Shown piece after piece: positions 1-36,265 of a stretch of 36,265 bases of DNA. The stretch is from contig PCYI01000021.1 of NCBI GenBank assembly GCA_002774795.1, forward strand, positions 350-36,614, written 5' to 3'. The stretch is from Candidatus Vogelbacteria bacterium CG10_big_fil_rev_8_21_14_0_10_51_16. GTDB lineage: Bacteria; Patescibacteriota; Minisyncoccia; Phycocordibacterales; JACRKE01. Under the pieces are notes generated by a model. The model worked only from the letters and a program-made list of their open reading frames with translations, ran no database searches and was not told the origin of the DNA. The first letter of the stretch is position 1, and each line of letters begins with the position of its first letter. Made by a program: the position numbers and the translations under genes.

Positions 1-141
1 TTTCCAGGCATCGGCGACGCGCCCCGCGAGGTCGGAGTCCTTGAGCACGCCCAACCAATCCTGCCCCGTCACCCCGAGATGTTCGAGCTTCTCCAACACT
101 GCCGTCACTTTCTCCCGAGACATCTGCTTCAAGCTTCCCAT
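1..141 (-). CDS. Small protein of unknown function, C-terminus cut off by window edge
   Basis: Forty-seven codons are visible, starting at ATG 141 and reading MGSLKQMSREK, then a charged helical stretch with LEHLGVTGQDW and LKDSDLAGRVADAW. The frame is open to the window edge. A strong SD (GAGGAGG) lies about 9 nt before the ATG. About 110 nt further upstream is a consensus-like promoter: TTGACA at 282-287 and TACTAT at 258-263, read on the minus strand, with 18 nt between. I do not recognise the family. The sequence looks soluble and alpha-helical. It belongs to the SD-bearing class of accessory genes seen throughout the window. The SD and promoter make the gene likely to be real, although the product is unknown. 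Confidence 0.6.
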   Translation of the reverse strand, partial: MGSLKQMSREKVTAVLEKLEHLGVTGQDWLGVLKDSDLAGRVADAWK

Positions 142-257
142 AAGGGTCGCCTCCTCTCTAAAGAACATGGCTCGCTTTAAAGCTCATTTTGGTTTATCTT
201 TTGCGACCACCATGGCCACCAAAAGGGAACTCCAGGCTCGCCATTTCACTATTTGAA

Positions 258-287
258 ATAGTAGCACGGTACACAATGTATTGTCAA
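258..287 (-). promoter_or_regulatory. Consensus-type promoter for the small gene at 1-141
   Basis: On the minus strand, a -35 TTGACA (282-287) and a -10 TACTAT (258-263) are separated by 18 nt. It implies a leader of roughly 110 nt ending in a strong SD, unlike the leaderless-type starts of most housekeeping genes here. Confidence 0.5.
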
Positions 288-313
288 GACGGGCGGGCGT
301 AACTGCTCACGCC

Positions 314-485
314 CTAGGTATGTTATCCCGGCCCCGTATCCAGTACGGGGTAAACTTGGGTCGGGATCTCCCCATACGAGGGATCCCCCGTAGTGGGACA
401 GGCCCCGGGTTGAACCTGGATCCTTGCCTGCCATCGCTGTGCTTAGGCACTGACAGGCAGGCCGTTCTGCAACGGGATGATACCC
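314..485. repeat. Cluster of palindromic repeats, one nested inside another
   Basis: This gene-free stretch holds several stem-loops. At about 329-370 an outer ATCCCG/CGGGAT pair encloses CCCCGTA/TACGGGG. At 409-481 the arms TTGAACCTGGATCC and TGCAACGGGATGA match, in reverse complement, the compact palindrome at 10151-10184. Here they are separated by an extra hairpin of about 45 nt (GCCTGCC paired with GGCAGGC, and GTGC with GCAC). I see no reading frame with gene-like features in 142-533. Confidence 0.6.
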
Positions 486-533
486 AAGAGATGCGAGAGG
501 CGCGGGCAGTTATATCGTCAATTACGTCAATGT

Positions 534-2159
534 CTAAAAAGGCGGTGGAGCGGCGTCCTCGGTTGGAGTGAGCTCAAGGATGTTTGACTCCTCACTCTTT
601 CCGACAGCATTTTCGGCTCGCACCTTAAACTTATAGGGAGTGTCGTTTGTGAGGCCGTCCACGGTGGTGCCGGCGGGGTCGATAACACCCGCGAAAGTAG
701 AGGTAGCCACGAAGTCGTTGTCGCTGTAGAGAATATCGTAACTGGTGATTGCAGAGCCGCCATCATCGGGCGCTGTCCAGAAAAGGAAAACTTCGCCGTC
801 TGTCTCGTTGTCTTCGCCATCAAGATCAGTTATGGTTGTCGGCACCGTAGCGGGAGCGACAGGTGTAGCGGTCGGCACGTTCGAGACCGTGCTTGTGCCA
901 ACAGCATTTGCGGCAAAGAGCTTGAACGAGTACTCAATGCCATTTGTAAGGCCAGTAATCGTAGTATCCACAGGGTCGATGACGCCCGCGAAGGTGGTAG
1001 TAGAAGTAAAGTTATCAGCACTCAAAAAAAGTTCATAGCCGGTAATAGCAGTGCCGTTTTCGGAGGGAATAGTCCACGTGAGAGTCGCCGCCTCGTCTCC
1101 AGCCGTAGCGACCAGGTCGCTAACTGCTCCGGGCGGTCCGGCGGGGGTGGCCGAAACTATGCTTGACGCCTCACCTGTCCCCGCACTGTTTACGGCAAAA
1201 ATTTTAAAAAAGTATTCAACACCATTGGTGAGAGTTGTGACAGTGGTCGCTAAGTCGACACCGACTCCGTCGTCAAAAAGAAGATCATCAACCGTAAAGT
1301 TGTCTGTGCTGAAGCGGACAAGGTAGTCGCTCACGGTGGCGCCCCCATCACTCGCGGGCGCAGTCCACGAAAGAGTGGCCTCACCGTCTCCACGCTCGGC
1401 AACGAGAGAAAGCGGGGCCGATGGAGTGGTAGGCTCCGGGTCCGGCGCCGGAGGCGGTGGCGTGGGAGCGGGTGCGGACGAACCGCCCCCACCTCCACCA
1501 CCGCCACTAAACCCTCCCCCACCACCGGGAGACTGCACCTCAAAAATGGGCTCGCGGTTTATAAGAGAAGAGACGGGTGCGGGCGCCTGTGGTTCTACGG
1601 TCGGCGCGAGAGCAACTACTACGGACGACTGCGCCACCGCTTCTTTTTCTATAGTTGGCACTTGAACGATTACATTCGATTCGTTCTTTAAAGATATCTC
1701 GTTTGTGGATAAGGGATCGTTTGTCGTTATTAGTTCCACATTGACCACCTGCGCCCCGGGTGTGGTGTCCGCAGACAACAACGAAGATTCCACGTCGATC
1801 GCTTCAGTTTGCGCTCCTTCATTTTCATTCGTAGGCAAATCGGCTCCCGGTATCAATGACTCAAGCTCGCCTTTGTCTTCTTTTACTATACCGGCGTTGG
1901 GGTTTAGAAAAGGCTCATCTTGTGACTTTACAAAGTCCAAAAAGGGCAAGGCAACGCTCGCCCCACTTACGCCAAAAGAACTGTCCATGCGAACAAAGCG
2001 AAGTTCGCGTGTTTTGGCTTGCTTGTCTATAAAGTCGAGGCCCAAGAGAACGGGGATAAGCAGTAGAGCTAAGATGACTAAAGCTTTTGCGGAGGAAACG
2101 AGCGAAAAGCGATACTTGCCCTGGAGACCTTGAGTAATGGTAGCGTGGCCATGATTCAT
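534..2159 (-). CDS. Membrane-anchored surface protein with three fibronectin type III domains
   Basis: The 541-aa protein has a short cytoplasmic N-terminus, one membrane helix at about residues 24-42 (ALVILALLLIPVLLG), and a long low-complexity linker. The linker ends in a glycine-rich run (about 215-230) and a Pro-rich spacer. Three fibronectin type III domains of about 90 residues follow (about 250-340, 345-430 and 440-535), each with a conserved TW or SW start, a Y.L/Y.I core and a TGLTNG..Y.F.. segment. This layout fits an extracellular adhesive or spacer protein anchored at its N-terminus. No sorting motif is seen at the end (PTEDAAPPPF). The promoter is TTGCTA-17-TAGAAT with only 6 nt to the ATG. 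Domains 1 and 2 each carry VSDLV or YLVRF-like segments, suggesting internal duplication. The binding partner is unknown. Confidence 0.85.
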   Translation of the reverse strand: MNHGHATITQGLQGKYRFSLVSSAKALVILALLLIPVLLGLDFIDKQAKTRELRFVRMDSSFGVSGASVALPFLDFVKSQDEPFLNPNAGIVKEDKGELESLIPGADLPTNENEGAQTEAIDVESSLLSADTTPGAQVVNVELITTNDPLSTNEISLKNESNVIVQVPTIEKEAVAQSSVVVALAPTVEPQAPAPVSSLINREPIFEVQSPGGGGGFSGGGGGGGGSSAPAPTPPPPAPDPEPTTPSAPLSLVAERGDGEATLSWTAPASDGGATVSDYLVRFSTDNFTVDDLLFDDGVGVDLATTVTTLTNGVEYFFKIFAVNSAGTGEASSIVSATPAGPPGAVSDLVATAGDEAATLTWTIPSENGTAITGYELFLSADNFTSTTTFAGVIDPVDTTITGLTNGIEYSFKLFAANAVGTSTVSNVPTATPVAPATVPTTITDLDGEDNETDGEVFLFWTAPDDGGSAITSYDILYSDNDFVATSTFAGVIDPAGTTVDGLTNDTPYKFKVRAENAVGKSEESNILELTPTEDAAPPPF

Positions 2160-2194
2160 CCTTATATTCTACCATAGAAGCGATAGAATAGCAA
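2066..2194 (-). promoter_or_regulatory. Leaderless-type promoter for the fibronectin III gene
   Basis: The -10 box TAGAAT (2166-2171 on the plus strand, read in reverse) is preceded at 17 nt by TTGCTA and followed by exactly 6 nt before the ATG at 2159. Transcription would start at or next to the A of the ATG. The relevant bases are 2157-2194. Confidence 0.5.
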
Positions 2195-2312
2195 GTATAT
2201 GCCTGTGGACAACGGCCCGCGGCTACACGCAGGCTCCTTTGCATGCATGCCCACAAAAGCTCAGCTTTAAACTATTTTCTGCCTTAGAGCACTCTTGTCT
2301 AGTATCCATCTT

Positions 2313-3257
2313 CTAAATCTGACAAAGCTTTTTCTTCAGTTTTTTTAAAGAGTCTTCGTCGAGAATGCTAGCAGCGAGGGGGGCGTGGTCCCGAAAAAGC
2401 TTTACAACCGCCTTAAGCTCCTCGGCGGAAACCGTGTCTGCTTTTGTAATCAGTAAAATCTCTTTTTTTTCGGAGAGGCCGGCTCCGTATGATTCAAGCT
2501 CACCTCTGATGGCGCGATAGTCGCGCATGGGGTCAACCGAGTCGGCGCTAACACAATGCACGAGCACGCGAGTGCGGCGGATGTGACGGAGAAACTTAGT
2601 ACCGAGCCCTTTGCCTTCGGAGGCCCCTTCGATCAAGCCTGGAATATCAGCTAAGATAGTGCCGTCCTCAAGTACACCCAGATGTGGCTCAAGGGTGGTG
2701 AAATTATAGTTGGCCACCTTACTCTGGGCCTTGGTGATGGCATTTAAAAGACTGGACTTTCCAACATTGGGAAGTCCAATAAAACCAACGTCAGCGATAA
2801 GCTGGAGCTCAAGGCCAATGACGGCCTTCCCTCCGGGCTTGCCCGGCTCGAAACGTTTTGGCTCGGAAGCTCGGGCGTGTGAAAAGGCGCGGTTACCCCG
2901 TCCCCTCAATCCCCCCTTGGCCACCACCACGCGTTGCCCCGCCTCGAGAAGCTCATTTTCTATGCCACTCGCACGGTTGTATACTAAAGTCCCTCTTGGC
3001 ACCGCGAGCAAAATGTCACTTCCAGCGGCGCCATCCTTATTGCGCCGGCCGGAAACACCGGAAGGAGCGAGGAAGTTTTTCTCGAAACGGAAGCGACTTA
3101 GGTCGAGCACTTGGCTATCGGCCACAATGACGACAGAGCCTCCATTTCCACCATTGCCACCTGACGGCTTCTTCGAGTAGCGGTCTTCACCAAAAGTAAC
3201 GGCTCCGCGGCCGCCCTTACCTCCCGTAACAGTGATTGTAACTTCGTCGATTAACAT
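2313..3257 (-). CDS. obg: Obg/CgtA GTPase, short form without the C-terminal OCT domain
   Basis: This is the conserved ribosome-assembly GTPase, which acts on the 50S subunit. Residues 1 to about 158 form the glycine-rich Obg fold (GGKGGRGAVTFG, GGNGGNGG, GGLRGRGN). The G domain follows, with G1 GLPNVGKSS, a switch region TTLEPHLG, G3 DIPGLIEGAS and G4 TKAD. The G5 segment is weak (SILDEDS where SA(x) is usual). At 314 aa it ends right after the G domain, so the OCT domain of longer Obg proteins is absent. The ATG at 3257 sits 10 nt after a CATACT box (3268-3273), which gives a very short leader at most. Confidence in family and role is high. Confidence 0.95.
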   Translation of the reverse strand: MLIDEVTITVTGGKGGRGAVTFGEDRYSKKPSGGNGGNGGSVVIVADSQVLDLSRFRFEKNFLAPSGVSGRRNKDGAAGSDILLAVPRGTLVYNRASGIENELLEAGQRVVVAKGGLRGRGNRAFSHARASEPKRFEPGKPGGKAVIGLELQLIADVGFIGLPNVGKSSLLNAITKAQSKVANYNFTTLEPHLGVLEDGTILADIPGLIEGASEGKGLGTKFLRHIRRTRVLVHCVSADSVDPMRDYRAIRGELESYGAGLSEKKEILLITKADTVSAEELKAVVKLFRDHAPLAASILDEDSLKKLKKKLCQI

Positions 3258-3298
3258 ATATAGAGGCAGTATGAGGTAGGCAGCCCCGACGCCTTGGT

Positions 3299-3336
3299 CG
3301 TGGCCCCGACCTCGCCTGAGGCGAACGTCGGGGTAA
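3299..3336. repeat. Palindromic element with CCCCGAC/GTCGGGG arms
   Basis: CCCCGAC and GTCGGGG enclose an inner CGCC-TGA-GGCG hairpin in the gap between obg and the coiled-coil gene. A similar CCCGAC/GTCGGG palindrome lies at 4875-4900. I see no gene in 3258-3441. Confidence 0.5.
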
Positions 3337-3429
3337 GCAGTAGAAACTCAATCAAACTCTAGCATACTTCGTGTCAAATCATCGAACCACGACACCTAAA
3401 TCGCATTTGCAGTCTAAACTTCTCTAGGA

Positions 3430-3444
3430 TATACTTTTACCATG
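3430..3444 (+). promoter_or_regulatory. Leaderless-type -10 box before the coiled-coil gene
   Basis: TATACT at 3430-3435 is followed by exactly 6 nt (TTTACC) and the ATG at 3442. A TTGCAG lies 17 nt upstream of the -10 as a candidate -35. No SD is present. Confidence 0.55.
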
Positions 3445-3705
3445 GCAAAGAAAAAAATCGACCTTGAAGGTATCTCCGGGCAGATCGAGTCGCTCGCTAG
3501 AATTACAAACAGTGGCTTTTCGCGCACAAATGAGCGTATGGATAAAGTAGAAAGGCGACTGGACGGGATCGAAGTTGATGTAAGGGAAATGAAACAAAAC
3601 GTAAATTTTTTGAGAAGCAACTTAGTGAACAGAGAGGAGTTTAATGATGTTGTAGTACGACTGAAGTTTCTGGAACGCCGGGTGGGCGTGAAGCAACTCC
3701 GATAA
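3442..3705 (+). CDS. Small coiled-coil protein of unknown function
   Basis: The 87-aa protein is highly charged and almost entirely helical, with heptad-like spacing across residues 10-80 (IESLARI, MDKVERRLDGIEVDVREMKQNVNFL, VVRLKFLERRV). It resembles small coiled-coil proteins that recur in CPR genomes, and such proteins usually oligomerise. No enzymatic motif is visible. It is one of very few plus-strand genes here, placed convergently against the trxB-like gene with a 12-nt gap. The leaderless-type promoter supports the ATG at 3442. Being real is likely; the function is not known. Confidence 0.7.
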   Translation: MAKKKIDLEGISGQIESLARITNSGFSRTNERMDKVERRLDGIEVDVREMKQNVNFLRSNLVNREEFNDVVVRLKFLERRVGVKQLR

Positions 3706-3716
3706 TGACCTAGCGC

Positions 3717-4733
3717 CTACTTCACCGCGCTTGGAGCAGGCTTCCAGTGCACCCGACAGAGTTTATCGGAATGCTGACGGGCATACTCATATGCGCCGGT
3801 GGCGGCCACCGAGCCCATGGCGGCGGCGGTGATGTCTTGTTTGAAGCCCCCAAAAAGATTGACGGTGTCCCCCGCCACAAAAACACCCGGGACAGTGGTG
3901 GCCAACATGCCGTCTGCTTTTAGGTAGCCGTACCGGTCAAGCTCACAGCCGAGCGACTGACCGAGGGCCACATTTGGCTTCGCGCCGATTTCTACAAAAA
4001 GCCCGTCAACGATGAGCTCTTTCGAACCATTATGCTCTTTTGAGAGGAGAAGCTTCTCCAGCTTCGCTGTGCCCACGATCTCCTCCACTTGCGTATTTTC
4101 CAGAATCTCCACCTTGTCCCCAAGCGCCTCCACATGCTCGGCGTTGATGGGCTCCCCTTTCACTGTCGAGCGGGCGATCAGGTAAATCTTTTCGGCGTAC
4201 TGGGCCAGAAGAAGCACGCCCTTCAAAGAGGCGTCACCCCCGCCGACGACCGCCACTCGTTTGCCTCCATATAGAGGGCCGTCGCAAGTGACGCAGTAGT
4301 GCACCCCTTTGTTGGCGAGCTCTTTTTCGTTGGGGAGGTCTAGATGCCGGCGCTCGGCCCCACCGGCCAATATAACACTCTTTGCATAATAGTTATCGCC
4401 ATCTTCAGTCTCTTCGTTTTCTTTAACCTGCACAGTAAAACAGGCATCTGTGCCGGAAATGGCCGTTACCCACCCTTCGGCGTAGTGGGCGCCAACCGCG
4501 AGGGTTTGCTCCTTCATGGTTTTCATAAGGTCATAACCGTCGATTGAAGGCGCGCCTGGATAGTTTTCTATTTTACCCGCTTTAGCCGTCTCGCCCCCAA
4601 ACTCCCCTTCCACAATAAGGGTGCGCATCTGATAACGGCCGGCGTAGATGGCCGCCGAAAGGCCGGCGGCGCCGGAGCCGACGATGAGGAGGTCGTAGAC
4701 GGTTTCTTTCTGGGGTTGGTTGTTGGGGGACAT
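3717..4733 (-). CDS. trxB: Thioredoxin-reductase-like flavoprotein with an unusual NAD(P)H site
   Basis: The 338-aa protein has the two-Rossmann layout of low-Mr thioredoxin reductases: FAD motif GSGAAGLSAA near the N-terminus, redox pair CVTC in YCVTCDGPL, second dinucleotide motif GGGDASLKG, and the C-terminal FAD motif GVFVAGDTV. In E. coli-type TrxB an HRRxxxR sequence grips the NADPH 2'-phosphate. Here the equivalent is YLIARSTVKGE, so the arginine pair is missing, and GGGDA replaces the usual GGGDSA or GGGNTA. The electron donor may be NADH or something else. The ATG at 4733 is used because the upstream extension starts with TTG. The neighbouring glutaredoxin on the same strand (5063-5323) is a plausible redox partner. 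Confidence 0.85.
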   Translation of the reverse strand: MSPNNQPQKETVYDLLIVGSGAAGLSAAIYAGRYQMRTLIVEGEFGGETAKAGKIENYPGAPSIDGYDLMKTMKEQTLAVGAHYAEGWVTAISGTDACFTVQVKENEETEDGDNYYAKSVILAGGAERRHLDLPNEKELANKGVHYCVTCDGPLYGGKRVAVVGGGDASLKGVLLLAQYAEKIYLIARSTVKGEPINAEHVEALGDKVEILENTQVEEIVGTAKLEKLLLSKEHNGSKELIVDGLFVEIGAKPNVALGQSLGCELDRYGYLKADGMLATTVPGVFVAGDTVNLFGGFKQDITAAAMGSVAATGAYEYARQHSDKLCRVHWKPAPSAVK

Positions 4734-4820
4734 AGAGATAGACAATCAACGATGTTTGAGAGCACAAACAACAATCAAGATTATAATGTCAAAAAAGAAC
4801 GAGGCGATACATCTTAATCA

Positions 4821-5024
4821 CTTGTTTAAGCACGAAGCACAAAATCTGAAGCTCCGACGTTTCACCAAGGGCGAAGGTAGGGGTCCCGACCGCAAGCGTC
4901 GGGACACAAACAAATCAGAAGTACTAAGTCCTAAATATCCAAACATGTTTCATTTCTAATTTTTCTACTTTGAATTTAATGCTTGTTTCGTGCTTCAGAT
5001 TTCGTGCTTCGTGCTTTGTGCTCA
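4821..5024. repeat. Inverted pair of CGAAGCAC-rich repeats
   Basis: The block at 4970-5024 contains TTTCGTGCTTCAGATTTCG followed by more CGTGCTT units. A partial inverted copy (AGCACGAAGCACAAAATCTG) lies at 4829-4848. The same family occurs at 21028-21079 (inverted) and 21110-21171 (direct, with about 33 identical bases). The gap 4734-5062 also holds a GTCCCGAC/GTCGGGAC hairpin near 4877-4899 and no gene that I can support. Confidence 0.6.
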
Positions 5025-5062
5025 ACAAGCAGTATAAAAAAACCAGGTGAGAGATTTATGTC

Positions 5063-5323
5063 CTAGGCAAGCCCAAGGAGTTGTTTCATTCGCCCCTTGT
5101 CGAAGCCCACCGTGAGTTCGCCATCTATGTCTATGACCGGCACGCCCGCCTGGCCTGATTTCTTCATCATCTCCTCGCGCCTAGCCACGTCCTCTGCGAC
5201 GTTGTGCTCGGTGTATTCGACCTCCTTATCATGAAAAAACTCCTTTGCCATTTTGCAGTACATGCACGACGGGGTCGAGTAGATGGTAACCTTGTGCTTT
5301 GTCTTGGATTGTGTTTGTTCCAT
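5063..5323 (-). CDS. Glutaredoxin/NrdH-like thiol-disulfide protein
   Basis: The 86-aa protein has a complete glutaredoxin fold signature: the N-terminal strand VTIYSTPSC, active site CMYC (about residues 20-23), a cis-Pro segment GVPVIDIDG, and the C-terminal GFDKGRMKQLLG helix. Its length matches small glutaredoxins and NrdH/YruB-type proteins. The dithiol site suggests reduction of disulfides in client enzymes, with electrons perhaps from the adjacent trxB-like flavoprotein, since no glutathione pathway is visible here. The ATG lies about 30 nt downstream of an AT-rich TATAAT-like box. Family assignment is firm; donor and clients are inferred. Confidence 0.9.
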   Translation of the reverse strand: MEQTQSKTKHKVTIYSTPSCMYCKMAKEFFHDKEVEYTEHNVAEDVARREEMMKKSGQAGVPVIDIDGELTVGFDKGRMKQLLGLA

Positions 5324-5403
5324 GGTTAATAGGATTTAAACTAATAGAAAAAACTATTATAGCAAATAGAGGAACTTCTCCAAAATATTAAACTCTCTCA
5401 TGG

Positions 5404-6168
5404 TTACTTTTCGGAAACGGCAAGCTTCAATACCTCCTGCGTAGCTTTTCGGTAGGTGCAGTAGTCGCACTCCGCTCCGGCCCGAGGGAGAGTGCCGTCG
5501 AGGCAGTCTTTGGCATCGAGAAGGGCCTGATCCACCCAGCTCGGGTCGCCCGTGTATGGAATCAGCTTGATGTCAAACTCGAGCTTGCCATCGAAGGCCT
5601 CCTTGTCGCTGTCGCCGTTGCAGTAGACGAAGTAACCGGTGTCTGAAACCTTAAAATCGTTTTTTCGAAAGAGCCATTGGTACACCTCCATCTGACGCTT
5701 GTAGCCAATTTGCCAGTCGGCGTCGAGCGACACCTCTCCTTCCTTCGACGTGGCTTTATAGTCCACAATAATCAACTCCCCTTGCGGATTAACCCACACA
5801 TCGTCCACTCCGCCACAGACCAAAAAACCGGTGGCAAAATGGCGATGAGTGATGCCACCACGAAGAGAGTCGCGCCACTCGTCCATCTTTTCGTGCCGAT
5901 AGGGAACCGCGTCGAGTCCATATGCCTTCATGAGCAGGTGCGCTGTCCCCTTGGCGCGATGCGCGTCAAACTCTTTTTTAAGAAGCTTATCGACGGCGGA
6001 GTTGAGACTAAAAGGGTAGCCAGGAGGCCGAGCGGTGCCGAGCTTGTTGTCTATATAAAAACAGCGCGGGCAGGACATAAACAGGTCGAGCTTGGAGCGC
6101 GAGAGGCGCCAGTTCGGCCCGCCGTAATTCCACTTGGGGTTGCGATGGGGTTTGTAGTAGGAGGACAT
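5404..6168 (-). CDS. PD-(D/E)XK nuclease family protein with Cys cluster (RecB/Cas4-like)
   Basis: The 254-aa protein starts with LSRSKLDLFMSCPRCFYIDNKLG, the typical opening of RecB-like nucleases. The catalytic core follows: GGVDDVW (first acidic residue), then ELIIVDYKAT (the D-x-K motif), and QMEVYQWLF (motif IV helix). One cysteine pair near the N-terminus (CPRC) and a C-terminal pair (CDYC) could hold an Fe-S cluster, as in Cas4 and AddB-type nucleases. CPR genomes often carry such a gene alone. No cas genes are nearby, so a CRISPR role is not supported, and DNA repair is more likely. A TATACT-like box is found about 70 nt upstream, so this gene is probably leadered. Confidence 0.8.
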   Translation of the reverse strand: MSSYYKPHRNPKWNYGGPNWRLSRSKLDLFMSCPRCFYIDNKLGTARPPGYPFSLNSAVDKLLKKEFDAHRAKGTAHLLMKAYGLDAVPYRHEKMDEWRDSLRGGITHRHFATGFLVCGGVDDVWVNPQGELIIVDYKATSKEGEVSLDADWQIGYKRQMEVYQWLFRKNDFKVSDTGYFVYCNGDSDKEAFDGKLEFDIKLIPYTGDPSWVDQALLDAKDCLDGTLPRAGAECDYCTYRKATQEVLKLAVSEK

Positions 6169-6173
6169 TGAAA

Positions 6174-6216
6174 TAGGAAGTAGGAATTAGGAGGTAGGAA
6201 GTAGGAAGTAGAGGAA
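6174..6216. repeat. Short direct repeats of AGGAAGTAGG type
   Basis: Four to five imperfect tandem units of about 7-8 nt (GGAAGTA) lie between the nuclease gene and its upstream box. A similar run is found at 17455-17492 between the DUF2914 and ATPase genes. Confidence 0.5.
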
Positions 6217-6326
6217 GAACGTCGCGTGTAAGATTAAGGATAGTATACCACAGCGAACGAAAACCTATTGCATCCGAGCAACAGGTATGCTTTGCTAATA
6301 AGGGATTTAGTACCCTGAGGAACAGA

Positions 6327-6343
6327 AGACCATAAGGAGGTCT
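6327..6343 (+). promoter_or_regulatory. Shine-Dalgarno inside a small hairpin
   Basis: AGACC and GGTCT pair around a loop holding ATAAGGA, so part of the AAGGAGG SD of the gene at 6348 is in the stem. This could tune translation. It is seen in sequence only. Confidence 0.4.
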
Positions 6344-6347
6344 GCAA

Positions 6348-6932
6348 ATGATAGATGGAATGCGGTTTCGGCTTGAGGTGCGCCTCATGGCGCTCAAGGA
6401 GAACCCCGAAGAGGATGAGGTGCGGCATCAGATTGACGAGGAGCTCACCCTGGAACTCAAAGATGGAGGGTATGTCGTTCTTAAGGATGTGCCGCATCTT
6501 TGCGGAGGACAAATGCTGAGAGTCAGAGGCCGAGGTAGCTCTCAATTCACAGCAGTGCTCGACTGGCTTACCGTTCTGAATAGAAGCATGGCATACCAGC
6601 CAGAGTGGCGGCGGCGAGAGCAGTTCGCTAACGCCTGCGCAGAGGCGGAGGAGCGAAAGGGCGAGCTCCTCGAAATACATCCCGACAGAGGATTCCAGAG
6701 AGTGATTGAAGACTTCGGACTGCCGGGACAGCTCGCTACGGCCTTCCATAGCGCGCTACATAACATCGTCTACAGGTCCCTTGGCGAGGCACACCAGCGC
6801 CCCAAGTTGCCGGTGGATGATCTGGGTCCGCTTCTCAAGGTCCTCGGGGCGACAGAGTTTCTTCTCAAGGGAACACGTATGGGCATCGTCTGGATGGGCC
6901 CCGGCAAGCCAATCGGTATCAAGCCCACGTGA
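6348..6932 (+). CDS. Protein of unknown function, 194 aa, strong SD
   Basis: The ATG at 6348 is preceded by AAGGAGG at ideal spacing, and the gene ends just before a clear terminator, so it is well bounded. The protein appears soluble. Residues 1-60 are beta-rich and acidic (RFRLEVRLMALKENPEEDE, LKDGGYVVLKDV). Residues 70-125 are helical and contain YQPEWRRREQFANACAEAEERKGELL. The C-terminal part has DDLGPLLKVLGATEFLLKGTRMGI, whose short helix-turn-helix rhythm recalls, loosely, helical nucleic-acid-binding modules. I do not recognise the family. It belongs to the SD-bearing unknown genes scattered across the window and stands alone on the plus strand. Confidence 0.65.
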   Translation: MIDGMRFRLEVRLMALKENPEEDEVRHQIDEELTLELKDGGYVVLKDVPHLCGGQMLRVRGRGSSQFTAVLDWLTVLNRSMAYQPEWRRREQFANACAEAEERKGELLEIHPDRGFQRVIEDFGLPGQLATAFHSALHNIVYRSLGEAHQRPKLPVDDLGPLLKVLGATEFLLKGTRMGIVWMGPGKPIGIKPT

Positions 6933-6951
6933 GTTAATCTTTTCCCGGCAC

Positions 6952-6992
6952 CCGCTCGTCGGATTTTCGAATCCGGCGGGCGGTAACTTTTT
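6952..6992 (+). terminator. Rho-independent terminator of the 6348 gene
   Basis: A 14-bp stem (CCGCTCGTCGGATT with AATCCGGCGGGCGG, two G-U pairs) closes a TTCG tetraloop and is followed by TAACTTTTT. It lies 20 nt after the stop codon. Confidence 0.8.
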
Positions 6993-7033
6993 GTGGGCGT
7001 AGATGAGAAGACGTAGACAACACTCCTTAAACA

Positions 7034-7522
7034 TTACGGCACCACCACGATGGCGCCACGATGGGCGGGGTTGTTGAGATTATAGAATCCCCAAACGCCA
7101 AGACGAGTGAAGTTCACGCTATATTGACTGCCCTTGCCGACGGAAGAGCTCTGGCTTAAACCTTCATATCCATCCTTGCCGGGCAAATCCAGTTTGGCCA
7201 CACGTAAGGCAAGGTCACTATCGTTTACAAAACGCACATCATAGCCACGCCTTACTTCGGTCACAAATGGGTCGAAACCATTTTCGTCGTAGTAGATAAT
7301 CCGCACAACGTCGATTGTGTAAAGACGAGTGGGAGCAGGCACTCCCCCGCCGGCACCCGCATTAACTTTTCGAGGAGGTTCCGCCTGCGTCGGCACCTCA
7401 TTAGCTATGCCATCTTTCTCTTTCGAGCTTGGGGCCGATTGCGTGTACCAAACTAAAAGAGCCACTAGAGCGATCACTCCGAGAGCGGCGAGCACGTAGT
7501 TGCTTTTATGTTGCTCGTACAT
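7034..7522 (-). CDS. Membrane-anchored cupredoxin-fold protein lacking copper ligands
   Basis: The 162-aa protein has an N-terminal membrane helix (about residues 9-26, VLAALGVIALVALLVWY) and a Pro-rich linker. A domain of about 95 residues follows with cupredoxin-like pattern: GFDPFVTEVRRGYDVRFVNDSD, then GVWGFYNLNNPAHRGAIVVV at the end. In blue-copper proteins the last segment reads Y-x-C-x-x-H-P-x-M-x-G. Here those positions are N, N and H, and the earlier His of the N..d...H.V segment is R. The fold is therefore probably kept without a type 1 copper site. Facing outward, it may be structural or a binding module. Family assignment rests on pattern alone. Confidence 0.6.
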   Translation of the reverse strand: MYEQHKSNYVLAALGVIALVALLVWYTQSAPSSKEKDGIANEVPTQAEPPRKVNAGAGGGVPAPTRLYTIDVVRIIYYDENGFDPFVTEVRRGYDVRFVNDSDLALRVAKLDLPGKDGYEGLSQSSSVGKGSQYSVNFTRLGVWGFYNLNNPAHRGAIVVVP

Positions 7523-7545
7523 ATCTTGATATTTACCCTACTCTC

Positions 7546-9195
7546 CTATGCACCCATGTCAAGATGCGTTAAAGCGAAGGCGGAGTTTACTTCCGTTTTT
7601 TTGCCCGGGTTAAATATGTCAAAGGGGTCGAAAATCTTTTTTACCTCCTTGAAAAGCCCAAAGATGCGCTCGCCGTACATTTGCTCAAGGTAGGGGCCGC
7701 GAATAAGGCCGTCGTTGTGCTCACCCGACATAGAGCCTTTGTATCTAAAGACTAGCGCGTACACTTCAGCTCCGAGTTTTTTTATAATCTCTACGCTCTT
7801 GGGGTCGCTCATATCCATAAGGGGGATAATATGGAAGTTGCCCCCGCCAATGTGTCCCGCAATGGTGTAGGTGATGGGGTAGCGCTCCATAATGGCATAG
7901 AGTTGGGGCAAAAACTTCGGCAGAAGGTCGGGGCGCACCACAATGTCGTCTATAAACGGAGCTGTGCGCTTGCCCCGCACATGGTGGCGGAGCATATTGA
8001 AGCTCTCGCGCCGCACCGTCCAGTATTTTTTATTCTCGGCCTCGCTCGCTGTTACCTTAGTGCGCAGATCGAACGGCTTGAGGGCGGCCTCCGCTTTGTG
8101 GGCTTGCGCCTCCGCCTCTTCGTCGGACTCCGCCGTGAACTCGGCCATTAGTACCAGCTTGGGAGCACCGCCACGCAAGGCCATGAGAAGCTCTGGCAAG
8201 AAACTCCAGGCCATCCTGACCATCCCCAGCCCCATCTGCTTGGCGAGCTGTGGCAAAAAACGAAGGGCGATGTTAAAGGTGTGGTCGTCGTACGACTCAA
8301 AGCTCTCTGGCCGGTGAGCGAGCACGGCCTCATCAATCTCGCCGAGCCGCGCCATGTCGTTTAAAAATATTACAAGTAGGCGGGCATGGGGCTTGGGTCG
8401 CACAAGCCCAAGAGTGATTTCGGTGATAATGCCGAGCGTCCCTTGGGAGCCGACGATAAGTTGGGTGGGGTCAAAGAGGCCCCGCTCACGGTTGTAGACA
8501 TTCCAAAGGGCGTAGCCGGAGGAGTTCTTACCCACCTGAGGCTTTGCTAGTTTTAACTCCTCTTCATGGTCAAAAACTAATTTTGAAAGCTTACGATACA
8601 AGTCACCCTCTACCGAATGAAGTCGCTTCTTCGCCTCGAGCGCGGCAAGGGTCAGAGGCTTAAACTCATACTCCTCGCCGTCTTCGAGGACCATCTTCAC
8701 CGCTCGCACATAACGCTCCGTCTTGCCGTAAGAAAGCGACTTCTCGCCTCCGGCATTGTTGGCCACGATGCCCCCTAAGGCACATAGCTCGCGCGAAGCC
8801 GGGTAGCTCGGAAAGATGAGATTGTGTTTGAGGGTCTCGCGCTCAAAATCGCGGTAATACATGCCTGGCTCCACGACCGCGTAGTCGGGGCCGATCTCTC
8901 GCAAATGGTTCATGTGGCGTGTGAAAACCATTACAATCGAAGTCGAAAGTGGCCCACCTGACATGTCAGTACCGGCAGCCCGGGCGGTGAGCGAAATATG
9001 TCGACCCGCTTCCCGCTCTTTGCGTACAAACTTGACCAAGTGTTTAACATCATCCACGTCGCGTGGAAAGACCACCACTTGTGGACACACCCGAAACAAA
9101 CTTGCATCTCGGCTGTAGGTTTCTAAGGTGGCCTCATCGGCCATCACCTCCCCACGCACGACCATCTGCAACTGTTGAGCAAGCGTCATCATCAT
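7546..9195 (-). CDS. FAD-linked oxidase, GlcD/D-lactate dehydrogenase type
   Basis: The 549-aa flavoenzyme has an N-terminal FAD-binding PCMH domain (residues about 35-250: VVVFPRDVDDVKHLV, ARAAGTDMSGG, VEPGMYYRDF, GGIVANNAGGEKSLSYGKT, GSQGTLGIITEITL). A C-terminal FAD-oxidase domain follows, with the metal-binding and active-site strings GHIGGGNFHI and SGEHNDGLIRG, and the typical end FDPFDIFNPGKK. No Cys-rich CCG/Fe-S domain follows, so it is the short form. It should oxidise a 2-hydroxy acid such as D-lactate or glycolate; the acceptor is unknown. TATACT with exactly 6 nt to the first of three ATGs (9193-9195) fixes the start and predicts a leaderless message. Confidence 0.85.
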   Translation of the reverse strand: MMMTLAQQLQMVVRGEVMADEATLETYSRDASLFRVCPQVVVFPRDVDDVKHLVKFVRKEREAGRHISLTARAAGTDMSGGPLSTSIVMVFTRHMNHLREIGPDYAVVEPGMYYRDFERETLKHNLIFPSYPASRELCALGGIVANNAGGEKSLSYGKTERYVRAVKMVLEDGEEYEFKPLTLAALEAKKRLHSVEGDLYRKLSKLVFDHEEELKLAKPQVGKNSSGYALWNVYNRERGLFDPTQLIVGSQGTLGIITEITLGLVRPKPHARLLVIFLNDMARLGEIDEAVLAHRPESFESYDDHTFNIALRFLPQLAKQMGLGMVRMAWSFLPELLMALRGGAPKLVLMAEFTAESDEEAEAQAHKAEAALKPFDLRTKVTASEAENKKYWTVRRESFNMLRHHVRGKRTAPFIDDIVVRPDLLPKFLPQLYAIMERYPITYTIAGHIGGGNFHIIPLMDMSDPKSVEIIKKLGAEVYALVFRYKGSMSGEHNDGLIRGPYLEQMYGERIFGLFKEVKKIFDPFDIFNPGKKTEVNSAFALTHLDMGA

Positions 9196-9207
9196 GACTA
9201 CAGTATA
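9193..9207 (-). promoter_or_regulatory. Leaderless-type -10 box for the FAD-linked oxidase
   Basis: TATACT (9202-9207, minus strand) is followed by GTAGTC and ATG. I see no clear -35 and no SD. Confidence 0.55.
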
Positions 9208-9265
9208 CCCCGCGGAGTACGAGAGCGCGTGGGGATAGTGCGACCTACTGACTGTGAGTTACGAA

Positions 9266-9292
9266 ATGGCCCCTCCTCCTGGCCGCGGGGAG
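9266..9292. repeat. CCTCC/GGAGG palindrome in intergenic DNA
   Basis: CCCCTCC and GGGGAGG arms lie around a TCCTGGCCGC loop. It resembles the repeats found inside the gene at 15115-15675 and in cfa. I see no gene in 9196-9469. Confidence 0.4.
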
Positions 9293-9309
9293 GAATCGCA
9301 AAGCACCCT

Positions 9310-9465
9310 CCCCCACATCCCCAGCCACTTAGTGACTGGGGATGTGGGGTGGGAGTGTGGTCTTATCTATAACCGACCAAGCACTAGCGCTGTAAAAAAA
9401 GAAAAGGCCCGCCGCGTTCACGCTACGGCGGACCTTTCGGGTCGGCAGAGCGGTCGCGGGGGCCT
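9310..9465. repeat. Copy 1 of a 156-bp module: palindrome plus terminator
   Basis: This is almost identical to 10218-10374; I count a two-base difference near 9377 and a one-base length difference. It contains a 39-nt near-perfect palindrome (9311-9349, core AGTGACTGGGGATG) and a minus-strand terminator (9394-9437). It sits just downstream of the gene at 9470-10030. Confidence 0.85.
9394..9437 (-). terminator. Rho-independent terminator after the 9470 gene
   Basis: On the minus strand AAGGTCCGCCG pairs with CGGCGGGCCTT around a TAGCGTGAACG-type loop, followed by TTCTTTTTTT. Confidence 0.8.
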
Positions 9466-9469
9466 GAAG

Positions 9470-10030
9470 TTAGTCCTTGGCTCCATGTCTGGGAAGGTAA
9501 AGCTCCACCTTCTCGTGCTTCTCGTGCTTCCCCTGCCGTTGCTCCGGCGTGGGTCGAGGAGGTGGAGGCAGTAACGGCGACGGATGAAAGTGCTCGCGTG
9601 CACTAAGCGCCTGATGCTTGGGGCACTCGTGCCGCATCCTGCAGTGGGTGTCCCACTGCCCCGAGTTCCAGCACAGCTTGTCGATGATGCTCTCGACTCT
9701 GCCGTGCAAGAACTCGAGCTCCTTGTGCAGGTTCTCGAGTCGCTCACTCGGCGAGAGGGAGAGGGTCTGCTCCACCCGCGACATGCGCGGGTCGGTGAGC
9801 TTGATGATGCTTTCCGTGACCCGCTCGACTCGCGCCATGCCGGCGAGAGTCCACACCTTCTCGTCCTGGAGCTCGACGATTCTGTGGACCTTACTAGCGA
9901 CGATGTAAGTAATACATGCGGAGTAGACGCAGGCAAGAAGCAAAAGCATGCCAAGAAACGTTACCCCCCTCCTCATCTCGGTCCTCCCCTCCTCACGGAG
10001 GGCCCCCATGTCTTCCTGCGGAATTCCCAT
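9470..10030 (-). CDS. Unknown single-pass membrane protein with coiled coil and Pro-rich tail
   Basis: ATG 10030 follows GAGGTGA at good spacing, and a TTGACC-18-TATCAT promoter lies about 50 nt upstream. A second ATG (codon 19) also has a good SD-like string and would start right before the membrane helix, so a shorter 168-aa form is possible. The helix covers about residues 23-45. A heptad-rich segment (about 50-125: ELQDEKVWTL, MSRVEQTL, RLENLHKELEFLHGRVESIIDKL) predicts a coiled coil. Two Cys-containing strings (KLCWNSGQWDTHC, RHECPKH) and a His/Pro/Lys-rich tail follow. No family was recognised. The gene ends in terminator module copy 1. Confidence 0.6.
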   Translation of the reverse strand: MGIPQEDMGALREEGRTEMRRGVTFLGMLLLLACVYSACITYIVASKVHRIVELQDEKVWTLAGMARVERVTESIIKLTDPRMSRVEQTLSLSPSERLENLHKELEFLHGRVESIIDKLCWNSGQWDTHCRMRHECPKHQALSAREHFHPSPLLPPPPRPTPEQRQGKHEKHEKVELYLPRHGAKD

Positions 10031-10077
10031 CTAAATCACCTCTTTTGGGTACTGGGGCGGTATGCCCCTCTATGTTA

Positions 10078-10107
10078 ATGATAGCACATACCGGCACACA
10101 AGGTCAA
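10078..10107 (-). promoter_or_regulatory. Promoter of the coiled-coil membrane protein gene
   Basis: TTGACC (10102-10107) and TATCAT (10078-10083) are separated by 18 nt on the minus strand. The leader of about 45 nt carries the SD. Confidence 0.5.
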
Positions 10108-10150
10108 GGGCTGTGGGTGTGTCTGCTCGCACCTCACTCATCCCTCGAGT

Positions 10151-10211
10151 GTCATCCCGTTGCACAACGGGATCCAGGTTCAATTGTCTGTTAGCGACCA
10201 GGTCGCTAACA
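10151..10211. repeat. Two adjacent palindromes, both with relatives near the start of the window
   Basis: ATCCCGTTG-CA-CAACGGGAT followed by CCAGGTTCAA matches the arms at 409-481. Directly beyond lies GTTAGCGACCAGGTCGCTAAC (10191-10211 region), whose inner TAGCGACC-A-GGTCGCTA also occurs inside the fibronectin III gene at about 1105-1123. I see no gene in 10031-10381. Confidence 0.6.
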
Positions 10212-10217
10212 CTACAC

Positions 10218-10374
10218 CCCCACATCCCCAGCCACTTAGTGACTGGGGATGTGGGGTGGGAGTGTGGTCTTATCTATAACCGAGAAAGCACTAGCGCTGT
10301 AAAAAAAGAAAAGGCCCGCCGCGTTCACGCTACGGCGGACCTTTCGGGTCGGCAGAGCGGTCGCGGGGGGCCTG
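10218..10374. repeat. Copy 2 of the 156-bp module: palindrome plus terminator
   Basis: This is the near-identical partner of 9310-9465, with its palindrome at 10219-10257. It sits just downstream of the 34-aa gene at 10382, the same relative position as copy 1, and ends the second transcription unit. Confidence 0.85.
10301..10344 (-). terminator. Rho-independent terminator after the 34-aa gene
   Basis: Same hairpin and T-run as at 9394-9437, on the minus strand. Confidence 0.8.
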
Positions 10375-10381
10375 GTCACAA

Positions 10382-10486
10382 TCATGTGTAGTAGTGCAGG
10401 GCTAGGAGACAGGCCATCGCAACAATACCACAGATTGCTATGATGGCCTTCTGTCTCATCAGCTCCTTTACCGGGTTATCATGCAT
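10382..10486 (-). CDS. Very small membrane protein, 34 aa
   Basis: The product has a charged start (MHDNPVKELMRQK) followed by a single membrane helix (AIIAICGIVAMACLLAL) and ends HYYT. A near-perfect SD, AAGGAGGTGG, precedes the ATG by 5 nt. The gene lies 48 nt after the stop of the 205-aa membrane protein on the same strand, so the two are probably co-transcribed, and the terminator module follows within 40 nt. It would be missed by usual length cut-offs. Function is unknown; small single-helix proteins often modulate a larger membrane partner, here perhaps the upstream gene product. Confidence 0.65.
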   Translation of the reverse strand: MHDNPVKELMRQKAIIAICGIVAMACLLALHYYT

Positions 10487-10534
10487 TTTTACCACCTCCT
10501 TTCAATTTGCTGAAAATCTCAGAAGTGGTGGCTG

Positions 10535-11152
10535 CTACAACTGGGGGATAGGCGTGGGGCCGACGAGCTCGAGTCGGCCGTCATTGTCATTGTGGCTGTC
10601 GGCGCGAGGAGCGGTGTCCGCACGCGACACAGGCCCATCGGTCTGACCATCCGCGTCGCCAGCGCTCGGACCAGAAGGCGGCGCTCCTCCTCCACCCCGG
10701 AAGCCTGCCACAACACTCGCCACTCTAGTACAGAAGGTCTGCCAGACGTGGACCGCGAAGCCGGCGACGCAAAAGGTCACAACCGCGAGCATTGGGCATA
10801 GAATAAGCCATGTATAGCGCTCCTCGAACAGGAAGCGCGCCAACCCTTGGTAGCCTAAACCCGACGCGACGAGTGAAGCCGCGGCCGACAAGAACGGGAT
10901 GGCGAACCAGAAGACGATGACGTAGGCGCCAACACGGTTACCTCTAGTGAAGTCGTCGAAATCTTGCAACCTTCGGCACTTCGGCCAGCCGCCCGTGACC
11001 ATGAACCCGAGGATGAAAAGCGCCGCCGGCCCAAGCAAGAAGATGAACTCGACCCCCGGCCGAGACAATTCAGCCGTTCCGATGATGAGCAAGTACGGGA
11101 TGGTCAGGACAAGCCCGACCAGACAGTAGAGTACCCCAAGCAACACATGCAT
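10535..11152 (-). CDS. Unknown multi-pass membrane protein with hydrophilic C-terminal tail
   Basis: The 205-aa protein shows four hydrophobic segments at about residues 3-25, 32-55, 78-103 and 112-138. A tail of about 60 residues rich in Gly, Pro, Asp and Ser follows. The ATG at 11152 is chosen because GGGAGGT lies 6 nt before it; an upstream in-frame TTG overlaps that SD and is unlikely. The promoter is TTGACG-17-TACACT (11209-11237), about 55 nt upstream. A short cytosolic loop between helices 2 and 3 (WPKCRRLQDFDDFTRGNR) is charged. I do not recognise the family. It heads a two-gene unit with the 34-aa membrane protein. Confidence 0.6.
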   Translation of the reverse strand: MHVLLGVLYCLVGLVLTIPYLLIIGTAELSRPGVEFIFLLGPAALFILGFMVTGGWPKCRRLQDFDDFTRGNRVGAYVIVFWFAIPFLSAAASLVASGLGYQGLARFLFEERYTWLILCPMLAVVTFCVAGFAVHVWQTFCTRVASVVAGFRGGGGAPPSGPSAGDADGQTDGPVSRADTAPRADSHNDNDGRLELVGPTPIPQL

Positions 11153-11208
11153 ACCGATACCTCCCAAAAGGTGCTTAGACGGAGGCGCTCGCCCCCACCA
11201 CTACTTAA

Positions 11209-11237
11209 AGTGTACTACTGAAATCTACTATCGTCAA
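11209..11237 (-). promoter_or_regulatory. Promoter of the 205-aa membrane protein gene
   Basis: TTGACG (11232-11237), a 17-nt spacer and TACACT (11209-11214) on the minus strand. Confidence 0.5.
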
Positions 11238-11276
11238 TAGTAGCGGTAGCTTAAACCATCACGCTCACCGCACACA

Positions 11277-11313
11277 CCCATATCCCCAGTCACTAAGTGA
11301 CTGGGGATATGGG
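11277..11313. repeat. Perfect 18-bp palindrome, same family as in truB
   Basis: CCCATATCCCCAGTCACT, one central A, then its exact reverse complement. It shares the AGTCACT-A-AGTGACT core with 9311-9349, 10219-10257 and 33743-33777. It lies 8 nt beyond the stop of the FAD reductase gene, where it could also act as an mRNA 3' hairpin. Confidence 0.8.
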
Positions 11314-11320
11314 TCTACTT

Positions 11321-12760
11321 TCAGCGTGAGCGTCTAAGTGGTTTTTGTTGTCTTAAGCCAAGTCTCCACCTTGGGCGTATCGCCTTAAGGAAACCGGCTT
11401 TAACCGTGGATACATACCGTTCACGTACCACCACTTTTTCATAGAAGTCCAAGAAGGCAGCCGCACGATATACTGCTCGCAATTGCTCGTAGAGGGTTTT
11501 TGGATAACTGTGCCAGAATTCGCCCTCCGGTGCATAAAGATGAGCGTACAATATCTTTCTTCCGTTAAGCCGTGTGGTCAATCGTTCCATCACTCGATTT
11601 ACCTGCACGAACTCTCGATATGCAAGCGCGAGCGGACCCCAGATGCCGACGTTCATGACCCTGCCGGCGCCAATATTCGTCGGGGAGAACGGGTGTACCG
11701 CATCAGTCCGCAACAGGCAAAGCCATAAGGGATAGATACCGAGGTGCTCGTGGGTATGCTCTAGGAGTGCGGTGGTGCGTTCAAGTGGCACGCTGATATC
11801 TTGGACAAAATACTCCTGCGCCGTACCCGTCTCGTGAAGCGCTTGGTAGAACGTCCGAGTGTTCATGATCGGGTTCAAGATAAATCGTGTCAGGCGATTG
11901 AATGGCACGCGGAAGCGATCGAAGGCATACTTCCCGACAAAGAACGCGCCACGGTCGTACCGGAAAAGGTAGTCAATGAGCGGCACCACCTCCTCGCGGA
12001 TCACTCCCGCCCGGCTTATCGTATCGGCGTGCAGCGAAAACCACTCATCATGGGCCCGACAAAAGCGTGCCAAGGGAAGACCGCCGGTTTCGTGACAGCG
12101 CGTACCGAGCATGATGACCCCACGGTCTCTTGCGAAAAGTAGTCCACCAATGAAGTCGACCCCGACGTTGTCCCAATGCTTCTCGGTGACGGCGACCGCT
12201 TCCGAGAAGCTTGCTACCGGGAGGTAGCGAAGTCTGACGTAACGAGTCGCAGGGATCAACCGCAGGCGGATTGCGGTGATTACACCAAGGCTTCCGCAGG
12301 AACCAGGGATTGCGCGAAAAAGATCGGTGTGGCTGCTGGGAGAGGCGGTGACCAGAGCGCCGTCGCCAAGCAGAACGTCGTAGCTCTCACACAATTCATG
12401 GACAAGGCCATGCCGATACGAGCTGCTCTCGCCCGCCCCGCCTGCAATTGCGCCACCCAAGGTGATGTTCGGAAACTCGGGAACGACCGCGGGGACAAGA
12501 CCACGCCTGCCTGTCTCGTACACCAGCTGCTCCATGGTAACTCCCGGCTCAACGAGAGCCGTGTTGCTACCGGGGTCAATCTCGAGCACGTGGGTAAGGG
12601 TTGAGGTATCAATGCTCCGATCCTTGTCAAATCGCTGGGTCCGCGTGCTGTTCGTACTGCCATGGTAGATGCGGACGCCACGAACACCAGCATGATTCAG
12701 GAGACGAAGCTGGTCCTGAAGCACTGCGACTCGTTTTTTGTGCTCGGCACTATTACTCAT
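11321..12760 (-). CDS. FAD-binding reductase of the DHCR24 (delta-24 sterol reductase) family
   Basis: The 479-aa protein opens with a PCMH-type FAD domain and reads remarkably like eukaryotic DHCR24/Diminuto: VEPGVTMEQLV, TLGGAIAGGAGESSSYRHGLVHE, DVLLGDGALVTASPSSHTDLFRAIPGSCGSLGVITAIRLRLIPA is the order of its segments. Later matches are VVPLIDYLFRYDRGAFF, IYPLWLC and ILYAHLYAPEGEFW. Such enzymes reduce an isolated carbon-carbon double bond with NADPH via FAD. No sterol pathway is visible. The gene starts 24 nt after the cfa-like gene on the same strand. In actinobacteria a similar pair (TmsB/TmsA, also called BfaB/BfaA) makes 10-methyl fatty acids. I infer that it reduces a methylene-lipid intermediate here. 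Confidence 0.75.
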   Translation of the reverse strand: MSNSAEHKKRVAVLQDQLRLLNHAGVRGVRIYHGSTNSTRTQRFDKDRSIDTSTLTHVLEIDPGSNTALVEPGVTMEQLVYETGRRGLVPAVVPEFPNITLGGAIAGGAGESSSYRHGLVHELCESYDVLLGDGALVTASPSSHTDLFRAIPGSCGSLGVITAIRLRLIPATRYVRLRYLPVASFSEAVAVTEKHWDNVGVDFIGGLLFARDRGVIMLGTRCHETGGLPLARFCRAHDEWFSLHADTISRAGVIREEVVPLIDYLFRYDRGAFFVGKYAFDRFRVPFNRLTRFILNPIMNTRTFYQALHETGTAQEYFVQDISVPLERTTALLEHTHEHLGIYPLWLCLLRTDAVHPFSPTNIGAGRVMNVGIWGPLALAYREFVQVNRVMERLTTRLNGRKILYAHLYAPEGEFWHSYPKTLYEQLRAVYRAAAFLDFYEKVVVRERYVSTVKAGFLKAIRPRWRLGLRQQKPLRRSR

Positions 12761-12784
12761 TGCGGGATGATTAGGTTATTCCGT

Positions 12785-14074
12785 TCACCGCACTGTCTCG
12801 TATCCCCCCTCCACCCCATTCGGCGAGAGGACGATTTGCCAGAGCTGGATACTGCGGGCGCGGAAAGCGCCGGCGCAAGCAAGCAGGTAGTAGCGCCACA
12901 TGCGGTGGAAGCGGTCGTCATAGCTGGCAGTCGGGTTCAATCCCACCCCTCCCACCCCACCCCAGCCCTCCTCTCGGGCAGGGGAGGGGGCATACACCCT
13001 GGCCCCAGCACCAGAGCAGAGCTCAGTGCGGGGCACAGCAGGAGAGGGGGTTAAGCCTACGCCCCGCTTACACCACCACCGCTCAAAGTTTTTATGCCAG
13101 GCAATGAGCGTAGTGTTGTAGTCGGGGCCGAAGTTGTGCCAGTCTTCGAGGACGAACAGACCCTCGAGGGCGCGGACCGTCTTTGAGCTTTGAGGAATCA
13201 TGCCGTTTGGAAAAATGTACTTGGTAATCCACGGGTCCACGCCAGAGGTGCGATGGTTATGGCCGATGGTTTGTAGAACAAAGAGTCCTTCCGGCTTGAG
13301 CATCTTTCTGACAACATCGAAGTAGGTGCGGTAGTTTTTGTGGCCGACGTGCTCAAACATGCCGAGCGAAACGATGTGGTCGTATTCACCTTTAACGTCT
13401 CGGTAGTCTTGTAGACGAAACTCGACCTTGTCGGCCACACCAGCCTCGTGCGCTCGCTCTTCGGCGAGCACCACCTGCTCCTTTGAGACGGTCACTCCTG
13501 TGACGCGCACGCCGTACTTCTCGGCAACATAAATGGCAAAGCTTCCCCAGCCGCAACCGATGTCGAGGATGTGTAATGGTTCGCCGTCCTCACTCCGCGT
13601 CCGTTTATCGAGCCCAAGCTTACGGCAGACCAAGTCGAGTTTTGCTTCCTGGGCGGAGTCTAGGTTTTCTGGGACACGCTCGAGATCTTTCCAATAAGCG
13701 CAGGTGTAGGTCATGCGGTGGTCGAGCATGGCCTCGTACAAGTCGTTGCCGATGTCGTAATGCTTCTCTCCCACCTCAAACGCTTTCCCCCTCCGCTGTT
13801 GGTTGGTAAGGCGGGAAAGAAGGTAGGTAAAGAGCGGGGCAATACCGACAATACGACTGTCGAGTTTGGCGCGGAGGATGCGGGCAATCATGTCGTCAAG
13901 CGCCTCACACTCCCACCAGCCGTCCATGTATGCCTCCCCGAGACCGAGCGAACCCCGCGCAAGCAAGCGACGGTAAAGCCGTTCGTCGTGTACTTTAATA
14001 TCAAAAGGACGGGCGCCATTAATTTCAATACCAGCTCCCTCCAAATGCTTCTTTATAATTTCTTTTGCATTCAT
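12785..14074 (-). CDS. cfa: Cyclopropane-fatty-acid-synthase-like methyltransferase with repeat-derived insert
   Basis: The 429-aa protein follows E. coli Cfa closely: N-terminal lipid-binding part (GLGEAYMDGWWE), YDIGNDLYEAMLDHRMTYTCAYW with the conserved Cys, SAM motif LDIGCGWGSFA, FEHVG with the conserved Glu, DPWITKYIFPNG and DWHNFGPDYNTTL. Two oddities stand out. The position of E. coli His266 (LLHTIG), which I recall as a bicarbonate ligand, is Gln (VLQTIG). Residues about 336-380 (KRGVGLTPSP to GGVGLNP) have no counterpart and are encoded by a CT-rich palindromic repeat. ATG 14074 is preferred over a TTG 11 codons upstream. The substrate would be unsaturated acyl chains of phospholipids, probably scavenged, with SAM as methyl donor. 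Confidence 0.85.
   Translation of the reverse strand: MNAKEIIKKHLEGAGIEINGARPFDIKVHDERLYRRLLARGSLGLGEAYMDGWWECEALDDMIARILRAKLDSRIVGIAPLFTYLLSRLTNQQRRGKAFEVGEKHYDIGNDLYEAMLDHRMTYTCAYWKDLERVPENLDSAQEAKLDLVCRKLGLDKRTRSEDGEPLHILDIGCGWGSFAIYVAEKYGVRVTGVTVSKEQVVLAEERAHEAGVADKVEFRLQDYRDVKGEYDHIVSLGMFEHVGHKNYRTYFDVVRKMLKPEGLFVLQTIGHNHRTSGVDPWITKYIFPNGMIPQSSKTVRALEGLFVLEDWHNFGPDYNTTLIAWHKNFERWWCKRGVGLTPSPAVPRTELCSGAGARVYAPSPAREEGWGGVGGVGLNPTASYDDRFHRMWRYYLLACAGAFRARSIQLWQIVLSPNGVEGGYETVR
12935..13069. repeat. Repeat element inside the cfa reading frame (135 bp)
   Basis: The plus strand reads CCCTCCTCTC-GGGCA-GGGGAGGGGG, then a nested GCCCC-A-GCAC/GTGC-GGGGC hairpin, then AGGAGAGGGGGTTAA. It is a palindrome within a palindrome and encodes 45 in-frame residues. 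Similar CT-rich palindromes are at 15366-15388 and 9266-9292. Confidence 0.75.
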
Positions 14075-14242
14075 TTTGCATTCATAAGGTTTATCATACA
14101 ATACCAATACAATACCAAACTGACTGGGTAGTTGAAAGTCGAGCCTCCAAGTCAGAAAGATGCACCGGACACATCAAGAGCCCGGAAGCTCTCGATGTCT
14201 ACCGTGACTTTTTGGTCAGGGTAGAATGTCGAGCATACGGGC

Positions 14243-14836
14243 TCAAGCGAGAGTTTGCTTGCTCGCCTTATCATCGCCCCACAGATAGTCGCCAACAATT
14301 GACACGAGTTCATTGAGGGCCGTGCCGAAATCTGCGTTGACAATCTGATGGTCACATTCGCGACAGTGTTTAAGTTCCTCCTCCGCAGTAACAAGCCGAC
14401 GGTAAATCTGGGCTCTATTATCACCTCGCCTTCTCAGGCGTTCAGCTAATACCTGAGGATGGGGCGGAACAACAAAAACAGTAAGAGCCCCCGGATATCG
14501 CCGCTTTATATCGCGCGCGCCTCGATAGTCCAAATCCACAAGTGGCACACCCTCTTCGAGTGCCCGGTGGAGTGAGAACCATGGAAGCCCATATAGGTGT
14601 CCATGAATCATCTTCCACTCTACGAAAAAACCGCAGAGCACCCGAATGACAAAACCGATGATCGAGTAGAACCAGTAGTGCGCCCCATGCACCTCTGGGG
14701 TGCCGTTGTTGATCCTGGGCCTCCGCGACGTGGCCGTGACCACGCGAGCGAAGCCAGCAATGCGATCTTCGAGACCCTTTCGCAGAGCATCCTTGCCGAC
14801 TCCAGATGGCCCGACGAGAATTACAATCTTGCTCAT
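14243..14836 (-). CDS. gmk: Guanylate kinase-like protein with hydrophobic lid segment
   Basis: The 197-aa protein has the P-loop GPSGVGKD, the GMP-site strings TSRRPR, EVHGAHYWF and FVEW, LVDLDYRGARDIK, and the C-terminal VFVVPPH, ERLRRRGD and VNADFGTALNEL segments. It would phosphorylate GMP to GDP. The helix normally reading like HDEFKEMISRDAF is SIIGFVIRVLCGFF here, strikingly hydrophobic, and YYGT is LYGLP. It may be a diverged paralogue. ATG 14836 follows GAGGAGG by 5-6 nt; the 14 codons upstream are leader. The promoter is TTGACA-17-TAACTG (14902-14930), and the leader carries a GACTCC/GGAGTC hairpin (14871-14892). It is the only recognisable enzyme in the SD-bearing gene class. Confidence 0.8.
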   Translation of the reverse strand: MSKIVILVGPSGVGKDALRKGLEDRIAGFARVVTATSRRPRINNGTPEVHGAHYWFYSIIGFVIRVLCGFFVEWKMIHGHLYGLPWFSLHRALEEGVPLVDLDYRGARDIKRRYPGALTVFVVPPHPQVLAERLRRRGDNRAQIYRRLVTAEEELKHCRECDHQIVNADFGTALNELVSIVGDYLWGDDKASKQTLA

Positions 14837-14870
14837 TACTGCCCTCCTCGGGTCAGTCACAGAACTAAAA

Positions 14871-14930
14871 GACTCCAAAAACAGAAGGAGTCAACCGTTA
14901 TCAGTTAAGCAAATCTGGATGGTTTGTCAA
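14871..14930 (-). promoter_or_regulatory. Promoter and leader hairpin of gmk
   Basis: TTGACA (14925-14930) and TAACTG (14902-14907) have 17 nt between them. Immediately after is GACTCC, a 10-nt loop and GGAGTC followed by TTTT on the minus strand, which could act as an attenuator-like hairpin. Confidence 0.45.
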
Positions 14931-14976
14931 AGAGCTGTATGAGGCCACGATGTGTCGTTCGCCGCTTAAAGTGACA

Positions 14977-15096
14977 AGACCGTCCGATAAAAATCCCGCC
15001 ATGGCGGGATGCTGTGATAAAAGTCTTTTCGATTAGCCACATGGAATGTATTAGGAATTAAGAAGCCTTGCTTCCGGGCCCGTTTTCGGACGGTCT
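14977..15096. repeat. 120-nt inverted-repeat element with internal hairpins
   Basis: The outer arms AGACCGTCCGA (14977-14987) and TCGGACGGTCT (15086-15096) are perfect complements. Inside are a perfect 18-nt palindrome ATCCCGCCATGGCGGGAT (14993-15010) and GAAGC-CTT-GCTTC (15062-15074). On the minus strand the 18-nt palindrome is followed by TTTTTA, so it could terminate the gene at 15115. It is either a small mobile palindromic element or a structured RNA. No reading frame is supported in 14931-15114. Confidence 0.5.
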
Positions 15097-15114
15097 GGGA
15101 AGGGGGAGGCACTG

Positions 15115-15675
15115 CTACTTCTTTGTGAGCCAATAGGCGAGGGCACCCGCCACGAGAAATAGGAGGGTGACGGTGGTGGGGAGAGTCGAGGCAATGCCGA
15201 GGCGCTGGAGGAGAGTTTGCGAGGTGGTGGCCGTAGCCTGAAGAGATGCGGGTTCTTCGCCTAAGCCACCCACTACTTCTGTGTGCTCGGCGACAAAAGT
15301 AACCCCATTCGAATCAAGTGCTTCAGTTCCCTGTCTTTTTGACCACGAGTCCAACCCCCTCCCCGCCTCCCCGTGGCCAGGGGGAGGAGAATTTAATGCC
15401 GTGTTCATATCTGCTTTTTCTCTGTCCTTCAGAATTGTCTGCCTACCTGCCAGTTCGCACGAAGCAAGAGCGCCGGCGACCACGATGGGTTGTCTGTCGG
15501 AATCACAGATACAGCCACCCCACTCATCGCGGCCGACAGCATTGAAAGGGCATACCTCTTGCACACATACTCCCCTGCTAGACAAAACGAAACCAAACGG
15601 GCAAGCGTACTGCGCTCCGCTCTGTATGGGGAGGAGTAGGGGTAAAAGCAAAACTACCCACAATCTATTTTTCAT
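15115..15675 (-). CDS. Secreted Cys-rich protein with C-terminal membrane anchor
   Basis: The 186-aa protein has a clear signal peptide (MKNRLWVVLLLPLLLPIQSGAQ), a domain of about 60 residues with six Cys (ACPFGF, GVCVQEVCPF, GGCICD, ASCELAG) likely disulfide-bonded outside the cell, a variable spacer, and a C-terminal helix (TTVTLLFLVAGALAYWL) ending in KK. Residues about 93-110 (NSPPPGHGEAGRGLDSW) are encoded by a CT-rich palindromic repeat. The promoter is TTGCGA-17-TAGACT with 8 nt to the ATG and no SD. No family was recognised. It is probably a surface-exposed protein. Confidence 0.65.
   Translation of the reverse strand: MKNRLWVVLLLPLLLPIQSGAQYACPFGFVLSSRGVCVQEVCPFNAVGRDEWGGCICDSDRQPIVVAGALASCELAGRQTILKDREKADMNTALNSPPPGHGEAGRGLDSWSKRQGTEALDSNGVTFVAEHTEVVGGLGEEPASLQATATTSQTLLQRLGIASTLPTTVTLLFLVAGALAYWLTKK
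15346..15396. repeat. CT-rich palindromic repeat inside a surface-protein gene
   Basis: CCTCCCC and GGGGGAGG arms around GTGGCCA (15366-15388), flanked by CCCCCT runs, lie in frame in the spacer of the gene at 15115-15675. It resembles the element in cfa. Confidence 0.6.
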
Positions 15676-15788
15676 AACAGGGCAGTCTATGTGAAGTCAC
15701 CATACTTCGCAATCTCTATCCGCAGAACCACATAATTAGACACATTGTATTTAACCAATCACTGTATAGTGTAATTAGTGCGCGATTG

Positions 15789-16301
15789 TTAATACGTAGC
15801 CAAAAAACTGCCAACCAGAATACCGACGGCAATGGCGATGCCACCGATGATGAGCATGCGGAGAGTGCTCTTCACAGGCGACGAGCGCGAGAGAGTGGCA
15901 CTTGCGGCACCCAGAAGAGCCAGTGCTACGGCCGAAAGAGCGAGAGAGTGAGAAAAAGCATCCGGGCCAGGCACAAAAAGGTATGGAGAAAGCGGAATAA
16001 ATCCAGAGAGAACATAGGCACCAAACATAATGGCCGCCTCTCGCACCGGACGACTCGCCCTCGTTTGTGAGTCGCCCAGATAGTCATCGGCAGAACTTTC
16101 CGAAAGAAAGCTACCGGCGGACATGGAGACCGCCTCTACAAAGATGAGGACAACCCCAGTGAGGATAATAGTCTCCCGCGGGGAACCAGCGGCGGCCACG
16201 CCGGAAAGGAGGCCGACTGTGGACGCCAGACTGTCTTCCACCCCAAACACAAAAGTGCGCAGATAGGAAGCTTGAATTTCTTTGCGAGAATTAAAGTTCA
16301 T
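15789..16301 (-). CDS. VIT/CCC1 family iron-manganese transporter
   Basis: The 170-aa protein has the family layout: SYLRTFVFGVEDSLASTVGLLSGVAAAG at the first membrane helix, GVVLIFVEAVSMSAGSFLS at the second, a short cytosolic segment with SESSADDYLG, and three further helices ending GGIAIAVGILVGSFLATY. Family members move Fe2+ or Mn2+ across membranes, often for detoxification. The acidic metal-gathering loop is short compared with plant VIT1. The ATG at 16301 has a TAATAT box about 10 nt upstream and no SD. With the P-type ATPase nearby, it suggests active divalent-metal handling in this region. Confidence 0.85.
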   Translation of the reverse strand: MNFNSRKEIQASYLRTFVFGVEDSLASTVGLLSGVAAAGSPRETIILTGVVLIFVEAVSMSAGSFLSESSADDYLGDSQTRASRPVREAAIMFGAYVLSGFIPLSPYLFVPGPDAFSHSLALSAVALALLGAASATLSRSSPVKSTLRMLIIGGIAIAVGILVGSFLATY

Positions 16302-16365
16302 GTTTTTCGTGATATTACCATGTATTAATAAATCTCAAATCGCATTCCGGCTCTGGCGTGTCAAC

Positions 16366-17451
16366 TTAATCAAGAATCGCGGTGACAAATTTAGGGGGAG
16401 TTGCCCGGTCTTCCAGTTTGAAATTAATTCGACCGATAAGTTGACGGCGAACGGTCTCGACATCTACACGCCAATAGCCTTCTTCTGGCGAGGTACGTAA
16501 GGAGTACGTTCGGAAGCCACCATCACGACCACCCGCGATGGGGAGCTCGACACGCTGAATGGTTTTCCATTGCCCGACCGACTCATCGTAATGTCGCCAA
16601 TGATGGAAAACAGTAAGATTAAAGCGTGTCGGAGAAAAAATAGCGGTGTAAACAAAGATTGGCTCATTTGCAAGACGTGGCACGCGATCAAACTGCCGAA
16701 GGTAGTCGAGCCATTCGGGCTCCTCGGCGGTAACTCGATAGGCACCGTTCGGCAAACGCGTGATGTTGTGGTACACGCCAGCCGCCTCCATGGCAAGAGG
16801 AATGGGCGGAATAATGTTTGCAAAATACATGACATTGAAAACGGCGTAAATACAAAGCAGTGTGTAGCCAAGCTCACGCCTTTCCTTGGCGTCAATATCG
16901 CGAGAAAACCAATCGAGTCCGCGCAAAACCAGGTCCATAAGGGCAAGGCTTAGGATGCCACTCAAGAGAAAAGTGCCAGCACTCACAGTCTTGGTAAGAA
17001 TAGGAATGAGCACGATGCAGTATGAAAAAAGAGCTGTGAAAAAGATGGCGAGACGAAATGTTAAACGTTCATAACGCGAACGAAAAAATTCATTCCCAAT
17101 AAAGAGAACAACGAGCAGAACAAGAAACGGCCAACTCGAAGAGATGGTGCCACTCTTTGTATAGAAGATGACAAACTTCCCAAAGAGGCCACCGAAGGCG
17201 AACTGTAGAACAAAAGGCAGGAGGGCACGGAGCTTTTCAAGAAGGTGATGGCGGCGATACCATCCAACATGAACATGCATGAGCGCAATAGCAAAAAGAC
17301 CAATAACGAGATGAGCTATAATCCCGACATTTTCAAAGAGAAGGTCAATGCGTTGAAAAAAGATAATGTCAAAAACAAAACCGGAAACAAGGCCGAGTAT
17401 CGAGAGGGGTCTCTCGTGCTTTATAAAAAAGGTGGTGAGAGCGGAGAGCAT
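16366..17451 (-). CDS. Polytopic membrane protein with C-terminal DUF2914 domain
   Basis: The 361-aa protein has seven or so hydrophobic helices in its first 220 residues (for example LSILGLVSGFVFDIIFF, VGIIAHLVIGLFAIALMHV, PFLVLLVVLFIGNEFF, GTFLLSGILSLALMDLVL). The domain that follows has the DUF2914 signature: FNLTVFHHWRHYDE, QWKTIQRVELPIAGGRDGGFRTYS, EEGYWRVDVET and LIGRINF. DUF2914 has no established function that I know of. It probably faces outward and may bind a ligand or another envelope component. The ORF starts at ATG 17451, 46 nt from the ATPase stop, so the two may share a transcript. Confidence 0.75.
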   Translation of the reverse strand: MLSALTTFFIKHERPLSILGLVSGFVFDIIFFQRIDLLFENVGIIAHLVIGLFAIALMHVHVGWYRRHHLLEKLRALLPFVLQFAFGGLFGKFVIFYTKSGTISSSWPFLVLLVVLFIGNEFFRSRYERLTFRLAIFFTALFSYCIVLIPILTKTVSAGTFLLSGILSLALMDLVLRGLDWFSRDIDAKERRELGYTLLCIYAVFNVMYFANIIPPIPLAMEAAGVYHNITRLPNGAYRVTAEEPEWLDYLRQFDRVPRLANEPIFVYTAIFSPTRFNLTVFHHWRHYDESVGQWKTIQRVELPIAGGRDGGFRTYSLRTSPEEGYWRVDVETVRRQLIGRINFKLEDRATPPKFVTAILD

Positions 17452-17497
17452 GGGAATAGAAAGTAGGCTCTAGGAAGTAGGCAGTAGGGAGCAAACG

Positions 17498-20239
17498 CTA
17501 CGCTGAACTCTGCGCGTGGCGCACGATAAACTTTCGGATCTCTTCCATAAGCACAATAGTCCCGGCGAAGGCGATGGCGAGGAACCATAAACGGGCATCC
17601 ATGGCGACAGTACCAAAAACTCGCTGAAGTGTGGGTACTGTAGTAATGACAACATGCATGAGCACGGCTACTGTGGTAGCGCCGAGCAGATACCAGTTCA
17701 TAGGCACGCGTCGGCTTGCTATCGAGGCCGTGCGAGAGCGACAGTTCCAGGCATTCCACCACTGGGAAGCGGCAAGCGCGGTTAGAATGGCCGTCTGCAA
17801 AAGCGCTCCTTGTACGATGTCACCCAAAATATACACAAAGAGGGCGGTGGCCCCGACCATCGTGACGCTCATTAAAAAAATGCGCAACGCCATCGAAGTA
17901 TCGATGAGTGACCTGGAACGGATTGGCCCGCTTTCACGCGAGCGCGCGAGTTTCGGCTCAAGCACCAAAGGAATCACAAGTATGCCGTCAGTCACAAAGT
18001 TTAGCCAAATAATCTGCGAAGCGGTAATAGGTAAGGCCGAGCCCACAAAAAGTGCCCCGACCACAAACAGAAGCTCTCCGATTGAAGTGGAGAAGAGATA
18101 GAGAAGTACCTGCTTTAGAGAGATGGTGATGCTTCTCCCCTCTTCGACGGCGGCACCCAAAGTGGAAAGATTTCCGTCTACGAGCACGATGTCGGCAGCC
18201 TCACGCGCTACCTCCGTCCCCTCCCCGCCCATGGCAATGCCCAGGTCGGCGCCCACAAGCGAGAGGGCGTCATTCACCCCGTCCCCCGTCATGGCAACCG
18301 TGTCGCCGTTTTCGCGCAGGGCCTTGACGATGCGTAGCTTGTGCTCGGGAGTAACGCGCGCGAAAACATCACGCGAAGGAACAAGCTCCAAAAGCTTTTT
18401 ATCGTCCGCCTCCTCTATTTCCAGACCGGTCAGGACGGCCGGGTCATGAGCGATGCCGACTGATTTCGCAATGGCGCGGGCGGTGAGTGGGTGGTCACCG
18501 GTAATCATCACCACCTTTATTCCCGTGGCTCGAATGTCACGTATGGCGGAAACCGCGCTTGCCCGCAAAGAGTCCGCGATGCCGAGAAGGCCCACCAAAC
18601 AAAGCTCGTCTATCTCCTCCGCTTTAGCCACAAGAGGCGCGTTTTCGCGGCGACCAACCGCGATCACTCGCAATCCTTTTTCCGAAAGTTCGCGCACCTG
18701 CGCGTCATACCATTCGCGCTCCTTTATACCACAACGCGCGCATCCACCACGTTGCCAATAGGTAACCACTTTTTCCATAATGGCCTCGGGAGCTCCGGCC
18801 ACCGAAAGGGTGGGGACCCCGGCCACGTCGTGGATGGCGGCGTGGTATTTTGTCTCCCGATGAAATGGATACTCGCGCAGAACAGGATGGGCCGCCTCGA
18901 TGGTGGCTCTGTCGAAGCCAAGCATGGCCCCAAAGGTAATCATGGCCGCCTCGGTAGGGTCACCGGAAACCACGTGCCACTGTTTGCCACCGTGCTTGGA
19001 TTCAATGATGGCCGTTGAAGAACGGGTGACGAGCCGCGCGAGCTCCATCAAGCCGGGGTTTTCATGTGGTTCGACCACCTTCTTTCCATGAGTAATAAAA
19101 CCAGTCGGCTCGTAGCCAAGCCCGCCGACCGCGTAGCGCTTGCCTTCCACGATAGCCTCCTGGACCCGCATCTCGTTTAGGGTAAGGGTGCCGGTTTTAT
19201 CAACCGCAAGCACATTTACCCGACCAAGGGCTTCGACCGCTTGCAGACGCTTTACGAGCGCATGCCTCTTGGCCATACGCGTCACCCCCACGGCGAGCAC
19301 TACCGTGACCACAATTGGAAGCCCCGATGGCACGGCCGAGACCGCAATAGCCACCGCCCCCGCAAACATCTCTCTCGCAGGCACACCGATACCAATACCC
19401 ACAAAATAGGTGGTGGAAACAATAATTCCAATTCCCCACAAAATCCCGCGCGAAAGACGCTTGATGCTCACCTTCAAGGGCGTATCCTGCTCCGCCCCCT
19501 CTAGCTCGTGGGCAATAGTGCCGATGGCAGTGGCCGTGCCGGTGGCGGTCACAACCGCGAGCGCGCGCCCACGAGTTACGGCTGTCCCCTTAAAGACCAT
19601 GCACTTCTGCTCATGTACGGGGAGCTTTGGTCTCGCAAGAGCCTCCGTCTGCTTCTCGACAGCCATCGACTCTCCGGTAAGAAGGGCCTCGTCTACAGCC
19701 AGGTCGCGCACCTCAATGAGGCGCCCATCGGCGGGCACTCGGTCGCCTTCGGCGAGCACAATGATGTCTCCGAGCACAATGCCTACATCTACTAAAGTGC
19801 GCGTCCTACCGCCTCTCAAAACAGCCGCCGTCCCCTTAGTAAAACGCTTTAAAGATCGCAGGGCCCCCTCGGCCTTGCCCCCCTGATAAGCACCGATGAT
19901 AGCGTTTAACAGAAGCACCACGGCAATGACAATAGCGTCGACATGGTCACCGATAAAAGCGACCGCGGCCGCGGAGACCATAAGAACAACTATCAAGGGG
20001 TCCGTAAATTGGCGCAGGACAATCTCCGCCCAAGTCGGAGGAGGCGCATCGGGCAAACTGTTTAGACCGTCACGCTCAAGACGCAGTTTCACTTCATGTT
20101 CCGTAAGTCCACTCCGCGTTGTGGCAAGCGCCTTCAAAGCGGCGGCAGGAGTTAGAGTGTGCCACGCACATACTGCTGATTTTTTTATTCGTCGTGACAA
20201 TAATCTATTTACCATTCCATCATTGTAGCACGGAGACAT
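17498..20239 (-). CDS. P-type cation ATPase, P2 (calcium-pump-like) type with altered M4 site
   Basis: The 913-aa pump has all catalytic signatures: an N-terminal cation-ATPase domain, LLTGES, the phosphorylation site DKTGTLT, MITGDHPLTA and TGDGVNDALSLVGADLGIAMG, and ten predicted helices. The M4 motif reads AVPSGLPIVVT, where SERCA-type Ca2+ pumps have PEGLP and the Glu is a Ca2+ ligand. M5 has STSIGELL (Ser where SERCA has Asn768, Glu771 kept), and M6 keeps NFVTD. The ion may therefore not be Ca2+. The nucleotide-site string is AGAPE rather than KGAPE. Starts at 20239 or 20215 (both ATG, no SD) are possible. It forms an inner-membrane gradient or detoxification pump. Confidence 0.9.
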   Translation of the reverse strand: MSPCYNDGMVNRLLSRRIKKSAVCAWHTLTPAAALKALATTRSGLTEHEVKLRLERDGLNSLPDAPPPTWAEIVLRQFTDPLIVVLMVSAAAVAFIGDHVDAIVIAVVLLLNAIIGAYQGGKAEGALRSLKRFTKGTAAVLRGGRTRTLVDVGIVLGDIIVLAEGDRVPADGRLIEVRDLAVDEALLTGESMAVEKQTEALARPKLPVHEQKCMVFKGTAVTRGRALAVVTATGTATAIGTIAHELEGAEQDTPLKVSIKRLSRGILWGIGIIVSTTYFVGIGIGVPAREMFAGAVAIAVSAVPSGLPIVVTVVLAVGVTRMAKRHALVKRLQAVEALGRVNVLAVDKTGTLTLNEMRVQEAIVEGKRYAVGGLGYEPTGFITHGKKVVEPHENPGLMELARLVTRSSTAIIESKHGGKQWHVVSGDPTEAAMITFGAMLGFDRATIEAAHPVLREYPFHRETKYHAAIHDVAGVPTLSVAGAPEAIMEKVVTYWQRGGCARCGIKEREWYDAQVRELSEKGLRVIAVGRRENAPLVAKAEEIDELCLVGLLGIADSLRASAVSAIRDIRATGIKVVMITGDHPLTARAIAKSVGIAHDPAVLTGLEIEEADDKKLLELVPSRDVFARVTPEHKLRIVKALRENGDTVAMTGDGVNDALSLVGADLGIAMGGEGTEVAREAADIVLVDGNLSTLGAAVEEGRSITISLKQVLLYLFSTSIGELLFVVGALFVGSALPITASQIIWLNFVTDGILVIPLVLEPKLARSRESGPIRSRSLIDTSMALRIFLMSVTMVGATALFVYILGDIVQGALLQTAILTALAASQWWNAWNCRSRTASIASRRVPMNWYLLGATTVAVLMHVVITTVPTLQRVFGTVAMDARLWFLAIAFAGTIVLMEEIRKFIVRHAQSSA

Positions 20240-20330
20240 ATGACATTCTCCACAATACTAGGCACATCATGGCTATTATTCTGTATTGTAAGGTATGGAG
20301 CGACCGCTACTTCATCATTTGATGAGTTAC

Positions 20331-20360
20331 AAAAAAAGACCTCCATGGAGGTCTCTTTTT
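20331..20360. terminator. Strong bidirectional terminator
   Basis: GACCTCC-AT-GGAGGTC is flanked by seven A on the left and CTTTTT on the right, so it can act on both strands. It ends the 51-aa gene 20 nt after its stop. Confidence 0.8.
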
Positions 20361-20379
20361 GAACGCGGTTGCGCGAAAA

Positions 20380-20535
20380 CTAGGCGGCTGCCTGCTCACC
20401 ACCTTTGGCGGGAGCGGCCTCCTCTGAAGCACCTTCCACAGGAGCTCCAGGGTTCATCGGGTCCGCGGCCGGAGCGGTGGGGTCCATAGGATTTGCGACC
20501 GGAGTGGCCGGATCAATCGGGTTTCCTTCTTCCAT
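20380..20535 (-). CDS. 51-aa Pro/Ala-rich acidic repeat protein
   Basis: The product runs MEEGNPIDPATPVANPMDPT and continues with two more imperfect repeats of a roughly 10-residue unit (xxPxDPxxPxA), then EGASEEAAPAKGGEQAAA. It has no hydrophobic segment and is expected to be disordered. The gene is too short for most callers but has a codon-like pattern, a strong terminator and a start directly after an AT-rich box (TACAAAATACT-ATG) without SD, so a leaderless message is likely. Similar Pro/Ala-rich mini-proteins recur in CPR genomes to my knowledge, with no assigned role. The isolated, well-terminated unit suggests high expression. Confidence 0.6.
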   Translation of the reverse strand: MEEGNPIDPATPVANPMDPTAPAADPMNPGAPVEGASEEAAPAKGGEQAAA

Positions 20536-21244
20536 AGTATTTTGTATTTAGTCGTTATTAGGGCTGACAAAATTCGACCCCGACGCAAACAACTTCGCCC
20601 AACCTATTTAGGCAGACAAAGTCTCTGTGGCAGAAAAATCACACAACAGAGACAAAAGAGAGCGACGGTTTTTGAAGTATAGCATACTCAGACCGCTAAG
20701 CCAAATTGAAGACTTTCTGGATGGACCAAAAACCGCGGAGTCTTACATTGACTCCCATAAATGGACACACTTCGAGAGATAACATGCCAACTTAATACAC
20801 TTTTTTAGCCGCAAAACTCAAGGCAACAAAGAATGGTCGCGCTTGCGCTTTTGGCTTATCTATTGGCAAACTCCCTGTTGAGCTTTTTTTGTTTATGCGT
20901 TGTCGTTAAAATTAAAATCCGTCTTCGAAACGGATATTACAAACTAGAAAAGATAACCTGAGACTGTAGAAAGAGTAGGCACCCTCCATTTGAGAGAAGT
21001 AGGAGGAGACGTGCTACAAAAACACCACAAAAGCACGAAATCATAAAACTAAAGCACGAAACAAGCACTAAATTCAAGGCTCTAAGATTAGAAACAGAAT
21101 TAGTTTAGATATTTATGATTTTGTGCTTAGAATTTGTTTCGTGCTTCAGATTTCGTGCTTCGTGCTTTATCTGGAGTTCTGTACTCTGAAGTCTGGACTC
21201 TGCCTCCTTCCAGTGGTCATTTCTCTACAGTTTCAAAATACACT
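20536..21244. other. Gene-poor stretch with hairpins and repeats
   Basis: I find no credible reading frame. Present are a GTCTCTGT/ACAGAGAC hairpin (20621-20654), a GGAGTC/GACTCC hairpin near 20741-20760, an ATCCGT/ACGGAT hairpin near 20918-20936, several T-runs, and the inverted CGAAGCAC repeats at 21028-21171. An uncharacterised structured RNA is possible but not shown. Confidence 0.4.
21028..21171. repeat. Inverted pair of CGAAGCAC-type repeats
   Basis: The right half (21110-21171) shares about 33 identical bases with 4983-5015. The left half (21028-21079) is in inverted orientation and matches the extended 4970-5024 block, including the AAATTCAA end. The pair could fold into one long imperfect hairpin. 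The sortase ORF extends through it in frame, but the real ATG is later. Confidence 0.65.
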
Positions 21245-22045
21245 ATGATATCAAGCACCCTTCTCACTTCGCTCTCCGCGGCTATTCTTCAACTCTCACT
21301 ACTCTATTCATCATCACTTACTTTACCTATTACAAGCGCCCATGTTTCGCCAGATGCCGGCACAAACACGACTATCCGCCCCACAAACAACCACACTGTT
21401 CAGAAAAGTGGCTCGACGACAAAAAATATCACCGGTGTAGGTGGAGCAACCAGACCCATGATATCGGCAGAAAACAGCGAGTTAGTGTCTGCCAATAGTG
21501 CTACCTCCCCCACTAATACCCTTGTCTTGACTTCTCGCTCCGTAGGGGTCGGGTCCTCGACTGGGCGATACATATCAAACTCTTCTTTAGGTAGCGCCCT
21601 CGAGGAAAATCGGAGGACGCATGTGCCGGTGCGCCTAGTGGCTCCCGCTATCGGCCTTAACGCCCCCATCATTTCCGTTGGCAAAAATGACAAAGGAGAG
21701 ATGGCTGTGCCTAGCGCCGGCTCGGGGGCGGTAGGTTGGTATAGCCACGGGGGCAGACCGGGCGAAAGTGGCACAGCTGTTCTCGCGGCTCATGTTTTTG
21801 ACGCTTTTGCAGACCTACATCGTCTCGCGATCGGCAACGACATTTATGTCAACACCGCCGAGGGCGAATCTCTTCGTTTTGTCATTGAAAAGAGAGAGCG
21901 TTACGGTATCACCGCTCTTTCACCACAAGATCTGTTCGGTGACAGGGGCTCTCCTCGCCTGCACCTCATCACCTGCGCCGGTCGCTATATCCCCGCCCTC
22001 GGCACCTACGAGGACCGCATCGTCCTCACCGCCCGCTTAATCTAG
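21245..22045 (+). CDS. Sortase (class D/E-like), membrane-anchored
   Basis: The protein is 266 aa when started at ATG 21245; the upstream in-frame extension runs through repeat DNA and begins with TTG. An N-terminal hydrophobic segment is followed by a Ser/Thr-rich low-complexity linker of about 100 residues and the sortase beta-barrel: RLVAPAIGLNAPII, MAVPSAGSGAVGWYSHGGRPGESG, catalytic His in AVLAAHVFD, catalytic Cys in LHLITCAG and the Arg in YEDRIVLTARL. The His string is AAH rather than GHR/GHN. No LPXTG-type substrate is visible in this window, since the neighbouring surface proteins end in helices. It is a plus-strand gene convergent with the thrombospondin-repeat gene. Confidence 0.85.
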   Translation: MISSTLLTSLSAAILQLSLLYSSSLTLPITSAHVSPDAGTNTTIRPTNNHTVQKSGSTTKNITGVGGATRPMISAENSELVSANSATSPTNTLVLTSRSVGVGSSTGRYISNSSLGSALEENRRTHVPVRLVAPAIGLNAPIISVGKNDKGEMAVPSAGSGAVGWYSHGGRPGESGTAVLAAHVFDAFADLHRLAIGNDIYVNTAEGESLRFVIEKRERYGITALSPQDLFGDRGSPRLHLITCAGRYIPALGTYEDRIVLTARLI

Positions 22046-22069
22046 ATAGTCTTCGACCTGACACTTTCT

Positions 22070-23323
22070 TCATTCACCTGCCTCTTTTTCATCGCTTTCG
22101 CTCCCTTCAAGCATCTTCTCGTCCGAGCGAGCAAAGGGGTTGCCCGCATGGCGCACACTTAAAACAAAGAGTGCGATGAGTACCAAAATAGCCACGCCCA
22201 TGCCCGCCCATGGAATCCAGGCGTGTCGTTCTGTCAGCCGACTTTCCTCATCATCGCAAACGTCGCCGATGCCATCGCCGTCGGTGTCGCGCTGGTCGCG
22301 ATTGGGTGTGTTTGGGCAATTGTCTTTATGGTTTGAGAGGCCGTCTCGGTCCCAGTCGTCGCAGGCGTCCCCGCGCCCGTTGCCGTCTATATCCTCTTGA
22401 GCGGGATTGGCGACATAAACGCAGTTATCGCGAGTATCTGGGATACTGTCTTTGTCGACATCGGCCGGAGAGAACGCTTCGTTCTCTTGGGCTAACCCCG
22501 AGGGAAGCACGAGGAGGCCGGCGTCAACTTCGAGATTTGGCCTCTCTTTGCTAGGGGGCGAGACCGCTCGGTCCGCGTCAAAATAGATGCGATAGGTGCG
22601 TTCCGGTTGCGCAAGAAAGCGGAGCGCCACCCCTTTGACGGTGGTAGCTTGGTCTTGCGTGAGCTCAAGCTCTGCCACCCGCAAGGGTTGGACATGACCA
22701 AGAGAGACGCGCCACTCTTTCGCGGTCGTAATGGGAAAAGTAATAACCGTCCCCTCCATGGGTCTTTTGGCGACCACAGTCTCCAGATTTCCGTTTTCTG
22801 TGACAACACTCACGGTGACTGTCCGTGGTAACGCGACATGAGGAGGCAAAGTGAGAGTGAGGCGCGACGAACGCACCGGCTCCGATGCCGAAAACACAAA
22901 GATAGCCTCCGTAGCTGTCTCGCCGTCGGCCACGGAGGGAAAGGAAACATAGGTAGCGGAGTCGCGGTCGACGACATCGCGCGGGGCTCCACTCGTAGTC
23001 TCCGGCAAGACACGGACACTGAAGGGAGCTTCGTTGCGTCTCTCCTCGAGACGCACTAAGTGGGGCACAAACTCCATAGTGGTCGTATCGAGAACGGCGT
23101 AGGTATAACGGTCGGAAACGGTGTCCGAAAAAGAAAGCTCGACGGCGGTCGGGACAAAGATGTCTAGTTTCGGAATGGAGCGATACTGGCGGAAGGCGCC
23201 GGTCGTCTCCTCTAGCGGTGGCGGCTCGGATATGGGAGTAAGGGCGAGAAGTGGCTGGGTCGCAAGACCAAAAACAAGGAGGCCGACAATGGAGCCAATA
23301 AGTGTAAGAGTTTTGCGGGACAT
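22070..23323 (-). CDS. Surface protein with thrombospondin type 3 calcium-binding repeats
   Basis: The 417-aa protein has a signal/anchor helix (about residues 7-27), a large beta-rich region of about 240 residues, and then thrombospondin type 3 repeats: [33 protein letters not shown] and [13 protein letters not shown]. In these, DxDxDG loops bind Ca2+ and paired Cys stabilise the chain. A C-terminal helix ([19 protein letters not shown]) and an acidic cytosolic tail follow. The protein would span or be anchored at both ends with a Ca2+-stiffened stalk. It lies 14 nt from the DUF2339 stop, probably in one operon, in an envelope cluster. The ligand of the beta-rich region is unknown. Confidence 0.8.
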
Positions 23324-23337
23324 AATTACGGGTGGCC

Positions 23338-25284
23338 TTAATTTTTACCATCTTCTAGATTCTGTTGAGTGTCTACTCTTCGCTTTTTTCCAAAAAAAGC
23401 TGTGCCCATTAAAAGAGCGCCGATGACAAAGAAGGTGACGATACGGCCGGTGAGCTCTAACTGCCAAACATCCACAAAGATGAGTCGGGCAACCACAAGC
23501 CCGAGAAGGATACCACCGTAATGGGTCAGTCCTTTTTTCTCTTCGCTTACTCCGCGGAAATAAAGGCTGATGCCAAGAACGGTATAGACTGCAAGGGAAA
23601 GCAACGTGGCAATATCCGACGGCAAAATAGCATGACTGACCAGCCACACCAGGGCAAGCAGGTAGACACTGCCAGCGACCAAGAGTGACGAGGCGAAGGA
23701 GTTTTCTTTGTCGCCTTTTGTATCGTCTCGCACTCGGTCCGCGAAAAATGAACCAAGCGTGATAAGAATAAGGCCAAGGATAAGCAAGACGAAAAAATCC
23801 TCGTGAATAATGTTCGGAGAAGACCAAGAGGAGGCCAAAAAGCTCGGCACCGAAAGTAAGACCGGCAGAGCAAAGGTGTAGCTGGCCTTTTCTGCCAGGC
23901 GCGCATCCCGAAGAATCAGGTAGGTGATGCCGGTGAGCACGGCCGCCTCCACGCTAAAGGCAATGGTGAGCACGGCCCCCTCGAGCTCGATAGCCGTGGC
24001 GGTGGCGAGCATGACCACCCCCACTCCGGCGTAGGCCAGAAAAGCGCGGGGTCGGTGGGTGTGTACAGAGATGAGATACGAGGCCACCAGGAAAACCAAC
24101 ATACAGGCGACAATAATGAGCGATTGCCACTCCTCGGGCGCGGCCACCATAATCCAGCCAAGAAGCAGAAGCCCGTTCCAAAGAGCGGTGGTGATATCAG
24201 CGGCATCTTGGCGGTCCGGATTACGAATGATACCGGCCACGTTGCTCACAAAGAAAAGAGCGGCGAAGGCAAAGGCGATAAAGAGAAAAACATAGATGTC
24301 CTCGGCAAAGCCGGAGGCGAGCATGTTTGGCAGACTATAGAGCGTGACAATAGCGAGCGCGAGGGTATTTAAAACACGCCAGCGCGTGACGGCCACCACC
24401 CAAATGGTGCCAAGAACCACCACAAAGAGATAGGTAAACTGACTGATGGCAAAGACCTCGAGGGAGTTCACGAGCATGGGGGCGATGGAGGCGAGCAGAA
24501 GACTGGCAATAGCAAGCGGGCGCCGCTGATAGAGGACGCTCACCCAAGCGACCAAAGCCGACGTGACAAACATAACAGCAAGCGCAGAAACCGGTGTAAA
24601 AAATTCGTAGATACTGCGCGCGGCAAAGATGGTAAGGATGACCGTCGTCGAGCCGACCACCAGAAACACAGCTCCTTGGTGGACAAACTGACGCATGCGC
24701 AAAAAGCCGAAGACCATAATGCCGGCTCCCAACATAAGTCCAAGTGTGATGCGTCCCATCGGGCCAATCCAATTATGAATGAAGGCGTAGGAGGCGAGCC
24801 AACCAAAAGCAATGAGCACCAAAAAGGCGCCCAGTTTGAGAATCCAGTCCTCTTTGAGCCAAGCCACAAAGTTGTCCCAGGCATCAGGCTCGCGCGAGGG
24901 TGTTTGTTCCGGACGCAAGGTCTCCGATAACTCTTTGTGCACAACATGTTCCTCGTGCCTTGAGTCTCTTTCGCTTGTGCTCATGGCAAATGCAGATTTT
25001 TCAGCCGGAAGATTGCGGTTTAAGCCACCATGAAGAGCGTGAGCCTCTTCGGCGCCCATAAGATTAGAAGACCCGCGAGCCTCGGTCTCTTGAGCGAGCT
25101 CTCCCGTCGCGGTGGCTCGGCTCGGCGAGCCATCATTAGACAGCCCTGCCGCCAGCCTTGCTTCGAGAGCCGCCATTTGGCGCTTGAGAGCGCCGAACTT
25201 GCTAAAAAGAACGAAGCAGAGAATAAGCGCGATGATAGCAATCATACTTTCTATAAAGTTATTGAAAAGGTAGTAGGTGAACAT
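23338..25284 (-). CDS. DUF2339 polytopic membrane protein
   Basis: The protein is 648 aa from ATG 25284; the start could instead be ATG 25245 ([11 protein letters not shown]), since neither has an SD. It has an N-terminal helix, a coiled-coil-like charged segment ([12 protein letters not shown]), a low-complexity cytosolic stretch, and then about 17 hydrophobic helices beginning [27 protein letters not shown] and ending [19 protein letters not shown]. This is the DUF2339 pattern. The reading frame continues upstream through the neighbouring gene, but that part is antisense-like and not coding. The family has no firm function that I know of. Its place between the FecR-like and thrombospondin-repeat genes suggests an envelope or export role. 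Confidence 0.75.
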
Positions 25285-25303
25285 GGGAGGCAAGATGGCC
25301 CTC

Positions 25304-26590
25304 TTAACTGGTCTGCATTCGTTTTTTGAAGAATAAGAAGGCAAGTGCGAGAATGACCAAGACAACGATGACAACCAAGACACCAGACCACCCACCCTTC
25401 TCGGCAAGGCCGGTGGCTTCAAGCTCTTCACCAGTGTATGGACGTGGATCGTCAAAGCCACCTTCATCAACTTCGAGCATTTCACCCTCCAAGAGCTCCC
25501 GCTCTGTTTCGCCAAGACGACTCACGTATGCCTTGTCTTCGGTCACAAACAGTTTTGTCTCCTTACTTTCCGCGTCATGGGCGATAATCATCTCACTGCC
25601 ACGAATAGAGGCGTTCATGGTCGGAGTTGAGACAGAGAAGTCGCTTCGGATACTTGCCGTGCGGGGGACGCGCGCCTTCACTGTCCCAGCCAGGAGTCTC
25701 GTTCGAAGCCGATGTGGGTCTTTGTCGGCCTCGCCTAAAGTAAACTCATCGAAGGTAAGCGATGTGGCCTGCCCGACTACAAGCTCGCCCCCGGGCACCA
25801 AAAGCTCGGCTTCTCCGCCAAACCCAACATCGATGCGGTCACCGGGCTGGATGGTTGTACCAACATTCAAAGTAACCCGCTCGCCGTTGACACGAACAAG
25901 CTCGACATCTCCTTTCACGTCCATTGCAACAATTTCGCGCTCCGCAACTTTTTCTACCTTGCTTGCCACACCACCAAGATTAACCTCGATCTTGGTGGCG
26001 GGTTTACTTGAGCCACCCGCTGGTAGCGGGTCAATTGGGATATCTTGGAAGCGTGCGAGCTTAATCGTGAACTTTTCGGTAAGCACCACTCCCGCCGCAA
26101 AACCTTTGCGAGAATGATAGTCGCCCACGGCTGTGTCCGGAATAATAGTGGCTGTCCCCGTCCAAATGTCGCCTTGGGCATCGAGCTTGCCTTCCATCTC
26201 CATAAAGCCGTTGAAGTCGCCGTCCGTAAGCTCGAAGGTGTATCCTACTGCCGACCTCTTAACCTCTCCTCCCTCTATGTAGGCGATAATCACCTCCCCA
26301 CCGCCGGAACCCGTAAGAGAGTAGTCCCCCGGGTGCAAGGTCGCTGAAAGATTTATCTTCCGGGGCTCGCGGGGTAGGTCATACTGCCCGGGGGGAGTCA
26401 CTTCGGCCGAACCCCGCAGAGTGCGCGCGGAAAAGTCTAGCGTACCAGTGAACTGCTGCGACGGAATACGAGAGTCGGCAAAAGAAATAGTGAACTCGGC
26501 CGAGACCGGCGCCGCCAAGAGATCTGCGGGAGCAAACAAAATTGCGGTTGCGATGAAAAAAAGACCGCTATAAAGATATAGTGATTTCAT
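25304..26590 (-). CDS. FecR-domain surface protein with C-terminal anchor
   Basis: The protein is 428 aa from ATG 26590, chosen because it directly precedes a signal peptide (MKSLYLYSGLFFIATAILFAPADLLAAP); an ATG 13 codons earlier is possible. Residues about 30-200 are a beta-rich domain (AEFTISFADSRIPSQQFTGTLDFS). Residues about 215-380 contain a FecR-type fold: VKGDVELVRVNGERVTL, QPGDRIDVGFGGEAELLVPGG and FSVSTPTMNASIRGSEM. A C-terminal helix (VLVVIVVLVILALAFLFF) ends in KKRMQTS. FecR domains sense or bind envelope ligands; without a sigma factor nearby, a regulatory role is not supported. The gene starts the envelope operon, 19 nt before the DUF2339 start. Confidence 0.75.
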   Translation of the reverse strand: MKSLYLYSGLFFIATAILFAPADLLAAPVSAEFTISFADSRIPSQQFTGTLDFSARTLRGSAEVTPPGQYDLPREPRKINLSATLHPGDYSLTGSGGGEVIIAYIEGGEVKRSAVGYTFELTDGDFNGFMEMEGKLDAQGDIWTGTATIIPDTAVGDYHSRKGFAAGVVLTEKFTIKLARFQDIPIDPLPAGGSSKPATKIEVNLGGVASKVEKVAEREIVAMDVKGDVELVRVNGERVTLNVGTTIQPGDRIDVGFGGEAELLVPGGELVVGQATSLTFDEFTLGEADKDPHRLRTRLLAGTVKARVPRTASIRSDFSVSTPTMNASIRGSEMIIAHDAESKETKLFVTEDKAYVSRLGETERELLEGEMLEVDEGGFDDPRPYTGEELEATGLAEKGGWSGVLVVIVVLVILALAFLFFKKRMQTS

Positions 26591-26702
26591 AAAAGTTATA
26601 GGATAATCTCCTTCTTTATTGATATGCATACAATATCATCTCGTCTAAAAACAGCAACAGACTACATTGAAATCTTTCTCAGCACATTTGCGAAACTTCG
26701 TA

Positions 26703-27176
26703 CTACCTTATAAAACCTCCGTGCAGGGAACATTTATAGACTACCTTATCTTTCAGCAGGATTTCTTCCCCTGCGGTAAAGTTCGCGAGGTCACCTTTCC
26801 AGGAAAATCTGTATGACCAATCGCCCTCTATAAACTCTCGTGGCCCGCGGACCGGCAGTGCGTCGCCAGCGTCAGATAGTAGTGCTTCGCGGAGAAAATT
26901 GTAGACATCATCTTTATCCATAGCATCGTCAAGGATGTAGCCGAAGTAGTTCACCCCCCAGATAGGTTTGTCTTTCAAATAGACGATCTCTTCACCGACA
27001 AAGTCTCGGGGACCAAAGTATGTATCGTGGTAAGTCAGATCTCCTACTACGACATGATAGTCGTTTGAGCCAGGACGAAGCGACGCGCTGTGCTCCACTG
27101 CCTTATCAGCGTACGACGCCTTATTTGCCGTGTTCAAGAAATCTGCTAACACACTAAGCTCAATAGGATCTTGCAT
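26703..27176 (-). CDS. DUF5680-family protein
   Basis: The 157-aa soluble protein has the family's strings: FLNTANKASYADKAVEHSASLRPGSNDYHVVVGDL, TYHDTYFGPRDFVGEEIVY, PIWGVNYFGY, YNFLREALL, PVRGPREFI and VYKCSLHGGFI. The length is typical. DUF5680 is found widely, often alone or fused to regulatory domains; its molecular role is not known to me. No SD is present, and the leader is AT-rich. It marks the start of an accessory region containing toxin-antitoxin genes and remnants. Confidence 0.75.
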   Translation of the reverse strand: MQDPIELSVLADFLNTANKASYADKAVEHSASLRPGSNDYHVVVGDLTYHDTYFGPRDFVGEEIVYLKDKPIWGVNYFGYILDDAMDKDDVYNFLREALLSDAGDALPVRGPREFIEGDWSYRFSWKGDLANFTAGEEILLKDKVVYKCSLHGGFIR

Positions 27177-27212
27177 AGTTTTTAGGTGTATTTATTTTTG
27201 CCTTAATTCGTC

Positions 27213-27278
27213 TATACTACTGTCATCACCAACGGAAAAGATCACCCTGTAAGGCCCGTCCTTATGGGGCCTTTTTTT
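27213..27278 (+). terminator. Terminator, possibly of a very short RNA
   Basis: AAGGCCC-GTCCTTAT-GGGGCCTT followed by TTTTT lies at 27251-27278 on the plus strand, where no plus-strand gene precedes it. A TATACT box at 27213-27218 could start a transcript of about 55 nt. The RNA itself is inference. Confidence 0.5.
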
Positions 27279-27308
27279 GTGGCACATCTTCATGGTGGCC
27301 CTCCTTAT

Positions 27309-27557
27309 TCACAAGTGATATGTATGGTCGTCTTTTCTGCTAATGGAAAGCAATTTTATTTCGAAAGGTGATCGCGTTGCCACCTTAAAGATAATGCGGA
27401 TTTTCCGCGTGCGCACCCGATAGATGCTCTCGTATCCTTTCAGTTTCTTGAGATCTAGCCCTTGCCAAGCGCGTGCGTAAATCCGCTTGAGAAGATCTCG
27501 TACCAGCAGCGCCTCGTCGTGATCCAGCTTGCGTAGGAATTTGTCTATGCGATCCAT
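27309..27557 (-). CDS. RelE/ParE-superfamily toxin
   Basis: The 82-aa basic protein has the compact RelE-like layout: helical start MDRIDKFLRKLDHDEALLVRDLLKRIYAR, LKKLKGYESIYRVRTRKIRIIF (the GxYRVRxGxxRIIF-type core) and a final strand IKLLSISRKDDHTYHL. Such toxins cleave mRNA on the ribosome or poison gyrase. Its start overlaps the end of the upstream antitoxin by 13 nt, the usual toxin-antitoxin arrangement, implying coupled translation. It is intact as far as can be seen. Confidence 0.8.
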   Translation of the reverse strand: MDRIDKFLRKLDHDEALLVRDLLKRIYARAWQGLDLKKLKGYESIYRVRTRKIRIIFKVATRSPFEIKLLSISRKDDHTYHL

Positions 27558-27778
27558 GAGCGGAGACGTTTGAGCACCTCTCTGCCATCGACTCCCTCCT
27601 TATCTATTTTAGTAAAATCGACGACCTCCTCCCATCCCTGTTCTTCATTAGGAGCAGTCATGTTGAATACCGGTTTGGCCTTTTTCATTACAAGAAATGA
27701 CCTGACTCGGCTTACCTGATGAATATACTTATCCATGTTTTCCCGAAGCTCCTTCAAGCCGATAATATTTGTTTTCAT
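27545..27778 (-). CDS. Phd/YefM-type antitoxin
   Basis: The 77-aa protein opens MKTNIIGLKELRENMDKYIHQV, followed by FLVMKKAKPVFNM, the DNA-binding Phd/YefM fold. An acidic C-terminal segment (EEVVDFTKIDKEGVDGREVLKRL) should wrap the toxin. It precedes and overlaps the RelE-like toxin. The start has TAAACT with exactly 6 nt to the ATG and no SD, so a leaderless message is likely, and autorepression of this promoter would be typical of the family. Confidence 0.8.
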   Translation of the reverse strand: MKTNIIGLKELRENMDKYIHQVSRVRSFLVMKKAKPVFNMTAPNEEQGWEEVVDFTKIDKEGVDGREVLKRLRSWIA

Positions 27779-27790
27779 AGCTTAAGTTTA
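27776..27790 (-). promoter_or_regulatory. Leaderless-type -10 box of the toxin-antitoxin operon
   Basis: TAAACT (27785-27790, minus strand), then TAAGCT and ATG. There is no SD. Confidence 0.45.
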
Positions 27791-27884
27791 TCTTAAGGTG
27801 AACATTACTGCAATAGCGAAGACGGGCAGCTTGCGCACTTCTTGCATGGCTACAAGGTTATCAAGGGCTCCACTACTAAACTGG

Positions 27885-28181
27885 CTACTCTTGTATGTGC
27901 GCCTCGCGCTGCCAGCGGACAAATGTTTCGGTGTCTACAGGCTTACTTTTTGTCCCGCCAGTCTGTTTGTCGACAAACTGCACCTCGACGAAAAGTCCCG
28001 GATGGGCCACGTGCACTGCCTTACCGATCTGCCAAGAGCCGTCACCACGCTGTACCCAGACATCAGCCTCTGCGTCAACAAGCCGAAGCGCAAACTCCAA
28101 GTCCCCGGACTCTTTCAAGCGGTCCAGCTTTTAGAGGTACTCCGGCCTTTGATCTGTGGTGTCGTTTGGTTTGTTGGTCAT
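27885..28181 (-). pseudogene. Unknown small ORF interrupted by an in-frame TAA
   Basis: From ATG 28181 the frame reads MTNKPNDTTDQRPEYL, then TAA (28131-28133). It continues without a shift as KLDRLKESGDLEFALRLVDA and so on to EAHIQE, for a total of 98 sense or stop codons plus the final stop. The downstream part is well formed (AEADVWVQRGDGSWQIGKAVHVAHPG), so a single change from AAA (YLKKLDRL) would restore a 98-aa protein. An alternative is a start at TTG 28118 giving 77 aa. The ATG follows TATACT directly, with zero spacing. I do not recognise the family. It could be a real nonsense mutation or a sequence error. Confidence 0.55.
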
Positions 28182-28210
28182 AGTATAGGTGTTACTTTTA
28201 AAACTCTCTT

Positions 28211-28270
28211 TCACTTTTTCGTTGCTTTCTTATAGTCCTTTTTAAAATCGCGATGGTAGTAGGCATCCAT
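28211..28270 (-). pseudogene. Truncated, frameshifted YafQ/RelE-type toxin remnant
   Basis: Three nucleotides after the RelB antitoxin stop, ATG 28270 begins MDAYYHRDFKKDYKKATKK and then meets TGA. This start resembles the first helix of YafQ/RelE toxins. Moving one frame in the following A-run gives KVKESFKSNT, which continues the expected helix. The gene then ends about 30 nt later at the next ORF, so the catalytic part is missing. A one-base indel plus a deletion best explains it. Confidence 0.6.
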
Positions 28271-28273
28271 ACC

Positions 28274-28546
28274 TTATCTATCGAGCCATGCATTTTGCTC
28301 AGCAGTTGTACTAAAAGGCCCAACCATGTTTCTACCAGCCTTAGCATCGGCTAGGCGCTTCCGCAGCATGCGTGCGGTTTTCTCATTTGGCACCAACGGC
28401 GCTCGAAAAGCAACCATGCGCGTATGAACGATCTGGCGCAAATACGCATTTACGAGTGTACCCAAAGGAAAACCGAGCTCTCCGGCCACCTCTTGCGCAG
28501 TCTCCTTGAGCTCTTTATCAGTTTTAATCGTGAGGAGTGTTTTCAT
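28274..28546 (-). CDS. RelB/DinJ-family antitoxin (toxin partner broken)
   Basis: The 90-aa protein begins MKTLLTIKTDKELKETAQEVAGELGFPLGTLVNAYLRQIV, the ribbon-helix-helix start of RelB/DinJ antitoxins. A longer C-terminal segment with PFSTTAEQNAWL follows. ATG 28546 is preferred: a TATACT box lies 8 nt upstream with TTGATG 16 nt before it, and there is no SD. The gene is followed at 3-nt spacing by the toxin remnant, so it appears to be an orphan that may still repress its own promoter or neutralise related toxins. Confidence 0.75.
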   Translation of the reverse strand: MKTLLTIKTDKELKETAQEVAGELGFPLGTLVNAYLRQIVHTRMVAFRAPLVPNEKTARMLRKRLADAKAGRNMVGPFSTTAEQNAWLDR

Positions 28547-28669
28547 GTTACTTAAGTATATACTATGGTATGACCGCATCAAATGCTTCAGCTCACTATT
28601 CACCTTATGTTATAGCATATGAAATTCATGAAATGTCGACAAACTTATGCATCGTGATGTCTTGGTTAC

Positions 28670-29125
28670 TCAAACAAGAGTTAAAGTAACCTCCTCTGGC
28701 TGTACGATCCTTCCACAGCAATCCCAGCGTCCATCGGTCGCGTCTTCGATGCCCAAACTTAAATAGCTATCATCCCCTGCCTGGTAGTCCCAGAACTGTT
28801 CACTCTGCCCTTTCTTGTAGATTTCTTTCCCCGAGACTTCCTCGGCTGTAGCGCGCGCATCATAGAGGAAGTCGAACTCCTTGCCATCAAAGCTGATCTT
28901 TTGCGGAAATGGTTGAGTGACGGGCACGTCTACCTTACTTACCAAATAAAAGATGTTTTGTGCCAGATCATCGGCAAAGATGTAGTCATCGTTCAAAAAG
29001 CACTTCACATACGAGCTCCCGTCCTCCATTCTAAAGGTAACGACTTGATCAATAGTAAACTGCTGCTCGCCGACATACAGTGTAGCTCCCGGCTGCACTT
29101 GAGATCGAAATTCTGTGACGTTCAT
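28670..29125 (-). CDS. DUF4178-like protein
   Basis: The 151-aa soluble beta-rich protein opens MNVTEFRSQVQPGATLYVGEQQFTIDQVV, then YVKCFLNDDYIFADD, FDGKEFDFLYDARATAEEVSG and EEVTLTLV. The GxxLxxxGxxYxVxxxxxF type of opening and the barrel-like strand pattern fit DUF4178, although this is by memory of the pattern. The function is unknown. Two Cys (DCCGR) lie near the C-terminus. No SD is present, and a TATATG-like box lies 17 nt upstream. Confidence 0.6.
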   Translation of the reverse strand: MNVTEFRSQVQPGATLYVGEQQFTIDQVVTFRMEDGSSYVKCFLNDDYIFADDLAQNIFYLVSKVDVPVTQPFPQKISFDGKEFDFLYDARATAEEVSGKEIYKKGQSEQFWDYQAGDDSYLSLGIEDATDGRWDCCGRIVQPEEVTLTLV

Positions 29126-29159
29126 GTTTTTTAATGATTACTCATATAAAGGCACTACC

Positions 29160-30347
29160 TTAAATTACACTCTCCAAAATATCTAGGCCTTGCTTGGCTA
29201 CTTTCTTGGAAATGTTGAGGGCCGGAAAAAAGACAATAATACGGTCGGTAAAGGGTGCAAACGGGAGGCCTTTTTTACGCGCCTTGTCGGAGAGCTCCAC
29301 AGCATATCCCGCTTTCTCGAACTCTATGCCGATGGCGAGCCCTTTGATACGAATAATCGCGGGAGACTTGAAAGGCATGGCGGACAAGCGATCTCGAAAG
29401 TATTTCTCCATCTGCTTCACATTGCTCTCGATCTTTCCCCAGTGCTTGGTAAGATACCCCAGATTGGCGAGCGTGGCCTCGACCGCGAGCGGCTGCCAAC
29501 CAAATGTGGAGTAGAAACTGAACTCAAACGCCATCGACTTGGCCACTTCGTCGGTCATAATGGTGGCCCCCAAGGCGCCATAGCCACCCGTAAGCCCCTT
29601 GGCTAGACACAGAATGTCCGGCTTCAGGCCATAATGCTCCGAGGCAAACAGTTTGCCCGTGCGCCCAAAGCCACAGGCCACTTCGTCGGCAATAAAGAGC
29701 GTGCCGTATTTCTTGCAGAGCACTTGCGCGCGACGCATAAACTCCTTGGTCGGAATGCCGACACCCACGTTGCACACAATTGGTTCCATGATGAGCGCCG
29801 CCACCTCCTTGGTACGAAGTACTTGCTCTAGGTCATCGGCTGCGCGGTCATCGAGCGGAAACTTGAGCTTGTGTGACGGTGGGAGAAACTTCTTGTACCA
29901 TGCGCCATACTCACTCGCACCGATACTCAAGGCCGCGAGTGAGTGGCCATGGTAGCCGCCCTCGATGGAGACAAACTTGTGGCGCTTCGTGTGCGCCATC
30001 GCTGCTTGCAGTGCAATCTCCACCGCTTCAGTACCACCCGTGGCGCGAAAACTCTTCGTAAGCTTGCCGGGTGTGATTTTAGCAAGCAGCTCGGAGAGCT
30101 CCACCCATGGCTCATAGTAGAAGCCGGGATTGACGTATTCAGGGCCGGTAAATTTCGCGATTCGCTTCCGCACCTCTTTGTTACCCCAGCCGATATTACC
30201 CACGCACCAGCCCATGAGAAAATCTGTATGTTGCTTACCCCTCGCGTCTATAACATAGCTATCTTTAGAGCCTGTCATATGGAGGTCTTCGGGCGAGAAC
30301 CCTCGCCCAAGAAACTTTTTATCCCGTGCTTTGATATTCATATGCAT
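29160..30347 (-). CDS. Class III (PLP) aminotransferase
   Basis: The protein is 395 aa from ATG 30347 (ATG 30341 is equally possible). Family landmarks are YVIDARGKQHTDFLMGWCVGNIGWGN, GGTEAVEIALQAA, EGGYHGHSLAALS, EPIVCNVG, IADEVACGFGRTG, and the PLP lysine in LAKGLTGGYGALG. Members include acetylornithine, ornithine, GABA and glutamate-1-semialdehyde aminotransferases. I cannot decide among them, and no arginine or heme pathway genes are nearby. It would transfer the terminal amino group of a diamine or omega-amino acid to 2-oxoglutarate or pyruvate. Confidence 0.85.
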   Translation of the reverse strand: MHMNIKARDKKFLGRGFSPEDLHMTGSKDSYVIDARGKQHTDFLMGWCVGNIGWGNKEVRKRIAKFTGPEYVNPGFYYEPWVELSELLAKITPGKLTKSFRATGGTEAVEIALQAAMAHTKRHKFVSIEGGYHGHSLAALSIGASEYGAWYKKFLPPSHKLKFPLDDRAADDLEQVLRTKEVAALIMEPIVCNVGVGIPTKEFMRRAQVLCKKYGTLFIADEVACGFGRTGKLFASEHYGLKPDILCLAKGLTGGYGALGATIMTDEVAKSMAFEFSFYSTFGWQPLAVEATLANLGYLTKHWGKIESNVKQMEKYFRDRLSAMPFKSPAIIRIKGLAIGIEFEKAGYAVELSDKARKKGLPFAPFTDRIIVFFPALNISKKVAKQGLDILESVI

Positions 30348-30430
30348 TAGCTTAGCAGAGAATGGAAAAAGGCTACATATAGGCGCATGGCTACACATTC
30401 CCCAAAAACCAGATTAGCTAACAAGATTGG

Positions 30431-30784
30431 TTATTTCCGCAAAATCTTCTCCATTGCTTTCCCCTTTGCTAACTCGTCGATGAGCTTATCGAGGTAGCGA
30501 ATTTCCCGCATAAGCGGATCTTTGATTTCTTCCAGTCGAACACCGCAAATCGTCCCCGTTATCAAAGCTCGCGCGGGATTCAGATGAGGAGCTTTCGCAA
30601 AAAAGGTTGCAAAGTTCGCCTGCTTCTTCAGCTGCGCCTCCAATCTTTTCTGGCTGTATCCTGTCAGCCAGCGAATGACTTCGTCGACTTCTGCTTTTGT
30701 CCGCCCCTTTCTTTCTGCCTTAGCGACGTACAGTGGATAGACACTTGCAAATGTCATTGTATAGATCCTATTGTTTGTCTTCAT
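30431..30784 (-). CDS. DUF2200-family protein
   Basis: The 117-aa protein matches the family along its length: [40 protein letters not shown], the repeated [28 protein letters not shown], and [28 protein letters not shown]. No function is established that I know of. It starts 24 nt after the 38-aa ORF on the same strand, with AAAAGGC as a possible SD, and ends 84 nt from the aminotransferase start. Confidence 0.85.
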
Positions 30785-30808
30785 GCCTTTTTGCTTCTGT
30801 AGCTTTCT

Positions 30809-30925
30809 TTAGATGAATTCCCGATCGAGCACGGTCTCCGTGGCAGTGGTAATCTCCTTGCCTTCTCCTAGTACTGGCGCTACTTTGTCGAGCGTAGCTC
30901 TCTGTGCGGATGATGATATTTTCAT
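30809..30925 (-). CDS. Possible 38-aa protein ahead of the DUF2200 gene
   Basis: The product starts MKISSSAQRATLDKVAPVLG and ends VLDREFI. It is soluble, and I do not recognise it. The reason to list it is the start: TATACT (30932-30937) is followed by exactly 6 nt and the ATG, the same spacing as five other genes in the window, and the DUF2200 gene follows in close order. Without that promoter the ORF would be too short to call. It may also be a leader peptide. Confidence 0.4.
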   Translation of the reverse strand: MKISSSAQRATLDKVAPVLGEGKEITTATETVLDREFI

Positions 30926-30985
30926 TGGGTAAGTATAACAAGAGGCTAGTTACATGGTCTAGGAAAAGCGGAGATACGGCATTTA

Positions 30986-31354
30986 CTACTGTTTACTCAC
31001 TCTACTGGTTTTACTCGGGATTCCCCATGCACCTTCGGGTAGCCACTTGGTTAAGTTCTGGGCCGCTCTGAGAAATGAGGGATGTTCGGTATCTTTTTTC
31101 ACTAGAAGTTCTGCGTAAACTGCCAACTCCTGAACAATTGCCCATGCCCGCGATGCTTCGATGTTTAATCTTTTACCCGAAAGCTCCTCGTACTTTTTGG
31201 CCGCAGCAGTGAGAATAAGATCATTGATGCGATAGAGTTGGCGGAACTCTTGCTCCGGTGAGCCAATATAGGCGTCCCCAAAGTCTAATATGCTTACAAG
31301 ACCATGATTCTGAAAAAGCATATTTTCAGCGTTGAGGTCATCATGGACGACCAC
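30986..31354 (-). pseudogene. C-terminal fragment of an APH-like phosphotransferase
   Basis: The 122-residue frame contains the catalytic loop VVHDDLNAENMLF and the metal motif ILDFGDAY of aminoglycoside-phosphotransferase-type kinases. GSPEQEFRQLYRIND and helices follow. Everything before the catalytic loop (N-lobe, about 150 residues) is missing. The sequence just upstream reads as a DinD-family gene in another frame, so the kinase gene was cut by a deletion at about 31340-31355. Initiation could only be at a GTG. It is probably not functional. The original substrate is unknown. Confidence 0.75.
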
Positions 31355-31577
31355 CAGTAATTTTTGCCGGCGCCGGCAAAAAGTGGTTCTCCACTGCCTA
31401 GCCGCCAGTCTTGCAGGATTCCTTCCCCCTACCTATTGCTTCATCAAACTGCCTCCATGTGCTATAACCTAAAATAAGCATTAAATCCCGTGCAAGCCAA
31501 AACTCCGTAGCCTGATCAGTACTCAGCTTTTTTATAGATTCCAGATTGTCTTGTATTTGGAGGAGTGCCTTGTCCAT
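31341..31577 (-). pseudogene. N-terminal remnant of a DinD/BRO-family gene with internal TAG
   Basis: ATG 31577 starts MDKALLQIQDNLESIKKLS, and later FWLARDLMLILGYSTWRQFDEAIGRGKESCKTGG matches DinD-type proteins. Codon 60 is TAG (31398-31400), yet the same frame continues with AVENHFLPAPAK and GGRP, which also fits the family, before running into the phosphotransferase fragment and TGA. So there is one nonsense change and one deletion that removed the rest. It begins 10 nt after the histidine phosphatase stop. DinD is a DNA-damage-inducible protein in E. coli. Confidence 0.7.
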
Positions 31578-31587
31578 AACTATCAAA

Positions 31588-32445
31588 TTACTTTTGTGTA
31601 ACTTCTCTCCCTTGCTCCGACAATTCTTCTAAGGATGGGATTTGTCTTTCTCGATACTCGTTCCATTCTGTTGTGCTCGCTCCGAAAGCCCCGCTAAGCT
31701 CATTAAATACCCCCGGATCTTTAGGACTAACGCCAAGCTGCTTATACAATTCAGCTACTCTGTCTGCTTTTTGTTCGCGGAGCGCTTGGTCAATTTCGTC
31801 GATGATCACCTTGTGTGCTTCTTTCTCCTCTTCTGGGATTACCGGTGGTACCAAGAGATGCTGGCCAAAAGGTTCAATTAAACCTTCGAAGCTTCCATTC
31901 TCTTTGAACTCAAGAGCAGCCACATCTGGAAACTTCATTGATTTTTCTATTTCTTCTAATTCTCCCCCTGCAAAACTCTGATACGCGAGCGAGAGTACTC
32001 CGCTATGAGAAACAATACCAAGACTCTCTAATCCAGCCAGCTGTTGCTCCCTCACAAGTGCCGCCAACCCTTCAGTAAATCGTGCCTTCGCGTCTGCGAA
32101 ATTAGCCTCGCCAAATAAGCTTGCATCTTGGTGTTCGAAGAGATACTTCATGATCTCTGCATATCTCGGCCCCAGAAATTTGCTCACCCCTGCACTCACC
32201 TCACCGAAGGCATCGTTGAGTGCCAAGGGTACGCCTAATGCGCGAGCCATATGAGCGCCCGTCTCAAAAGCCTTGAGCTGTGAGCTGGAGATGAGCAACT
32301 GTGGCGGCCGCTCTAAGCCCCCAACAACCTCACCGAGCTGCCCCGACAAAGCGGCACCCTCTGGCTTCAGGTGCCACTGCTTGACCGGCTTCTGACCAGT
32401 CATATCCACAAACGCTGAAGCGTGACGAATTAAATATACTTTCAT
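31588..32445 (-). CDS. Histidine phosphatase (phosphoglycerate-mutase-like) with long C-terminal extension
   Basis: The 285-aa protein opens with the phospho-histidine motif LIRHAS. ISSSQLKAFETG then occupies the place of SPLxRAxxTA (Lys for Arg), and the second catalytic His is in GIVSHSG. Residues beyond about 195 form an added helical region with EEEKEAHKVIIDEIDQAL and EWNEYRERQ not usual for the family. It could act on phosphoproteins or small phosphate esters; the substrate is unknown. TATACT with exactly 6 nt to the ATG predicts a leaderless message. Confidence 0.8.
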   Translation of the reverse strand: MKVYLIRHASAFVDMTGQKPVKQWHLKPEGAALSGQLGEVVGGLERPPQLLISSSQLKAFETGAHMARALGVPLALNDAFGEVSAGVSKFLGPRYAEIMKYLFEHQDASLFGEANFADAKARFTEGLAALVREQQLAGLESLGIVSHSGVLSLAYQSFAGGELEEIEKSMKFPDVAALEFKENGSFEGLIEPFGQHLLVPPVIPEEEKEAHKVIIDEIDQALREQKADRVAELYKQLGVSPKDPGVFNELSGAFGASTTEWNEYRERQIPSLEELSEQGREVTQK

Positions 32446-32457
32446 GTGTGGAGTATA
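32443..32457 (-). promoter_or_regulatory. Leaderless-type -10 box of the histidine phosphatase gene
   Basis: TATACT (32452-32457, minus strand), CCACAC, ATG. No SD. Confidence 0.55.
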
Positions 32458-32506
32458 GCAAAATTAATGGTGTCTAACATCTTTAACCTTCTCAACCCTC
32501 AAAGGG

Positions 32507-33292
32507 CTAACCTTTGCCTTTCTTTATCAATTCCAACAGTTTGTCGTGGACATACCCGTTTGAAATCACACAGCCCAAACCTTCTTTATCGTACCTTCTC
32601 TCATTGCCTTGTAAATCAGTAACCTTACCACCGGCCTCTTCGGTGATGATCTTCAGCGTCGCGACGTCGTGCGCGTACTCCCCGTAAAATACTGTTCCGA
32701 CGAACTTGCCGTTCGCAACCTGCACGCCGCCGTAGATGACGGAGAGCAACTTCATCACTTTGCACTTTTCTCTACTTAGGGCGTCGAGGAGAGGCAAATT
32801 TGAGAACCCAAGATGCCGACCAGAGCCCTCGGCGCTCACGTACGCGTTGAGGAAATTGTCTTGTTTCGAAACAAATATCTGGCTTCCATTCCGATAAGCC
32901 CCACCCCCTTTCGTTGCCCAGTACATATTTTTCATGATTGGATCATACACTACACCTAGAACGGGTTGGCCAGTCTCTTGCTCAACAAGAGCAAGAGAAA
33001 AAGTAAACATGGGCAGTCCGAGTGAAAATGGCATGGTGCCGTCTATGGGATCACAGACCCAGGTGTAGGAGGATCCTTCTTTGATGACACTTTTTTCCTC
33101 GCCGTAGATGCTGTGGTCGGGGTAGACTTCACTTATTCGCTTGACGACGAGATAGTTGATCTCTGTGTCTGCTTTTGTAAGAGGAGTGTTGTCCTCCTTC
33201 CACGTAGTCTCGGTGGTGAAGCTAAAATACCGTAGCGCTATTTCACCAGCATCCACGGCAAGTTCTTTGGCAAATTTTAGATATGTCTCCAT
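32507..33292 (-). CDS. Inositol-monophosphatase-family phosphatase
   Basis: The protein is 261 aa from ATG 33292; the upstream in-frame extension is not used because a TATACT box (33302-33307) lies only 9 nt before this ATG. Metal-site motifs are the GEE string, WVCDPIDGTMPF (DPxDGT) and EYAHDVATLKIITEEAGGKVTD. The family hydrolyses inositol phosphates, fructose-1,6-bisphosphate, histidinol phosphate or PAP. The usual N after DPxDGTxN is P here. Substrate cannot be fixed. It is placed 62 nt from the histidine phosphatase start on the same strand but with its own promoter. Confidence 0.85.
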   Translation of the reverse strand: METYLKFAKELAVDAGEIALRYFSFTTETTWKEDNTPLTKADTEINYLVVKRISEVYPDHSIYGEEKSVIKEGSSYTWVCDPIDGTMPFSLGLPMFTFSLALVEQETGQPVLGVVYDPIMKNMYWATKGGGAYRNGSQIFVSKQDNFLNAYVSAEGSGRHLGFSNLPLLDALSREKCKVMKLLSVIYGGVQVANGKFVGTVFYGEYAHDVATLKIITEEAGGKVTDLQGNERRYDKEGLGCVISNGYVHDKLLELIKKGKG

Positions 33293-33460
33293 TGTGAAAG
33301 CAGTATACCCCGCCTGCTTTTCTATCATAAATTAAGAACGGAGGCGACTTAACTACATACCACACATAACGCCGGGAAGCCGTGCTCTGCATTGACTCGG
33401 TGACTGCGGAAGGGGGAAAGTCTTGTGGACGAATGGCCTTAAGGACGATAGGATTACGAC

Positions 33461-34132
33461 ATGGAAGAATTGCCGGAAATCATTCTCGTCGACAAGCCCA
33501 AGGGCATCACTTCCTACGACGTAATTAGGCTACTTAAACACACCCTCCCGCGTGGTACAAAAATCGGCCACGCGGGTACCCTCGACCCGCTCGCAAGCGG
33601 GCTTATGATAATCGGCATCGGCCGAGGCACCAAACGCCTGACCGAGTTTCTGAAGCTCCCGAAAGTGTACACAGCCGACGTGCTTCTGGGACGGCGCACG
33701 AGCACCGGAGACCTAGAGGGAGAGGTACTCGAGGAGCGACCACTAACATCCCAGTCACTAAGTGACTGGGATGTTAGGAAAACTGTTGCAGGTATGTGCG
33801 GAACCCTTGAGCTCCAAGTGCCGGCCTACTCGGCGGTGAAGGTCGGCGGGCAACCGCTCTATAAAAGAGCCCGGCGGGGCGACACTAGCATAACTCCGCC
33901 CATAAAAACGATGCAGGTTGCCCGCGCGGAACTTCTAGAGCATTTTGCGCACGAACACGGCTATGTTTTACGTGTCGAGTTTGCCGTCGGCTCCGGCACT
34001 TACATCCGCTCCTTGGCCGAGGAGCTTGGTCGCCGCTTCAATCTACCCGCCACCCTCGCCGACCTTCGGCGCACTATTATTGGTGAGTTTCGCATCGAGG
34101 ATGCCCGGCCCATGGAGAATTTCCACTCCTAG
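33461..34132 (+). CDS. truB: tRNA pseudouridine-55 synthase TruB with palindrome-encoded segment
   Basis: The 223-aa enzyme has VDKPKGITSYDVI, GHAGTLDPLASGLMIIGIGRGTK with the catalytic Asp in GTLDPLA, VPAYSAVKVGGQPLYKRARRG, and GSGTYIRSLAEELG. It converts U55 in the T-loop of tRNAs. The length is near the short bacterial form without the PUA domain. Residues about 95-106 (LTSQSLSDWDV region) are encoded by a perfect 35-nt palindrome (33743-33777) that also exists between genes elsewhere in the window. The insert lies in the variable stretch before the G...Q.P.YSA motif, so activity may persist. A weak AGGA lies before the ATG. Confidence 0.9.
   Translation: MEELPEIILVDKPKGITSYDVIRLLKHTLPRGTKIGHAGTLDPLASGLMIIGIGRGTKRLTEFLKLPKVYTADVLLGRRTSTGDLEGEVLEERPLTSQSLSDWDVRKTVAGMCGTLELQVPAYSAVKVGGQPLYKRARRGDTSITPPIKTMQVARAELLEHFAHEHGYVLRVEFAVGSGTYIRSLAEELGRRFNLPATLADLRRTIIGEFRIEDARPMENFHS
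33743..33777. repeat. Perfect palindrome inside truB
   Basis: CTAACATCCCAGTCACT, one A, then the exact reverse complement. It has the same AGTCACT-A-AGTGACT core as 9311-9349, 10219-10257 and 11277-11313, but with different, still perfectly paired outer bases. Confidence 0.85.
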
Positions 34133-34152
34133 CAACAACAAAAGATTCACAT

Positions 34153-34297
34153 ACTTTGAATTACGAAACTCGTAAAATTACCGTCATTGCGAGGGCTTTA
34201 GTCCGAAGCAATCCAGGAACCGCGACTTATTTTCTGGATTGCCACGGGCTTACGCCCTCGCAATGACGACAGTGAGTAGAGTTTCGTAACTCAAAGT
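34153..34297. repeat. 145-bp imperfect inverted-repeat element (MITE-like)
   Basis: The outer arms ACTTTGAATTACGAAACTC and GAGTTTCGTAACTCAAAGT pair. The inner arms CGTCATTGCGAGGGC and GCCCTCGCAATGACG pair. A GAAGCAATCCAGG/CTGGATTGCC pair lies between. Inner sequences of the type CGTCATTGCGAGG..GAAGCAATCC are widespread in bacterial genomes. It sits 20 nt after the truB stop. Confidence 0.85.
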
Positions 34298-34329
34298 CAC
34301 ATAATTTGTGGCATCATACCATAGCCAAG

Positions 34330-34359
34330 TTGTAAAGCGGGCTATTTTTCTGCTATATT
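34330..34359 (+). promoter_or_regulatory. Promoter of tRNA-Gln
   Basis: TTGTAA (34330-34335), 18 nt, TATATT (34354-34359), ending 17 nt before the tRNA. Confidence 0.5.
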
Positions 34360-34376
34360 TGTAGGTGCTACCCTAC

Positions 34377-34447
34377 TGCCAGATCGTCTAATGGTAGGAC
34401 ACATGCCTCTGGAGCATGTTATCTAGGTTCGAATCCTAGTCTGGCAA
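34377..34447 (+). tRNA. tRNA-Gln (anticodon CTG)
   Basis: The 7-bp acceptor TGCCAGA/TCTGGCA, D arm GTCT/GGAC, anticodon stem CATGC/GCATG with loop CTCTGGA (anticodon CTG), and T arm CTAGG/CCTAG with loop TTCGAAT all fold well. CCA is not encoded. The acceptor strand and following bases (34440-34451) also pair perfectly with 34465-34476. Confidence 0.9.
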
Positions 34448-34616
34448 CAAACAAGCGAAGCAGTTTTGTTGCCAGAAGAAAGGCGACTGATCGCCTTTAG
34501 TCTAGGATTCGAACGCCGGAGCTTATGACCATCAGCAGAGGTTGCGCGAGGCGGTGCCCAGCTCGAGGCGAGCGACGGCGAAACGAGAGGCGAGGGAGAA
34601 ACTCCTAGTCTGGCAA
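34435..34616. repeat. Partial copies of the tRNA-Gln 3' end downstream of the gene
   Basis: CCTAGTCTGGCAA at 34435-34447 (in the tRNA) is repeated directly at 34604-34616. An inverted piece, AGTCTAGGATTCGAAC, is at 34499-34514. Hairpins lie at 34440-34476 (12-bp stem) and 34479-34498 (AAAGGCGA/TCGCCTTT). This looks like the trace of integration or duplication at the tRNA. I see no gene in 34448-34872. Confidence 0.6.
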
Positions 34617-34759
34617 TTGTAAAAAAGTGGCTCATCGCAATGTCTCCCAAGGTGAGACCTATGTGAGGACCTATGTGAGCTATCCACAACAAATCTCCAA
34701 AATAGCCTTTATATATCTACATCGGGTGTGGATATGTGTGGATATATAGAGCTTAAAAC

Positions 34760-34840
34760 AAAAAACGCCTCATCCGATGAGACGCTCGTGAGTCGTTTTT
34801 TGTAGTGGACCCGACACAGAGGCGCGCTCTGTGTCGGGTC
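34760..34840. terminator. Two tandem terminator hairpins after the 34873 gene
   Basis: The hairpin at 34808-34840 has a perfect 14-bp stem (GACCCGACACAGAG). The hairpin at 34760-34801 has CGACTCACGAGCG..CTCATCGGATGAG structure flanked by A6 and T6 runs, so it can stop transcription from either side. On the minus strand they come 33 nt and more after the stop codon at 34873. Confidence 0.75.
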
Positions 34841-34872
34841 TGGTGTGTGTGACAGTGGCAGGAACTGGGAGC

Positions 34873-35187
34873 TCAGCTAAAGTCGAGGCTCTCGGCCATC
34901 GAAAGCAGGCCGATTCTCACGTTCTCCCGGAAACGCTCCAGGATGGCGACCTCCGCCTGCTCCATACCGTACCGGTAAAGCAGAGTCATGAGATATGCTC
35001 CCCGTGCGTGATCCTCACTCTCCGGATTGATGAAGGCGGCGAGATACTGTCCGTTGACCTCCCGCCCCTCCCGGAACGCCTCGGCGAGCACGAAGCACGC
35101 GAGGTCGCGCCTGAAGGCGGCGCGGGACTCGTCGGCCTCTTCCGGATTCGGGTCGTCGTCCAGGTCCAGTCTTCTGTTGCAGCCCAT
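34873..35187 (-). CDS. Unknown acidic helical protein, 104 aa
   Basis: ATG 35187 is chosen over the longer frame because AAAGGAG lies 8 nt upstream. The protein begins MGCNRRLDLDDDPNPEE and has helical segments RAAFRRDLACFVLAEAFREG, YLAAFINPESEDHARGAYLMTLLYRYG and AILERFRENVRIGLLSMAE. It has no membrane helix and no motif I recognise. It follows the gene at 35265-36062 by 77 nt. Between them is a strong hairpin (CGCGGGCC/GGCCCGCG, 35211-35230) just ahead of the SD, which may shape relative expression. It belongs to the SD-bearing unknown gene class. Confidence 0.6.
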   Translation of the reverse strand: MGCNRRLDLDDDPNPEEADESRAAFRRDLACFVLAEAFREGREVNGQYLAAFINPESEDHARGAYLMTLLYRYGMEQAEVAILERFRENVRIGLLSMAESLDFS

Positions 35188-35210
35188 AGTGGTTCTCCTT
35201 TCCTTTCCTT

Positions 35211-35230
35211 CGCGGGCCGTGTGGCCCGCG
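35211..35230 (-). promoter_or_regulatory. Intercistronic hairpin before the SD of the 104-aa gene
   Basis: CGCGGGCC and GGCCCGCG are perfectly paired around a 4-nt loop, with no T-run. It is more likely an mRNA processing or stability element than a terminator. Confidence 0.5.
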
Positions 35231-35264
35231 GGGGTGAAGTTGTTGTCGTTGGTCCCAACCGGCG

Positions 35265-36062
35265 TCAAAGCGGGCGTTCGGCTTGGATGCGGAGCCACTT
35301 CAGACCCGCAAGGTAGTTTGCGCGAAGTTTGTCGTAGTCGGTCACCTCTTCCGATGACGCATCAAAGCACTTCAATAGAGTGAGTACCAATGCGACTGTT
35401 TCCTGATCGTCACGCCATTCGTGAAAGAACCGGGCAAGCAAGTTTCCCTCTCTCGTCACTATCTTGTTAGTGCTGAAACGGACGATGATCTGGACCAACC
35501 GAAACTGGAAGTTCATTAGACTGGATTCATCCGAAGCCTTGTCTGACTTGTCTGAACCTGCCTTGTCGTCATCCTTGGGTGGCACAAACCGCTCGAGTTT
35601 GTCGAGAGCGCTCTCGAGCGTGCCCACCGCCTCAGTGGCTTCGCGGGCTTCTGTCTCGAGCTTCTCGGCGAACTGGTCGAGGAGCCCGCCACGAACTGCC
35701 TCGGCGAATTGGAGAAGATTTCTTGGCTCGCTGGTGTCTTGCGAAACCGACAACCAGAAGCTCCTCGACATCTCCGGCCGCATGGGCCACGAGAAACTCC
35801 ACATACGGAGGCTGTTGAAGAAGAACTTCGCCTTGCCCCTAACTTCTATCTCGATGCCACCCGTCGAGACGTTGTCCCGGTAGAAGACTCGCAGGAAAGC
35901 GGCCGCGATGGCGTGCACCGCCTCGCGCAACTTCTCCCACATCCGGCTCCGCTCGTCGCCCGCGCGCAGAAGGCGCTCTAGGGCATCCTTCGGCTTAAGC
36001 TCCTTCTGATCCCTGTCTTCTCCTAGCAAACCGCCCTCGATAGCGGCTGTGACGTCTTTCAT
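35265..36062 (-). CDS. Unknown soluble helical protein, 265 aa
   Basis: ATG 36062 follows GGAGGT by 7 nt. The protein is helical (KDALERLLRAGDERSRMWEKL, AVHAIAAAFLRVFY). The middle part has GGIEIEVRGKAKFFFNSL, and LLDQFAEKLETEAREATEAVGTLESALDKLERFV is probably a coiled coil. A charged linker (PPKDDDKAGSDKSDKASDES) separates a second helical domain (FQFRLVQIIVRFSTNKIVTREGNLLARFFHEW). I do not recognise the family. It is first in a two-gene unit with the 104-aa gene. Upstream (36063-36265) I see a GAAGCTC/GAGCTTC hairpin, a CATACT box near 36134-36139 and a CCGCC/GGCGG hairpin, but no gene. Confidence 0.6.
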   Translation of the reverse strand: MKDVTAAIEGGLLGEDRDQKELKPKDALERLLRAGDERSRMWEKLREAVHAIAAAFLRVFYRDNVSTGGIEIEVRGKAKFFFNSLRMWSFSWPMRPEMSRSFWLSVSQDTSEPRNLLQFAEAVRGGLLDQFAEKLETEAREATEAVGTLESALDKLERFVPPKDDDKAGSDKSDKASDESSLMNFQFRLVQIIVRFSTNKIVTREGNLLARFFHEWRDDQETVALVLTLLKCFDASSEEVTDYDKLRANYLAGLKWLRIQAERPL

Positions 36063-36265
36063 CTTTCTACCTCCGCGCTTTTAGGCTCGCCGGCCAGTAA
36101 AGGAACCTGAAGCTCACCATGAGCTTCGCTGAAAGTATGCAACCATGTACTTCACACAAATGCAAGTCTAGCAAAAGTAACTGCTCACAAAAACGAGTGG
36201 CGGCTAACTAGCACAACATATCTCGCTCCGTCTTTGCCACCGCCTTTGGCGGGGTCCCGTCCGAA

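Follow-up and report, generated by a model that had tools for sequence, protein, structure and literature searches.

Two adjoining genes of a Candidatus Vogelbacteria genome encode an Escherichia coli-type cyclopropane synthase (Cfa) and a FAD oxidoreductase that is related to the lipid reductase BfaA and lies outside its clade. In the reading that we favor, at a rough probability of 50%, the two proteins are expressed together, the FAD protein is a C=C reductase of the DHCR24 type, and each works on a different double bond of borrowed lipids. The window, that is, the whole stretch of DNA analysed (36,265 nt), carries the following features of the pair:

12785-14074, minus strand: cfa gene, 429 aa, with its ATG at 14074
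13271-13273, minus strand: Gln codon of residue 268, at the position of E. coli His266 (from alignments; coordinates computed from the ORF start at 14074)
12926-13069, minus strand: 48-codon in-frame insert in cfa (approximately aa 336-383), a copy of a GC-rich interspersed repeat
12761-12784, minus strand: 24-nt gap between the cfa stop and the start of the FAD gene, both genes being on the same strand
11321-12760, minus strand: FAD oxidoreductase gene, 479 aa, of a DHCR24-like clade outside the BfaA clade, with a clade-specific C-terminal extension
11277-11313, strand unassigned: near-perfect palindrome of 37 nt that lies 8 nt beyond the stop of the FAD gene; the window has three copies

The contig of the gene pair is contig 29 of a 959-kb genome that is 98% complete (G000). 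An earlier note on this DNA had described a Cfa-type and a FAD gene side by side, and its coordinates, strand and spacing were all correct. The cfa ORF is likewise in frame with a TTG at 14107. The palindrome downstream of the FAD gene folds far better than its shuffles (z -9) and possibly marks the end of the transcript, and a promoter scan gave a result no better than shuffles. We infer that cfa and the FAD gene are co-transcribed.

Several further elements were noted in the window. The other two near-perfect 37-nt palindromes (9311-9348 and 10219-10256) sit inside a 153-nt duplication (9310-9462 and 10217-10369). A 110-nt inverted repeat occupies positions 4908-5017 and 21030-21139, with 16 kb between its copies. 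A pair of 67-nt inverted repeats (34153-34297) comes just before the window's single tRNA gene, which is for Gln (34377-34448). Near cfa, positions 7546-9195 encode a glycolate oxidase/YdiJ-like FAD protein, and such a protein (56% identity) is also found near Cfa, in a different order, on an Uhrbacteria contig (L029:2029-3654).

By profile, tree and fold, the window Cfa is an E. coli-type cyclopropane synthase. It matched NCBIfam PRK11705 (cyclopropane fatty acyl phospholipid synthase) with 541 bits at a curated equivalog cut-off of 400, and in a tree of 49 rows it fell within the E. coli-type clade (100/98) and not in the BfaB clade, close to unpaired Cfas from its own order and away from the paired enzymes of actinobacteria and Variovorax. 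Within this order, another genome (G021) has a Cfa identical to the one in a Ca. Yonathbacteria record, which upholds the assignment to CPR. The predicted structure (pLDDT 88) showed the two-domain fold with the N-terminal lipid-binding domain and had E. coli Cfa (6bqc) as its best PDB match, with a TM-score of 0.95 on the target. Equivalents of Cys139, Glu239, Ile268 and Tyr317 (E. coli numbering) are present in the alignment, and the product of the enzyme is presumably a cyclopropane.

For the FAD protein, Pfam recognised the FAD-binding domain only (FAD_binding_4, 66.6 bits), and structural matches to DprE1 and cytokinin dehydrogenase (TM about 0.6-0.7) indicated a VAO/PCMH-type FAD domain. 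A sequence search of the PDB matched the N-terminal FAD domain only, with no DHCR24 entry among the matches listed. Full-length matches were FAD oxidoreductases of actinobacteria and Variovorax at 27-31% identity, with homologues in records of Tsukamurella, Nocardia, Nonomuraea, Prescottella and Variovorax. Sequence searches returned no viral relatives, and viral structural matches were discarded as generic FAD oxidases. A sequence presumed to be human DHCR24 shared approximately 29% identity with the window protein over 458 residues (182 bits); in a tree including it, this presumed DHCR24 grouped with the clade of the window protein, clade B below, and not with BfaA. The kinship with DHCR24 suggested by this presumed sequence is a lead, and the open-access literature, which leaves out most subscription papers, held no paper joining DHCR24 with bacterial FAD-binding oxidoreductase terms. 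The earlier note had named the protein a DHCR24-family reductase; its place in a wider BfaA/DHCR24-like group stands, with the DHCR24 likeness drawn from the presumed sequence, and it is not a member of the BfaA clade.

In the genome of the window, at 98% completeness, we found no ketoacyl synthase, CDP-alcohol phosphotransferase or fatty-acid desaturase family. Because these are missing, a scavenged unsaturated lipid is the likely substrate, in line with the earlier suggestion that a cell without fatty acid synthesis remodels acquired lipids. It also agrees with reports that CPR bacteria obtain lipids from other cells and have no complete lipid synthesis of their own (PMC7242380). A literature search for Patescibacteria and cyclopropane, with open-access coverage that leaves most subscription papers outside, gave matches that seem incidental. 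In the favored reading, Cfa would bind a scavenged phospholipid and SAM and, by methylene addition, turn a double bond already present in an acyl chain into a cyclopropane, as in its family. The DHCR24-type flavin enzyme would reduce a different lipid C=C (acyl or isoprenoid), with NAD(P)H as its probable reductant. The two steps would be parallel rather than consecutive, and both would remove double bonds. Reduction of a C=C by the FAD protein is supported by its full-length relationship to BfaA, a lipid C=C reductase (PMC5660069, PMC7791843), and by the presumed DHCR24 kinship; the protein is a putative reductase, and its lipid substrate is conjectural. If true, this cell would edit a borrowed membrane, not build its own.

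The position of the FAD protein in its family separates it from the known pairs. Clade B comprises the window protein and proteins of six other genomes (G744, G417, G479, G034, G343 and G919; support 100/99), and it stands outside the BfaA clade (100/99); forcing the window protein into the latter cost 33 log-likelihood units (AU p 0.015), so that orthology with BfaA was rejected by both tree and test. Clade B carries the motif DYLFRYDRGAFF where BfaA has the segment DYLWRWDTDWFWC, and its proteins have a C-terminal extension. A Cfa-type methyltransferase adjoins all 11 BfaA-clade proteins and none of the six clade-B genes other than that of the window. Among CPR members, this adjacency held for 6/6 of the BfaA clade versus 0/6 of clade B without the window (Fisher p 0.002, with rows that are not independent). 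No Cfa was found anywhere in G417, G343, G479 and G919, all at least 90% complete, and G744 has one Cfa, far from its clade-B gene. Since the other members never adjoin Cfa and four of them occur in genomes without it, clade B needs no Cfa product. The neighbours of clade-B genes vary, with glycolysis genes in G417 and G343, pilus genes in G744 and replication genes in G479. In two genomes of one genus the clade-B gene lies, for no obvious reason, between the phosphoglycerate kinase and enolase genes (L125:5802-10400 and L126:5848-11600).

These data bear on an alternative in which the two genes are neighbours by chance, both functional in unrelated roles, a clade-B gene having landed beside a patchily distributed cfa. 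The missing adjacency and differing neighbourhoods of the other clade-B genes are what it would predict, as is the presence of Cfa in only 8 of the 60 genomes of the order. However, the genes of the window share a strand, are 24 nt apart and are followed by one palindrome after the FAD stop, and both families act on lipid double bonds; we consider a chance arrangement unlikely.

A second alternative is the methyl-branch pathway put forward in the earlier note on the model of TmsA/TmsB: a Cfa altered at Gln268 would stop at an exo-methylene intermediate, and the FAD enzyme would reduce this to a methyl branch, in the manner of the actinobacterial BfaB and BfaA. Each of the actinobacterial and Variovorax homologues of the FAD protein adjoins a methyltransferase of the Cfa family, and in Tsukamurella the pair has recR and the gene for DNA polymerase III gamma/tau next to it. 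These look like the bfaA/bfaB pairs of PMC5660069 and PMC7791843. We found bfaAB-like pairs in six CPR genomes, with an E. coli-type Cfa in G117, G159 and G350 and a divergent methyltransferase in G225, G228 and G277. The BfaA-clade FAD and methyltransferase pairs of CPR lie at:

L127:5727-8240, L128:6043-8521 and L133:5065-7534
L129:5160-7834, L130:5320-7885 and L131:501-3093

The combination of an E. coli-type Cfa with a BfaA-clade protein, seen in three of the six CPR pairs, is absent from the actinobacterial loci read here. Because three CPR genomes make this combination, a Cfa of the E. coli type can probably supply a reductase with its substrate. This speaks for a methyl-branch pathway and against parallel steps, as does the tight same-strand adjacency in the window, which is that of the sister clade with sequential enzymes (11/11). 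The relationship of the FAD protein to BfaA and the direct adjacency in methyltransferase-FAD order, as in L127, L128, L133 and Variovorax, are also in its favor.

The phylogenies of both proteins, with the FAD protein outside the BfaA clade and Cfa in the E. coli-type clade, count against this pathway, as do the clade-B mates that are unlinked to Cfa or live without it. A further objection comes from the active site. The bicarbonate ligands of E. coli Cfa are Glu239, His266 and Tyr317 (PMC11387697), and the set is incomplete in the window Cfa, which keeps Glu and Tyr and has Gln for His, confirming by alignment the substitution noticed earlier. However, all 11 FAD-paired enzymes, BfaB-type included, keep the His equivalent, and Gln was found in five of 105 aligned enzymes, namely the window Cfa and four Cfas without a FAD neighbour. 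Because these four also have Gln, the Cfa family is itself variable at this position. The proposal that Gln shifts ring closure to methylene formation was therefore rejected, as the residue does not track FAD pairing; Gln268 could still alter deprotonation, a point against the favored reading.

The residues just before Glu239 separate paired from unpaired enzymes more clearly. Of 93 unpaired Cfas, 86 keep a Met-Phe pair, and all 11 FAD-paired enzymes have lost it (p = 1e-10, with relatedness ignored and the pattern found by scanning alignment columns); the latter include two lineages that branch separately within the E. coli-type Cfas. The window Cfa keeps Met-Phe (residues 239-240) in a canonical GMFEHVG motif, that is, the signature of unpaired Cfas. 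Met-Phe thus appears to be a better marker of reductase pairing than Gln268, as judged from a column scan that ignores kinship, and is possibly a switch between cyclopropane and methylene products. Taking both sides together, we regard a BfaA/BfaB-like pathway in the window as rather improbable. In a variant of it, CPR would have built a methyl-branching route of their own for phospholipids taken from a host, combining a Cfa of the E. coli type whose bicarbonate site has changed with a reductase of the DHCR24 type that replaces BfaA; this appears about as improbable.

The earlier note had the family type of Cfa and its Gln right and overlooked the 48-residue in-frame insert, which is without counterpart in any relative of the 105-enzyme alignment. 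Its repeat occurs in approximately 25 copies in the genome and was missing from all 20 relatives searched, including the member of the same family. In the Cfa model, residues 355-382 are disordered and form a surface loop between two intact helices. Further in-frame copies, read in different frames and strands, were found in a histidine kinase (HATPase_c), a cysteine desulfurase with two or more insertions, a GNAT protein and surface proteins of this genome, at the following loci besides cfa:

L192, L194, L198, L189 and L201, on contigs 25, 4, 14, 13 and 8 of G000

Because the same repeat lies in frame inside other conserved genes, the insert alone is no sign of gene death. That Cfa is decaying or inactive, its bicarbonate ligand lost and a repeat inserted, so that the adjacency means nothing enzymatically, would fit Gln268 and the insert but is very unlikely given the open reading frame, the other catalytic residues kept, the insert modelled as a surface loop that leaves both flanking helices intact, the in-frame copies in the desulfurase and kinase, and the recurrence of Gln in other intact Cfas. 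The repeat resembles the Rickettsia palindromic elements, with in-frame copies in conserved genes, and a brief literature search found no description of such an in-frame repeat in CPR.

The nearest known systems each differ from the pair. Compared with E. coli Cfa (PDB 6bqc), the window Cfa has Gln for the bicarbonate ligand His266 and the repeat-derived insert before the last long helix. Compared with DHCR24 (delta-24 sterol reductase), the FAD protein lacks the N-terminal stretch, the alignment starting at residue 67 of the presumed DHCR24. The 10-methylpalmitate genes TmpB/TmpA likewise combine a Cfa-type methyltransferase with a putative reductase, but TmpA is similar to geranylgeranyl reductases and shares no homology with BfaA (PMC7791843). 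BfaA/BfaB (TmsA/TmsB), which serve 10-methyl branched fatty acids in actinobacteria, resemble the window pair in that a methyltransferase of the Cfa family adjoins a FAD oxidoreductase homologous over its full length, with 24 nt between the two genes in the window. In contrast to them, the window FAD protein belongs to another clade with its own motif and C-terminal extension, the Cfa is of the E. coli type with Met-Phe unchanged, and the methyltransferase gene precedes the FAD gene, whereas the actinobacterial loci read here have the FAD gene first.
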